The notes under the pieces were generated by a model. It had not been told where the DNA came from and searched no databases. It saw only the letters and a list, made by a program, of their open reading frames with translations. The position numbers were made by a program, and so were the translations under genes. From the NCBI GenBank assembly GCA_963971285.1, contig OZ020248.1, positions 10,664,001 through 10,728,000 of the forward strand: a stretch of 64,000 bases of DNA, in the 5' to 3' direction. Shown piece by piece: positions 1-64,000 of this stretch (its first letter is position 1; each line of letters starts with the position of its first letter). Origin of the DNA: Astropecten irregularis. Lineage: Eukaryota; Echinodermata; Asteroidea; Paxillosida; Astropectinidae.

Positions 1-445
1 TCACATATTGCGTCGCTTGTTGGTACATGTTAGGGTAGAGCTTTGTGTGCTAAATCCTGCGCTGTACAGTAGCTGGGGCTGTATACTCCCCAGGGAGTTG
101 AGATTGTTTCAGGAATGTTAGTGGGGCCCGGTGACCAGGGATAATAATGGTAGGCGCCTGGAGCACCCTCTGGGTGGATATGTTGCGCATTATAAATGTC
201 TTCTTCATTATTATTATTAAAAAGGAAAGGGTTATTCTTCTTCGCGATGGATACAGATAAGGAAAAAGGTGATCAATCAAAGTCACGCGTTGTCGTGTTG
301 CTGGTAGCGACGTTTCGGCTGCCGGTACTGCTAGCCTTCATCAGGCAACTGAAGGAACGGATGCTGTGGTGTCCGTTATTATTATTCTTGCCGTGGTTGA
401 AAAGTGAATCATAGCATAGCACTTTGATTGCTGTTTGATTGGCAG
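1..445. other. Intron of the polycystin-like gene (nothing else seen)
   Basis: No exon, RNA gene or clear repeat is recognised here. The stretch ends in a pyrimidine-rich tract and an AG (444-445) that serves as acceptor for the first visible exon. The preceding exon should end in phase 0 with the conserved start of a membrane segment, and no such sequence was found, so it lies left of the window. Confidence 0.5.
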
Positions 446-3400
446 GTGATCGCTGTGTCTCTGTTCATCTCCTTGGTCTTCAAGACGCCTAACGCCGAGG
501 AGGAAATGGAGGACGCAGAGGAAGAGAAGGCCGACCCTAAGCTCCAGGAAGACGAAGAATGGATGCATGCCCTCTACGGTAGATAACTCCCCCCACCTCC
601 TAAGGAGGCCCATTAATTTTTCCTCCCGAGTTTGGTTTCGTTTCCAAATCAAGAGCCACACTGCCTTTTTTCAGTCGTAAACGTAGACTGCACTTCTGGT
701 AACGTGTCAAATTTACAAGAACTCTCTCGAAAACAGATTTCAGAATTAAATTTTCTCCCGTGGAAATATGGTTGATAAAGAGTCCTCTGATAGTGTACCA
801 TACAAAGGGGTAGATTGTTGAAACAAAAAATGTCTTTTGAAACTGGAGAAAATTTCGGGGCTTTTTTTGTGTGTTTTTTTTTCAAGTAGGAAATTGAATG
901 GAATGTTGCCTTTGAATACAATTCTTCAGAATCTCCTGGCTTCAGCAAGCCCTTGGTCCATGGGCCAATTTCATGATGCTGTTGAGCACAAGAAAAATGC
1001 TTAGCACAAAAATGTCTTGCCCAATAAAACAAATCACCATTTAAAATTAATTTTGATATTCATGGTCAGTGAACAACAGCTAAAGAACATTCAGAAGTGA
1101 TACACAACACATGGACATTTTGGTTGCTAATCCTGTTTTTTATTATTGGTAGTATCATACTTTGGTAGCATACCGAAATAAAATCTTCACAGATTTACCT
1201 ATAACTTACAGGGTATGAAGATGGTGATAGTAGAAACATAGGACCTACTGTTCCAATTGTTCTGCCTGAAATGGTGTATTTATCCAGAAATTAGTAAAAC
1301 AATGACCGAAAATCTTTTTGATCTTTTAAAAAATAAAAGAGAAAAGACTTAAGAAATACTGTAGCTGTTTTTCACTGTTTTCTCAAAAAGTGGGCATTGT
1401 CATCTGTAAATGTCACAGATGACTGTTACTATATCTTCCTTGATATTTTTGCCCATTAATCTGTATTTCTTTGACAAAAACCAAAGTATGATATTACCTT
1501 TAACTTTAAGACACAGATTTCATGCTTAGCAAATTTCTGTGCTAAGCATGGCCTGGAAATTGGCCCTAGGCTTGAGGCCTCGCACTTCATCTCCTTTATC
1601 CAAAAAAACTGAAAAAAAATGGGCTGTGGTTTTCTGTTGGAGCTTGATGAGGTTCATTTTGTCGTTCAACACTAGATCTGTTGACTCTGATAGCCATAAC
1701 CCAAAAGCTTCTGTGTTTTTTTTAAGCTGTTAACTTCAAACTTGATGCATGAGGTACACCCAAAGTTGAGGTCCGTTGAAGGACCTGGGACCGATTTCAT
1801 AAAGCTCTGCGACGCGTCGCAACTCGATTTGCGACGTGTCCTAGCTGCAGCGCGTCGCATCTATGCGGTGAGCCCATAGAGAAAGGATGCGTCTTAACTC
1901 TGCAGCGCGTCGTAAGTTTTATGAGATCAGCCCCTGTTTCCGTTCTCTTCCCCTTATTCCTATCTTCTCCCTCGCCCTCCAGGAGGCAGCAAAGTCCCGG
2001 CCACTGCCAGTGGACCACTGGAGCCCCACGTGATCGAGAAGCAGCGGACCAAACGGGTCAAGGAGCTGAAGATGTACAGCATCCTCCGGGAGATCCTCTT
2101 CAGCGTCATCTTCGTCTGGATCCTGTCCATCTTCAGCTATGGCAACCAAGACCCTTACGCCTTCTGGACCAAGGATGCCCACGTCAAGCTGCTGGTCGCA
2201 GGGGATGGCAACCACACCTTCTTGAAGGTGAGGGGCTTAGCTGAGTGGAGTTTTTTTAATAGCACGCGGAAGCACATAGGGCAGTCGTGACCTCTTGTCA
2301 TCAGCTAGTCTTGTTGCTTCTTGTTTCTATATGTCTCAGTTATTCTAAGGTGACCAGATGTCCCCGATTTGACAGTACCGTCCCCAATGAAAAATTGTCC
2401 TCGAAAATGTCCCCAATTCGACGAAATGCCCCCAAAAATTCTAATTGTCCTAAATAAAAAAAAATGAACACATGCTGTGCTGAAGAAGATCCATTCTTCA
2501 GAGAAGTATGCGAAGACAACCTATCTCGATTTACTGCAAAATATGACAATTGTATTTTCCCACACCCACTTTCTGTAGGCAAACAGCATTCCCAAGTTCT
2601 GGCAGTGGGTGAACACTGGTCTGGTTCCTGGCATGTATGCCGGGCCGTATTACAATGGTGACGAGCCTAGCCAAGATGAGCAAAGATTCCTGGGAGATCG
2701 CTACTCCAAGATCTTGGGCACGGCCAAGTTCCGTCAGTTGCGAGTCCCAAAAGGTAAAAAAAAATATTTGAAATTTCCATTCTTTCGGGTTTTTTTTGTC
2801 CGAGTTGGTTTTGTGCATGCGGGCGGGTGGGGACACCTCAGTAATGGCAGATGGTATGTCACACCGCTCTATCAGGGTAGCTCAGTTTGTGAGAGCACCG
2901 GTATGGTATTCGGAGGGTCGCTGGTCCGAATCCTGCTCTTGCCAATTTGTCTTCGGTAAGTTTTCAATTATTTGATTTTGTCGTTATCAGGGAAGTGCGA
3001 TGTGAATTGGGCGTTCAAGCATATCGTATCTGAATGTAACATCGGGTATTCAACCACTACCCAGGATGAGGCATCTTACAGTAGAGGTTGGACTCCTTAT
3101 GACCCAAGCGCTCCGCCTACCCCTCAGTATAACTTCACCAGCTACAGGGAGCTGGATAGCTACCCCGTGTGGGGTCGCCACAGCATGTATCTGGGCGGTG
3201 GGTACGTGTACGACATCGACACCACCAGCTTGCAGAGTGTGGAGGCTACCATGGCTAAGATGTACGAAGAGGCTTGGATCGACCGCTACACCAGAGTCCT
3301 GTTCATAGAGTTCTCCGTCTACAACGCCCAGACCAACCTCTTCAGCTTCATCAATCTGATGGTCGAGATTCTGCCGACGGGCGGGTGCTATCCTCACTAC

Positions 3401-4411
3401 CGGGTGGACGTCATGAGGCTTCTGACGTACCACGAGGGAATCGGGCTGATCAGGGTCATCTGTGAGGCCACATTCTTCGTCTTTGTCATCTGCTTGACGA
3501 TCAAGGAGTTGCTGCTGATCCGCAAAGAGGGCAAGAAGTACTTCAAGGTCTTCTGGAACCTGAACGAGCTGGCCATCATCATCCTGTCCATTGCCACCAT
3601 GGTAGTGTACTTCTTTCGGCTGTTTGTCACCAACTCCATGCTCAACCTCTTCGCCGACAAGGACAGCACCAAGCCCATCAACCTGCAGTTTGTGGCCTAC
3701 TGGAACGAGCTGATGGGCTACATGCTGGGGTGTTTGGTATTCCTGAGCACCCTCAAGTTTCTGAAGCTTCTCCGCTTCAACCGGCGCATCGGCCTGCTGT
3801 CCAGCACGATCCGCGGCTGCTCCAGCGAGCTCTTCAACTTCACCTTCATGTTCTCCTTCGTCTTTGTGGCCTTTGCCTCGGCCTTCTACCTCATCTTCTG
3901 CAACCGTCTCATCAACTACTCGGACATGCTCTTCACCATCGAGACCATGATCACCGCCGTCCTGGGCAAGTTCAAGTTTGGGGAGCTGCTGGTCACCGAG
4001 AGCATCCTGGGTCCCCTCTTCTTCTTCGGCTTCACCGGATACGTCTGCTTCGTCATGATCAACATGTTCCTGACCATCATCATCGAGGCCTTCAAGACGG
4101 TCAAGACGGACATCAACAAGCAGTCCAATGAGTACGAGATGGTGGACTTCATCTTGAACCGCTTCAAGTCTGCCACAGGGCTCAAGCGCAAGAAGGTCCA
4201 GGACGATGAGGACCTGCCCAACCTGGACATGGATGAGTACGAAGCCAACGTCGCCAAGTCCCTCCCGGACAAAGTCGACCAGCTCATGGAGAAGATCGCC
4301 CTCAACTACTTCGACAAAGGAACCTTCAACGACTTCATCAAGGAGATTGACGCCCAGAAGAAGAAGAAGGACGACTCCAAGAAGAGCGGCCGCAAAATCT
4401 TCATCAGTTGA
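446..4411 (+). CDS. Polycystin-1-like (PKD1L2/REJ-type) protein, last four exons
   Basis: Exons are 446-578, 1983-2227, 2579-2753 and 2991-4411 (stop TGA). All junctions are GT-AG and the phases join without a break, giving about 656 residues. Seen in order: a membrane segment (VIAVSLFISLVF), an acidic linker, a second membrane segment (REILFSVIFVWILSIF), an extracellular polycystin/TOP domain (FWQWVNTGLVPGMYAG and the last exon's Cys-containing part), then about six more hydrophobic segments. These include a pore-like stretch (MLFTIETMITAVLGKF) followed by the last helix (GYVCFVMINMFLTIIIEAF). The tail is lysine-rich (DAQKKKKDDSKKSG). The membrane segment upstream of the polycystin domain's own first helix argues for the 11-TM polycystin-1 family rather than six-TM PKD2. 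Family role is a ciliary or sperm/egg membrane channel-receptor subunit; the exact paralogue cannot be fixed without the REJ, GAIN and PLAT parts. Coding exons are GC-rich against AT-rich introns. Confidence 0.9.
962..1566. repeat. GGGCCAATTTCAT foldback MITE, split by a later insertion
   Basis: The left end (gggccaatttcatgatgctg, then gcttagcacaaaa) and the right end (gtgctaagcatgg, then gaaattggccct) are inverted copies of each other. The interior matches the copy at 47755-48335 in the opposite orientation (the catggtcagtgaacaacagc side). A TTAA-family element at 1147-1503 interrupts it. It lies in an intron of the polycystin-like gene. Confidence 0.75.
1147..1503. mobile_element. TTAA-family MITE, copy 1
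   Basis: Starts near GGTAGTATCATACTTTGGTA and ends ACCAAAGTATGATATTACC plus TTAA. Interior blocks are shared with the other copies: cttcacagatttacctataa, gtatttatccagaaattag, and gcccattaatctgtatttctttgac. No ORF. It is nested in the 962-1566 element. Confidence 0.8.
1787..1934. repeat. GGGRCCGATTTCATAAAGCT foldback MITE, 148 bp
   Basis: The ends are inverted repeats (gggaccgatttcataaagct and the complement of agttttatgagatcagcccc), with a gcgacgcgtcgc-rich palindromic interior. It has the same length and a closely similar sequence to the copy at 4514-4661. It sits in the intron just before the second exon. Confidence 0.8.
2836..2990 (+). repeat. tRNA-derived SINE head in a short intron
   Basis: Box-A-like (tagctcagttt) and box-B-like (ggtccgaatcc) RNA polymerase III promoter motifs are correctly ordered and spaced at about 2877-2935, within a 237-bp intron. 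The anticodon arm and acceptor stem do not fold into a good tRNA, so it is read as a tRNA-derived SINE fragment rather than a tRNA gene. Confidence 0.5.
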
Positions 4412-4513
4412 ACTGCTCCTGTTCCACAGTGTGCACTTTCATCCGGATCGGTCTTTAAAGGTTAAAAGTCAAAGGACAACTCTATTTAGCTGTTGTATTT
4501 TATTATCAGTGCA

Positions 4514-4661
4514 GGGGCCGATTTCATAAAGCTCTGCGACACGTCGCAACTCGATTTGCGACACGTCCTAGCTGCGACGCCTTGCATAGATGCGGTGAGT
4601 CCATAGAGAAAGGGTGCGTCTTAACTCTGCGTCGCGTCGCAAGTTTTATGAAAACGGCCCC
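4514..4661. repeat. GGGGCCGATTTCATAAAGCT foldback MITE, 148 bp
   Basis: Begins ggggccgatttcataaagct and ends agttttatgaaaacggcccc, with a CG-rich palindromic centre. It is the sister copy of 1787-1934 and starts about 100 bp past the polycystin-like stop codon, so it may lie in the 3' UTR. Confidence 0.8.
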
Positions 4662-4989
4662 AGATCAGAGGCCCCTCCTAAAAAAAATCATTGTAAAATC
4701 TGTCATAAAGGGCGTGTACAATGCTGGTAAAGGTCGCAGAACACCACACAAACTTAGTCTAAACTAGCATATACATGAAATGATAAGCCTGCGGAAATTT
4801 GAGCTCAATCGGACATCTGAGTCTTGAGAAAATAGCGAAAACCCGACTCAATATTTCTTATAAAAAATAACGAAAGGTTTATGATCTTTCTAAAATCAAA
4901 ACTGTTTTTGGTCTTTGTTTTACTTATTTCTGGATAAATACACCATTTCAGGCGGAAATATTTTAACGGTATGTTTCTACTACCACCAT

Positions 4990-6797
4990 TAGGCTTGGGC
5001 GGTTCCGGCGGTTCCGAGTGGAATCGCGATTCCAAAATGGGAACCGGAACCGCGAGTCCAATTTTGAGTGGAACCGGGTACCCACCTCTCCGCGATTCCA
5101 ACACCCAACGCCCGGTTCCGAGATAATGACGCCCGATTCCAAGGCCCGAGTCATTACGCGATTCCAAAGTGAAGCCCGATTCCGAGCGCTAGCGAGTGAA
5201 ACCCAATTCCTTACACACACAAGGCGCTTGCATGTGCAGTCACCCCACAGTGCATAGGCAATGCACGCTGCACACAGCTACCTTGCGCACGTGTTTATCC
5301 TGTCTGAGAGCGTGATTTCCGAGAATATTGTGGCCCCATAACATGGATAGTTTTAAGACAACCACTTCTCATTGTCTGCACGTACATCTACACAGACCAC
5401 AACCATGACAACAGGGAGCGCCTTAAGTAAACATAATAATTTCGCGGGGCCCCTGACCATGGATAATTTTATAACCAAAGATCAGAAAAAAGAAGGCTCT
5501 CCAACATGCACGTGGTGCATGCCGTGCGGACTGACCGCATGCTCGGTCTTCATGTATTCATTGTGCCAGGCGTTTTTCTAGAATGTCATAATTTTTACAA
5601 GGTCAAAGTTCGTACTATTTCAGAATGTTTTTATTTGAATGGAATATTTCGGAATGTTTTCTTTCCTCCATGTTTAAATATTGTTACCGGTTCGGCGGTT
5701 CCATGAATATTTTACGATTAGCATCAGTATTTTAACAATTTAATTATAAATAAGTGTTTGTCCACTATCCATATTAATACATGTATTATCATATAGAAAG
5801 GTTATATTTGTATAGTGACATCGTAAGTCTTTTTCCCCAATAAAAAAAATCCCCCACCAACTCCCTTCCAACGACCCATGCTGAACACGCACCCAGTTAT
5901 AGTTTATCACAAGTCCGCTGTGCTAGCACGCTACACCTGTAATTTGCTCTGGAGCCGGCTCCAACGATTCCGATATGAGGCCCGATTCCAGCGAGTCCCA
6001 TACGAGGCCCGATTCCAGTGAGTCCCAAATGAGGCCCGAGTCCAGCGGTTCCAAAATGAAGCCCGAGTCCAGCGGTTCCAAAATGACGCCCGAGTCCAAG
6101 GCGATTCCCATGCGGGGAGCCTGGGTCCACTGTCATGTCTCGCACACTGTACCATGTGCCTGGGTCTGCTAAGCATTGCATGCATTGCGTACTGAAGTTA
6201 TCCATGGTGCGTGGCCACAATATTTTTGGCACTTGTCCAGCCAGGTCGATCGTCATTGCTCTGTACATGTACACGGGTACATTACGCAATACGCACCGAC
6301 GTTATTCATGTTGCGGGGCCACAGGTTTTGGCACTTGTCCAGACTTGCCAAAGTCTTGTAAACACGTGGTCGACTATTCCATTAGTGAGCATTGGGCGGC
6401 GTGTTTCAGATTAATTCGTCTAGAGGTCATTATTAAATGAAAACACTATGGAAGATACCTAAAACTACTTCTTGAAAGACCAATTATATCATTAATCATA
6501 ATATCCCTGCAAGAATGAATCAACCACTGAATAGTTTTGCCATGACAAAACTAGTATTTTTTTTTAATATACCCATTGCAAATAATCTTAAGACCCATTG
6601 GACAGTTGAATCAAAGGTTGAAACCACACGCTGTATGGCGAAAGACGTAATTCTTATGTTTTTCTTTATTTGTTTAATGTTTTATATTGAATCTTATGTT
6701 TTTCTTTGAGTCTTTGGACCCGCGGTTCTATCTTGGAATCGCGATTCCAGATTGGAACCGGAACCGGCTCCGAAAATTGTGGAACCGCCCAAGCCTA
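4990..6797. mobile_element. Non-autonomous hAT-like element, 1808 bp
   Basis: Perfect 17-bp terminal inverted repeats (TAGGCTTGGGCGGTTCC / GGAACCGCCCAAGCCTA) are flanked by a perfect 8-bp duplication, ACCACCAT, at 4982-4989 and 6798-6805. An 8-bp duplication with TAGG-type ends is characteristic of the hAT superfamily. The interior has no long ORF. It carries GATTCC-rich repeats near both ends, a minisatellite at about 5942-6115, and degenerate copies of a roughly 100-bp unit (gttatccatggtgcgtggcc-like) around 5247, 6176 and 6283. Confidence 0.85.
5942..6115 (+). repeat. About 27-bp minisatellite inside the hAT-like element
   Basis: Five to six imperfect tandem units of the form atgaggcccgattccagcgag occur back to back. 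The unit is built on the GATTCC word that also dominates 5000-5190 and 6720-6785. Confidence 0.8.
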
Positions 6798-7125
6798 ACC
6801 ACCATCTTCATACCCTGAAAGTCATATGTTAATCTGTGAACCTTTTTTTGGCTTGTTACCAATGTTGTACATGCCCTTTAAAGATGTTAGCCTATTAAAA
6901 ATGTATAAGACAATAATAATATAATATATCAGTGAACAAAATATGTGTAGGTAAGCATGTCGATAAATGAACGTTGTAATGTAATAAAGAGTGACTGTAT
7001 GGTATTTTGTGAACCCTTGAGATTAAAAGTAGTACATGTACATGATTTGAGCCGTCTCTCCATAATCATTGAGAAATCAATAGGTATAATTAGTTACTGT
7101 AGCCTGCCTAGCAGAAAATTATAAA

Positions 7126-7445
7126 TTAAAGGTAGTATCACACTTTGGTTTTTGTCAAAGAAGTACAGATTCAGTGGCAAAAAAAATTGAAGGAAGATAC
7201 AATCACTATCATCTGTGAAAATTCCAGTCCCATACGGTGCCCACTTTTTGAGAAAATCGTGAAAATCTGTTAAAAGATCAAAAAGATTTTCGGTCGTTGT
7301 TTTACTAATTTCTGGATAAATACACCATTTCAGACGGTAGGTTTCTACCAGCACCATCTTCATACCCTGTAACTGTAAGTTATACGTCAGAAATCTGTGA
7401 ACATTTCTGTTTTGGTGTCATACCAAAGTAAGATACTACCTTTAA
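7126..7445. mobile_element. TTAA-family MITE, 320 bp
   Basis: TTAA at 7126-7129 is followed by AGGTAGTATCACACTTTGGT. It ends ACCAAAGTAAGATACTACCT then TTAA at 7442-7445. The interior has cggtgcccactttttgagaa, tttctggataaatacacc and ccagcaccatcttcatacc. No ORF. Confidence 0.85.
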
Positions 7446-7533
7446 GATTGATCTTAGTATTTGGTGAAATTGACCACTGGAGTGATCATAGAGTGCCGTT
7501 AAAGGCAGCATACATTATTATTCGAATGAGTTA

Positions 7534-7800
7534 CAGTGCCTTGATATATAATATTACCGAGTTCAAGTTTATTATCGTGTAATTATGTAAGTAAGTAAAT
7601 ATTTATTGAGGTATATAGTCAAGTGCCTTGATGTATAATATTACCAAGTTCAAGGTCATTCTCGTGTAGTTATGTACGTAATTAATTAAGTAAGTATTTG
7701 TATGGAGGAATAATGAGCCAAGTGCCTTGATGTGTAACATTCCTGAGTTTAAGCTCATTCGTGTAATTATGTAAGTATATATAAATCAAATATTTATAGA
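7534..7800 (+). repeat. Three imperfect tandem repeats, about 90-100 bp each
   Basis: Units begin at about 7534, 7622 and 7721 with agtgccttgatrtrtaa, then a sttcaag-like block, a cgtgtaattatgtaagta-like block and an AT-rich tail. Nothing coding. Confidence 0.7.
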
Positions 7801-7941
7801 ATAAAAAAAGAGTATTTAACAAAATATGAAATGAACATGTTTAGCCTAGAGCCTACATATTCGAAAACTTCTCCACACTTTGTTCTGTACATTAGAATGA
7901 TTGGAACAGAGTTTTGCTTGTTGAAAAAATAGACTGTATTC

Positions 7942-8180
7942 CAGGGGCGGTTCCGCGGGCGCCACCCCCCCCCCCCCAAAAAAAAAAATGAAAACCTGGA
8001 AAAATCGGATCGTTTCAGAGTTACGAGCTCATTACTTGAAAAACGCGCTCTGTAGGCCGTAAGTTGCTTTTTGACTCTTGAAAAAGAAATAGCAGAAGTG
8101 ATTGTTGGAAGATGACGTCACGTGCGAAGTGTCTACCCCCCCCCCCCCCCTCCTAAAAAAAATGCTCTAGAACCGCGTTT
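7942..8180. repeat. Homopolymer-rich repeat related to the GGCGCGGTTCTAGA family
   Basis: Starts ggggcggttccgcgggcgcc with (C)n(A)n at about 7963-7990. A second (C)n tract lies at about 8137-8152, and it ends tctagaaccgcg. It resembles the elements at 37494-37840 and 47813-48133 but its ends are less clear. Confidence 0.5.
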
Positions 8181-9277
8181 GCTGTATTCAAAGCTTAATA
8201 ATATCGTTAATATTAACTCACCTCATATGCTGAAACTTCAAGTTCGGGGAGAATTGTTTTCTTGAAATACGAGTATTTGAATCGATGTTTACAGTGATTT
8301 ATTGTTAAATAAAATATAATTATATAGAATTATTGGCTAGCTTGAGAGCAATAAAATATGTAACCAAAATTGTTTCAGTTTAATATTTTACTATACGGGG
8401 AGTGTATTTTTGTGTATGTGTGTGACCGAGACTTCATTTTCACATCGATTAACTGTTCATTTCTGTATGTCTCGAAACGCAATTGCCGTTCTTTGCTTGG
8501 AAAACGCACAAAAAGGGATAATTCAGTAAATGATTTGCTGATAAGGTGACTGACAGTGACACTGCTTAAAAATGGAGTTTGTTCGGGGGGGGGGGCACGT
8601 CGTCTGATTCTTGTATATGTAATAGTGTTTGCTGCTGCTGTTGCTGCTGCTGTAGCGTTGGTGTTGTTGGTGTCCAAGTTGTTGGCTGCGCTGTTAGTGT
8701 CACTGCAAAAGGCGATACCGAGCTGGGAACCGTTCCCGTCGGCTTGCTGGAAGCTTCAATCCCTCCTTGTTTTGCCGCCGACCAAGTTGCCGTTAATCGC
8801 TAAGAGGCATAGGCCTACCTGGGTTAAAGACAGCCAGAGCAACATTTGCCTGTATGCTTGGAAACCGAGGCTTAAAATGTATACATAAAGGACACATCGG
8901 ACGAGGAAAATTTCGTGGGCGGCTCCATCCGTTTTCAGAAATGGACAAAATTGTGCCAAATTTGCGAAAACAGAATGGAAAAGAACGGACGTGGGAAGTA
9001 TGTAGCGGGGATGTTCGTCGGAAGCCTAGCAGATGAAAGCGGACCGGATGGAAGTGGATGACAGCTCCGAATACTTTATATACGAGATGCATACGCTTAC
9101 ATCCTTTCCAGTAGCCTACCGTGCTACTAACGATGTATAGACGTTCCATGTACCTTATCCCTCTCTCTTTCCGTTTTCAGCTCCCCTGGATGCGAGTTTG
9201 CGAGGATGCCCAGAGGATGCAGAGAGGATACATGCACGATACGAAATTTTGCTCGTCCGCTGTGTCCTTTATGCAAA
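8181..9277. other. Unassigned host sequence left of the nested insertion
   Basis: No gene is recognised. It contains a G tract (about 8585-8595), a GCT/GTT trinucleotide run (about 8629-8690) and short ORFs without domain signatures. CAAA at 9274-9277 is the left copy of the retrotransposon target duplication. Confidence 0.4.
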
Positions 9278-10413
9278 TGTAGTGATTTCACCAGTGCTGC
9301 GGTTTCACAGCATACGAGATGGGGCTCATCACAAAGTTAATTGGGATCAGTGAAGTCAATCATCAGTAATTAGGAGACACAGAGACAGATGAAGTTGAAT
9401 TTCAGTTAATCAATAGAAGAATTTATTCAGTCAATCAGTGTGTTCATTTGAAGATTGGAGAAATCAAGGAATCAATCACAGTTCAATAATTTTAGCAGCC
9501 AACCGGAAGAAGAAGAATGAAGCTCTCCTCCAACCCCCAAATAAAATGATGTCAAGATCAAGATTTAAGACAAGATCTCAAACAAGATGAAAACAAGAAC
9601 AAGATCAAGATAAGATCCCTGGGGTAGTAAGTGTCTGCAGGTAAAACGAGACAAAACAGAACGGCAACTAAAAATGTGTACAGCGGTCAGTGATACAGTG
9701 TGTGCAGTGTATACATAGGCGGTCAAAGGTCAGGTTCACTGTGTACATTTAATACACTACACGCAGCATTACATGCATGCAATACAATGGCTGCATAGAA
9801 ACAGTACATACACAGTGTACTGTAGTGTACGTGAATGGTCACACACACATAAATATGCCTAACAACGGCCATAAACAAACAAAATGTCATCGCCTAAAAC
9901 ATGCCAAATCACACTTTCTTCATCAATTTACAACAAAAGGGCACTCACCACACGTTCTGGAAGGTGTTGCCTACATAACCACAGAGGCTTCACGGCCTAT
10001 CCATGCTCAAAGAGCATGCACAAAGATGCAAAATAATGCACCAAAAGTTGCAAGTTTGACAACTCCACAGAAAGTGAGTGGTTTCGCGCCTGTACGCTGA
10101 CACATCACCCGAAGGCGAACAAACATATTACTGCGCCGTCATTAAAATAAGACAATTATTTACCCCAAGATAAATATTAAGTTACTTAATACAAAGGATG
10201 TTGTATAATAGCTTTGTATTAATATGTAATAGTACAATTATAGAATGATGAGTTTAATAAAAGAGAAATTATCCCGGAGCCCTATTTTCTATGCGGGACT
10301 TATTCTAAGTTACTGTGTGACAAGTCATTTCCTCGAACCGGAAACACTAATTTGCATATTATAATGAGGATAACATAAGATATATGGGGGCGGGCAAAGC
10401 GCAGATCCCCACA
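9278..10413 (-). repeat. 3' LTR of the retrotransposon, 1136 bp
   Basis: On the plus strand it runs from TGTAGTGATTTCACCAGTGC to GCGCAGATCCCCACA. It matches the split right LTR base for base as far as checked. A 107-codon ORF at 9777-10100 recurs in the other LTR at 28350-28673 simply because the LTR is duplicated; it is not taken as a gene. Confidence 0.93.
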
Positions 10414-10920
10414 AATTCCCTACTTTAAAACCACGCGACCCGAGTGGTCTTAACGACATGTTATCCGATTTCACAAATTAAAATTCACATTAGAGTATTT
10501 GAATCAGGGCTGCGGCAATAATTGTTACAGATTTGAAAACATTCAACCCCGCACTCAAATAAGGCTTTCAAAGTCAACAATAACATTTCTTTTAACAACA
10601 TTAACAATACATGTAGAATACATGGATCTACACATAACACAACTTGCATTAGTGACCATTGATGTGGGTAATACCCTGTCTCTATTTACACATGTAAATA
10701 AAGCAAACATCACTAATCACATCACAACATGAGCATATAAACACATGTTACATGTTACATGTAACTTTTCACATGTCCAAGTGAAACAAACAGGTTTCAG
10801 ATTTTATGCAAAATCAAAATACATGCTCTAAGCTTGCAATTTCAAATATCCATACAATAAAGCATCGATTTACACAAAGTACAATTAAAAGCTGATATAG
10901 AAGGTTCTGTCTTTACACAA
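10414..10920 (-). other. Untranslated 3' part of the retrotransposon
   Basis: AT-rich sequence lies between the third ORF and the 3' LTR. Read on the minus strand, a purine-rich stretch (about 10414-10430) abuts the LTR and could be the polypurine tract, but it is not a clean one. No further ORF is supported. Confidence 0.5.
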
Positions 10921-11517
10921 TCATAAGACATATCTGTAAATGACTTCTTTAAGTCCACGACAATATTTTGTCATTCCCTCTCTAGTCAAATGACATCCAT
11001 CTTCACATACATATTTAGGATAATTCACTCTTCTTTGCGAATACTGGCATACAATAGGGTAGTCCTTACATTCTCTTGCAAAAAGAGTATTTACTCGCTT
11101 GACCCGGTGATTGAATGTGGCAACATCAACCTGCCCATACCTTGTAATTTGTGTGCGTTGCACAACAGATAATAATACAACACGTTGGGGATTAATCCCC
11201 TGGGCCTTAAGCAAATCAAGGAATTTAAATGTATTCTGCAGCAAAACTGCAGGGGTACCCTCTTGATTACATAGGTCATTCGTGCCCATGTCAATAATTA
11301 AAACATCAATTTGTCTCTTTTTCAGCTCTTTCAGATAATGATCTGAACTTGAGAATATTCTCTCATAAGAAAGACCTGGATGGCCTTCTGCAAACAGAGT
11401 GCAAACATCCTGCACACCAATAAGATCACAAACTGATTGATGGCATCTCTGGGCCTCCCTGGACAGTCGCGCAACAAATGAGTGTCCAAATAAAAATACA
11501 TGTCTTTGCTCTGACAT
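10921..11517 (-). CDS. SGNH/GDSL-type hydrolase, third ORF of the retrotransposon
   Basis: The protein has 198 residues and begins MSEQRHVFLFGHSFVARL. SGNH blocks are visible: Ser13 in GHSF (block I), a Gly in EGHPGLS (about 45-50), Asn80 in DMGTNDL (block III), and Asp173/His176 in EDGCHL (block V). All four diagnostic catalytic or oxyanion positions are therefore present. Family members are esterases, lipases or acyl-hydrolases; the substrate here is unknown. The ORF lies 335 bp downstream of pol, in the position where envelope genes sit in some elements. It has no signal peptide or membrane segment, so it is not an envelope protein. How it is expressed (splicing or internal promoter) cannot be seen. 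Confidence 0.8.
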   Translation of the reverse strand: MSEQRHVFLFGHSFVARLSREAQRCHQSVCDLIGVQDVCTLFAEGHPGLSYERIFSSSDHYLKELKKRQIDVLIIDMGTNDLCNQEGTPAVLLQNTFKFLDLLKAQGINPQRVVLLSVVQRTQITRYGQVDVATFNHRVKRVNTLFARECKDYPIVCQYSQRRVNYPKYVCEDGCHLTREGMTKYCRGLKEVIYRYVL

Positions 11518-11852
11518 AATACTAATAAAAATGTGTGCACAAAAATGGCAATATAAGCGTTAGCTTCCAGAACATGTGACAAAGGCGTGACCTGGTGAAA
11601 AACACTAGCATCATGATTAATTATCATTATAGATTAGATTTGTCCTATTCTGCTCACAAAAGAACAATACTTAAACACATGTACAAGTATAAATACTGGC
11701 ATCCTGCCAAATAGTTATCATAAACAGGTATCAAACTACAAATCTTGTAGAAATGGATGATGGATAATGAACAGTCAATGAGGTGGTAACAACCATGTCC
11801 CGCATCACAAGCATGAAGCAGGCAGCCTCCTATCCGGTTCATCTCCATCATT

Positions 11853-14800
11853 CTAAGTTATCTCATTCGGCCATTGGCCCATCCGTTTCTTCTTCCTTAG
11901 CCGTTTTGAACGTCTCACAACTGGTTTGTGCACGGCCGGCTCTGGCTGTGGCACATCACCATGTATCTGCTGGGGTACTGCTTGTTTAAACAACGGGGGC
12001 AGTGACACCAACACTTCATCATCCGAACTTTCTGACTTGGACTCACTATCCTCATCTGAGGAATCATCCGACACAGGGAGATTCTGGAATGGGGTCCTAC
12101 TTGTAGGTTCAGGCAACTCGCCCCTGGGGTCCACAATGATCATTTTTCTGTTGAGCCATTTTTCTGTTCCACCTGTAATAGGTCTCACAGCATACACATC
12201 CCCATGGGAATTATGCCTAACCACCACATACTGCTCACTATCAAAATTATCACTAAGTTTATGCCTATCAGTGAAATGGCACTTCTTAAGCAATACCCTA
12301 GTACCCACTGGGAGAGGTTCCGCATGTGCTCGCTGATCATATTGCCTCTTATTTCTCTCTGCGGCCTTAGTTAATCGGTCCCTAGCAACTGCATGTGTCT
12401 TCTGGATAAACTTAGCTCGCTGTTGGATAGTGTCTTCATCCCAGTTCTTATGTGTATTGGCAAGCAAGTGATCTAAAGGGATAGATGGCTCCCTGCCAAA
12501 CATCAAAGTATAAGGGGCATAACCAGTTATACTGTGTGGCGTGCTGTTGTAAACAAACACTAAGTGCGGAAGGAGTTTTGGCCATTTTCTGCGGTTCTTG
12601 AGATCCACAGACTTAATGAGACCACAGAGCGTTTTATTGAACCGCTCTGTCTGTCCATTTCCTTGAGGATGGTAAGGGCTGGTTCTAGTTTTTGTTACTC
12701 CATATAGATCACATAATTCTTGGATAAGGCGACTCTCGAAATTTCTACCTTGATCCGAGTGGATCCGGGTAGGTATACCATAGTGTACGAACCAATGGTC
12801 GTGAAGGACCTGGGCCACCACCTCTGCAGTCTGATTTCTACAGGGGACTGCCAATGCAACCTTTGTGAAGGCGTCGGTCATAACCAACACATCTTCTATG
12901 TTACCATGGCCTTGATCTAACTTCAGAAAGTCTATAGCCAAACATTCCAGGGGCTGGAATGCCAGGAGATGTCGCATTGGGGGTCGGACCACTGGTGTAG
13001 TTGCCTTGGTTACCGTACAATGAAAACACTTTTGAATGTGCTCCTTAACATGAAGAGTCATACTAGGCCAAAAACAGCGTTTCTTGATCAACCCAAGTGT
13101 CCTCCCAACTCCTTGGTGACCCCATTGGTCATGCGCAGCTTTAATAATATCAGACTGGAGCTGCTTAGGTACCAATAACTGGAATGTCTTACCAGAATCA
13201 ACATCACCAACTACTCTATACAAAACTCCATGTTGCTCAACAATCCTGGGCCACTCACGCAACCAAGATTTAATTCCTTGTGTGTTCTGGCTGGAATTTA
13301 AGCCACCTTGACCAGGATCCCATTTACGCTCCCACAACTGCCACACTTCCCCAAGTGAATCATCCCCCTTTTGTATAGAGGCTAAATCCTCATATGAGTA
13401 TGATGGCAACACTGAAGAGGCTAGTACTGGAGGTTCTACATCCTCCATCAATTCTCGTATCTGAATACATTCAGGTGTCTGAACAAGGCGCAATGAGTGG
13501 GGCAAAGGAGTGCACTGAGTAACGGTCTGGAAAATGTCCGTCGTCTCAGACACAGACATACTGGGTGGACAGCGGCTAAGCGCGTCCGCACATTTGTTTG
13601 AACGGCCTGACCTATACCTGATCTCAAGATCAAAAACTGAAAGCTGAGCGACCCATCGCTGCTCTGTGGCCCCCAATTTAGCTGTCTGGAGGTGGGCTAA
13701 GGGATTGTTATCAGTCCACACTGTGGTGTGGCGACCCAACAAATACTCCCGAAACTTTTCGGAGACTGCCCACTTAAGAGCAAGTAACTCCAGCTTAAAG
13801 CTGGACAAATCAGAATATCCCTTCTCAGCCCCCCTCAGACAACGACTGGCGTAGACCACAGGGTGCAAATTCCCACTATCATCATATTGTGACAGACATG
13901 CCCCTAGTCCCTTCAGAGAGGCATCAACCTCTACTACAAAATCACGATCAAACCTCGGATAGGCTAAAACTGGGGTACTACAGAGCGCCTGCTTAAGCTC
14001 ATTGAAAGCTTGATCTGCTTCATCTGACCAAGGCAGGGACCCATTGGGGTTCCCTACTTTTACTTCTGCCTTACCGCTCAATGCATGCAAGGGACCCGCT
14101 ATCTTCGAAAAGTCCTTAACATAACGCCTATAATAGGACGCAAGCCCAAGAAATGACCGCAATTGTTCCCTATTGGTAGGGACTGGCCAATTACGAACAT
14201 GATCAACTTTACCAGGGTCAACAGAAACTCCTCGGTCACTCACAATGTGACCCAAATGAGACACAGAAGCCTGGAATAACTGACACTTCGAACCATTTAG
14301 CTTCAAACCAAACTGTTCCAGTCTGACAAATACTTTGCCCAATCTATCTAGGTGTTCTTCCACTGTCGTAGAAAATACAAGCAAGTCATCCAAGTACAAA
14401 ACCAATTCAGAAAGATTCATATCTGCAAATATCGACTCCATGATGCGCTGAAAAGTACTTGGGCTATTAACAAGCCCTTGGGGGAGTCTTAAAAACTCAT
14501 ATAGGCCCCATGGAACCCGAAAAGCAGTCTTATGTATAGAATCCTGGTGCATGGCTACTTGAAAGTATCCATGCGCCAGATCCAATGATGAGAAGAGTCG
14601 GGACCCACCCAAAGACTCTAACGTCTCCTCTATTCTAGGGAGAGGGAATGCATCTTTCTTCGTCTTTGCATTCAGGCACCTGTAATCTATACATAATCTT
14701 AACTGCCCATTCTTCTTTCTCACCAAAACAACAGGACTGGCATATGGACTCTTGGATTTCTGTATCACATTTTGGTCCAGTAAGTCTTGCAACAATTTCT

Positions 14801-16103
14801 TAACTTCAGCAGCCTGACTTGGAACTATGCGACGATATGGCAGATTTATAGGTTTATCATCACAGACCTTAATCTCATGAGGGATTAAATCACAACATCC
14901 CAAGTCAAATGGTCCTAAGGAAAATGCTTTCCCATGCTTCTGTATTAACCTAGCTGCTGCTTCAGCATCAGTGGCTCCCAACTCCCCAAGACTAAGACCA
15001 GGAGGTAAAAAATACGTTGAACCATCTGAGAATGTAAACAATTCTCTTGATTTGCTACTCGGATTGTCATTATTGACATCACTACACTCATGCAAATCCA
15101 CACCAGGCCCCTCATTGTGCCTATGGTCAACAAAAACTTGGTGCACGGAAACTTCATAACCAACATCACAACTATCCAACAAAATTTGTTCCGTCACCTC
15201 CACCTCCACTGCCTCTGCCACTTTAACAAGTGCAGGGATAACTAATGGCTCAGGATTTGTGTTTGCCACTAACACCGAAATTGGGCCCTCATCCACCAAT
15301 TGGACCCCATCTAACACTTTAAAGGTGTTTGGTGAAGATTCATCATCACCAATCACCGACACAGGAGAACATGATTGCACCAACACAGACTTCTCCGCAA
15401 CAGTGACACTAGGGTCACTCAAATTACATCGCACGGCCCCAACAGACCTTGCAGGTATAATGGTGTGCTCACTGGCACACACCTCAAAAACTACAGGTGT
15501 TACATTACTTTCCTGGCAACCTGACTTACTGACCCCTCTTTCAGGGTTCTCAACTGAATTAAACCACTGCAATGCTAGCCCTAAATCCTCACTCAACTCC
15601 AAGTTCCTAAATTTATTCAGTCTAGACGACAATTCTCGCAGAGTATTACAACCTAGCAGAACTGGACTTCTTTCACGGATTTTGCCATTGGCCTCATCAC
15701 TTAATACAAGAAAGCTAGCAACAAACTTTTGCCCAAAAATCTCAACTGGAGCCTCCAAATACCCATCTACTGGGACAGATTGGCCATTTACGCCAACTAG
15801 TTTCACAAATTCCCCCACATCATCTAATTCTCCTAATTTCTTGGACAATTGTTCACGATAAAATTTGGCAGACACCAAGGAAGTAACGGCACCCGTATCC
15901 AACACACAATTTGCCCGAGCCCCAGCTATCAGAATACTAGCAGAAGGAGAGCTCGCAATGAGCTTTTTCCTTTCATCTGCTGAAATGAGTCTGTCCAAAC
16001 TTAGAGGTTCAACACCATCTGTTTGGTTTGTGGGCTCGGGATCACCCCCCGACATAGCGCCCTCTATGGCGGAGGAACACCTTTTCCCGACTCGCCATTG
16101 CAA
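11853..16103 (-). CDS. pol: Retrotransposon Pol polyprotein (protease, RT, RNase H, integrase)
   Basis: The ORF has 1416 codons, open throughout. Aspartic protease: DTG at residues 69-71 (CVLDTGAVTSLV). Reverse transcriptase: YLDD at about 565-570 (VLYLDDLLVFS). RNase H: VEVDASLKGLGACLSQ, with TDNNPLAHL further on. Integrase: an HHCC zinc site (HDQWGH...CFHC, about 990-1035), then catalytic Asp (AIDFLKL), Asp (IHSDQGRNF) and Glu (NGQTERFN). The C-terminal extension is acidic (SSDEDSESKSESSDDE), then basic (RRSKRLRKKKR). The ORF overlaps gag by 40 bases in the -1 frame; the AUG at 16103 is probably not used, since translation should enter by frameshift near residue 5-8. It looks intact and possibly active. 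Confidence 0.95.
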   Translation of the reverse strand: MQWRVGKRCSSAIEGAMSGGDPEPTNQTDGVEPLSLDRLISADERKKLIASSPSASILIAGARANCVLDTGAVTSLVSAKFYREQLSKKLGELDDVGEFVKLVGVNGQSVPVDGYLEAPVEIFGQKFVASFLVLSDEANGKIRERSPVLLGCNTLRELSSRLNKFRNLELSEDLGLALQWFNSVENPERGVSKSGCQESNVTPVVFEVCASEHTIIPARSVGAVRCNLSDPSVTVAEKSVLVQSCSPVSVIGDDESSPNTFKVLDGVQLVDEGPISVLVANTNPEPLVIPALVKVAEAVEVEVTEQILLDSCDVGYEVSVHQVFVDHRHNEGPGVDLHECSDVNNDNPSSKSRELFTFSDGSTYFLPPGLSLGELGATDAEAAARLIQKHGKAFSLGPFDLGCCDLIPHEIKVCDDKPINLPYRRIVPSQAAEVKKLLQDLLDQNVIQKSKSPYASPVVLVRKKNGQLRLCIDYRCLNAKTKKDAFPLPRIEETLESLGGSRLFSSLDLAHGYFQVAMHQDSIHKTAFRVPWGLYEFLRLPQGLVNSPSTFQRIMESIFADMNLSELVLYLDDLLVFSTTVEEHLDRLGKVFVRLEQFGLKLNGSKCQLFQASVSHLGHIVSDRGVSVDPGKVDHVRNWPVPTNREQLRSFLGLASYYRRYVKDFSKIAGPLHALSGKAEVKVGNPNGSLPWSDEADQAFNELKQALCSTPVLAYPRFDRDFVVEVDASLKGLGACLSQYDDSGNLHPVVYASRCLRGAEKGYSDLSSFKLELLALKWAVSEKFREYLLGRHTTVWTDNNPLAHLQTAKLGATEQRWVAQLSVFDLEIRYRSGRSNKCADALSRCPPSMSVSETTDIFQTVTQCTPLPHSLRLVQTPECIQIRELMEDVEPPVLASSVLPSYSYEDLASIQKGDDSLGEVWQLWERKWDPGQGGLNSSQNTQGIKSWLREWPRIVEQHGVLYRVVGDVDSGKTFQLLVPKQLQSDIIKAAHDQWGHQGVGRTLGLIKKRCFWPSMTLHVKEHIQKCFHCTVTKATTPVVRPPMRHLLAFQPLECLAIDFLKLDQGHGNIEDVLVMTDAFTKVALAVPCRNQTAEVVAQVLHDHWFVHYGIPTRIHSDQGRNFESRLIQELCDLYGVTKTRTSPYHPQGNGQTERFNKTLCGLIKSVDLKNRRKWPKLLPHLVFVYNSTPHSITGYAPYTLMFGREPSIPLDHLLANTHKNWDEDTIQQRAKFIQKTHAVARDRLTKAAERNKRQYDQRAHAEPLPVGTRVLLKKCHFTDRHKLSDNFDSEQYVVVRHNSHGDVYAVRPITGGTEKWLNRKMIIVDPRGELPEPTSRTPFQNLPVSDDSSDEDSESKSESSDDEVLVSLPPLFKQAVPQQIHGDVPQPEPAVHKPVVRRSKRLRKKKRMGQWPNEIT

Positions 16104-17170
16104 GTGGGGCTAGGTTCCACTGTGGGCTGTTTGCCCTTTCTTTCAAGCATATTTCTTCGCTTGTAGCAGTTGTCCATGGCATGACCAGGCTTTTTGCAAA
16201 ACGAGCATGTTACAGTAGACTTGGGGAAACCCCTCTGTCCCTTCTCTATAGCACTAGCCAAACGCTGAAGGCAATCATTATTGGCTGTTAATTGCTGTAA
16301 TACAGCACTCTGCTGTTGCATCATTACAGCTTGTTGCTGCACTAATTTATCTATGGTGGTAGTGAGGCCTTTCTGACTTTCAACCAGGTCACCCATTGCC
16401 TTAGTGCTAGCCAAGTCTCCACAGCTGGCCCTACTGATCATGTGATCTGTTTGATCTACGGAACATACTGGGTCACTAGAACTTTTGCAATTTGGCAGTC
16501 TATCTACATCTTGGAACAGCTTCAGGGCAAGATTTCTCAAATCAAAGAATGTTGATTTAGGATGGTCAACTATGAGACGGCGTAGTTCTCTACGAACTGA
16601 GGGGTCTGTAACTCCCCTAACAAATTGTTCTTTGAGGGCACCTTCCCTCAGCTGATTCAAAGCTGCCTTTTCTTTAGAATCAGTGGCCATGGACTCCATC
16701 CTATCATACAACCGCATAATTGTTCGGCTGAAATCAGTGAGACTCTCACCCTCAAGTTGCTCTCGTGAGTAGAACGCATAGTTCAACGACTGAACGGTCT
16801 CAGGGGACCCAAATCGCAACCGCAGTAATTCCTTAAGCTTACTAAATTCATCCCTGTCCTTCAAAGGACAACAAAGTACCTCCTCACGGGCAGAGCCAGA
16901 AAGGTGATCCAATGTTGCACTAACTTTTTCCTCATCAGTTAGACTCAACTGCCCAGCATAGGTTTCCAGATCAACCAACCATTCCTTAAGAGTGGGGTCA
17001 CCCGTTTTTCTAGGGGTCCCCCGAAACTTAGTCAGTTTGATGGTCGGGGCCCTCTGATACTTCAAGTTTGAGAAAGCGCTAGCTAGAGTCTCGGCTAAAG
17101 CTTGATTAGATTTGAAGATGGCCTCAGCCATCACTTCAGGCATGGCCATGGTTACAGCTCTATGCCACAC
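16064..17170 (-). CDS. gag: Retrotransposon Gag (capsid and CCHC nucleocapsid)
   Basis: The ORF has 368 codons. Residues about 40-230 form a helical capsid-like region of the Ty3/gypsy Gag type (LVDLETYAGQLSLTDEEKVSATL, FSRTIMRLYDRME). A zinc knuckle CSFCKKPGHAMDNC (CX2CX4HX4C) lies near residue 325-340 and is followed by basic residues. A glutamine-rich stretch (LVQQQAVMMQQQSAVLQQL) precedes it. An internal Met (MAMPEVMAEAI) is an alternative start. It shares the last 40 bases with pol. Confidence 0.9.
   Translation of the reverse strand: MWHRAVTMAMPEVMAEAIFKSNQALAETLASAFSNLKYQRAPTIKLTKFRGTPRKTGDPTLKEWLVDLETYAGQLSLTDEEKVSATLDHLSGSAREEVLCCPLKDRDEFSKLKELLRLRFGSPETVQSLNYAFYSREQLEGESLTDFSRTIMRLYDRMESMATDSKEKAALNQLREGALKEQFVRGVTDPSVRRELRRLIVDHPKSTFFDLRNLALKLFQDVDRLPNCKSSSDPVCSVDQTDHMISRASCGDLASTKAMGDLVESQKGLTTTIDKLVQQQAVMMQQQSAVLQQLTANNDCLQRLASAIEKGQRGFPKSTVTCSFCKKPGHAMDNCYKRRNMLERKGKQPTVEPSPTCNGESGKGVPPP
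16082..16088 (-). promoter_or_regulatory. -1 ribosomal frameshift site GGGAAAA in the gag-pol overlap
   Basis: On the minus strand the heptamer G GGA AAA stands in the gag reading frame (codons TCG GGA AAA GGT), 15 bases before the gag stop triplet at 16066-16064. It fits the X XXY YYZ rule, and slipping back one base continues exactly into the pol frame (V G K R C S S). No pseudoknot was folded. Confidence 0.75.
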
Positions 17171-17785
17171 TCAATCACCAGACAACAACAAAAAAAGTCA
17201 ATATTACATATTGAACTCAGTCCCACAAAGGGGGAACACAAGGTGAATTCAAATCTCACCTACCCTTCTAAGAATAAGAAGAATACCTTTCAGAATAAGA
17301 CACGCATACGAAAGCTAAATTTTTAGCTTACAAACTACATGTGTAGGCCATTGACACAAATAATTTCCACTATCTTGTTATCAAGCATTGGACATACAAG
17401 ATGGAATTTGAAATAAACAAAACGTGTCTATAGTGTAGGCATATCCAGCAATGGACACCAAAAACATTCACAATTTCACATAAATATGCAAAATCAAAAT
17501 TATACAATATAAGTATAAATATAGACAACCGGAGCGGCTTCAACTTAGCTCTCTGCCAGGTCCTCAAGTTGTAGAGGCCTCCACGTAGTGACTCGATCAG
17601 CAGTTCCGCCGTTCGTCATACAGTCACGTCGAAGTGGAAGTTGTCCCGCCTCCGTTCTGCTACACCCAGGGATCTTGAAAGTAGACTAGTAGTATAGTAG
17701 TAGTAACATCGCTCAGCTACATCACACCGATGAAGAATCCCGTGAAGATCAAAATTCACTGGATCCCATCCTCGTCGCCATTTTT
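17171..17785 (-). other. Retrotransposon 5' leader with primer-binding site
   Basis: Between the 5' LTR and gag. Five bases inside the LTR (17761-17780 on the plus strand) the minus strand reads TGGCGACGAGGATGGGATCC, the usual TGG-initial tRNA primer-binding site. The primer tRNA was not identified. No ORF is supported in the rest. Confidence 0.75.
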
Positions 17786-18204
17786 TGTAGTGATTTCACC
17801 AGTGCTGCGGTTTCACAGCATACGAGATGGGGCTCATCACAAAGTTAATTGGGATCAGTGAAGTCAATCATCAGTAATTAGGAGACACAGAGACAGATGA
17901 AGTTGAATTTCAGTTAATCAATAGAAGAATTTATTCAGTCAATCAGTGTGTTCATTTGAAGATTGGAGAAATCAAGGAATCAATCACAGTTCAATAATTT
18001 TAGCAGCCAACCGGAAGAAGAAGAATGAAGCTCTCCTCCAACCCCCAAATAAAATGATGTCAAGATCAAGATTTAAGACAAGATCTCAAACAAGATGAAA
18101 ACAAGAACAAGATCAAGATAAGATCCCTGGGGTAGTAAGTGTCTGCAGGTAAAACGAGACAAAACAGAACGGCAACTAAAAATGTGTACAGCGGTCAGTG
18201 ATAC
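17786..18204 (-). repeat. 5' LTR of the retrotransposon, first 419-bp segment
   Basis: Matches 9278-9696 of the other LTR and stops at GTGATAC (18198-18204), the left copy of the P-transposon target duplication. Confidence 0.93.
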
Positions 18205-18238
18205 CATGGAGCTAGGAAGAGAAGGAGATCGAACTTCC
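18205..18238 (+). repeat. Left terminal inverted repeat of the P transposon
   Basis: 34 bp: CATGGAGCTAGGAAGAG followed by aaggagatcgaacttcc. Its inverse is present at 28216-28262 with a 12-bp internal duplication. Confidence 0.9.
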
Positions 18239-18488
18239 CGGGCGAAAATATGCAGCCAATTAGCGCTATCTCTACCCCCATTGCTTCAGTGCAGCGACCG
18301 CCCACAGAGATCGCGTAAACAATTCAGCTTCACGGTGCCCTGTGCACAGATGATGACCGCCGCTTTTCGCTGGTAACCAACAACCAGCATGTTTCACTCC
18401 GTGTTGAAGTATGCTGGCCAATGTATTCCTACGTCATATCGCTGCATGTAAATTGCAGACTGGAGTAAACCTTTTGGAAACGAACAAA

Positions 18489-18610
18489 TGGTTTCGGCAT
18501 GCGCAGTACGTTCAATAAGTGACACGTTGTTTTCATGTGGACAACGAATGGTAGATATTTTCAACAGCTTTCGAACGATATATTACTCACCAAATTCCGC
18601 CGAGATTTCG
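18489..18610 (+). promoter_or_regulatory. Probable promoter and 5' UTR exon of the transposase gene
   Basis: A NRF-1-like core ggcatgcgcagt lies at 18496-18507. A good donor (tttcg|gtaagttac, GT at 18611) pairs with an acceptor after tttatttttcag (AG at 19709-19710), giving a non-coding first exon and a 1.1-kb intron before the coding exon. This is inferred from splice-site quality only. Confidence 0.4.
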
Positions 18611-19710
18611 GTAAGTTACATTAGTATTTATGAAAAATCTCATAATAAATATGATATTTATTGGAAGTGTCATTACTGTTTTTTTCACAAGTGTTCTCGA
18701 TTGAAATATTGGGTGTTTTACGGGCATGAATTGAGCATTCCAGTGGTGCCTTATTCACTCGTACCCAACCTTACCCAACTCGAAACGATCGCTCCAAAAA
18801 TCATGAAGTGATACGTATGAATATTCATTTTCGTTTGGAATTGCAACTGATGTTGGAAAAAATATCGCGTCTGTTTAACCGCCATGTTATAGCGTAAAAT
18901 TATTAATGCTTTTTGTTGATTTAAACCAAGTCAAATTGGCCTAATTCATTTTAGGCTGCCAAGGCAATAGGACTAGTATTAGTTTAGTACAGTTTTTAGG
19001 CCTATATTTAAAAAAAAAAGATTAGGCGGGCCTATGAAAATTGAAATGAAAATAATTAATCAATTTCTGATTGTGTTGAAACATTGAGACTCATAATAAT
19101 TTTTTATTGACTTATAGCTGCTATCTTATCTAGGCCTATCAGTTTTTGTGAAGAGCTGCATAGCTGTAATGAAAAGAAATATTTTATTGTTTTAAGATTT
19201 AGCCTACATACATGTAGGCCTAACCCTGAATCCAAGTTATGAATATGAATTATGATTTAGCTTATCTGAAAAGTAAACTTTACAGGATTATTTCTGATGT
19301 AAAATGATTCACTTCGAAGAAGCAGTCGTAGGCCATTTTTGTTTGCAAAAAAAAAAAAAATTTCAAAACACCCTTAATAATGTAATCATGGAGCTAGGAA
19401 GAGATGTTACACAGTACGGAGAGTATGAAATTAAAAAATATATTAATGACATTGGCTAATTTATCCTGCGATACAAAAAGATAATCGTTTATTTCTGAAT
19501 TTTGAATTTGTTGAAGGACACCACTTAAACTAGCCAAAAACTTGAAAAAAGATAAATGAGAGTAATTTTCCTTTTTAGTAATATAAATAATGCATACAGT
19601 AAATTGTGGGTATGGATTTTCATAATGCACTTCATGACACTGTGGCTACAATTATGCATATTTGAATTTTTTTAATTTAATGTTTTTGTGATTTTACTTT
19701 TATTTTTCAG
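18611..19710 (+). other. Probable 5' UTR intron of the transposase gene
   Basis: AT-rich and non-coding. It contains an 18-bp internal copy of the transposon terminus (CATGGAGCTAGGAAGAGA at 19387-19404) in the same orientation as the left end. Otherwise featureless. Confidence 0.45.
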
Positions 19711-19836
19711 GATTTTTTGTATTCAGGCACGACCCTGGTGACATCTTTGTTTTGTAAAGGCTGAGTTAAGAAGCTTTGTGAATGCTTGCAACACACATGC
19801 TTCAAATGGAGGCTTATTCTACCATGGTATTTTATC

Positions 19837-22800
19837 ATGGCCAGTTCTGAATTGTCTCTTCAGAACATTTGTAGACTCTGCGGAAAGGAAGGGGCTGTGC
19901 AAGTTGGCAGGACTCCACATAATAAAGACACCTACACAAATATAATTCAACGAGCCCTTAACATCGACATCACATGCGACAATTCTTGTGTTCATCCACC
20001 GTTCATTTGTCACAGCTGCGAGAGGAAGTTGAAGATCTGGTGGGATAAAGAAAAGCGCCACAAGAAGGACAACATATGCAACATTAATGTTCCTCAATTT
20101 GTTGAAGTAGGCTGCCCACATTGTTCCTCATCGGTCTCGTCATTTGAAGACATTGCCACGTGCCACAACTTGGTAGTATGGCAGGGCCCAACCTTCATCC
20201 AAGCCATGAGAATGTGGACAAATGGGCTGCCATGTGCATTGGTTCGGAAACTGGCAGACATGTCATGGGAGTTATTTGTTTGTAACATTCAAGTTGTATC
20301 TGGAAGCGCCGCAATTGAGGGCCTACCCACTCGTCTTGAGGACAATGCCAGCATTGTTGCCCTCATACATGCCGTCGCCAACACGAATGTTTGTGTTGGC
20401 GTCAATGAGTTTCCTGTATTGGTGAAATCCAAGTTTGGTATGAAGGGAGAAATACCTATCACCATAACCGGAAGCGATGTGTACCAGGTCCAGCCATTCG
20501 AGACGGTGCGCCACAGGAATTGCTCACTTCTTATCAAGAAGCCAGCAACAAGGTGCACAATCTGCAAAGTGCATCGCGGTGATCTGGCATCTGCAGAGAA
20601 CCGGATGACCAAAAATGTGCCAGTCACTGGAAGCAGTTCCTGCACGAGAAATGATCTAATGAGTCGAGGAGATCTTATCCGGAAAACCACTCTTCTCAGC
20701 CAGGAGAAAAGATGTCTGCAACGAAAGACCAAGAGCATGGCTGCCCAGATCACCAACCTTATTGAGCGTGAAGGCACAGAACTACAACCAGAACAACAAC
20801 AACAACTTGAAGTGTGTGTCGCAGAGCATGATGATACACTGAAGGAACTACTGGGGCATGGAACACCAGCATCCCTTCTCTGGGAGCAGCAGAAGAAGAG
20901 TGCCAGCAAAGGAAAGGGGATGCGCTGGCATCCAGCTGTAATTCGCTGGTGCATTGCTGTTCGTAGTAAGTCCGCTAGTGCCTACAATCTCATCCGAGAC
21001 AGTGGTTTTCTTCACTTACCCCACCCTAGCACTCTCCATCCATATGCTCATTTTGGCAATCCTCAGTCTGGTTTCAATGCAGACATGATGAAGCGTATAA
21101 TGAGCGACATCAAAATCACATCACTGGCTGAACATCAGCGGAACATCACTCTGGCATTTGATGAAATGAAGGTCAAATCTGACCTCGTATATAACATGAG
21201 GTCTGGGCGCATAGTTGGGTTTCTTGATGTAGGAGATATTGCCAATGCTATCAATTCCTTTGAAAGGAAATGCAAAGGTGATGAGGATCCTCCACTTGCA
21301 TCCCACGTCCTTGTGTTAATGATACGGGGTATCTTCACTTCATTACGTGCTCCCATTGCATACTATGCAACCTGTGGTGTTTCCAGTTACCAGTTGTTGA
21401 CAATAATGAATGAAGCCATCTTGTTGCTTGAGACTGCTGGTTTCAAGGTGAGAGCTATTGTCTCGGATGGAGCATCTGCAAACAGAAAGTTCTACCGGCT
21501 GTTTGGTGAGACGGAGCAGACTGGGACATCCTACAAGGGCCCAAATCCAGCCAACTCCTCAAGAGATGTGTATTTGTTCTGTGATGTTCCTCACCTGTTG
21601 AAGACGACCCGCAATAATTGGGAAAATTCTGGATGGAACAACAAGACCAGGAACTTACATGTATGTATTCATTATTTTGTATTCATCGTTTGGTGTTTTC
21701 TGTCTGTGTTTATTTCTTTCTTTTCTTTCTTATCCTTTTTTTTGGGGGGGGGGAGGGCACCAATTTCCTGTGTTGTCAACAACCGTAAACACAAGTGAAT
21801 TCAATATAGATGGATGTTGTGTTTTGGATTTCATTAATTCATTTATCCAATTTTTATTTACCTTGCAACATGTTATTTTACCTCCAATAAAGGTGCATGG
21901 TTCTCAATCTGTTCTTTGGTGTTTGTGATATTGAATCCTGAGAATTGGGAACCAGTTTCATTGTTATGCATTATTTAGACTTCATCTGTTTATTCTTTGA
22001 TTTAGTTCCGCAAGCAAGACATTAAGTGGGGACATCTGGTTCAGCTGTACGAAAATGATGTTGGTCTGCAGAGGGCATCTCCTGGTCTGCGGAAACTTCA
22101 CAAACTGACGTACGAACACCTCCATCTGACACCATCATTACGAATGCGGGTTTACATGGCTGCCCAGGTATTGTACTTTTTTTTTTTAGATAAAGCAAGC
22201 ACCATTTTAATACTGAACTTTCGGTTCCCATACAATGTATGGACCACGGCAGAGATTGATTGGTTCTAAACTTGTTAACATGTTTGATGAACTTTGCTAG
22301 CCCAACCACTAATGCATTTTTGTCTTTGGAAATTCCCGATAATAGGTCAGACGTAAGATTTGTACCAGCCATTAATTTTAAATTCTCAAGCAGCACATGA
22401 AAAAAAACATTTAAAAAAAAGCATGTATGATTACATGAAAACACAAAAAGAAGCATGTTTAATTGCAAAAAATGTGCAATTACAGTACATTTATTTTTCA
22501 TCTACTCACAAACAATGCTAATATTATTTTATAACAACATGCAGAGTTTTGCATTGGACCAAAATATTATTCCAATACTTGAAAATGTCAATTATTTATT
22601 TCCTTTTTATTTTGTTTTATAGGTTCTTAGTTCAACTGTGGCAAATGCTTTAGAGGCTCAAGGAAGACATGATACCAAGTCAACTCAGCTGTTCGTGTCG
22701 CACTTTGACAAGTTTTTCGACTGCCTCAATGTATCAAATCCCCATGACGGAAGGAATAAGTGCAAACCAGCCCTACAAACCTACTCAACACCAGACGACT

Positions 22801-23903
22801 GGCGCTTTAAAGTAAATATTAACATTTATATTTCTGTGAAATCTTTAAAGCAAGACATGGATTTTTTAAAATGGCTTTGGAAAATGAAGAGAAAATAGGC
22901 AATAATTATTGCTGATTAATTTCAGTTGTAAAATGTGCTAAAGATGTTTAAGGTTTTGTTTCTATTAGATAAACTGAACATTAATTAATTGATTCATTTC
23001 CTTTTTCTTAAACCTGTAGTGGCTTCAAGAAAACTTTCTTGGGTTTCTGGATGAGTGGCAGAAGGAGGCAGACAGCTACCAAGATGTGGACAAAGAGACA
23101 AGACGGAAGATGTGTCTCAGCAGAGAGACACTTGAAGGCCTTAGAATCACAAGTAAGTTTGAATTCATGGGACTTGCCCTTAGTCTGGTTCCCGGACCCA
23201 AAAAGCGCCCGACTATTGTCTGTCAAATATAGGGTCAGGTATCGTCTACGTGTACTGGAGGGTCACGTGACCAAAAAAGTCAATTTCGGACTTTTTACGG
23301 AAAAATTAGAAACTCTAAAACTAGCTTCTGCGCCTGCGCAGACATGACAGCTGTGTCATGTTCTATTTTTAACCGTAGCCGATACCTGACCTAAGATTTT
23401 TAATAAGAGTCGTCAGGGAATCTTTGGGCAGGGAACCAGACTAACTTGCCCTAGGACCTGCTCACCAATGTTTTTGTTCTCCAGTGTGTGTGTAATTTCT
23501 TCTTCGCCTAGGATTATGTGCATTGTGCCACTAGTTAGTCATGTAATTGATGCAATCCATTGTTATTCTTGAAGTACACAATTATTTATACTATTTTTCC
23601 CCTTCTTCAGTTTCTTCCTTTGTAGAACTTGGAAAGACGCTTCTGACTGAACCTGGAGTCGAGTACCTGCTCAGCGAGAAATTCAGTCAGGACCCTCTTG
23701 AGGAGTATTTCTCCAAGCAACGCAGCACTGGGGGAAGTTGTGATAACCCAACGGTGGAGCAATTCGGCCACAACATGTTTGCTCTCCACGTCGCATCTTC
23801 TTTCGTGAAGGCATCAAAGAGGGGTAATGTTCGCAAAGTCCCACAAGGAGAAAATTCCATAGATGACACCCCATTACCCAAAAGGCCAAAGTGTAAATAT
23901 TAG
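19837..23903 (+). CDS. P-element/THAP9-type transposase with RAG1-N-like zinc region
   Basis: Exons are 19837-21660, 22006-22167, 22623-22811, 23020-23152 and 23611-23903. All borders are GT-AG, and the frame is kept across every join: 866 residues. The start ATG (atcATGGcc) has a good context; an in-frame ATG exists at 19786. N-terminus: C12-x2-C15, then RALNIDI...VHPPFICHSC (H53, C58, C61) and C93-x2-C96, a pattern like the zinc-binding non-core region of RAG1. No THAP domain (C2CH with AVPTF box) is present. A coiled-coil-like part follows (SQEKRCLQRKTKSM, then a Q-rich stretch). P-type core: RWHPAVIRWCIAVRSKSASAYNLI, catalytic Asp442 in AFDEMKVKSDLVY, Asp544 in IVSDGASANRKFY, then LFCDVPHLLKTTRNNW. 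The C-terminal part has KLTYEHLHLTPSLRMRV and LSEKFSQDPLEEYFSKQRSTGG with DNPTVEQF. The third catalytic acid was not assigned. It is expected to be a nuclear cut-and-paste transposase; P-type enzymes use GTP. Confidence 0.92.
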
Positions 23904-24383
23904 TGTTCATCTTTTTCTGTGGCCAAAGTATGAATGTAGGGTGTCCATGTGCCACCCATCCAAAAATGTTCTCTCTAAATTTGATATCCATTTTTTTTTT
24001 AGATTTCTCAGATCTCTGCCAGCTTATAGAAAATTAATTGCAAAGCTGATCAGCGGTTTGTTATACCATGAAGCTAGGAAGCTAGTTCCATTGTTATACT
24101 GTACCATAGAGCATTCAGCAAGGAAAAATATACTGCCCATAGGCCTTCTTTGTTAATTACAATTGTACATGTATATAAGACCTCGCTATTTGTTATACTT
24201 GGCATAGCAAGTGGGACAATTTTACCCAGGAACTTTTTGGTTTATGCATATTTACCTCTGTATTGACCTTGTGTCAAGAAAAAAACAAGACTATATTTTT
24301 GAGAAAGTTTAACGTACAATACAATGGAGTCGGCATAACTTTTTTCTGCTTTGGGCATCTTCAACAGAGCTTTTATTCTCAGT

Positions 24384-25531
24384 GGTTTATAGAATGGAAC
24401 AAAATTGGAAAAAGCCATGAAAGAGATTGTTCGGTTTCTGTAAAACAAAATGTATAATATTGAAATTAATGCAAATCTTTTATTTCCGGATACCTCCAAA
24501 ATATATCAGCAGATTTTGATTGCTTCAGTTGAAATTTAATACAATTCAGGAATTCATCTACAAAACCGAAAACTGTTTTCTCAAGGAAAAGTTGAACAAG
24601 AGTATCTAGTCCAGGGTACAGAAATACTACCATGTAAAAATAGAGCAAAAACTGTACATTTATAGGTATTTTTCTTGAAATGAAAATTTCATCAATGTAA
24701 TTATTAGGAGGGCCTGACGCGTTTCGATCCTAGCAGGATCTTTCTCAAAGGCTAAAAGATTTTGAGAAAGATCCTGCTAGGATCAAAACGCGCCAGGTCC
24801 TACTAACTTTAAGCATTTGATATATTGAAGCTCATTTTGGCTGATGAGCAGTTTGCAGCAGTTATTACTTGCATTGTAAATATTCTTAGAGTGGAACAGA
24901 ATTGGAAACAGCCACGAAAGAGAGTGTTAAGTTTCTGTAAAACAAAATGTATAATATTAATATGATTGCAAATCTGTTCTTTCCAGATACCTCCAAAATA
25001 TATCAGCTGATTTTTATTGCTTCAGTTTAAATTCAATACTAAACAATTCAGGAATTCATCTACAAAACCGAAACTGTTTGTGATTTTCTAAAAGTAAAGT
25101 TGAACAAAAGTGTCTAGTCCAGGGTACAGAAATACTCCCCTGTCAAAATAGAGCAAAAACTGTACAGGCATCTAGGCATTTTTATGGAAATAAAAACTTC
25201 ATCATTGTAAATACTCTTAAAATGAAACAGACTTGGAAATAGCCTCGAAAGAGATTGTTCAGTTTCTGTAAAACAAAATGTATAACATTCAATTATTAAT
25301 ATTAATGCATTTATTTAATTTTTTCCGGATACCTCCATAATAAATCAGCTGATTTTGATTGCTTCAGTTGAAATTCAATACAATTCAGGAATTCATCTAA
25401 AAAACCGAAACTGTTTGTCATTTGCTCAATGAAAAGTATCTAGTCCAGGGTACAAAAATACTACCATGTAAAAATACAGCAACTGTATATTTGTAAGTAT
25501 TTTTCTTGATATGAAAACTTCATCACTGTAA
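24384..25531. repeat. Three about 320-bp tandem repeats
   Basis: Copies lie at about 24384-24700, 24889-25209 and 25210-25531. Each has rtggaacaraattggaaa-like starts, gtttctgtaaaacaaaatgt, ggatacctccaaaatatatc, caattcaggaattcatctac and agtccagggtacagaaatac. Copies 1 and 2 are separated by the 24704-24806 hairpin element and its flank. Confidence 0.85.
24704..24806. repeat. Hairpin repeat (CCTAGCAGGATC family), copy 1
   Basis: A near-perfect palindrome: ttaggagggcctgacgcgtt tcgatcctagcaggatc, then its complement after a short loop. The adjoining sequence to the right (gcatttgatatattgaagc, then ggctgatgagcagttt) is also shared, in inverse orientation, with the copy at 39056. Confidence 0.85.
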
Positions 25532-25632
25532 ATATTCTTAGAAACAGGTTTCCAACTTCTGCACATTATAATTTCCTTGTTTGCTTCAATTTACCTGTAC
25601 AGACTGTACGCACTTGACCAGGGAATCAAAGG

Positions 25633-28044
25633 CTACTTTAAATCCTTTCGTAAAGCCTTTTCTGCTTTTTTAGAAATATTTTTCTTTTCTGCCTTTTTCA
25701 TTTGTAAATAAACTTTGATGAATGCATTTGTTCTTGTTTTGATGTAGTACTTAACAATGATTTCCATCAATGTTTTGGAGGGGTTACCACTAATTTTATC
25801 CTTAATTAGACCACACCAGTAGTTTTGAACTTTAAAATCAGATGTAATTTTTTGAAACAATGATTCCTTAACATCTACACCTTGAAGATTATCTAAATTA
25901 GTTTTAGTCAAAAATGCCCGGCCAATAAATTCCATAGATCTCACAAAAAGGTATACTTGATCTGAAACTTGAAACAGTCTTCCTCTATTTTGAGCATCAA
26001 TCCACTCTTTTGTATATTCCAGAAATGTCTCTGCAGTATTTATGCTTGAAACTTGCCAAGATGATAGGAATTTGCAGTAGAGCTTTGCAGTTTTATTTGA
26101 CTGTTTTTCATATTTTTTTAACAACGAGAATGGAATGTATCCAGCCACATACCGTAGAACATTTTCTTCAATTTTATCCAAGGCCTCGGATTTCTTTGCC
26201 TCATCTGCAGTAGGCATATCTTTGTAATTTCTTGCCAACATAAACCGGGAAAAAACATATTGCAACAAATAATTCAAAGTTAACAGATTGTGTTCACCAT
26301 TAGTAAACAAATTAAGCGAGACAAGGAGTTGTTCCCAAGGCTCTCTTAAGTTGTTTGAAGCCTTTTTGAATCCAACCCACATTGCTTCGTATGCTTCTGG
26401 TTTCAATTTCAATTTTGTGGCTGTATTAACCTGCACCGAATCCCAAATTGTTGCCATGGAAACTGAACAAAATCCTAAAAATTGAGTATGGCTGACATAT
26501 GTAAGTAACTGGGTTACCAGCAACAATACTTTGATGGATATTGGCGAATCAATATTGAACATGGGATGGTCTTTCATGGCCTGGAGAGAGTCCACAAAGT
26601 AGGATGATCCTCCTGTTACAGCATCTTCCTTGGTGTATTTTGCTTCTGGCCTGGAAGCTGAAAGAAAACAAAATAATTTTATTAAATTTTAACTAACTAA
26701 ATGTTTGTTTTCTTTTTGTTTTATTTAATTTCATCTCGCACAAACCAAATAATTTTCAGACTTAAAGGTAGTATCACACTTTGGTAACGTACCGAAAACA
26801 AGATCTTCACAGATTGACCTATAACTTACATGGGATAAAGATGGTGATGGTAGAAACATGTCGTTAAAATATTTCTGCCTGAAATGGTTTTGTTTTTTCA
26901 AGAAAAGAGTAAAACCAGTGACCGAAAACAGTTTTGAACTCGGGGTGAGATCAAAACCATTCTTTATGTTTTATAAGAAAAGTTGAGTCGTGTTTTTGCA
27001 AAAAACTTTTTTTATCTTTTAAAGATCAAAAATAAGAGAGAAAAATACAAGAAATAATGTGGTTGTTTTTCACTGTTTTCTCAAAAAGTAGGCACCGTAT
27101 GGGATTTTTTCATGGTACTGTATCTTCGTTGGTATTTTTTGCCATGAATATGTAGGCCTATTTGTTTGTTAAAACAAAGTATGATATTACCTTTAATAAC
27201 TGATACTAAGAATAATTGTACATTATATACAATATCTGGGAGGCAAATTACCTTGTTTTCTCCCTTTCTGGCCATCAGTAGACTTGATGTTTTTCATAGT
27301 CCCCGGCTTTGCCTTTGGTGATTCTTTCGGAGCTGCATACGAGAAAATATGAAAGATGTAAAACTAAAAGTAGGCTTGTTGTAGACAAGTGCGCTACGGT
27401 CTTACAGTCTATGTAAGATTTTGTTGTCGTTATTTGATTTACAGTGTTGCATGTAACTTCCTAAAACCAGATGGTGATCCACTGATAATATTCAGATAAC
27501 TCAATATTATACATACTCCAAAAAGACTAAGGGAAGCCATATTTGATTCTATATTTCGTTCTTTATTCAGAACATCTTCAGGAAATGTAACTTCCTGTTT
27601 GTATGTTTTCTAGGCCTAACAGTTACATGTTCCTGCAAAAAAAAATAAATGAAATGAAAAATGAAAAATGAAAAAAAAAATCCAAGAACAGACAATGAAT
27701 CGTTGGAAGAGTTATTTTGTTGTCGTTTTAAGCCTACCTGATGAAGAGGGCCTGCATTTTTCACAGAGCCATCCTGCCGGGAGAGTTTCCTCTGCCACGT
27801 CTTCCGCTAGGCCTGCACAAGTTAAGTGCCACCACTTTACAGTGCAGGCAACATCGTGACACTCTATCATCGTTACGGTTGGGTCATCTCCGCAGACACA
27901 GTACTTGTCTTCTACCACAGAAGTACTCATGTCTTCATCGATCAACGGATCGAAATCTGCATCAGACCAATCTGAAAAATCGTCTGGAATATCTAAAACG
28001 TCGTAGAAAGTTTCCGAAGCGTCCGAACTCGTACTCGCGGCCAT
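25633..28044 (-). CDS. PHD-finger protein of the P transposon (convergent second gene)
   Basis: Exons (minus strand) are 28044-27738, 27332-27252 and 26657-25633. Borders are GT-AG and phases join, giving 470 residues. The start codon context is aagATGGcc; an upstream in-frame ATG exists at 28086. Residues 1-46 are acidic. A C4HC3 PHD finger follows: C49, C51, C62, C67, H73, C76, C94, C97. Y48, M59 and W71 occupy the aromatic-cage positions used by ING2 and RAG2 PHD fingers to hold trimethylated H3K4, so histone-tail binding is a fair prediction. A short basic linker (residues about 100-145) leads to a helical C-terminal region of about 330 residues containing IEENVLRYVAGYIPFSLLKK, a motif of the sort seen near the C-terminus of P/THAP9-like and other transposon proteins; I do not recognise its fold. 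There is no Kelch repeat, so this is not RAG2. A role in target-site choice or as a transposition cofactor is inference. Confidence 0.85.
26762..27196. mobile_element. TTAA-family MITE in an intron of the PHD gene
   Basis: TTAA at 26762 is followed by AGGTAGTATCACACTTTGGT. It ends ACAAAGTATGATATTACCT with TTAA at 27193-27196. It lies between coding exons 2 and 3, so this family was still moving after the P transposon acquired the gene. Confidence 0.85.
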
Positions 28045-28110
28045 CTTGGATAAGTGCACACGGCCCTCATAGAGCACAATGCGCATGCGTGACAGCCAAT
28101 GGCCAGCTGC
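28045..28110 (-). promoter_or_regulatory. Probable promoter of the PHD gene
   Basis: Just upstream of the start (minus strand) are an inverted CCAAT box (ccaat on plus at 28096-28100) and a NRF-1-like motif, tgcgcatgcgtg, at 28080-28091. The transposase promoter at the other end has a similar gcatgcgca core. The assignment rests on motifs alone. Confidence 0.4.
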
Positions 28111-28215
28111 TTGAGTAGTCAGGCGTGATTTATGTGTGGTTAGATAGCGGTCGTAAAACTGGACACTTTGCGCCGCGGGGCAGTGTCGGCGGTGATCGTA
28201 GAAAACTTTGAAGTC

Positions 28216-28262
28216 GGAAAGTTCGATCTCCTTCTCTTCCTAGCTCTCTTCCTAGCTCCATG
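28216..28262 (-). repeat. Right terminal inverted repeat of the P transposon (with 12-bp duplication)
   Basis: On the minus strand it begins CATGGAGCTAGGAAGAG, repeats AGCTAGGAAGAG, then continues aaggagatcgaactttcc. The left end has only one AGCTAGGAAGAG unit, so the right repeat is 12 bp longer plus one base. Confidence 0.9.
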
Positions 28263-28986
28263 GTGATACAGTGTGTGCAGTGTATACATAGGCGGTCAAA
28301 GGTCAGGTTCACTGTGTACATTTAATACACTACACGCAGCATTACATGCATGCAATACAATGGCTGCATAGAAACAGTACATACACAGTGTACTGTAGTG
28401 TACGTGAATGGTCACACACACATAAATATGCCTAACAACGGCCATAAACAAACAAAATGTCATCGCCTAAAACATGCCAAATCACACTTTCTTCATCAAT
28501 TTACAACAAAAGGGCACTCACCACACGTTCTGGAAGGTGTTGCCTACATAACCACAGAGGCTTCACGGCCTATCCATGCTCAAAGAGCATGCACAAAGAT
28601 GCAAAATAATGCACCAAAAGTTGCAAGTTTGACAACTCCACAGAAAGTGAGTGGTTTCGCGCCTGTACGCTGACACATCACCCGAAGGCGAACAAACATA
28701 TTACTGCGCCGTCATTAAAATAAGACAATTATTTACCCCAAGATAAATATTAAGTTACTTAATACAAAGGATGTTGTATAATAGCTTTGTATTAATATGT
28801 AATAGTACAATTATAGAATGATGAGTTTAATAAAAGAGAAATTATCCCGGAGCCCTATTTTCTATGCGGGACTTATTCTAAGTTACTGTGTGACAAGTCA
28901 TTTCCTCGAACCGGAAACACTAATTTGCATATTATAATGAGGATAACATAAGATATATGGGGGCGGGCAAAGCGCAGATCCCCACA
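28263..28986 (-). repeat. 5' LTR of the retrotransposon, second segment
   Basis: GTGATAC at 28263-28269 repeats the last 7 bases of the other segment. 28270-28986 (717 bp) then matches 9697-10413. The LTR ends CCCCACA, followed by the target duplication CAAA at 28987-28990. Confidence 0.93.
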
Positions 28987-29556
28987 CAAAGGCCTACGTT
29001 TTACGGTCTATATCGTCCAGTGGGACCGGGTCTTTAAGAAACCACCTCCCCATTACGTTGTCCATCCCTAATTCCTTTCAAGGCGTGGCACACCATAAAA
29101 ATTACTATAGGCCTGTTTCACGGGGCGTGCTAGGGCTTGACAGAACGCCGAGACCGCATCGAACTGATGACCGCTCCCCCGGCCCTGGCTCCCGAGTAGA
29201 CTGAGTAAAGCCTCCCCCTCCATGGCTTGCTCTAATCACCATGAGGCCAGTATATGCGTATATGCATAGCACGATACCGATATGCACAGCAATGGCGCTC
29301 GCCTGGGCCATGTCCCCATCCCTTATACACACAACGCACCATGCATAATATCCCGCTGAAGGCTCCTGCTATATACTCTCATACACGGCGCTACTGTCCT
29401 CTTCAGGCAAACAGAAATTAACATCACCAGACTGTACAGCACCCAAGGGTGTCTCCGATGCTCCGATTAAGCTCCTCATTTAAGACGCGGTACTACTGCG
29501 TCGTAATAATCGAAGGATTAAAATTACTAATGAGAAGCAAACAACTCGGAAGATTA
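28987..29556. other. Unassigned sequence right of the nested insertion
   Basis: Begins with the right target duplication CAAA (28987-28990). The rest is moderately GC-rich with no coding signature or repeat I recognise. Confidence 0.4.
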
Positions 29557-29728
29557 TTAAAGGTAGTATCATACTTTGGTAAGAAACCAACTCAGAAATT
29601 TTCACAGATTTATAACTTACAGGGTGTGAATTAGATGGTGATGGTAGAAGCATACCGTTAAAAAAATTTCCGCCTGAAATGGTGTATTTAGTCCAGAAAT
29701 TAGAACCAAAGTATGATATTACCTTTAA
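29557..29728. mobile_element. TTAA-family MITE, short (172 bp) deletion form
   Basis: TTAA then AGGTAGTATCATACTTTGGT at the left. It ends AACCAAAGTATGATATTACCT and TTAA. The internal blocks end at tatttagtccagaaattag and jump directly to the right terminus. Confidence 0.85.
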
Positions 29729-30088
29729 AGATGACACAGTCGTTCTTTTGGTTCAGATATTCTGTTTTTGTGACCCCAGACCTGCAGGGTCCATTCGAGA
29801 TCACCGAGAAGCTTTGGAAATATCAAACAGCAAGAATTTGGAAGAGTCAACCATTGAGAAGTTCTCTCATGGTTGCGAAATCTTACAAAAGTGTAATCGT
29901 TTGAAAGGACATCAATGCTGGAGAGTGACCCGGACATCCCTGGTGAATCCTTGAGAGATTTTGACCGAGGTCCGGTCGTCCGGAGCCATGAGATAATTTC
30001 TCAATGGTTGGGAGGTGTTTTTTTAGCGTCGTGCGAAGAAGCCTTTGAAAGAGTTTCGTCAGAGAAATGAAAAAAATGAAGATGAGCA
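29729..30088. other. Unassigned sequence
   Basis: No repeat or gene recognised; short ORFs only. Confidence 0.4.
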
Positions 30089-30331
30089 GGGGCCAATTTC
30101 ATAGAGCTGCTTAAGCACCAAAATTTGCTTAAGCACCAAAAACCTTGGTAAATAAAATCAGTATGTCAGCCAAAACTCCCTCTGAATGTTATGCTCAGCA
30201 AACAATGGAAGAATACAAGTCAAAAGCAGTAAACATCACATTAAAATTTGGTTGGTGATCCTGTTTGATCAAGGAAGACTTTTCATGCTTAAGCAATTTT
30301 TGTGCTTAAGCAGCTCTATGAAATTGGCCCC
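30089..30331. repeat. GGGGCCAATTTCATAGAGCTG foldback MITE, 243 bp
   Basis: Complete copy: ggggccaatttcatagagct at the left and the exact complement agctctatgaaattggcccc at the right, with gcttaagca words repeated inside. No ORF. Confidence 0.85.
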
Positions 30332-30408
30332 AGATCATAGCCCGAACAGAAACCGAATAAGACAATGGCATCCTTTTATGTATAAACCCTTGAAACATTG
30401 TACACGAC

Positions 30409-30767
30409 TTAAAGGTAGTATCATACTTTGGTAGCATACCGAAACGGAAATGTTCACAGATTTACCTATAACTTACAGATGGTATAACGTTAGTGCTGGT
30501 AGAAACATACCGGTAAAATTTCTGTCTGAAATGCTGTATTTATCCAGAACAGAGTAAAACCAGTGACCAAAATGATTTTAAAGATCAAAAATAAAAGAGA
30601 AAAGACTATTGCCGTTTTTCCCTCTTTTTTTTTTTAAAGTGGGCAAGGCTGGCACTCAGTACGGGACTGAAATTTTCACAGACGACTGGTACCGAATCTT
30701 CCTTGATGTTTTTGCCCATGAATCTGTATTTCTTTGACAAAAACCAAAGTATGATAATTACCTTTAA
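30409..30767. mobile_element. TTAA-family MITE, 359 bp
   Basis: TTAA-AGGTAGTATCATACTTTGGT at 30409 and ACCAAAGTATGATAATTACCT-TTAA ending 30767, with the standard interior blocks. Confidence 0.88.
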
Positions 30768-31458
30768 ATGTATACGTTTGCATAGCATAATCGCCTAAAT
30801 TCATCACCTAACGCCTTCCACACTTATGATCATTCCCGGTCATAGGGGCCAGATTCATCACTCCTAAAGTACCCATCCCAGACTTGCATGCCTCGGATAG
30901 AGAGCTATATGCAATTTGTGCTGTTTCAGTGCTCGTCAAAGAGCCCATAAGATCCAGCACAGATATACCTTCACCATCATTATAATGTAACGAGAAGGAG
31001 ATACGCAATTAAGTGACACACCACGCGCTAAGTCTCAAGGCCTGCGGTAGGCCAGGCCGCGAGTGCCCCCCGATGGTCACAGGGCTGGAGCTTGCCAGCT
31101 CTCCATGCAGGCCGCAGATTGTGGAATTGACAGCCTCAGGATATTGAGATCGACACAACAGAGCTGTCCTCAGCCCACAGAATACTCCAAGAGATTAGAA
31201 GTACTGTATATCAAAAAGAAGGGACAAGACTTGAGACAAGAGAAAGACGGGGATGGATTACGGCTTAACGGTATGCAGACCGTTGTATATAACCGGCAAA
31301 AGACGGGGGAACAACCGGGGGCCCTTGAAAGGAGGAGTGCTACATCCAACAGCTTTGCATTAATTAGAAAAATCAAGTAATAAAAGATGCTGCAAAAACA
31401 AACTGCTCATCAGCCCCCCAAATAACCTGAAATTTATACATAATTATGAAATTTGAGT
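30768..31458. other. Unassigned sequence with one open 105-codon frame
   Basis: 31063-31380 (+) is open but shows no domain or codon signature I recognise. It is not called as a gene. Confidence 0.3.
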
Positions 31459-31560
31459 TATAGGTATGCCGTCGCGTTTCGATCCTAGCAGGATCTTTCA
31501 AAGAGAAATAGCCTTTAAGAAAGATCCTGCTAGGATCGAAACGCGTCAGGCCCTCCTAAC
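31459..31560. repeat. Hairpin repeat (CCTAGCAGGATC family), copy 2
   Basis: gcgtttcgatcctagcagga on the left and its complement on the right, ending gcgtcaggccctcctaa. The left flank (ctgctcatcagccccccaaa, acctgaaatttata) is shared with the copy at 39056. Confidence 0.85.
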
Positions 31561-32787
31561 TCATCAGAATAACTGTCATCTGCAGTTTTTTCAGAAACAC
31601 TGTCTTGTTTTCAGGAATTAAATTCTAGGCGAAATAGTCAAACATGTTGTCCCTATACAGCTAGTGTAGTTCTCACGGTCGCTGGGAAGTCGATGCTTAA
31701 TTGAAAGGAGTAAAATTCACCCTAAAAAATAAAAGAGCATATAAGTACTGCTATATCGATGTTTTCTAACGTCCCTCTGTAATTTAGGGTAATCACAGAG
31801 ACACTTTCAAGCATTTAAAACGAAAGTCACTCTTTTCTCGAGCCTGTCCCGTAGAAAGAAAGAATCACTCTTAGTATAAAGTCAATGAAAATGCTCCTAT
31901 TATACCGATACTCGAAGCAGCACCGTACAGGCGACCCGCGGACTGCCGTGCACACACGGCCGAAGGACACCCCAGTGGCCGGTAATCTCCTTGCTCGTTT
32001 CACGGAACTGAGGTTTTTGTCCAGGAGGCCAAGTTATTTTTATTTTGTAATGACAGGGGTGATGGGTGTTCGTGTGAGGTTTTAATCCGGGATTGAAAGG
32101 AATGTATCTATAGAGGGAACTGAAACCTTGTAAAATATCCGCAGCGTATTCGCCAGCTTTACTCGAAAAGGAAAGGATTAAACTTTGAATTTGGATAAAA
32201 TTCAGTCGATTCTAAAAACGGAACACTGTCGAGATTTTCACGGCCAAGTTATTTTCAAATGATGACATTCCTTGTGTGTGTTTTGTATGCTGATTTGGGA
32301 TTTCCTGCAGACACACGGTAATGCTATACATGATAATTATATCATGTCATCAGTATGTATCAAACTGTATGTTTGTTAATGCAAGTTGACAGCAAAGGTT
32401 CGCGAAAATTTGTTTTGACGGATTGTGTTTATTTGAGACAATTCGAATGATTCATTTTTGTTCATTCATTTCATTTAAATGTATATTATCATACTTTGAT
32501 TAATTCGACAGCTGTGGTCTGTTCATAATTTCGATTTGTCATGAAATAAAAACAAACCTGTGAAATTTTCAGCTCAATTGATCACTGGAAACAGTAGAAA
32601 ACTTCAAAAACCCGTTGTTGTAAGGTAGGCCTATTGTGAGGTTTTGATCTCGCAGATCAAAACTGTTTTCATTCTTTTAGTTTCACCGTTTTCTAGATAA
32701 ACATAGCAATTCAGGCGGAAAATTATGTTAACGGTAGGCCTATGTTTGTGCCAGGTCCATCTTTCTTTGAACATTTCTGTTGGCCCA
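31561..32787. other. Unassigned sequence with a decayed TTAA-family remnant at the right
   Basis: About 32477-32770 contains degraded family words (atcatactttgattaat, aacctgtgaaattttcagc, gatctcgcagatcaaaactg, ggcggaaaattatgttaacg). The rest is unrecognised; no gene is supported. Confidence 0.4.
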
Positions 32788-32938
32788 GGGGTCGATTTCA
32801 CCAAACTCTACGTAACTTACTATCAATCGTAGGACTTTTGATGCATTCAAGACTTACGTGGGATAGGCCCCCTACAATGGGTTATCCTTCGTAACTCGAG
32901 TTACGATCGATCGCAGGGCTTCGTGAAATCGACCGCAG
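32788..32938. repeat. GGGGTCGATTTCACCAAACT foldback MITE
   Basis: ggggtcgatttcaccaaact and gggcttcgtgaaatcgacc are inverted termini; acgatcgatcg-type palindromes fill the interior. Same family as 50993-51125 and 63364-63651. Confidence 0.8.
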
Positions 32939-33282
32939 AACATTATTGCTATATGAGGATAATCGTCTTGTACAATTTCACGGATTATTTTATTCCAAGA
33001 AAAATACGATCGTGATTGTTTTTGTTTTTTTCTTTCATATCCTCAAGTCCTCATCTGAGAAGAGTTGAAGTGTCGAGTGAGGATTTATTCGTGTTGGGTA
33101 CGCGAATAAACACGACATACACAAACGTAAGAGGATGGTGATATGTAGGCCTACGTCTCGAAAACTGGAAATATGCCATGATATTTTTGGTCAAATGCCG
33201 AACTTCAAAATGCGATGTTATATAAGCCGATTCATGGCCTTCCTAATACCCCGGCTCGATCGCCGAGTCGAGCGCTCACACC

Positions 33283-33540
33283 ATGGCCCACAATGCTGTA
33301 GATAATTCTGCCGCGCTATGTGTGGAGTCCTTCAGTCTCGAAAGACTATGGTCCTACATTCTGGGATGTTGGTCTGGTTCGGGAACAGCATTGGGTGTGG
33401 CTGACCAACCCGATGCGAGAGTGACAGTCCCTCTGGCACTGTACACGACAGATAAAGGCTGTAAGATGGGAGTTGCCTGCCTGGCACGGGGTGACCCTCA
33501 GCATCGGGGCTGCTCCATCATTCCCTTCGCATCTCTCTAG
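33283..33540 (+). other. 85-codon ORF, unidentified
   Basis: Open frame with a good start context (accATGGcc), beginning MAHNAVDNSAALCVESFSLE. No domain, signal peptide or splice support was recognised. Listed only because it is GC-richer than its surroundings. Confidence 0.2.
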
Positions 33541-33576
33541 CCCTATCCTGGATGATTAGCTTCAGACTCGGACTAA

Positions 33577-34181
33577 AGCAGAGTGTATACAGTCAACATT
33601 TTCGGTAACAAACTCGGTAACATGTTGCCTAGTCTCTTCCTTCCTCAATGGGGCCAACACACCTGGGCAACATGACTTTGGGCCCTGTGTAGGCCATACA
33701 CTAGAAACATTTTGGCCAACATGTTACCGAGATGTTGCTGAGATGTAGTTGAAACAATAAGCGGGAATTGGATGCCTAATTTTCCATTTTAGTATAGCAA
33801 TACCTTGCAGTACAGCTTTCTTTTTGGTTGTGTCCTATTTGCATATTACATCCCACAGAGAAGTACATGTTTCCCATAACTCCATTTGGTTTTTCACGTT
33901 GTCTTCAGACCAGTCCGTAGATGCCATTTTGTCCAAATCACGTGATCACACTAAGTCAAGTGACCCAGAGCCTATTCCTGATTGGTTGATGTGGGCAACA
34001 TGTTGCCGAAATAAATGCATTTCCATTCTTTCGTCAACATCTGAGCCACCGTTGGGCGACAAGTTACCCAACTTGTTTTGCTCATGTGTACACTGACAAC
34101 ATTTTCAGCAAAAACGTAACGTGCCTGGGCAACATGTTACGGAGATTGTTACCGAAAATGTTGACAGTGTACACTCTGCTT
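33577..34181. mobile_element. GTGTACACTGTCAACATTTTC MITE, 605 bp, TAA target duplication
   Basis: Termini AGCAGAGTGTATACAGTCAAC and the complement (gttgacagtgtacactctgct), then cattttcggtaaca in both arms. The flanks read TAA on each side, consistent with the 3-bp TWA duplication of PIF/Harbinger. No transposase. Confidence 0.75.
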
Positions 34182-34663
34182 AAGGTATATTCTTTCGAGA
34201 ACGATTCCCGAGTGTTAAGGCTTGTGGCTTGCATACTTCTTCTTCTTTCTTTTTTTGCTCCAGTCTCGAACAGTTTTCTCTCTTTCTAGTATTGAGCCGT
34301 TGAGCCCTGACGTCGTCGTTAAATATGCACAAACGAATCGTCACTTCAGACGGTATAGCATTGCGAACTGCCCGTCTTCAAGATTTTCGAGAACGTCGAC
34401 TGGCATTAAAATAAGGAAGTATGTCTAAACTTTGTGGTCACGGGGTTCGTTTTTTAGACATCTGACCGGGCCGCGGTGACAATCTCAACGGGCCGGAGCC
34501 GACGCGAACCGCCCGTGCTCTATATAACAACCTCAACACGGTGACATACAAACTGAGGAAGAAACTCGTCCAGCATCTGAGTTAGTCCTTCGCAATGTTT
34601 TAATTCCCTGAAAATCATCATCCCGATCACCCACTATCAGTTTAAGAACTCGACTCGGCTTCA
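34182..34663. other. Unassigned sequence
   Basis: No gene or repeat recognised. Confidence 0.35.
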
Positions 34664-34853
34664 GGGGCCAATTTCATAGAGCTGCTTAGCACAAAAATTC
34701 GCTAAGCATGACATTTATGTCTTAGTATAAAACTAACAACCAAATTTGCATGTGTTGTGTATCACATATTTGGCTGTTCACTACCATGAATATCAATTGG
34801 AATTTTCAATGGTGGTTGCCTGGTTAAGATAATAATTCTTCTGCAATTTGGTA
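34664..34853. repeat. GGGGCCAATTTCATAGAGCTG MITE, one end only
   Basis: Left terminus ggggccaatttcatagagct, then gcttagcacaaaaattcgct and the ggctgttcactaccatgaat block as in 47755-48335. The right terminus is missing. Confidence 0.75.
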
Positions 34854-35285
34854 CAGGACGTGAAGATGGGACACAGGACAGCACTCATACTTTGTCTGAT
34901 CAACCTGTATAGGCCTACATGAAATAAGAAACCTGTGAAAATTTGAGCTCAATTTCTTAATAATTACAGCATTTCAGGTGGAAATATTTTAACGGTATGT
35001 TTCTACGGCCAGCACCATGATCTTTATACCTTGAATGAAAGGGGATAAATAAAACAACTGAAGTGAGGGTGTCCTTTATGTTTGTTAAAAAAATCGTTCG
35101 AACGAACGATCTTTGGAAAAGACACTAAATCTTGATTTCCTTGAAAAACCCAGCATCTGATGAACCAAGATTTCCTATGGTGACTGTTTGCACTGTTTAC
35201 AAACTGTTGAGTCAATTTTTAATGTCTCAAACTCAATTTTTATTTGGAGGCCTGGCAAATCCTTTATGCTCCCTTTAAGGAGAGT
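34854..35285 (-). repeat. Composite repeat, copy 1 (minus)
   Basis: Reads as the reverse complement of 49522-50030. A TTAA-family piece (to gatctttataccttga) is joined to a block containing atgaaaggggataa, ccagcatctgatgaacca and gctccctttaa. The junction is the same in both copies. Confidence 0.75.
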
Positions 35286-35533
35286 GCACACTGTCAACAA
35301 TTTCGGTATTAGTATTATTTTTCGGTAACATGTTGCCCAGTTAGGTCAACACACCTGGGCAACACGACTTTGGGCCCTGTGTACACTAGCAACATTTGGC
35401 CAACATGTTACCGAGATGTTGCTGCGACATGTTTTGCTCTGTGTACACTGACAACATGTTCAGCAACAATGTACCTGGACAACATGTTACCGAGATTGTT
35501 ACTGAAAATGTTGACAGTGTATACAAACTCTTT
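35277..35533. mobile_element. GTGTACACTGTCAACATTTTC MITE, short copy
   Basis: agagtgcacactgtcaacaa at the left and gaaaatgttgacagtgtata at the right are inverted. Internal ggcaacacgactttgggccc and gccaacatgttaccgagatg are shared with 33577-34181. Confidence 0.75.
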
Positions 35534-36581
35534 TAGACTCACAGCAAAAAAGAAAAGAACATTGTTGATGGGAGTTCGTATAGCCACGCCTTTTCTGTAT
35601 GTAAGCCTCTGACTGAAATTCCCAGCGTTGCTGCTTTGGCACAAGCAGGACAGAACACAGTTATATTACGTAATGGAGAATGTCAAAAACGCATGTGGGT
35701 TCAACAATATGGAGGACAAGGGCAATATACCGGGTATAGAAAGCAAGAGTGTCCAGTGCCCAGGCCGCGATGTCTGTACACCATCGTTTTGGAATATTAT
35801 GATATTTCAGGATTCTATTTCTCAAAGTCAGGGACAAGGATCTGTTCGGGATGATCAACACCCCCACTGGACGGGAGCCATATTTTCAAGTATAGTCCTC
35901 TCCCTTGCACGGAAATGGCTTGGTTCCTGAACTTGCACAGCCAATGGGAATGGATCACAGCGGAGATATTGTATGGAAGAGTCCGAGAAAAACTCGGCTG
36001 GATTACGACCGGACTGCAGCTTCACCGCTCACGAACGAAGTCCATGCACGGAAGAGTCATATACATTTTACAAGGTAATATTCAATATTTCACGTCATAT
36101 TTCGAATTCGGATTCGTATTCGTATTCTGACGATTTAATTAGAATTAAACCCCACTTAAAGGGTCTCTGCAATATTATGGCTTGAACATGTGCCAAAAAG
36201 CAACTGTTTTATGGGGCCTGTGATTTTACCTACTTCCCGTCATGCACACTGTTTCATGGTTAACAACAGGTTTTTTGGTTTGTATGCTAATTAGAATTTA
36301 CATATTCATGAGCAAAACTGTGATGTCATTTGGGTAACTGAGAGCAGTAACCCAATTGATTTGTGCACAAAAATAGTTTTATAGGTTTTCTGACAGACCT
36401 TTTCCTCAATGGGTTTTATTGTGCCGAATATGTTCCTTTCACTCATCTGGTGGTGTAATTTTTTGGCCAAACCATTTCTGTATGGGTAAAGTTTGCCTCT
36501 GCATGAAAATCCCCCATTTTGCAAAGTCATTGAAAAGAAAACCAAATGCTAATTTGAAACCAAAATAAGACTTGCCATTCA
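35534..36581. other. Unassigned sequence
   Basis: No gene, RNA or repeat family recognised; short ORFs only. Confidence 0.35.
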
Positions 36582-36960
36582 TTAGGCCATAAAAAAAATT
36601 GTTGTATTGGCGTAACCCGCCCGACCCAAAAATATGCCCCGACCGTAAACATTTTAAACAAAAACAAAAAAATTCAAAAATTAAAAATCGGGGGAAAAAA
36701 ATCAATAAATAAAAAAAAAAAAAAAAAATCGCAAATTCGATGGTGCTCCTCCGTAAACACGGAACTGACCTCAAAAACCAGACTGGTTAAAGTTGTTATG
36801 TCATTTCTTGTCTTTATTTGACTCGTCAAATACTGTGATATACAGGAGAAAAAAAAGCATTTAATACCAGAACAATTTAATAAAAAAATAAAATCCGCCC
36901 GCCCTACCCTATTTTCCAACCCTCCGTTACTCCAATACAACAATTTTTTGTATGGCCTAA
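36582..36960. mobile_element. TTAGGCCATA MITE, 379 bp
   Basis: The terminal inverted repeats run about 30 bp: ttaggccataaaaaaaattg, ttgtattgg at the left, and ccaatacaacaattttttgtatggcctaa read in the opposite sense at the right. The interior is A/T-homopolymer rich; no ORF of note. Confidence 0.8.
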
Positions 36961-37083
36961 TCTATCAGTATATTCTCTGTCTGAAGGCAATACAATAACC
37001 TGACTGAAAAAAAACACTGCACTAAGATTAATCTAAGTGCTACCTAAAAACGTCCCTGTCAAAACTGCCTGGTCTCTTTGTTA

Positions 37084-37372
37084 AACGGTACAGTATACAT
37101 GATTGATGATAACATTATGTACCCAAATATTCACAGATTTACGTAACTATATAAACTTTTAGGATAATGCTGGTAGAAACATTCCATTAAAATATTTCCG
37201 CCCGAAATGGTGTTTTTATCAAGAAATTATTAAAACAAAAACCGAAAACCGTTTTGATCTCGGGGTAAGATCAAAACCATTCTTTATGTTTTATAATGAA
37301 AATTGAGTGTTTTTTTTTGTATTTTATCGTGACTCAGATGTCCGATTGAGCACAAATATACACAATGCGTTT
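37084..37372. mobile_element. TTAA-family MITE (GGTACAGTA variant), right end missing
   Basis: cggtacagtatacatgattg start, then cccgaaatggtgtttttatc, gatctcggggtaagatcaaa and gactcagatgtccgattgag. The right terminus is not found. Confidence 0.7.
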
Positions 37373-37493
37373 TCAAGTGTTAACGCGTGTAACTAAAAAA
37401 TGCACTATTTTCCAGCATTTTTTCCCGGTGACCGGAGCAGTCTCTGGGGCCCAGTGGAGCCGGTGGATAGAGGGCTGGTGGGACGGCTAGAGC

Positions 37494-37841
37494 AGGCGCG
37501 GTTCTAGAGCCAATATTTTTGGGGAACTAGAAGAGCCACATTTTTGTTGTTGGGGGTCTAGAAGACCACTTTCTGGGGGGATAGACCCTTCGCACGTGGC
37601 GTCATCTTCTAATATTCGCTTCTGCTGTCTTATTAGGTGTAGAAAAGCAACCTATAGCCATACACAGCGTGCTTGTCAAGTAATTAGGGCGAATTAATAA
37701 CTGAAAAGGTCCAGTATTTTGCCAATTTCCAGCATTTTCTTTTTCAATTGCATTTTTTTCTTTTTGGGGGGCTAAACAAAATTTTGGGGGGCTACATCCC
37801 CCACGGTAGCCCCCACCCACCACCGTAGAACCGCGCCTGGG
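37494..37841. mobile_element. CAGGCGCGGTTCTAGA element (hAT-like small MITE)
   Basis: caggcgcggttctagagcca at the left and gtagaaccgcgcctg at the right are inverted. The interior has C/G runs and the tagaagaccac and ctaaacaaaattttggggg words. Same family as 47813-48133. Confidence 0.7.
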
Positions 37842-37954
37842 CTACCCGTGACTTTATAATATTAGTGGGGTGAATAGGGCAGCCTGAGAGAAATTGTCCA
37901 AAGGCCGGTCAGTTCGTTTTTGTGATCGTCTTGCACGGATGATGGGTAGATGCA

Positions 37955-38345
37955 TGCAGTGGTGTCGATTTCTTTTCATGATTGGGGGGATGATTGGTGA
38001 TTTGGTGTCCTATGCGAGGGAGCGAAGCGACCGAGCCGGGGAGGCTGTAGGAAGGTGGGATACCCCCCCCCCCCCTCCCAAACCAGGGACTTTTTAATAA
38101 AAACAGAGACGAAAAGTTGCATTTAAAAACGATATTCAGAAGAAATAAACATTATGTGTAGTATAAATTCACAGCGAATACACAGAAAACAACAAGGATC
38201 ATGTAAAATTTCTATACAATAAACTTGAATGACATTCAACCTCAAAATATTGGGAGGGGGATGATAATACACGCCATTCCCCCACCTCAAATATTGGGGG
38301 GATATATCCCCCCCCCCATCCCCTCGGGATCGACACCCATGGATG
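37955..38345. mobile_element. GTGGTGTCGATTTC MITE, copy 1
   Basis: Starts cagtggtgtcgatttctttt and ends gggatcgacacccatgg. The interior gatttggtgtcctatgcgag and caataaacttgaatgacatt is shared with 45988-46402. Confidence 0.75.
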
Positions 38346-38589
38346 CATGGCCTCCCGAGGTCGTGGGTGCCGCTTGCCGTTTAAGCGGGGCTGCAGGATG
38401 CCGGGGTGCATCGGGGCCGACCTTGGGTCCGGCTTTATGTCGTTTCAAAATAACCTCATGAAAAATGACTACATATACAGCATCTCGTCGTTTCAGAAAG
38501 ACTTGTCGCAATGGCTGAGTCAGAATATTCCCATCCGAAGAAGCAGGGATTCTGTACGACTGCCATTGTCGAGTCATGGGGCGTTTAAA

Positions 38590-38692
38590 AGATCAACAAG
38601 ATCATTCCGGTCGTTGTTTTACGGTCGTTGTAAATCTGTGAACATTTTGGTTTTGGTTTCTTACCAATGTATGATACTACCTTTAAATTATA
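38590..38692. repeat. TTAA-family fragment (right end)
   Basis: Ends cttaccaatgtatgatactacc then TTTAA, preceded by tctgtgaacattttggtttt. The left part is missing. Confidence 0.65.
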
Positions 38693-39055
38693 TATACAGT
38701 TTATGAGTCATTATTTCTAAATAGTTATGTTGCTAATGATATCTGATATCTGATATTATTCACTATCTTAATTTTATGAAAAAGTCGGACTTGCCATAAA
38801 ATATTATTGTAGATGCTATACTGTTGAAAGAATCCGTCCAAGCGGCCATGCAATAACGTTCAAGAACAATATATTGTCTATAGACATAGGCATTTTATAT
38901 GTTAAATCGCCATCATTATTATACACGGAATAAATCTGTGAAAAATGTTTAACCCAAACCGTTAACCGCGTCACGGAAATTATTATATACGAGTCATAAA
39001 CTGCTGTAAACTGCTCATCAGCCAAAATGACCTGAAATTTATAAAATGCTTGGAG

Positions 39056-39146
39056 TTAGGAGGGCCTGACGCGTTTCGATCCTAGCAGGATCCTTTATCG
39101 AAGGCTAAATATCCTGCTAGGATCGAAACGCGTCAGGCCTTCCTAC
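39056..39146. repeat. Hairpin repeat (CCTAGCAGGATC family), copy 3
   Basis: ttaggagggcctgacgcgtt and its complement; the inverted symmetry extends into the flanks (cttggagt / actccaag). The left flank ctgctcatcagccaaaatga is shared with copies 1 and 2. Confidence 0.88.
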
Positions 39147-39164
39147 ACGTGACTCCAAGCTTTT

Positions 39165-40215
39165 CGTAAATATAATATAATAAACTAGACATTGTGGTTG
39201 TGGGAACAACCACTAGGTGTTCGGTGTCTCATTTCGTACTGGAACTGTTATGAGAATGTTTGATGGAACGCATGTATGGCATATTGAAATACAATTTAAC
39301 TGTATGACTGAGCAAATACTGATCATGCTGATTGCACAGTGTATTCGTACAAGTACACTGACTGATAGCGTATAGAAAATCGTGTCACCTTTAAAAAATG
39401 TAAAATTGTCCGGGCGATAACTTCCGTTTAGTTAATCACAAACAACTGAAAATTTGCAGAAATCATCGAATGCGTACGATGTAAACAATTTGCAATTTGC
39501 ACTGATGTACGTCATATAGTTACCGAATAAAGAGTATTTGAATAATTACATCATGTTTCCTTTAAAAACGCATAACTTCCGGTTGAATGACGTCACAGAT
39601 GTCAAACTTCACACATATGTTGAGGTGCATCAATGCTTCACACTTACCAAATTTGGCGGAAATCCGTTTTTTACTTTTGGATTACGTAATCACTGTATAT
39701 CTTTAATCCACCATAGAGGGCGCTATACAGCCCGTATGACGTCATCGTTTATATTTTCTGAAAGCTTAAGACCTACTCTATCTTTTACCCCGCGAGGTTT
39801 TATGTGCCCAAATCCTTCCGTTTTCGAGTTATTTTGAGTCAAACGTCAACTTCCGGTAACACCGGAAGTGGAGGTCATTTGTACACAACATTGAATATAT
39901 TAATTGTTGAGATTCATGTGGTGAGTAACATATGTCAATATCAAAATCGTAGGTCATGTGGTTCTCAAGTTATAAAGCACCAAAGTTTTTCATAAAAACG
40001 CGCGTAATTTGATACCTGATGACGTCATCATGACGTCAATCTTCTAGCCACAACTTGGCATCACTACCGAAGTTCCCACCAAGTTTCAGGTCAATATCTT
40101 GTACCTGTCACCAAGAAGTCCTGCTGACAAGTTTGAGCGGAAGGAGAAAAAAAAAAAAAAAAAAAAAAACTCGAACAATAACAATAGGTGTTCGGCTTGA
40201 ACCCGAACACCTAAT
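39165..40215. repeat. Unclassified 1-kb repeat ending in a hairpin and A tract
   Basis: The left end contains ccactaggtgttcggtgtct. The right end has a run of about 25 A (40147-40170), then aacaataacaataggtgttc and a short hairpin (aggtgttcgg/ccgaacacct). The internal region has recurring acttccggt and gacgtca words (39590, 39740, 39850, 40020). No ORF with a recognisable domain. It resembles widespread non-coding invertebrate repeats with a poly-A/hairpin tail. Confidence 0.5.
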
Positions 40216-40698
40216 AAAAATGCATTCTGCCGATATAACAGGAACTTCGGTTGTATTCACGCTCATCATGGGGTCTTTAATGTTCGGAGAACTGTGGAAT
40301 ATTTGGTCGAATAATTCTTTAAAGGGACTTCTGCCTTTTTTTTTCAATCTGCATAAAGATCGAGGTTTCGGTATTAAAATCTCCGAACGGTCCAGACGAT
40401 ATTACCGATGTCGCGATGTCCCTTTAAAGTGGGAATAAGGCGACTTGAAGGGGAGAATGGAAAAGGGAAATTAAATTATTTGCCAAGAAAATGACAATAG
40501 ACCCAGTGTGCATTATGAGTGCGGGGGGTGGGGGGGGGGGGGGGGGCACGTGCCCAATTAGGCAAAATGGTCAGGCGTAGTCTCCATAATAATACTAATA
40601 AAAAGCCTGCACTGTATCGATCGCCGTCATAGCCCCAAAACCGTTCACAATTGTTTTGTAATGACCAAATTGCAGAGAAATGTACAGAATTGTATTCA
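40216..40698. other. Unassigned sequence with a G tract
   Basis: A poly-G run at about 40522-40546; otherwise nothing recognised. Confidence 0.4.
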
Positions 40699-41128
40699 GG
40701 GCCTGGTTAAAAAATGTATAATTCGTACGTATACGATTTACTAATCCGTACGTACGGATTGCTTATTCGGACGCATATACGGATTACCGATTCGAACGTA
40801 CGATTTACTTAATTCGTACGTACGATTTACTTATTCGTACGTACTATTTACTAACTTTGTACGTATATACGGGTTACTAATTCGTTCGGTACGGATTGCT
40901 CATTCGTACGAATGATTAACTAATTCGTACGTACGATTTACTCATTCTTATGTTTATATGGATTACTCGTAGGCCTATATAGGCACGATTTACTAAATCC
41001 GTATATACGAATTAATAGTAGGCCTATGCGTTAACTAATCCGTACGAACGAATTACAGTATGCATTGCTAATTCGTACGTACGAAGGAGTAATTTGTACG
41101 TACGAATTATAATTTTTTAACCAGGTCC
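40699..41128. repeat. Palindromic ACGTACG array in inverted termini
   Basis: Termini gggcctggttaaaaaatgta and its near-complement (aattttttaaccaggtcc) enclose about a dozen units of the type attcgtacgtacgatttact, each itself palindromic at tacgta. The whole can fold back on itself. Confidence 0.85.
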
Positions 41129-41689
41129 TTAATAACCATAATGGGGAAAATGACAGAGACAAAATTATAGCTCGCGCATTGCAGCAGAAATCCCGATATA
41201 TGGAAGGCCCCATAAATTACGCAGACCGCACGTACGTCAATGCGGAAATAGAATAGAAGAATTTGATGCATACCATTACGATGCTGATTGTGACTATTTA
41301 TAAGGGCGAGTTTCTGTGGGTCGTGTGCGGGCGATTTCTACAAATTAACAGGCGATATTTTCTGATGCGGGGGCCGACAGGGGGAGAGTGCGGCCGGTGA
41401 TTATGCTAAGTTCTCCCCCTCTCTACATGGGAATAAACACACCGTTGCCTCCCAGCTCTCGCTAGTCCGCGGCACCCCAGGATTCGCCCCTCTTAATCTT
41501 CACCTTCCTTACCATCATTCCACCGTCATCTAAGACTAGAATTAATCCGATATCGGCGTCTTTAAATAACAAGACGTCTGTGTCATTACAGCGCTCAGGC
41601 TTCTGCTACTTTACCATTAATTGAGTAGTGGAATGAAACCCCTCATATAGACACGTTACAAAGACGTGGCAAATCAAATGAGGATAATA

Positions 41690-41905
41690 AGGTATAATAC
41701 ATGATGGGTACAACATGTACATGAAATAACACACCTGTGAGTGTAAGCTGAATTGGACATCCGAGTCACGAGAAAAACCGACTGAATTTTTTCTTATAAA
41801 ACATATGTAAAGAATAGTTTTTATCTTACCCGCCGAGATCAAAACTGTTTTCGGTCTTTGTAATACTAGTTTATGGATAAATACACCATTTCGGGCAGAA
41901 AATTT
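41690..41905. mobile_element. TTAA-family MITE (GGTATAATACATGAT variant), truncated right
   Basis: aaggtataatacatgatggg start with ggacatccgagtcacgagaa and gataaatacaccatttcggg. It breaks off where the C-rich element at 41906 begins. Confidence 0.7.
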
Positions 41906-42178
41906 TGTCTAGCCCCCAAAAGAAATGCAACTGAAAAATAAATCTTGAAAATACTGGATTTGTTCAGTTATTAAGCGCCAATTACATAAACTAGACGCGT
42001 TGTATATGCTAAATGTGCATGTTTTTCCACCCCTTAATAAGACATATAGCAGAAGCGAGTGTTAGAAGAACCCAAAATATTGGGTCTTCTAGCCCACCCC
42101 CCCCCCCCCCAAAAAAAAAAATGCCTCTTCTACCCCCGCCCCCCCCCCTTAAAAAAAATGGCTCTAGAACCGCGCCTA
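41906..42178. repeat. CAGGCGCGGTTCTAGA-family copy, left end missing
   Basis: Shares tctagcccccaaaagaaatg, ttattaagcgccaattacat and gaacccaaaatattgggtct with 47813-48133. It ends ggctctagaaccgcgcct. Confidence 0.7.
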
Positions 42179-42958
42179 CTCTCGCTGCAGTCAACACCGA
42201 TACTAATTTCTACGACCTCCGGAATATTTGACAAAAAAAAAAAACCGGCCATGGAAATCAATATTTAATGTCCCTCTCCTATTTATGCTCATGTTTGGTT
42301 GGGGTCATAGCTCGGCTGTAGAAAACAAGAAATAATTGTTATATACTATACGAGATAGCATAGGCAAGTTGTTCGTTGTTGATTCTGATAAGGTAGGGCC
42401 AATGTGGCCAACATAGTATTATAGTAGGCATATCTCCATCTATCTCTGAATGTGTAGGAGATATCGTGCTGTATGTATATGGATGCATGTATTGCGTCCA
42501 TGCACATAATACGAGATGCATGCGCACAGAGAGTGCAGCTAGGCCTATATGCGCCATGTATAATGCTAACACTACATGTACATCGACCATGATGATAATA
42601 TGCAGCCGAGATGCAGGGTCTAGTCTCTATACTGTACACACAGCTCTCTATACACACAATCATACATACAGTGCATGGCAGCCCATCAGCAATGCATGCA
42701 AGCTATTGGAACCTTATCATCTTCTCCATTTTCTTAAATATCATTCGAGTCGTATAGTCGCGTCCACGTCCGTGGTTGAAAATGCATAATAATGCACCAT
42801 ACTACAGACACACACTCACACAGAGCACTAAGGAAACGGGACACTCTAACCACCCCCCTCCCCAAGCAGAGCCGAGCTAGACATACTATAAAGAGAAGAA
42901 GAAGACACACTGATCATCGCACTCCCCATCATCTCAGCACAACGGGAGAACGGAAAAA
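42179..42958. other. Unassigned sequence
   Basis: Low-complexity A tract near 42232-42243 and atgcat-rich sequence (42480-42710). No gene supported. Confidence 0.35.
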
Positions 42959-43340
42959 TTAAAGGTATAATACATGATCGGTAAAGGTCACAGAACAGCA
43001 CTCATCACACTTCGTCTAATCCAACATGTACATAAAATAACACACATGTGAAAATTTTAGCTTATATAGCCTGACATCATTCTGAGTCACAAGAAAAAAA
43101 CGAAAACTCTACTCAGTTTTGCTTTATAAAACAAAAAGAATGGTTTTGATCTCACCCCGAGATCAAAACTGTTTCCGTCTTTATTTGACGAATTACTTGA
43201 TAATTATACACCATTTAAGACGGAAATATGTTAACGGTATGTCTCTATATACCAGCACCATCTACATACCCTGAAAGTTATACAGGAATCTGTGAATATT
43301 TCTGTTTGGGTACAATACTAATCCTGTAATTTACCTTTAA
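42959..43340. mobile_element. TTAA-family MITE (GGTATAATACATGAT variant), 382 bp
   Basis: TTAA-AGGTATAATACATGATCGGT at the left and aatcctgtaatttacct-TTAA at the right. It carries the gatctcaccccgagatcaaa palindrome. Confidence 0.82.
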
Positions 43341-43852
43341 AGATATATTTACACGCATGCGAGATGAGGGATTTGGGGTTGATAGCGAGTCATCTTGGAG
43401 ACGGGGCATGGCACCGTGTATCCCAGCAGTGATCCGACCGGCTCACCGCTCATTGAAGACCCATCGTCAATGACGACCGCCTCGGTGAATGTATCTCTCC
43501 CGGTTCGCCGCACTTTGACCATCATTTTTTTTTATAAGAACCCAAAGGGTTGTCTGTTTACACAAGGATTATACCTCCTACCTTTGTGTAAATATTCTTC
43601 ATCATCATTCTTTTCTAATTGTTATTCCCTCTTCGCCGCGGCATCGCTGGTAAATTAAAAACTATCATTATGATAATACACAAATAGGTTTATCCATGCG
43701 GAATTGATAACGTAAAAAGGGCAGTTTTTACTCACCGTATTGAGTTAATGCAACAGTGCGTATTATTATTTTCATGCATTTGCCTACGTATATGTTTGTT
43801 TAAACTTAATGCGTCCGATTTGATTAAATATAAACACTGTGTTTGCCAGTTG
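43341..43852. other. Unassigned sequence
   Basis: Nothing recognised. Confidence 0.35.
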
Positions 43853-44603
43853 TTAAAGGTAGTATCATACTTTTGTATAGCATACCCAAACAGAAATCTT
43901 CGCTGATTTACCTATAACTTACAGGGTATGAAGATGGTGATTACCGTCTTATCTTTAGAAACATACCGTTAACATTTTATGCCTGAAATGTTGTATCTAA
44001 GCTATCCAGAAAAGAGTAAAACCAGCGACCCAAATTATTTGTGATCTTTTAAAGATCAAAAATAAAAGAGAAAAGACTTCAAGGTAGTATCATACTTGGT
44101 AAGAAACCAAAACAGAAATGTTCACAGATTTACGTATAACTTTAATACAGGGTATGAAGATGGTGATGGTAGAAACACATACCGTTAACATGTTTCCGTC
44201 TGACATGGTGTATTTATCCAGAAATTAGTCAAACAACGACCGAAAATCTGTTTGATCTTTTAAAAGATCAAAAATAAAAGAAAAAAAAGAAGAAAAATAC
44301 TGTGGCTATTTTTCACTGTTTTCTTAAAAAGTGGGCACCGTATGGGACTGACATTTTCACAGATGACTGTTACTGTGCCTGTTTTGATATTTTTTGCCCA
44401 TAAATCTGTATTTCTTTGACAAAAACCAAAGTATGATAATACCTTTAAGAAATACCGTGGCCGTTTTTCACTATTTTCTCAAAAACTGGGCACCGTATGG
44501 GACTGGAATTTGCACAGATGACTGTTACTGTGTCTGTCTTGATATTTTTGCCCATGAATCTGTATTTCTTTGATAAAAACCAAAAGTATGACATTACCTT
44601 TAA
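43853..44603. mobile_element. TTAA-family MITE with a second copy nested in it
   Basis: Outer copy: TTAA-AGGTAGTATCATACTTTTGT at 43853 to caaaagtatgacattacct-TTAA at 44600-44603. It is interrupted at gactt/aagaaatac by a complete copy at 44078-44448. Confidence 0.88.
44078..44448. mobile_element. Nested TTAA-family MITE
   Basis: Left border TTCA-AGGTAGTATCATACTTGGT (TTAA with one change); right border ACCAAAGTATGATAATACCT-TTAA at 44445-44448. The outer element's undisturbed form elsewhere reads agacttaagaaatac, so the target was TTAA. Confidence 0.88.
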
Positions 44604-44960
44604 AAGGTAAGTACAGGATTGCTAACATACCCAAACAGAAATAATCACAGATGTAAGTATAACTTTCAGGATATGACGATGGTACTGATTGAAACATATC
44701 GTTAAAAATTCTGACTTAAATGGTGTATTTATCCAGAAATTAGTAAAACAAAGACCGAGAACAGTTTTGATCTCGGGGTAAGATCAAAACCACTCTTCAT
44801 GTTTTATTAGAAAAATTGAGTCGGGTTTTCGCAATTTTCTCCGTGACTCAGATGTCCGATTGAGCTCAAATTTTCACAGGTTTATTATTTCATGTACATG
44901 CTGGATCTGACAAAAATTCACGGTTCTGTGGCATTTACTAATCATGTTTTATACCTTTAA
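44600..44960. mobile_element. TTAA-family MITE (GTACAGGATT variant), abutting the previous one
   Basis: Shares the TTAA at 44600-44603 with its neighbour. It starts aaggtaagtacaggattgct and ends ctaatcatgttttatacct-TTAA. Confidence 0.82.
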
Positions 44961-45223
44961 ATTGCCATGTCGAATCGACAGTGATTTGTTTGTTTGTTTG
45001 TAGGTTTTTGGTCCTTTCGTTTGGTTGATATAACGAGAACGGCCCTATATTCGCTGGTCGAACCACTTTCCATCCTATAAATCATTGTTTTGAAGTTTCC
45101 ATTATGTTCTGGTTATTTTCTGGAAGCCACGGTTTGTTTGTCCGTCTATTTATAGTGTCTGTCTATTTCCTGTGAGATTCGCTTGTCAGTCCCTCTATCA
45201 TCTATCTGTCCGTCTGGAGACCG
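44961..45223. other. Unassigned sequence
   Basis: Contains short gtttg repeats (44987-45002) and tctgtc-rich sequence; no gene or element recognised. Confidence 0.35.
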
Positions 45224-45670
45224 TACAGGGTGTCCCAGAAAAAAACCGCAACACTTTGTTTCGATAACCATTATATTAAAATTTAACTGTTTATCATTTC
45301 AAGATTTCGATATGTGATACAGCTATGTCTTGGCTATTACATGTAGAATTTGGGCAAAATTGGACTGAAATTAGGGTGAAAAAACTAAGATTGAATTACC
45401 CAAACTCAAAACCAGATTTTCATCTTTCTTCCATACACATTATGGGTGTATTGACCACTTATTCAGAAATACTGCAAATTTGTTTTTAAAGAGTACTCTT
45501 TCAATTGGTCATATTGTCGCCAATTTCAGCCCGACTTTGCTTAAATTCTACATGATGATAGCCAAGACATGGTTGTATCATAATTATAGCTGAATCTTGA
45601 AGTGGAAAACAGTTTAATATTAACATAATGCTTCCCGATACATTGTTAGTTTTTTCTGGGACACCCTGTA
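45224..45670. mobile_element. TA-flanked MITE CAGGGTGTCCCAGAAAAA, copy 1
   Basis: TA-CAGGGTGTCCCAGAAAAA at the left and ttctgggacaccctg-TA at the right. The TA duplication and ends are Tc1/mariner-like. The interior is largely self-complementary (a long foldback around tttatcatttcaagattt / atcttgaagtggaaaac). No ORF. Confidence 0.82.
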
Positions 45671-45867
45671 TAACTATATGACATATTGGTGTCTAATTTC
45701 TCCCCGCTCCGTCGGTTTGTTTGTCTTGTTCGCAGATCATTGTTTGTCTTTATGTTTTGACGATGTCTATCGGATGACACGCTCTAGTTCTTCTCTCGCG
45801 TTTTCTTGTTTTCCCAACCAACCCTTCCCCTTATCTTATTTTAACGTGTCATGTTATCGTCAGCTAG

Positions 45868-46463
45868 GCCGATTTCACAAAACAGTAAGATCAATCTTTA
45901 CTTTGAGATGTCAATATCACCATAGTGATTTGTATTTGTGACACCACACTTTTGCTTCGCAATTTAAGGTGCAGTACATGATTGTTAACCACTGGTGTTG
46001 ATTTCTTGTCATGATTGGGGGGGGATGATTTGTGATTTGGTGTCCTATGCGAGGGAGCGAAACGACCGAGCGGGGGAAACTGTGGGAGGTGGGATACCCC
46101 CCTTCCAAACCAGTAACTTTTTAATGAACACAGAGTCGAAAGTCGCATTTTAGAGCCATTAAAAAAAACGATATACAGAAGAATTAAACATAGTATAAAT
46201 TCACTGCGACAAAAAAAAAACACCCCCAAAACAAGTATCATGTATTGTTTCTATATACAATAAACTTGAATGCCATTCAACCTCGAAATATTGGGAGGGG
46301 GATGATAATACACGCCCTACACGCCCCCCCCCCCCCCCCCTCCACACCTCAAATATTGGGGGGATATATCCCCCATCCCCCCGGGAACGACACCCATGAT
46401 ATATTATACCTTTAAGATTTATTCACAATATTAGTCAAGTGCTTTGTGAAATCGACCACAGAT
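45868..46463. repeat. CCGATTTCACAAA foldback MITE, interrupted
   Basis: Left terminus aggccgatttcacaaaacag, right terminus gctttgtgaaatcgacca. About 45965-46410 is later material: TTAA-family ends (ttaaggtgcagtacatgatt and atatattatacctttaa) enclosing a GTGGTGTCGATTTC MITE. Confidence 0.65.
45988..46402. mobile_element. GTGGTGTCGATTTC MITE, copy 2
   Basis: cactggtgttgatttcttgt start and gggaacgacacccatga end, with gatttggtgtcctatgcgag and caataaacttgaatgccatt inside. Nested between two TTAA-family ends. Confidence 0.75.
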
Positions 46464-47437
46464 CTCTAGCTCATATACACAGTCTTCACCGCGTACCTTA
46501 ATATCTGTACACATCCTGAAACCAACATAATAACACTCTCAACAGCGTATGCATGCGCACATTTTTCTTAAACCGACGAAAATACAAGAAAACACCGTGG
46601 TGAGGTCAGGTTTGCAGTGAAATTCATACCGGAGTGCGGCATTATCATGGCGCACGCCGTGTATATATGGTGCTTCTTCTGCACCGAGTGATCCCCACTG
46701 CCGCGGCTGAACAGAGCGCCCGTATATACCGTTAGTCCCCTGTACAATCCCCCCGCACTAAAATAAACCCCGGCGAGAATTTCTAATTTCGATCGCCGTG
46801 ACGACAACGTGTCTACCCGACACCTCGCCGTCGATCCATGCATTCCCCCCTCCATGAGCTGCATGCACCGTGGTACCCACCCAGGCCACTATAAAACACG
46901 GCGCCTGTGCAATGCATGCATCCCTTGATGAACATATTTTACGAGAGAGAGCTGTTCCATCATTCATCCATTTTCGTTTCTTCTAGTCAGGCAGTCTGCA
47001 AAAGAAACACACACGAGTAATAGTAATGAAAGAAAGACTGTCCCATAGCATGCTCACTATAGCGTGAATATTCCAAGTTGTGCATGATTTGAGATGATAT
47101 GCCGTGCAATCCCGACGGGGGTGGGGATAGGCTCATGGACTAGTGTCTTGTTCGCCGATCTCTCCCCCCCCCCCCTCCATAATGGCTGCCCGGCCAGCCT
47201 GTACCGCCGTCATTATAATGATTGCCCATCATGAAAGAAATTAGGAGAGAGGAGAAATATAAAAAAGGGATGCGCTCTCTGAAGCCGCGGGGAGGAGAGG
47301 GGATGCAAATGCTTCTGTGTATATGGCGAGCTTGATGCAGCATCATATACCCATCTTCTTTTTGGCTGTATTTCTACGGGGCGCACGTTTACAGACCATG
47401 CCATCGTCACGGCGTACGGTGTCCTCCAGGCAACAAC
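46464..47437. other. Unassigned GC-richer sequence; possible promoter region
   Basis: No repeat recognised. A TATA-like word (atataaaaaagg, about 47258-47269) lies about 180 bp upstream of the candidate start codon at 47438. Confidence 0.25.
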
Positions 47438-47450
47438 ATGGCCGCGGAGC
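47438..47450 (+). other. Candidate first coding exon (MAAE...), unproven
   Basis: caacATGGCCGCGGAGC is followed at once by a strong donor GTGAGT (47451). A TATA-like box lies upstream. No second exon could be linked in the window, so this is only a suggestion. Confidence 0.2.
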
Positions 47451-47754
47451 GTGAGTACGGCGCACAGGGCCAGGGGATGTTCATCACCGCAGCTTCTCAG
47501 TCAAGAGGGGGAAAAACTGGGGCAAGCGCCCCGGGGGCTCGCCGGCTCGCCACGGTCATAAATACAGACCGTATACCGTCTCCTCCTCGTGCTCGTACAT
47601 TTTCTACTCCTCCCCCTCCCCCATAATAGCAGTTTGAACATCTTATAAACGGTCTGGAACATATGGTGACTTGCGGCGTGTGGGGTTCTTTATATGCCTC
47701 CATTAAAACGCAACCAGACGATGACATTTTGTCATTTCTTTTTTATTCCACCTT

Positions 47755-48335
47755 GGGGCCGATTTCATTCATAGAGCTGCTTATAGCACAAAAATTCGCT
47801 AAGCATGACATTCAGGCGCGGTTGGCTAGGGGGGGGGGGCTAGGGGGCTGTAGCCCCCCCCCCCTCCCCCCCCCCCCCAAAAAAAATGTTGTCTAGCCCC
47901 TCCAAAAAATGCAAGTGAAAAACAAAAAATCTTGAAAAAACTGGATTTAGTTATTAAGCCCCAATTACATATGAAAAGGCGTTGTGTGGGCTATAATGTG
48001 CGCATGTTTTTCGACCCCTAATAAGACATAGCAGAAGCGAGTGTTAGAAGAACCCAAAATATTCGGTCTTTTAGCCTCCCCCCCAAAAAAAAAAAAATGG
48101 CTCTTCTACCCCCCCCCTATAGAACCGCGCCTAATGACATTTCTGTCTAAATAAAAACAGGATGAACAACCACATTTCCATGTATTGTGTATCACTTTCA
48201 ATTGTTCTTTGGCTGTTGTAATTCGCTGACCATGAATATCAAATGGAACTTTCAATGGTGGTTTGTTTTATTGGGCAAGCTATTTTCGTGCTAAGCTATT
48301 TTTTTGTGCTAAGCAGCCCTATGAAATTGGCCCCT
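47755..48335. repeat. GGGGCCGATTTCAT...GAGCTGCT MITE with a nested hAT-like MITE
   Basis: Left terminus from about 47755 (ggggccgatttcattcatag), right terminus gccctatgaaattggcccc. Removing 47813-48133 and one ATGACATT restores gctaagcatgacatttctgt. Confidence 0.82.
47813..48133. mobile_element. Small hAT-like MITE, 321 bp, 8-bp duplication
   Basis: CAGGCGCGGTT / AACCGCGCCTA termini flanked by ATGACATT at 47805-47812 and 48134-48141. The interior is C/G and A homopolymer-rich. Confidence 0.85.
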
Positions 48336-48654
48336 GGACTCAACGCGTAAAATTCCCATTAATTGATTTTTTGCGATTATTTTGTTTTGTTTATTTTAAC
48401 GCGTAAAATGGTTTTGAAATGGACGAGAAGAGGTGGTCCCATGCAATGCATGACTGTGCAAACATTATTTGTTGTTGTCCACGGTGAGTTTTTTTATGCC
48501 CTCGAGTATTTTGGCTGTGAAAACGTCTCCCTGTGGTATAACCAGATTATCTGTCCCATCGCCGGATCTCTTATAGGGCATCAGAGTCAGCGCTAGGATT
48601 ATGTTAATACTAATGTTATCAAGTCACACTGGCATACATTTACCTACAGTACCT
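48336..48654. other. Unassigned sequence
   Basis: Nothing recognised. Confidence 0.35.
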
Positions 48655-49020
48655 TTAAAGGTAATATCATACATTGGTTTCTATCAAAGAAATACAGATT
48701 TATGGGCAACAATATCAAGACAAATAGAGTAACAGTCATCTGTGAAAAATGTAGTCCCATACGGTGCCAACTTTTTGAGAAAACAGTGAAAAAGGCCACA
48801 TTATTTCTTAAGCCTTTTCTCTTTCATTTTTGATCTTTTAAAAGATCAAAAATATTTTCGGTCGATGTTATACTAATTTCTGGATATTAAATACACCATT
48901 TCAGGTGGAACAATTTTAACGGTAGGTTTCTACCAGCACCATCTTCATACCCTGAAAGTAATATGTAAATCTGTGAACATTTTCTGTTTTGGTTCGTTAC
49001 CAAAGTATGATACTACCTTA
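48655..49020. mobile_element. TTAA-family MITE
   Basis: TTAA-AGGTAATATCATACATTGGT to ACCAAAGTATGATACTACCT-TAT. Confidence 0.83.
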
Positions 49021-49521
49021 TTTTGCTGCCATATGGCTCACTGGATAAAAATGGCTTACCAAAAATAAAACTATACACTGATATAATATTGGATCATAAT
49101 ACCTTTAACGAATGTATAATGAGGGTTCTTGCTGATTCTGCACACCCCATATGTTTTGTTACATCAGTTGTGTTAAAACATTCATGTTTTTCTTCTCTGG
49201 TAAAACACAAAAGGCCCACGATCCAGTTTCTTCGTCTTGCCAAAAAAATATCCCTTACTTCATTTCCCTCTTTGGGTCGATATAATGTTCTCTTCCCCAG
49301 CCTTCTTTACGTGTTTTTCCTCCGTGACTTTGTGCACGTTGCTTCTATTTTTCATTTCAATTACCGCCATTACGACCACCTGGTGCATGTTGATGTTCTT
49401 GTATGTAGTTGTCTCTCTCTAAAATGAGCGAAAATGTATCCCATGAATATTGGTTTCAGTGTGTGTAAACTTGAATTGTAAACTTTCAAACGTAAACGGA
49501 ACAATGGTGTTCTTTCTCTTA
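49021..49521. other. Unassigned sequence
   Basis: One 134-codon open frame (49023-49427, +) shows no recognisable domain; not called. Confidence 0.3.
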
Positions 49522-50030
49522 AAGGGAGCATATAGGATTTGCAAGGCCTTTTATTGAGTTTAAGACAGAAAATGGACTCAACAGTTCGTAAACAGTGTAA
49601 ACAGTCACCATGGGAAATATTGGTTCATCAGATGCTGGGTTTTTCAAGGAAATCAAGATTTAGTGTTTGGATGTTTGGAACAAATATAAAGGACACCCTC
49701 ACTTGAGTTGTTTTAGTTATCCCCTTTCACTCAAGGTATGAAGACGGTGCTGGTAGAAACATACCGTTAACATATTTCCACCTGAAATGCTGTACTAATC
49801 CAGAAATCAGTAAAAGAAAGACCAAAAACGGTTTTGATCTCGGGGTAAGATCCAAACCATTCTTCATGTTTTTTAAAGAAAAATTGAGTCGGGTTTTCGC
49901 TATTTTTCGTGACTCAGATGTCCGATTGAGCTCAAATCTTCACAGGTTTATTATATCATGTACATGTTTGATCAGACAAAGTATGAGTGTTGTCATGTGA
50001 CCTTAATTTACCAATCATGTATTGTACCTA
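49522..50030 (+). repeat. Composite repeat, copy 2 (plus)
   Basis: ttaaagggagcatataggat start, then catcagatgctgggtttttc, cccctttcactcaaggtatg (junction), then TTAA-family sequence to ttaccaatcatgtattgtacc. Matches 34854-35285 inverted, including the junction. Confidence 0.75.
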
Positions 50031-50104
50031 TGCACAGAAACACCGGCTGCCATGGCGCAACAATCATATTTTCACCGTGCGTGCGGTCAAAAAGGACAAA
50101 TTGA

Positions 50105-50462
50105 TTAAAGGTATAGTGTCATATTTTGGTAGTATACTGAAACAGAAATCTTCACAGATTTACCTATAACTTACAGGGTATAAAGATGGTGCTGGTAGAA
50201 ACATACTGTTACAATTTGTCTGCCTGTAATGCTGTATTTATCCGGGAAAGAGTAAAACCAATTTGAACAATAAAAATTTTGATCAAAAATCATGCGAAAA
50301 GATTTAATACCGTGGCCGTTTTTAACTGGTTTTTTTTTTTTTCAAGAAAGTGCGCACCGTATCTAGAAATTTCACAGATGACTGTTGCTGTATCTGCCAT
50401 GATATTTTTGCTCATGAATCTGTATTTCTTTGACAAAACCAAAAGTATGATATTACCTTTAA
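50105..50462. mobile_element. TTAA-family MITE (first of an abutting pair)
   Basis: TTAA-AGGTATAGTGTCATATTTTGG to ACCAAAAGTATGATATTACCT-TTAA. Confidence 0.83.
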
Positions 50463-50783
50463 AGAGATAGTGTCATTTTACTTTGGTAAGAAGCCAAAAC
50501 AGAAATGTTCACAGATTTACGTATAACTTACAGGGTATGAAGAATGATGGTGGTGATAGAAACATACCGTTAAATTATTCCGCCTGAAATGCTGTTCTTA
50601 TCCAGAAAAGAGTAAAACAACGACTGAAAATATTTTTGATCTTTTAAAAGATCAAAAATAAAAGAGAAAAGACTTAAGAAATACTGTGGGGCAGATTTCC
50701 ACAGATGATTGTTACTGATATCTGTCTTGATACTTTTGCCCATGAAACTGTATTGCTTTGACAAAGTATGATAATACCTTTAA
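50459..50783. mobile_element. TTAA-family MITE (second of an abutting pair)
   Basis: Shares the TTAA at 50459-50462. It ends acaaagtatgataatacct-TTAA. Confidence 0.8.
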
Positions 50784-50992
50784 AACTACAAGAATGAAAT
50801 TTCTCAGATATTGTTTCATGATTTTCAGGGGTTTTCAGGGCCATTCTGTTTCATCATCAACATTTAATTTGTATATTTCTGTGACTGAAAAAAGGAACGC
50901 TTGTATTTTGCAATTTTTATAAGCACTGTTGGACTTTTGTTACGTTCCACAAGAGCGCCATCAAAAATTAGTAAGCATTTTACAAAAAAACG

Positions 50993-51125
50993 GGGGTCGA
51001 TTTCATCAAACTCATCGTAACTTATCAATCGAAGGACTTGTGATGTAGCATTATATAGGTCCACTACGATGGGTTATCCGTTGTAAATCAAGTTACGATC
51101 GTTAGGGCTTCGTGAAATCGAGCCC
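50993..51125. repeat. GGGGTCGATTTCATCAAACT foldback MITE
   Basis: ggggtcgatttcatcaaact at the left and gggcttcgtgaaatcgagccc at the right. Confidence 0.8.
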
Positions 51126-51404
51126 ATGACTGAATTTTCATGGTGCCCTGTATGTCGACCTCTGGGCCTCCATAGTGCCTATGTAGAATTCTTCAGGCCC
51201 TATAAAAACCAGCGAAGGGGAAAGCATTCACGTTGAATGAGCGGTATGCATACACTAATGGAATGTAATGAAAATTGCATTTAGCTATTGGTTTTGCAAG
51301 CATGAGCAGCATACCAGCAACATTATGAAGTCGTGTGTAAAACTGATGGGAAACCACTGTAGACTTCCTCCATTAAAATGGATTGTGTTATCAGGCGTTT
51401 TTTG
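51126..51404. other. Unassigned sequence
   Basis: Nothing recognised. Confidence 0.35.
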
Positions 51405-51772
51405 TTAAAAGGTACAGTACAGGATTGGTAACGAACCAAATAACAAATGTTCACAGATTTACGTTTAACTTTCAGGGTATGAAGACTGTGCTGGTAGAAA
51501 CATACCGTTCAAATATTTCAGCCTGAAATGGCGTATTTATCCAGATATTTATCAAACAAAGACCGAAAACAGTTTTGATCTCAGGTAAGATCAAAACCAT
51601 TTGTTATGTTTGATAAGAAGAAATGAATTGGGTTAATTTCGCTATTTTCTTGTGACTCAGATGTCCGATTGAGATCAAATGTTCACAGGTTTATCATCTC
51701 ATGTATATGTTGGATTAGACAAAGTGCGAGTGCTGTTCTGTGACATTTACCAATCATGAATTATACCTTTAA
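51405..51772. mobile_element. TTAA-family MITE (GGTACAGTACAGGATTGGTA variant), 368 bp
   Basis: TTAA-AAGGTACAGTACAGGATTGG to accaatcatgaattatacct-TTAA. Internal gatctcaggtaagatcaaaac and gactcagatgtccgattgag. Confidence 0.85.
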
Positions 51773-52089
51773 TGAGTGTATAATGATAAACTCGGCCAGG
51801 AATTTGACTCGCATTTGGTGAATGTAAATTCGATAGTCTCTTCATATCGCGGCTCTATGAATGGCAGCGAGTGTGGGCCATTGTGGAATGTCATGATTCC
51901 ATTTCACATGATGCAGACAAAAAAGCGAGCACATAAATGCTTCTTCTGAGTTGTCCAGTGTCACACACACCATGATGGCTAAAGATGTATTGTGGGGCTG
52001 AAACGATTGAATGCCCGGGAAACTATGACCATGGAGGAAGGAAGAGATATGCTATGTAGTTGTTAGGGGAGTCCGTTTTTTGGGGTCAT

Positions 52090-52430
52090 TTGCCAAAGAA
52101 ATGCATTCACGGGCAAACATTATCAAGACAGATACAGTTACAGTCATATGTGAAATTCCCAGTCCCATACGGTGCCAATTTTTGGAGAAAACGGTGAAAA
52201 CGCCCACGGCATTTTAAAAATCTTTTCACCGTTACTTTTGATCTTCCGAAGATTAAATTGTTTGCTTTGGTCACTGGTTTTACTGTTTTCTGGATAAATA
52301 GGCTCACATAATTTCAGGCATGACATTTTTAACGGTATGTTTTACCATCACCATCTTTATACCCTGTAAGTTATAGGTAAATCTGTGAAGATTTCTGTTA
52401 GTCGGTATGCTACCAAAGTAATACCTTTAG
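52090..52430. mobile_element. TTAA-family MITE, left end lost
   Basis: From caaagaaatgcattcacggg to gctaccaaagtaatacctt, in the AGGTAGTATC subfamily. Confidence 0.7.
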
Positions 52431-53013
52431 GCCCAAGTCACCGTCCGGTTGGCGCGTTAACTATACGGCAATGCAAGAATCCCACGGGGGCTAGGCGATG
52501 TAAAACACGATCACCAGTCACCATGCACTTACCTTTACCGACCGAGCTCGGATTTGGGCCACGGGCTGGTCGGCTACTTCCAGCCTGGTCTCGCCTTTGG
52601 TCACGGTTTGGCCTTGGCAAAGTCTCGGACTTCATGACACAACCATTGTGCAAACCGCGGGATACTAGCGTGCATCACCGAGCAGTTTGCCCCGAGTATG
52701 TTTGGTCAGCAGTCCCACGGTGGATTACAGAGTGCAGCGGGTAGCTGACAATCTCCCCTTTCGAGCCAGAAGACAGAAATCTCGTCACAATTGTTTAGTT
52801 CAACTTAAAAAAGAATTATGATGGTTGACCCAAGAGCAAATCCCCCTTTCAAGCGATCAATTCTTATCAGATGAAATATCCACAGTGTACTTTGTACGAG
52901 AACATAATTCTTTCCCCTACTGAAATTGAATTAAACAGATAAGCCTGTAGGTAATGAAAACAAAAATCGTTAAAATATCAAAATTATTTTATCCAGAATT
53001 GAGATCCATTCAG
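52431..53013. other. Unassigned, GC-rich left half; possible minus-strand exon
   Basis: On the minus strand an ATG at 52653 opens MKSETLPRPNRDQRRDQAGS and runs to a good donor (ggtaaag|gtaagtgc, about 52533). No downstream exon was linked, so it stays a suggestion. Confidence 0.2.
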
Positions 53014-53364
53014 TTTGAGGGTACAGTACAAGATTGGTAACATACCCAAACAGAAATGTTGACAGTTTTATACGTATAACTTTCAGGGTCATGGAGATGA
53101 TGCTGGTAGAAACATACCGTTACAATATTTCCGCCTGAAATTATATTTATCCAGAAATTAGTCAAACAAAGACCGTAAACAGTAAGATCAAAACAATTCT
53201 TTATGTTCTATATAAGAAAAATGAGTTGGGTTTTCGCTATTTTCTCGTGGCTCAGATGTCCGATAGAGCTCACATTTTCACAGGTGTGTTATTATATATG
53301 TTGGATTAGACGAAGTGTGAGCGCTGTTCTGTGACCAAATACCGATCATGTATTATACATTTAA
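53014..53364. mobile_element. TTAA-family MITE (GGTACAGTAC variant)
   Basis: TTGA-gggtacagtacaagattgg to accgatcatgtattatacat-TTAA. A further right-end fragment of the same family follows at about 53412-53558. Confidence 0.8.
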
Positions 53365-53558
53365 TGCTTCATTCTCCCGTTGTGCTGAGATGATGGGGTG
53401 TGCGATGATAAAAAACCATTTTGTATGTTTTATATAAGAAAAATGAGTCGGGTTTTCGCTATTTTCTCGTGACTCAGATGTTCGATTGAGCTGGAACAAA
53501 AGTCTATCATTTTATGCACATGCTGGATTTACCAATCGTGTATTATATACCTTTAAAG

Positions 53559-54842
53559 CAAGATAAACCATTCCTCCTATACAATATCGAATATTGCAGC
53601 AGATAGACCTAGATGAAAATCTTCATTCTCGTCACAAAAAAGCTGAAGAAAGCTCAAAATATTCCCTAGCTTTCGACAGACATATCTTAATTTCCATGGT
53701 AAAGTCTCATGTTCACACTCTCGATCCGCATTATGCGTCCTGACACAATTGACATGACATAAATGATTTAGACGGCCGAGTGGGTTATATCTATCAAAAC
53801 TGACACTTTTTTGGACAAATTACTTCTCGACGGTTCAATTACGTTTCAGTTTTCATCAATCCAATCCATCCGCTTCGATCTACCTTAGTCTATACCCCTA
53901 ACTCTACCCGGTCCTTGCCCTTGAAGACCCGTCCATCAACGGTACACTCTGTGGTCGACGAGTCGCTGTCAACACTTCCCGAGTCGTTGAGTTCCCACCC
54001 TCGTCACAGCCGTGAAAAAATGAAATTGGGACCCCCAGAAAATTGACTGGTCCACGGCGGGGGAGGGGATCCAATTTCTGGTCAAAATGTATTAGTTGAA
54101 CTCGGACTAAAGACAAATCTCTCGCCGTTATTTATTCCTTGGAATGACACAAGATTCCTTTCAGAATTTCAAAAGTCCCCCCTTATTGCTCCGCCCCTTA
54201 TTACTCTAATGATGTCCGTAGAGACCCAAACAAAATAATAAACAAAAATAACAACAATGATAGATAATAATGAAAATCATAAAGCGCAAATTTTATACAA
54301 ATATATTCAAAAGCAAGATTTAAAAATATGTGAATTAAACAGCTATTAAATAAAACGTACAACAGATTAGAACAGATAAAAACAGTAAGATTACAGAAAA
54401 ACATTTTTTTTAAATGCTCTACGTAAAATAAAATGAGTAAGGCTTGCGGTGACACCATGTACATGTATAATACTCTTTTTGGAAGATGTGTGGTCCCGGA
54501 AAGGACCGATGAGAGTGGATTCTCGACGTTTCGACTAGTGTGCTCTAGTCGTTCTCAGCTCTCCTGATGTGATGTTTGTTTTACTGTACCTCATCTTTAT
54601 TGTCATCAATTTCGTCGAGAAGTGCTGCTAAACGTTAACTTCATGTAGGATGAAGTTCACGCACGCGCACTGCAAACTAGGATAGATGCGCAGTGAGATA
54701 GATGTTACATAATTATGTAACAGTTCTTTCGGAGATTCCCCGGCCTATACTCACTTGTGATCAGCAAATATATCCACTGGCACGTGATGGTGAATTGACC
54801 AATTGGGATTCGGCTCTAGGTCATGAATATTTAAGAGGTATA
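53559..54842. other. Unassigned sequence
   Basis: No gene recognised. AT-rich 54220-54440; short ORFs only. Confidence 0.35.
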
Positions 54843-55062
54843 GGCCTTTACGAAACTATAGGCTTGAGGCTAGGCTTGGGACTTATTTAATTACCGCCAT
54901 TTGAAGCCCACAAAATGAAACGAAGGGATCGGGCCACATGATGAAGCTGGGGAAAGGCTCCAGCTTCCCCATGTATCTCAACCCCTTCATTTCATTTAGG
55001 ACACAATACGGCAGTAGAAAAACAAATGCCAAGCCTAGCCTCAAGCCCCATTTCGTAAAGGC
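54843..55062. repeat. GGCCTTTACGAAA foldback MITE, 220 bp
   Basis: ggcctttacgaaactatagg and gcttgaggctaggcttggg are mirrored by ccaagcctagcctcaagccc and catttcgtaaaggc. Confidence 0.8.
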
Positions 55063-55476
55063 TCATAGTAAGACAATAAAATTAAAGGCTTTGGATCCTA
55101 TAACTATATTACACATCGTAGAAGCCTGATCAAATTCTGGTGATTTTCTTTTTCTGATGTGCAAAAGTTACCTTTGGAATATGCCAAGTTGTATTCTGAC
55201 AAAATGATATCGAGTGACTTCCACCGCGATATAGTCCTTGCTTGACACTAGCCGTATTATATTCCCCATGCCTTGGCCTATAGGCCTACAGTCTGGTAGC
55301 GTTTAGACACTCAGCATAATAATGCTACCCCGAGAAAGATCAGCTCAAGGCTTGGGTTTCAATGAATTAGCATGAAATTAGAATAATGATAACAATGATG
55401 GTAGAAAATCAAATCAAACTTTAATATGCACGTTCCTGCTATCGCGAAGCTGCTGCCAGTTTCAAGTATCCTGTCT
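55063..55476. other. Unassigned sequence
   Basis: Nothing recognised. Confidence 0.35.
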
Positions 55477-55844
55477 TTAAAATATGATAATGTATGATCG
55501 GTAAAGGTCACAGAACAGCACTCACACTTTGTCTAATCCAACATACATGTGAAATAATAAACCTGTGAAAATTTGAGCTCAATTGTGTATCTGGGTCACT
55601 CGAGAAAATAGCGAAATCCCCACTCAATTTCTCTCATAAAACATAAAGAATGGTTTTGTTCTCACCCCGAAATCAAAACTGTTTCCGGCCTTTGTTTGAC
55701 TAAAATATACTATTGCAGGCGGAAATATTCTAACGGTATGTTTCTATCAGCACCATGCATGTTCATACCCTGAAAGTTGTACGTAAATCTGAGAACAATT
55801 CTGTATGTTAGAGTAATGTTACCAATTCTGTACTGTACCGTTAT
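55477..55844. mobile_element. TTAA-family MITE (ATGATCGGTAAAGGTCAC variant)
   Basis: TTAA-aatatgataatgtatgatcg to gttaccaattctgtactgtacc. Contains atttgagctcaattgtgtat and ctgaaagttgtacgtaaatc. Confidence 0.78.
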
Positions 55845-56490
55845 AGATATTTTCACACTTTTTCTGACTATACGGTATATAACAGCGCTTTGAAAAGCAT
55901 TGCTGCGATATGGCCCTGATATAACTGGGCCGCTAATTAGTGTTGAAAAGAGTAATTAATTAGTCAGTCTGTGGCACCACTTCAAGCGCGGTCTCAATAT
56001 GCCTCCATTTACCCATTGATTCCATCATCGCAAGATGCTCTCTGATTTGCCCAACAATCTCGAAAACAAAGCCATGACGAAGTCCCGTCATCCCTTTTGT
56101 TTCAAAATAAGCCTTTGCTGGTATCCCGTTTAGCACGTGTTGTTGTTTTTCCCTTGTTGGTTATAGTATTGTCCTATTTTGGCTTCTCTGGACCGTCCAG
56201 AAGTATAGCAGCAGTGCCTTTTTGCCGCGGTTGATACAGCGTGTCCCCAGCGCCTAGTTGCGCCGGGCCGAGAGGACCAAACGCCCCATGACGGACCGCG
56301 TGGGCATCGGCAGCGGAACATTGACACACGGACCGATATGGCATCTCCCATGCGTGCCGGCCGTAAATCACACAGCAACAGCCAGCAACGATTTAGGTTC
56401 GGTTCTCTCTGCATGCTAAAAAAAACAACAACCCCATGCACAAAACAACTCAAATGATGGGAAAATGGCTATTATTTGGTTCTGCCTCAT
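55845..56490. other. Unassigned sequence, GC-rich in part
   Basis: 56215-56400 is GC-rich with a minus-strand open frame lacking recognisable domains. Confidence 0.3.
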
Positions 56491-57192
56491 TTAAAGGTAA
56501 ATATCATACTTTGTCAAAGAAATGCAGATTCATGGGCACAAATATCAAGAAAGATACAGTAAAAGTAATCTGTGAAAATTTCAGTCCCATACGATGCCCA
56601 CTTTTTGAGAAAACAGTGAAAAACGGCCACAGTATTTCTTAAAGTCTTTTCTCTTTTATTTTTGATCTTTTAAAAGATCAAAAAGATTTTCGGTCGTTGA
56701 TTTGCAAATTTCTGGATAAATTCACCACATTTCAGGCGGACAAATGTTAACGGTATGTTTCTATCTTCATACCCTGTAAGTTATAGGTAAATCTGTGAAC
56801 ATTTCTGTTTTGGATTCTACACCTTTCAAGTTAACATCATCATTTGGTTTGTCAAAGAAATGCAGATTCATGGGCAACAAATATCAAGGAAGATACAGCA
56901 ACAGTCATCTGTGAAATGTTCAGTCCCAAAAGTTCCCGCTTTTTAAGAAAACAATGAAAAACGCCCATCATATTAATTTAAAAGAAATGTTTTCAACGTT
57001 ATTTTTGATCTTCAAAAGATCAAAATTGTTTTTGGTCATTGGTTTTACTCTTTTCTGGATAAATACAGCATTTCAGGCAGGACATTTTTAACTTCGGTAT
57101 GTTTCTACCATCACCATCTTTATACCCTGTAAGTTATAGGCAAATAATGTGGCGATTTCTGTTTCGGTATGCTTCCAAAGTATGATAGTACC
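56491..57192. mobile_element. Two consecutive TTAA-family MITEs
   Basis: First 56491-56829 (TTAA-AGGTAAATATCATACTTTGT start). Second about 56826-57192 (aacatcatcatttggtttgt to gcttccaaagtatgatagtacc). Both carry the ccatcttcataccctgtaag-type block. Confidence 0.75.
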
Positions 57193-57677
57193 GGGAAAGA
57201 GTTCGAAAATAAAAAAAACACCACCAATGTTTTTTGCTGTTGAAAACTTAGGCCTATACGGCACAACAAATATTACGGTATCTTCTTTTGAAATATCGAG
57301 TCTTCGTTTGCTTGTAGGCATTTCTGACAAAACAATTTCGACCCAAATTAACATTAAAAAAGATTATAGGTTTCATTATGAGTAGAAGCGAAATGGCTGT
57401 TAGAACAGAACGATTTTGACTTTTCGTTCTCGAGTGACTCGATTTATAGATTGAAATGTTTCGTTGAAATATTGGTGTAATATTGCGGAATATAAAGCTA
57501 TTTTCTGACATTTTACTGATCACGGGCAAAGCTTCTGAAAGTGAAATGAAAAAAGTACATCAGGGTATAGCGTCTCCCTTTCGTTTAATTGAAAGATATT
57601 GACATATTATTGCAAAATGTTCATCATTATTTAATTTGCAAATTTCTTAACTTGCACGCTGTCTTCTGGTCATTTAG
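57193..57677. other. Unassigned sequence
   Basis: Nothing recognised. Confidence 0.35.
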
Positions 57678-57890
57678 CCTTCGATAAAGATCCTGCTAGG
57701 ATTGAAAACGCATCGGGGCAGATTTCACTAACGCATTTCGATCATCGCTAAAGCCCAAATCCATCGCTAAACGGAAAATTCCCACGCAAAGTAGAGATCA
57801 ATTTACCATTTAGCGATGTATTTCATATTAGCGATGATCGCAAAGCGTTAGTGAAATCGTCCCCAGGCCCTCCTAACCCCAAGCATTAAT
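57678..57890. repeat. Hairpin repeat (CCTAGCAGGATC family), copy 4, interrupted
   Basis: agccttcgataaagatcctgctaggattg then, after an insertion at 57713-57866, aggccctcctaacccc. Confidence 0.75.
57713..57866. repeat. GGGGCAGATTTCACTAACGC foldback MITE, 154 bp
   Basis: ggggcagatttcactaacgc and gcgttagtgaaatcgtcccc are inverted; atcatcgctaaa / tttagcgatg arms lie inside. Nested in the hairpin repeat. Confidence 0.83.
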
Positions 57891-58466
57891 GTTTATGAAT
57901 TTCAGGTCATTATTTTTGGCTAATTTTTATATCTTTCCAAGATCAAAATATTATCGACACCCATGGAACATTACACATGTGGTTTGTTACCTATGTTGTA
58001 TAATTATTCCCTTATACAGAAAGTAATTGTAGATAATAAGCGACGTCGAACTTACAGGCTTTGATGCACGAATGTAAGGAAAGTAAAACAGAAGGGAAAC
58101 GGTATAAAATCAAGACTCATATTTCAACATTGATTGCCAAGTTTGAATTACATGAGCATTGTTCAGATAAAAATAGCAACGCGTTGCCTTAGCAATTACG
58201 GCTCGCGATGTCACCGAGTGTATTACGCATGTGTTTGAATCTTCATAATATTTGAAATTATTTCCAATCTAGTTTTGAACAGTCTTTATATTGCCAATTT
58301 AATCATGTAAGTGGCCCTGGTGCCATTGGCCTGTACGTCTAGGCCACAATTTCTGTGATTTATCTCGTCCAAATCCTCTAACAATTGTCTCAGGTTTCCA
58401 CAGACAGAACAGTTAGGTAAATGTGGGAAACATCACATACAGGTAGGCACATTGTGTGGTATAAAA
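57891..58466. other. Unassigned sequence
   Basis: A short tcgacacccatgg fragment at 57955 matches the end of the GTGGTGTCGATTTC MITE; otherwise nothing recognised. Confidence 0.35.
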
Positions 58467-58884
58467 TACAGGGTGTCCCAGAAAAAACGCAACACTGTGT
58501 CGGGACCCATTATGTTAAAATTAAACTGTTTATCACTTCAAGATTCATATATCTGATACAACCATGTCTTTGCTATCACCATGTAGATGTTTAAGCAAAA
58601 TCGAGCTGAAATTTGCGAAAATATGACCAATTGAAAGATTACTCACTCAAAGTGATCAATACGCACATAATGTGTATGAAAGAAAGATGAAAATCGGGTT
58701 TTGAGGTTGGGTAATTCTGTCTTAGTTTTTTCACTCAATTTTTGACAAATTTTGCTCAAATTCTACATGGTGATATATCCAAGAAATAGCTGTATCACAT
58801 ATCTGAATCTTGAAGTGATAAACAGTTTAACTTTCATATAATAGTTCTCGACACAAGTGATGCGTTTTTGGGGGACAACCTGTA
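58467..58884. mobile_element. TA-flanked MITE CAGGGTGTCCCAGAAAAA, copy 2
   Basis: TA-CAGGGTGTCCCAGAAAAAACG to gcgtttttgggggacaacctg-TA, with the same internal foldback as 45224-45670. Confidence 0.82.
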
Positions 58885-59193
58885 TAACCGTGTTGATGAT
58901 TACTTTGTGATTGCAGATGAATAATAATATATAAATGCTTAAAGTTAGTAGCAGTGGTGTATCTATAGGGAAAACGGCGACCGGGGCAAGCACTAAAATT
59001 GCGCCCCTAACTTAAGATGGCAATGAACAAAAAATATCAGACAATTTGAAATTGATTTTTTTCTTTCTTTGTTCAAACTACATCGGATTACACAAGATCT
59101 TCCCTTTCTTGCCTTTGCCTTTTTCGCGCCTCCAGTCAAAATTGGCGCCCGGGGCACGTGCCCCTGTTGCCCCATTCACCCCAGTTAGGGCAC

Positions 59194-59276
59194 TGGTTAG
59201 GAGGGCCTGACGCGTTCCGATCCTATCGGGATCTTTTTTAGCCTTTGAGAAAGATCCTGCTAGGATCGAAACGCTT
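59194..59276. repeat. Hairpin repeat (CCTAGCAGGATC family), copy 5
   Basis: ggttaggagggcctgacgcg to gatcctgctaggatcgaaacgc; the right outer arm is lost. A TTAA-family right-end fragment follows directly (about 59283-59415). Confidence 0.8.
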
Positions 59277-59415
59277 ATTTTTGTAGACTCAGATGTGATG
59301 TCCGATTGAGCTAAAATGTTCACAGGTTTATCATGTCATTTACATGCTGGATCAGACAAAGTGGGAGTGCTATTTTGTGACCTTTACCAATCATGTAACA
59401 AAGCTTTTAAAGGCA

Positions 59416-60699
59416 ATACTTTGGTAAGGTCCATTTCTTTCATTAGACTATCTTTCCTTTACCCAACTGAACAGCAGGGAGACGTTTTCTGGAAGTATTA
59501 TCTCAGTATGCAGTCAAAAGCATGGTAAAAAGCTCGAGTACCAATTTTTTTTCTGCTATGAGCAGAAAATAATAATCTTCACTCCCTTGCCGTTCTCCTT
59601 GCTCCCGAAAGAAGGACACTGAAGAACAAATAACCCCAGACCGACCTTCATTATACCGAGCCCTCTCACTAATGGTAAAATAGCATCATCGCCGGAAAAG
59701 AGACAACAACAGTTCCCAGGATTGTTACGAGCGAAACGTAAAACCCTTTGTTATCAAGTCGGTCGTGGTAGGTCTTTTTTCCCCTTTGTTTATGAAAGGA
59801 TGATGGGTTTCTGAGATAACCTTAACTGAATACAGAATGAACCAAAAATAGTGTTCTTTTTTTTTCTCTTTATTTTAACCCAGGCCACGCGAGACCAATA
59901 ACGCCACACGTGACCGCCCCAGTACAATCGGTCGTCCCAATTCCTAGTGCATATCTTTATCATTGTTGGTCAAAATTTTGACTAAAATTTTAACTGTTTT
60001 TTGTATTATTATGTGTGTGTATTATAACTGCGCCTAGATGCTGGGTAGACTGTAGCTATAGAACGATATCTTTCTCATTGGTTGTTCCTCTCAGAAGAAA
60101 AATAATAATAATACATCAGCTCATTGTCTGTGTGGTTATTATTATTTTTTCTGTATTCATCTGATTCACCGAGCCTCAATCAAAACACTCGGCCGTCTTC
60201 TCTGCGTTCTGGACGGCGTAAAGAACTGCATTGTGACACGGTCGCCCGTGTCTCTGGCATGTGTAAAAAAAACCTTGTCTTGGAAAACCAAACGACATTT
60301 TCTAATTGAATTTCCAGCACTGAGACGCGGAACGACGGCAAAATGTTTGACGAGGAAGAATCATGTTTCACGATAATTTTGCTTTCTGTTTGCCTTTTGT
60401 TTTTTCACTTGCCTGACGGACAATAACTTATAGCAATTTATGAACAATCGTTATAAAAACAGGGCTTTCTTGTATAGCTTTGTATACTCAGTTCATAATG
60501 ATCTATGCATGTCTTTTGTGCAATTGAAAGGAAATTTACTTTTGTCGTCATTAATGCAGAGTTGTCTGTTAGTATAATGATTCATACATAGACATTGACC
60601 ATACAGCTTGGACGCTGTCCTTTGTCAAACCGTGCACAAATGTCTATGAGTGCACATTTTGGCTAAAATGAGAAGACAAAACGGAATGTGGAACAAAAC
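59416..60699. other. Unassigned sequence
   Basis: No gene, RNA or repeat recognised. Confidence 0.35.
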
Positions 60700-61169
60700 T
60701 ACTGTGTGCGTTTTTCACTGTTTTCTCAAAAAGTGGGCACTGTATGGGACTGAAATTTTCACAGATTACTGTTACTGTATCTTCCTTGATATTTTTGCTC
60801 AAGAATCTGCAGTTTGATGAAAACCAGAGAAAAATATATACCTTTAACGGTACACTACTTTTGTAGCATATACCAAAAATAAATCGTCACAGATTTACCT
60901 ACTACTTTACAGGTTGACAAATCGTGATTTTAGAAACATATACCGTTAATTTAAATTTGTCTTCCTGAAATGCTGTTTTTTTTTCAGAAAAAGAGTACAA
61001 CCAAAGACAGAAAACAGTTTTGATCCCGGGGTGAGATTAAAACTCAAAAAGTGGGCACTATTATGGGACTGGAAATTTCACAGATGACTGTTACTGTATA
61101 TTTCTTTATATTTTTGCCCATGAATCTGCATTTCTTAGACAGAAGCAAATTGTACGAAGTTACTTTTAA
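60700..61169. mobile_element. TTAA-family right-end fragment and an adjoining degraded copy
   Basis: 60700-60847 is a tail (tcaaaaagtgggcactgtat to atatatacct-TTAA). 60844-61169 starts TTAA-CGGTACACTACTTTTGTAGC and ends ttgtacgaagttacttt-TTAA. Confidence 0.65.
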
Positions 61170-61294
61170 AATCATCGAATCAAACAGCTATTATGAAATT
61201 GGCAACTGGGCGGAGAATATTATGTGACGTACATTGCTTATAATTACAAAGGTTTAAATATATAACGCAGAATTGCCCGAGCAGTCCCCACTGG

Positions 61295-61668
61295 TTAAAG
61301 GGATGGTACATAATTGGTAAGACCAAAAAAACTTCATGATCACAGATTCACATAAAACCTACACAGTATAATGGTGATGATAGGAGAAAATATCCCGTGA
61401 AATGTTTTTGTCTGAAATACCATTTTGTTGAGAAATAAATGAAAATATTTTCCGATTGGAATAAATCGCTTCGAAGCGTTTTATTCATTCGTTGAAATGT
61501 GTACAGTTCTCTGTACACGGGTTTTCAGTATTTTCTCGTGACCCTGATGGCTGATTGACCTCAAACTTCTACAGGGTTGTCAGTTAAGGTATATGATGGA
61601 TTACATAATGTGCTTTCACTGTCAGCAACGGTTTTGTCGCAAGAACCAGTTCTGTACCATCCCTTTAA
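61295..61668. mobile_element. TTAA-flanked variant MITE (AGGGATGGTACATAATTGG)
   Basis: TTAA-AGGGATGGTACATAATTGGT to ccagttctgtaccatccct-TTAA. The internal layout follows the family, but sequence is diverged (ataaatcgcttcgaagcgtt palindrome). Confidence 0.78.
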
Positions 61669-62028
61669 AGGTTCTTTCATACTTTGGTAGCATACCGAAA
61701 CAGAAATCTTCACACAGATTTAGCTATAACTTACAGGGTATAAAGATGGTGCTGGTAAATCATACCGTTAATTGTTTTCTGCCTGAAATGCTGTATTTAT
61801 CCAGAAAACAATCAAATCAATTACCAAAAATAATTTTGATCTTTTAACGATAAAGGAGTAAAGATTTAGTTTTTGTTTAACTGATGGTGTTTTCCACTGT
61901 TTTTCTCAAGACGTGGGCACCGTATGGGACTGAAAATTTCAAACATGACTGTTACTGTATCTGTCTTGATATTTTTGCCCATGAAAATGTATTTCTTTGA
62001 TAAAAACCAAAGTATGATACAACCTTAA
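61665..62028. mobile_element. TTAA-family MITE abutting the previous one
   Basis: Shares TTAA at 61665-61668. It starts AGGTTCTTTCATACTTTGGT and ends accaaagtatgatacaacc-TTAA. Confidence 0.82.
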
Positions 62029-62651
62029 AACGGTGTGCTTACATTTTGAACGCATGATTTTGTGAATGAAAACATGCAAACTGCAATTGTATACTGACCA
62101 CTCGGCGCGTGGTCAGAATTTATTTGATTATACTCGTGCGCTTATGGGTTTTTACCCACAATTTTAACAGTAAGTGTTCCAGTTTCTACCAAATTATATG
62201 GGTCAATTTAATTACCCTGATTTTTCTTTTTGTTATACGGCCATTATTGTGTGTCGCCAAGGCTAATATAATATACAAGATTATTACCAAGCAATTGTAT
62301 TGCGTCACCTTGACACGGGTAGAGAGACAAAAAACGCCGCCTCGATGTTACGACTGACCGCATCTGACTGATTACACTAATGACCGTGTCGCCCCCCGTG
62401 GATCGGCTCTAAAGGACCCACCAGACCAGACCAATGCACGGCACTTCTCGTTCATAATGGTCACTCTAGTCTCATTACGGTCTACTGAATGATGTGAATG
62501 GGGGTAGAGGGAAGTGGCCGCCGGTCACTGCCAGAGTAGGGTGCCGGGCCGGGATGAGGCCCGTCATACCCCCGGGCCGTAAGACGGACGGACTGGACAC
62601 TAGGTCCTTCGAAAACTACCATATACAACTTTTGGGCATGTATTTTTGCTG
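62029..62651. other. Unassigned sequence
   Basis: 62380-62600 is GC-rich but shows no coding signature. Confidence 0.35.
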
Positions 62652-62945
62652 TTCAAGGTAGTATCATACTTTGGTAGCATACCGAAACAGAAATCTCTAC
62701 AGATTTACCTATATAGCTTACAGGGTATAAAGATGGTGATGGTAGAAACATATCGTTCAAGTTTGTCTGCCTGAAATGCTGTATTTATTCAGAAAAGAGT
62801 AAAACCAATGACCAAAAACAATTTTTGGTTATCAAAAATAACGACGAAATGATAACAAATACCGTGGGCGTTTTCCACTGTTTTTTTTTTGCCCATGAAT
62901 CTGCATTTTTTTGACAAAACCCAAAGGTATACGATATACCTTTAA
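62652..62945. mobile_element. TTAA-family MITE
   Basis: TTCA-AGGTAGTATCATACTTTGGT to acccaaaggtatacgatatacct-TTAA; internally deleted. Confidence 0.8.
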
Positions 62946-63126
62946 TGCCTTTTCTCGTTCTGTGTCTACTTGGTGAGCCATAGCCACTAATCCTGTATCA
63001 CATCGATTTCACTTACTGTAAAATGAATGCGTGAAATGGGTCCGGAGCCCAAGCCGATGGTTCAAAAGGGGCTATGGCCATCTTTGTTCCTAAGCAACTG
63101 TCTCTGGTGGTACTGCATATACTAAG

Positions 63127-63364
63127 GGCCTTTACGAAATCAGGCTTTCGGTGCATGAGTGCAGCTATAGGCTTGGGATTTACTTCGGCTACCCGCCATT
63201 TTGTGTCCTAAATGAAATGAAGGGCTTGATATACAACCCCATGTACATGGCAAAGCTAGAGCCTTTCTTCGGCTTCGTCACTGTAGCCCAGGCCATTAGT
63301 TCCGTTTTGGGGGCCTCAAATGGTGATGGTAGCGAAATAAGTTCCAAGCCTTGTCTCAAGCCTT
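63127..63364. repeat. GGCCTTTACGAAA-family remnant
   Basis: gggcctttacgaaatcaggc start with ccgccattttgtgtcctaaa and a caagccttgtctcaagcctt end; related to 54843-55062. Confidence 0.55.
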
Positions 63365-63651
63365 GGGTCGATTTCACGAAGCCCTACGATCGATCGTAAC
63401 TCGACTTACGAAGTATAGCCCATCTTATCCTAAGTAGAGCTGCAATGTATCATACGTCCTATACGATTGATATAGTAAGTTACGTAGTTTGGTGAAATCG
63501 ACCACAGGGCTCGATTTCACAAAGCCCTACGATAAATCGTATCTCCAGTTACGAAGGATAACCCATCTTATCCTTCGTAGGGCTGCCATGCATTATTGTT
63601 AAGTCCTGCGATTGATTGTTAGTTACGATAAGTTTGGTGAAATCGACCCCT
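63364..63651. repeat. Two tandem GGTCGATTTCAC foldback MITEs
   Basis: 63364-63508 (ggtcgatttcacgaagccct to tttggtgaaatcgacc) and 63509-63651 (gctcgatttcacaaagccct to tttggtgaaatcgacccc). Both have palindromic acgat/atcgt-rich interiors. Confidence 0.82.
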
Positions 63652-63895
63652 TGTTTCAAACAGCCATTGTCAAGATCCTTGTGGTAGAGAAAGATAAAAG
63701 GACAGGTTTCCAGTCTTATTCCACATGCTGTACAGTTTTGTGTATTTTTTGGGGAAACGCGACCACTGAACGAAACAACCTTCTGTTTTCGCTTTGGGGC
63801 TTTTTACCATGACATTGCCATAGCAACCAGCGTGACCCGCTTCTGGGTGACACCGTCACCCTGAGATAAAGACAGGCACAATGATTAAAGTGCGG

Positions 63896-63930
63896 TTCAG
63901 GCTCAGGCTCAGGCTCAGGCTCAGACTCCA
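63896..63930. repeat. (CTCAGG)n microsatellite
   Basis: Five near-perfect hexamer units. Confidence 0.9.
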
Positions 63931-64000
63931 GCTCTGTCATCCATAACTTGCTGAAAATATAGACCTAGGTTGTGATTTTTCAACAGAAGCTGAAGCTATG

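What the first reader, a model, noticed from the sequence alone, without database searches (positions are those of the whole stretch)
18205..28262. P-superfamily transposon with a RAG1-N-like transposase and a convergent PHD-finger partner
Seen: a 10-kb element with CATG-type inverted ends and a target duplication carries two intact convergent genes. One is a P/THAP9-type transposase whose N-terminus has a RAG1-like zinc pattern. The other is a PHD-finger protein. Known: RAG1 and RAG2 are convergent; RAG2 ends in an H3K4me3-reading PHD finger; RAG1 has a zinc-binding non-core N-terminus over a Transib-type core. I recall a report of RAG1-N-terminal-like transposons in the mollusc Aplysia (N-RAG-TP). 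Inference: the same pair of accessory modules has been assembled on an unrelated transposase, so either the modules were exchanged between transposon lineages or chromatin-reading partners evolved more than once. I know of no description of this exact combination.
Basis: partly seen in the sequence, partly recalled or inferred. Interest (0 to 1): 0.95.

Follow-up and report, generated by a model that had tools for sequence, protein, structure and literature searches.

The report
Split P transposon with RAG1-like head
A recently mobile animal jumping gene has a two-protein layout like the RAG1/RAG2 antibody-gene recombinase, but built on an unrelated P-element enzyme whose tail appears to have moved onto a separate partner protein carrying a likely histone-reading finger.

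Summary
Observation confirmed. Window 18205-28262 is a transposon with inverted ends, a 7-bp target duplication and two open convergent genes (866 and 470 aa). A second copy, 99.67% identical, has both genes open too. Gene 1 is a P-superfamily transposase. Its N-terminus is homologous to the RAG1 N-terminal zinc ('Chapa') domain: below the Pfam cut-off for this protein alone, firm for the family (RAG1 first in the PDB, E 7.2e-9, ZAD 0.016). The partner is not RAG2-like: acidic start, ING-type PHD finger, then an all-helical domain distantly homologous to the C-terminal domain that ordinary P/THAP9 transposases carry in the same chain. So the transposase seems split over two genes, the detached tail bearing a likely chromatin reader. 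The PHD exon lies upstream of 7 of 7 open, full-length partner exons in this genome, in five families; partner and transposase distances mirror each other (r 0.88). A 2015 paper says the Chapa domain is in no other elements than Chapaev and Transib-type ones; my searches found no P-element case. Function is inferred, not shown.

The parts
18198..18204 (+). left target duplication GTGATAC
28263..28269 (+). right target duplication GTGATAC
18205..18240 (+). left terminal inverted repeat CATGGAGCTAGGAAGAGAAGGAG...
   Evidence: similar ends in three related families
28215..28262 (-). right terminal inverted repeat, with a 12-bp duplication absent from the C9 copy
19387..19404 (+). internal copy of the outer 18 bp of the inverted repeat, about 1.2 kb from the left end; a 16-bp internal copy lies about 0.95 kb from the end of the C8:11.5 Mb element; none in the sequence held of the C9:20.57 Mb element
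19837..21660 (+). transposase exon 1 (RAG1-like head, middle zinc region, HTH, RNase H N-terminal part, start of GBD)
19858..20130 (+). RAG1 N-terminal-like (Chapa) domain, residues 8-98, CxxC pairs C12/C15, C58/C61, C93/C96
21064..21507 (+). TNP-like RNase H N-terminal domain, residues 410-557 (D442, D544 invariant in the 21 sequences of A2)
22006..22167 (+). transposase exon 2 (GTP-binding insertion domain, part)
22623..22811 (+). transposase exon 3 (GTP-binding insertion domain, part)
23020..23152 (+). transposase exon 4
23611..23903 (+). transposase exon 5 (RNase H C-terminal part; protein ends 45 residues later, no THAP9_C match)
25633..26657 (-). partner exon 3: all-helical domain; 25714-26184 aligns with the P/THAP9 transposase C-terminal domain
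27252..27332 (-). partner exon 2 (linker, rich in Lys/Arg)
27738..28044 (-). partner exon 1: acidic N-terminus then PHD finger (27751-27906)

Best explanation
A recently mobile cut-and-paste element of the P superfamily with its transposase divided over two convergent genes. Gene 1 supplies end recognition and catalysis: a RAG1-type (Chapa) zinc domain where ordinary P transposases have a THAP domain, then HTH, RNase H and GTP-binding domains. Gene 2 supplies the P-transposase C-terminal domain in trans, fused to an acidic tail and an ING-type PHD finger. Shown: gene structures, ends, duplications, near-identical copies, the RAG1-head homology, co-inheritance, an excess of synonymous change. 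Supported but distant: homology of gene 2's helical half to the THAP9 C-terminal domain. Inferred: the two proteins form one complex through that domain; the PHD finger binds H3 methylated at lysine 4 and either steers insertion to open chromatin or keeps the complex shut until it meets such a nucleosome, as reported for RAG2's acidic hinge plus PHD; the RAG1-type domain binds DNA or partners at the ends.
For: Core. RAG1-type head: profile of 12 P-type N-termini against all PDB chains gives the RAG1 N-terminal structure 21wb first (whole-sequence E 7.2e-9, best single stretch 3.1e-6), full RAG1 next (2.2e-4), insect ZAD 7po9 at 0.016; an HMM made only from this genome's RAG1-like gene and three Chapa-RING ORFs scores the window head at 42.3-42.4 bits and 19 of 20 relatives at 20.6-52.2 bits, best of 264 decoys 7.9; profile-profile probability 98.9%; Pfam RAG1_imp_bd over its cut-off in 2 of the 10 relatives scanned, P0025 (33.9) and P0040 (38.8). 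Split tail: an ordinary P transposase of the same genome has HTH, RNase H, GBD and THAP9_C in one frame; partner profile against seven such C-terminal domains: probability 85.5%, score 47.1, best of 60 column shuffles 19.5, reversed 15.6; gene 1 ends 45 residues after RNaseH_C. Partner no passenger: PHD exon upstream of 7 of 7 open full-length partner exons, in five families; mirror-tree r 0.88, 2 of 20,000 permutations as high, 8 paired loci; pS above pN in 10 of 10 PHD pairs, omega 0.14 in the least diverged. Cage residues: Met and Trp in 6 of 6 PHDs compared, Tyr or Phe before the first Cys in 5 of 6 (that these are cage residues is recalled).
Against: No expression, binding or transposition data. 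The window protein alone does not pass the Pfam RAG1 cut-off, nor its PHD the PHD cut-off. Pfam THAP9_C does not find the window partner here; a single ordinary C-terminal domain scores no better than shuffles with the partner HMM; the precomputed THAP9_C label of P0010 and P0017 was not reproduced by my scan. The C8:10.88 Mb element, read end to end, keeps an open partner but only the last transposase exon, apparently frame-shifted, and has a near-identical twin at C1:15.78 Mb: the partner may act alone, e.g. as a regulator. The C10:8.94 Mb copy has a truncated partner and no PHD in the sequence held. An amphioxus relative has a C2H2 finger where the PHD would be. In one search the weaker nodes disagree: C10 joins the 17,852-bp contig in one tree and A. 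planci in the other. dS is saturated in 8 of 10 PHD pairs.
Confidence: 0.7

Rival explanations
1. The partner is a transposition regulator (repressor), not a working subunit: like the truncated repressor proteins of Drosophila P elements it competes in the complex and damps transposition.
For: A recently duplicated partner-only element keeps it open and lacks the catalytic exons. Truncated P proteins act as repressors (review PMC7776569, passages). RAG2 acidic hinge plus PHD inhibits transposition (preprint PMC11844651, passages).
Against: The gene with its PHD is kept in five families with pS above pN, which a subunit explains more simply. No data separate the two.
Confidence: 0.25
2. The helical half of the partner is an unrelated protein captured by the element; the split-transposase reading is wrong.
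For: HMM search of a single ordinary C-terminal domain: 5.6 bits against 4.3 for the best of 500 shuffles; no PDB match at E up to 0.1; Pfam THAP9_C not found by my scans.
Against: Profile-profile alignment colinear over 139 columns (YIAGY, NRGGL and a later E in order), far above 60 shuffled and one reversed control; THAP9_C precomputed on two relatives; gene 1 ends before where that domain would be.
Confidence: 0.15
3. The N-terminal zinc domain is an ordinary zinc-finger-associated domain (ZAD) and the likeness to RAG1 is superficial.
For: Pfam zf-AD passes its cut-off (28) in P0024 with 30.2 bits, and beats RAG1_imp_bd in P0021, P0022, P0024 and P0028 and in the window head (19.7 against 18.2 bits).
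Against: The RAG1-like protein of the same genome also matches zf-AD (20.3 bits), so the families overlap; RAG1 ranks first in the PDB and ZAD far behind; the third CxxC, shared with RAG1, lies outside the zf-AD match (the His before it, present in several relatives, is missing in the window copy).
Confidence: 0.08
4. A host PHD gene or chance passenger trapped between transposon ends.
For: Only the ING-like sequence of the PHD.
Confidence: 0.02

Closest known systems
P superfamily / THAP9 transposons (Drosophila P element, zebrafish Pdre2)
   Same: RNase H with GTP-binding insertion, HTH, DDE-type residues, inverted ends with an internal repeat copy
   Different: RAG1-type head, no THAP match; C-terminal domain apparently on a second gene; 7-bp instead of the 8-bp duplications given in PMC7776569 and PMC10983969 (passages); PHD partner
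RAG1-RAG2 and RAGL (ProtoRAG, TransibSU) transposons
   Same: RAG1 N-terminal zinc domain; two convergent genes; second protein with an acidic stretch and a PHD finger
   Different: Unrelated catalytic core; no kelch propeller; PHD at the other end of the protein and of ING spacing (Cx1Cx10C... against Cx4-7Cx14-16C... for invertebrate RAG2L, PMC7204232, passages); 7-bp instead of the 5-bp duplications quoted in PMC8355894
Chapaev / Chapaev3 transposons and the mollusc N-RAG-TP
   Same: Chapa domain at the N-terminus
   Different: No RING match; P-type core. The N-RAG-TP paper (PMC2719772) is not held, so its core could not be compared
ING-family PHD fingers
   Same: Zinc spacing and likely cage residues
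   Different: Part of a transposon-encoded protein with a transposase-like domain

Membership tests
P superfamily | TNP-type RNase H with GTP-binding insertion domain | tested here: met
   2.4e-27, 5.6e-14, 3.8e-8; 6p5a 2.7e-15
P superfamily | DDE-type catalytic residues at the P positions | tested here: met
   D442 and D544 invariant in 21 sequences; QDPLEEYF aligned with QDIVEHFF of 6p5a; which residues are catalytic is recalled
P superfamily | N-terminal THAP domain (customary, not core) | tested here: not met
   no THAP match at E up to 1; RAG1-type head instead
P superfamily | C-terminal domain in the same polypeptide (customary) | tested here: not met
   gene 1 ends 45 aa after RNaseH_C with no THAP9_C match; homologous domain on gene 2
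P superfamily | 8-bp target duplication (customary) | tested here: not met
   7 bp in 5 of 5 elements with both ends read
RAG1/RAGL | RAG1/Transib catalytic core (PF12940) | tested here: not met
   no match at E up to 1; the genome's RAG1-like gene is on contig C5
RAG1/RAGL | RAG1 N-terminal zinc (Chapa) domain | tested here: met
   (window protein alone below the Pfam cut-off)
RAG1/RAGL | convergent second gene | tested here: met
   also C9:2.52, C9:20.57, C8:11.5, C1:36.5 Mb
RAG2/RAG2L | six-bladed kelch propeller | tested here: not met
   AlphaFold2 model of the 340-aa domain is helical, mean pLDDT 80.9, pTM 0.50
RAG2/RAG2L | RAG2L-type PHD zinc spacing | tested here: not met
   Cx1Cx10Cx4Cx5Hx2Cx14-18Cx2C in 6 of 6 against the pattern in PMC7204232
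Chapaev | Chapa domain | tested here: met
Chapaev | Chapaev transposase core | not tested
   no Chapaev core model was compared; the core matches P models
H3K4me3-reading PHD (ING type) | binding of methylated H3 | not testable with these tools
   only likely cage residues seen

The most novel reading that the evidence does not exclude
The RAG1 N-terminal domain is a free-moving transposon module shared by elements with different catalytic cores (Transib/RAG, Chapaev, and now P). The 'catalytic subunit plus PHD-bearing convergent subunit' plan of V(D)J recombinase was invented a second time, here by breaking a P transposase in two and putting a chromatin-reading finger on the broken-off tail.
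Probability: 0.65. Interest if true: 0.9.

Novelty: new variant of a known kind. Interest (0 to 1): 0.83.

Why it matters
Where the RAG1 N-terminus came from is an old question. Kapitonov and Koonin (2015, PMC4411706, section 6) wrote that the Chapa domain is not encoded in any transposable elements other than those they list (Chapaev, Chapaev3, Transib-type); this element is a counter-example on a P core. It also gives an independent natural case of a two-gene transposon with an acidic stretch and a PHD finger beside a catalytic subunit, so the idea that such a module gates or targets transposition can be tested outside RAG. A transposase naturally divided into two complementing genes, if confirmed, is a useful experimental handle.

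Tried and rejected
HMM search of a single ordinary P C-terminal domain with the partner profile gave nothing; only profile against profile did. PDB search with the partner profile: no match. RAG2 Pfam family in the whole genome: no hit, but no control genome rang either, so it says nothing. Comparison of the partner model with solved folds: tool switched off, so the helical domain was not compared by structure. The second structure job was not used. Tie to N-RAG-TP: original paper not held; Kapitonov and Jurka 2005 not held. ZAD-only and passenger readings rejected as told under rivals. dN/dS is saturated for most pairs, so only its direction is used.

Literature: listings seen (3 papers; 4; 0; 3; 1, the only held paper with 'Chapa domain'; 15 of 64 listed; 9 of 10; 15 of 25; 0). 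Opened: PMC4411706 (passages and section 6), PMC8355894, PMC7776569, PMC7204232, PMC10983969, PMC11844651, PMC13337447, PMC13228809 (passages only). Most listed papers were not opened and Repbase cannot be searched here, so 'not described' means not found in these.

Rows dropped before counts: one search counts the 20 proteins, P0039 being the one without a match; one search used 12 of the 21 N-termini; one search used 8 loci (near-identical copies once), one with a truncated partner (C10) and one with a 220-aa partner (P0047); 'open full-length partner exon' means the 7 of 84 rows covering at least 339 residues without a stop, two pairs of which are near-identical copies; of the 30 partner loci scanned for the PHD, 5 showed it (one of them decayed, L016), 3 more showed it once the next stretch was fetched, C10 did not, and 21 decayed loci were not followed.
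Full report
WHAT IS THERE. The element runs from 18205 to 28262. Its ends are inverted repeats beginning CATGGAGCTAGGAAGAGAAGGAG and it is flanked by the 7-bp duplication GTGATAC. The transposase gene has five exons on the + strand (866 aa) and the partner three on the - strand (470 aa); introns have GT-AG borders and the joined frames have no stop.

IT HAS MOVED RECENTLY (inference from near-identity). A second copy at contig C9:2522413-2532475 of the same genome is 99.67% identical over 10,064 bp and has a different 7-bp duplication, ATTATAC. Both its genes are open, each with one amino-acid difference. Three more elements were read at both ends: C9:20570681-20580322 (duplication GTACATC), C8:11495263-11504927 (ATTATAC) and C8:10880145-10886716 (ATCCTAC). 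So 5 of 5 have 7-bp duplications. Their ends share CAT(A/G)GAG(C/G)(A/T)A(C/G)(A/G)AA(C/G/T)AGAAGGAG(A/T)T.

THE TRANSPOSASE. Pfam finds the TNP-like RNase H N-terminal domain, the GTP-binding insertion and the RNase H C-terminal part; the one PDB match is Drosophila P transposase. The protein ends 45 residues after the RNase H match. Twenty homologues came back at E up to 0.001, the named ones from sea stars, a crinoid, sea cucumbers and a sea urchin.

THE RAG1-LIKE HEAD. For the window protein alone the Pfam RAG1_imp_bd score is below cut-off (12.7 of 23.3 bits; 18.2 in a scan of the head alone, where zf-AD has 19.7 of 28). Of 10 relatives scanned, two pass RAG1_imp_bd (P0025 33.9 and P0040 38.8 bits) and one passes zf-AD (P0024 30.2 bits). 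The same genome has a RAG1-like gene on C5 (1074-aa frame, RAG1 core 450 bits; 138.9 bits in the 680 aa scanned) and ORFs with a Chapa domain and a RING finger. An HMM made from that RAG1-like protein and three Chapa-RING ORFs, without any P-type sequence, scores the window head at 42.3-42.4 bits and 19 of 20 relatives between 20.6 and 52.2 bits; the best of 264 reversed or shuffled decoys has 7.9. Profile against profile gives 98.9%. A profile of 12 P-type heads searched against all PDB chains returns the RAG1 N-terminal domain 21wb first (whole-sequence E 7.2e-9, best single stretch 3.1e-6), full-length RAG1 next (2.2e-4), the ZAD chain 7po9 at 0.016 and three weaker hits between 0.09 and 0.41 (that 7po9 is a ZAD is recalled). 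The three CxxC pairs and the D...HP motif align in order. The RAG1-like protein itself matches zf-AD weakly (20.3 bits), so RAG1's head looks like a ZAD-type finger with an added third CxxC; that remark is my inference.

THE PARTNER. The 48 residues before the first PHD cysteine hold 15 acidic and 1 basic residue. Then comes a PHD finger of ING spacing, nearest to ING1 in the PDB (2.8e-6), with Met and Trp at the places of the methyl-lysine cage in 6 of 6 members compared and Tyr or Phe before the first cysteine in 5 of 6 (the cage positions are recalled). The last 340 residues are predicted helical (mean pLDDT 80.9, pTM 0.50), so no kelch propeller. This part is distantly homologous to the C-terminal domain of ordinary P transposases: in the same genome a one-frame P transposase (C8:17.06 Mb) carries HTH, RNase H, GBD and THAP9_C together, and the partner profile aligns with seven such C-terminal domains over 139 columns at 85.5% probability, score 47.1, against at most 19.5 in 60 column shuffles and 15.6 reversed. 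A plain HMM search with one sequence did not see it (5.6 bits, best of 500 shuffles 4.3). Two partner relatives carry a precomputed THAP9_C label that my scan did not give.

THE PAIR IS OLD AND KEPT. Of 84 partner rows in the genome, 7 are full-length and free of stops; they are five families, two of them as near-identical twins. All 7 have the PHD exon upstream. Five of the 7 have the catalytic transposase exon in convergent orientation. The other two (C8:10.88 and C1:15.78 Mb, 99.9-100% identical over the parts held) are a shortened form: the C8 copy, read end to end, keeps the whole partner but only the last, apparently frame-shifted transposase exon. A further copy (C10:8.94 Mb) has an open transposase exon 1 but a truncated partner with no PHD in the sequence held. 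Of 30 partner loci first scanned, 21 decayed ones showed no PHD within their flanks and were not followed. Distances among 8 paired loci correlate at 0.88, reached by 2 of 20,000 permutations; nodes with support of 0.99 or more agree, while C10 is placed differently by two weaker nodes (0.83, 0.88). Synonymous change exceeds non-synonymous in 10 of 10 PHD pairs, though dS is saturated in 8; omega is 0.14 for the PHD and 0.06 for the helical exon in the least diverged pair. A Branchiostoma relative (P0017) keeps the acidic start but has a C2H2 finger (18.7 bits, below its cut-off of 25.2) where the PHD would be.

HOW IT PROBABLY WORKS. Gene 1 binds the ends and cuts and joins, by analogy with P transposase. 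Gene 2 returns the missing C-terminal domain in trans. [quoted passage not shown] whether that stretch is the same as THAP9_C I could not check. The acidic stretch plus PHD may aim the complex at H3K4-methylated nucleosomes or keep it shut until one is met, as the preprint PMC11844651 (abstract and passages) reports for RAG2's acidic hinge and PHD. The partner-only element and the truncated repressors known for P elements keep a regulator role open.

KNOWN OR NEW. Kapitonov and Koonin 2015 (PMC4411706, section 6 read whole; [quoted passage not shown] The phrase occurs in no other held paper, and the listings showed no paper joining P elements with RAG1 heads or PHD partners (only part of the longer lists was shown, and most papers were not opened). 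N-RAG-TP is described second-hand as consisting of RAG1 N-terminal-like sequence (PMC8355894, passages; PMC13337447, passages). I rate it a new variant of the P superfamily: core features met, three customary ones (THAP head, one-chain C-terminal domain, 8-bp duplication) not met.

CHECK.

Noticed in passing
G000 contig C11:19.08-22.1 Mb (same contig as the window): 64 of the 84 partner rows and 35 of the 52 transposase rows lie here as fragments (rows, not copies). Partner rows below 19.23 Mb are on + (7), the 57 later ones on -; 3 transposase rows are on +. RAG1-core remnants and ordinary P C-terminal domains are there too: a transposon graveyard that could be a one-strand piRNA cluster.
   Followed up: no
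L072, G000:C5:138501-141461: Open 1074-aa RAG1-like frame with a RING finger (zf-C3HC4 23.2 bits, cut-off 21) between Chapa domain and core; PMC7204232 (passages) says echinoderm RAG1L lack this RING. The host here is not established.
   Followed up: partly
L073, L074-L076, L077: Single-frame ORFs of 277-387 aa with Chapa plus RING; L074-L076 score equally, so probably several copies. Candidates for Chapaev or N-RAG-TP-like elements.
   Followed up: partly
G000:C8:10880145-10886716 and twin at C1:15.78 Mb: Shortened elements that keep an open partner gene; in the C8 copy, read end to end, only the last transposase exon is left (the C1 twin was read only in part).
   Followed up: yes
window 24375-25530 and 24704-24806: Between the two genes: three imperfect copies of stretches of about 56-92 bp spaced 320-510 bp apart, and a 46-bp inverted repeat (91%) with 11 bp between the arms; function unknown.
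   Followed up: no
window 16064-17170 (-): Gag-like ORF with a CCHC-type knuckle left of the element, probably a retroelement remnant; judged by eye.
   Followed up: no
G000 C8, C12, C14 (819-aa frames) and C9, C8, C14, C19, C1 (809-aa frames): Two groups of ordinary one-frame P transposases with equal or nearly equal scores within each group: probably other P elements that moved recently in the same genome.
   Followed up: no
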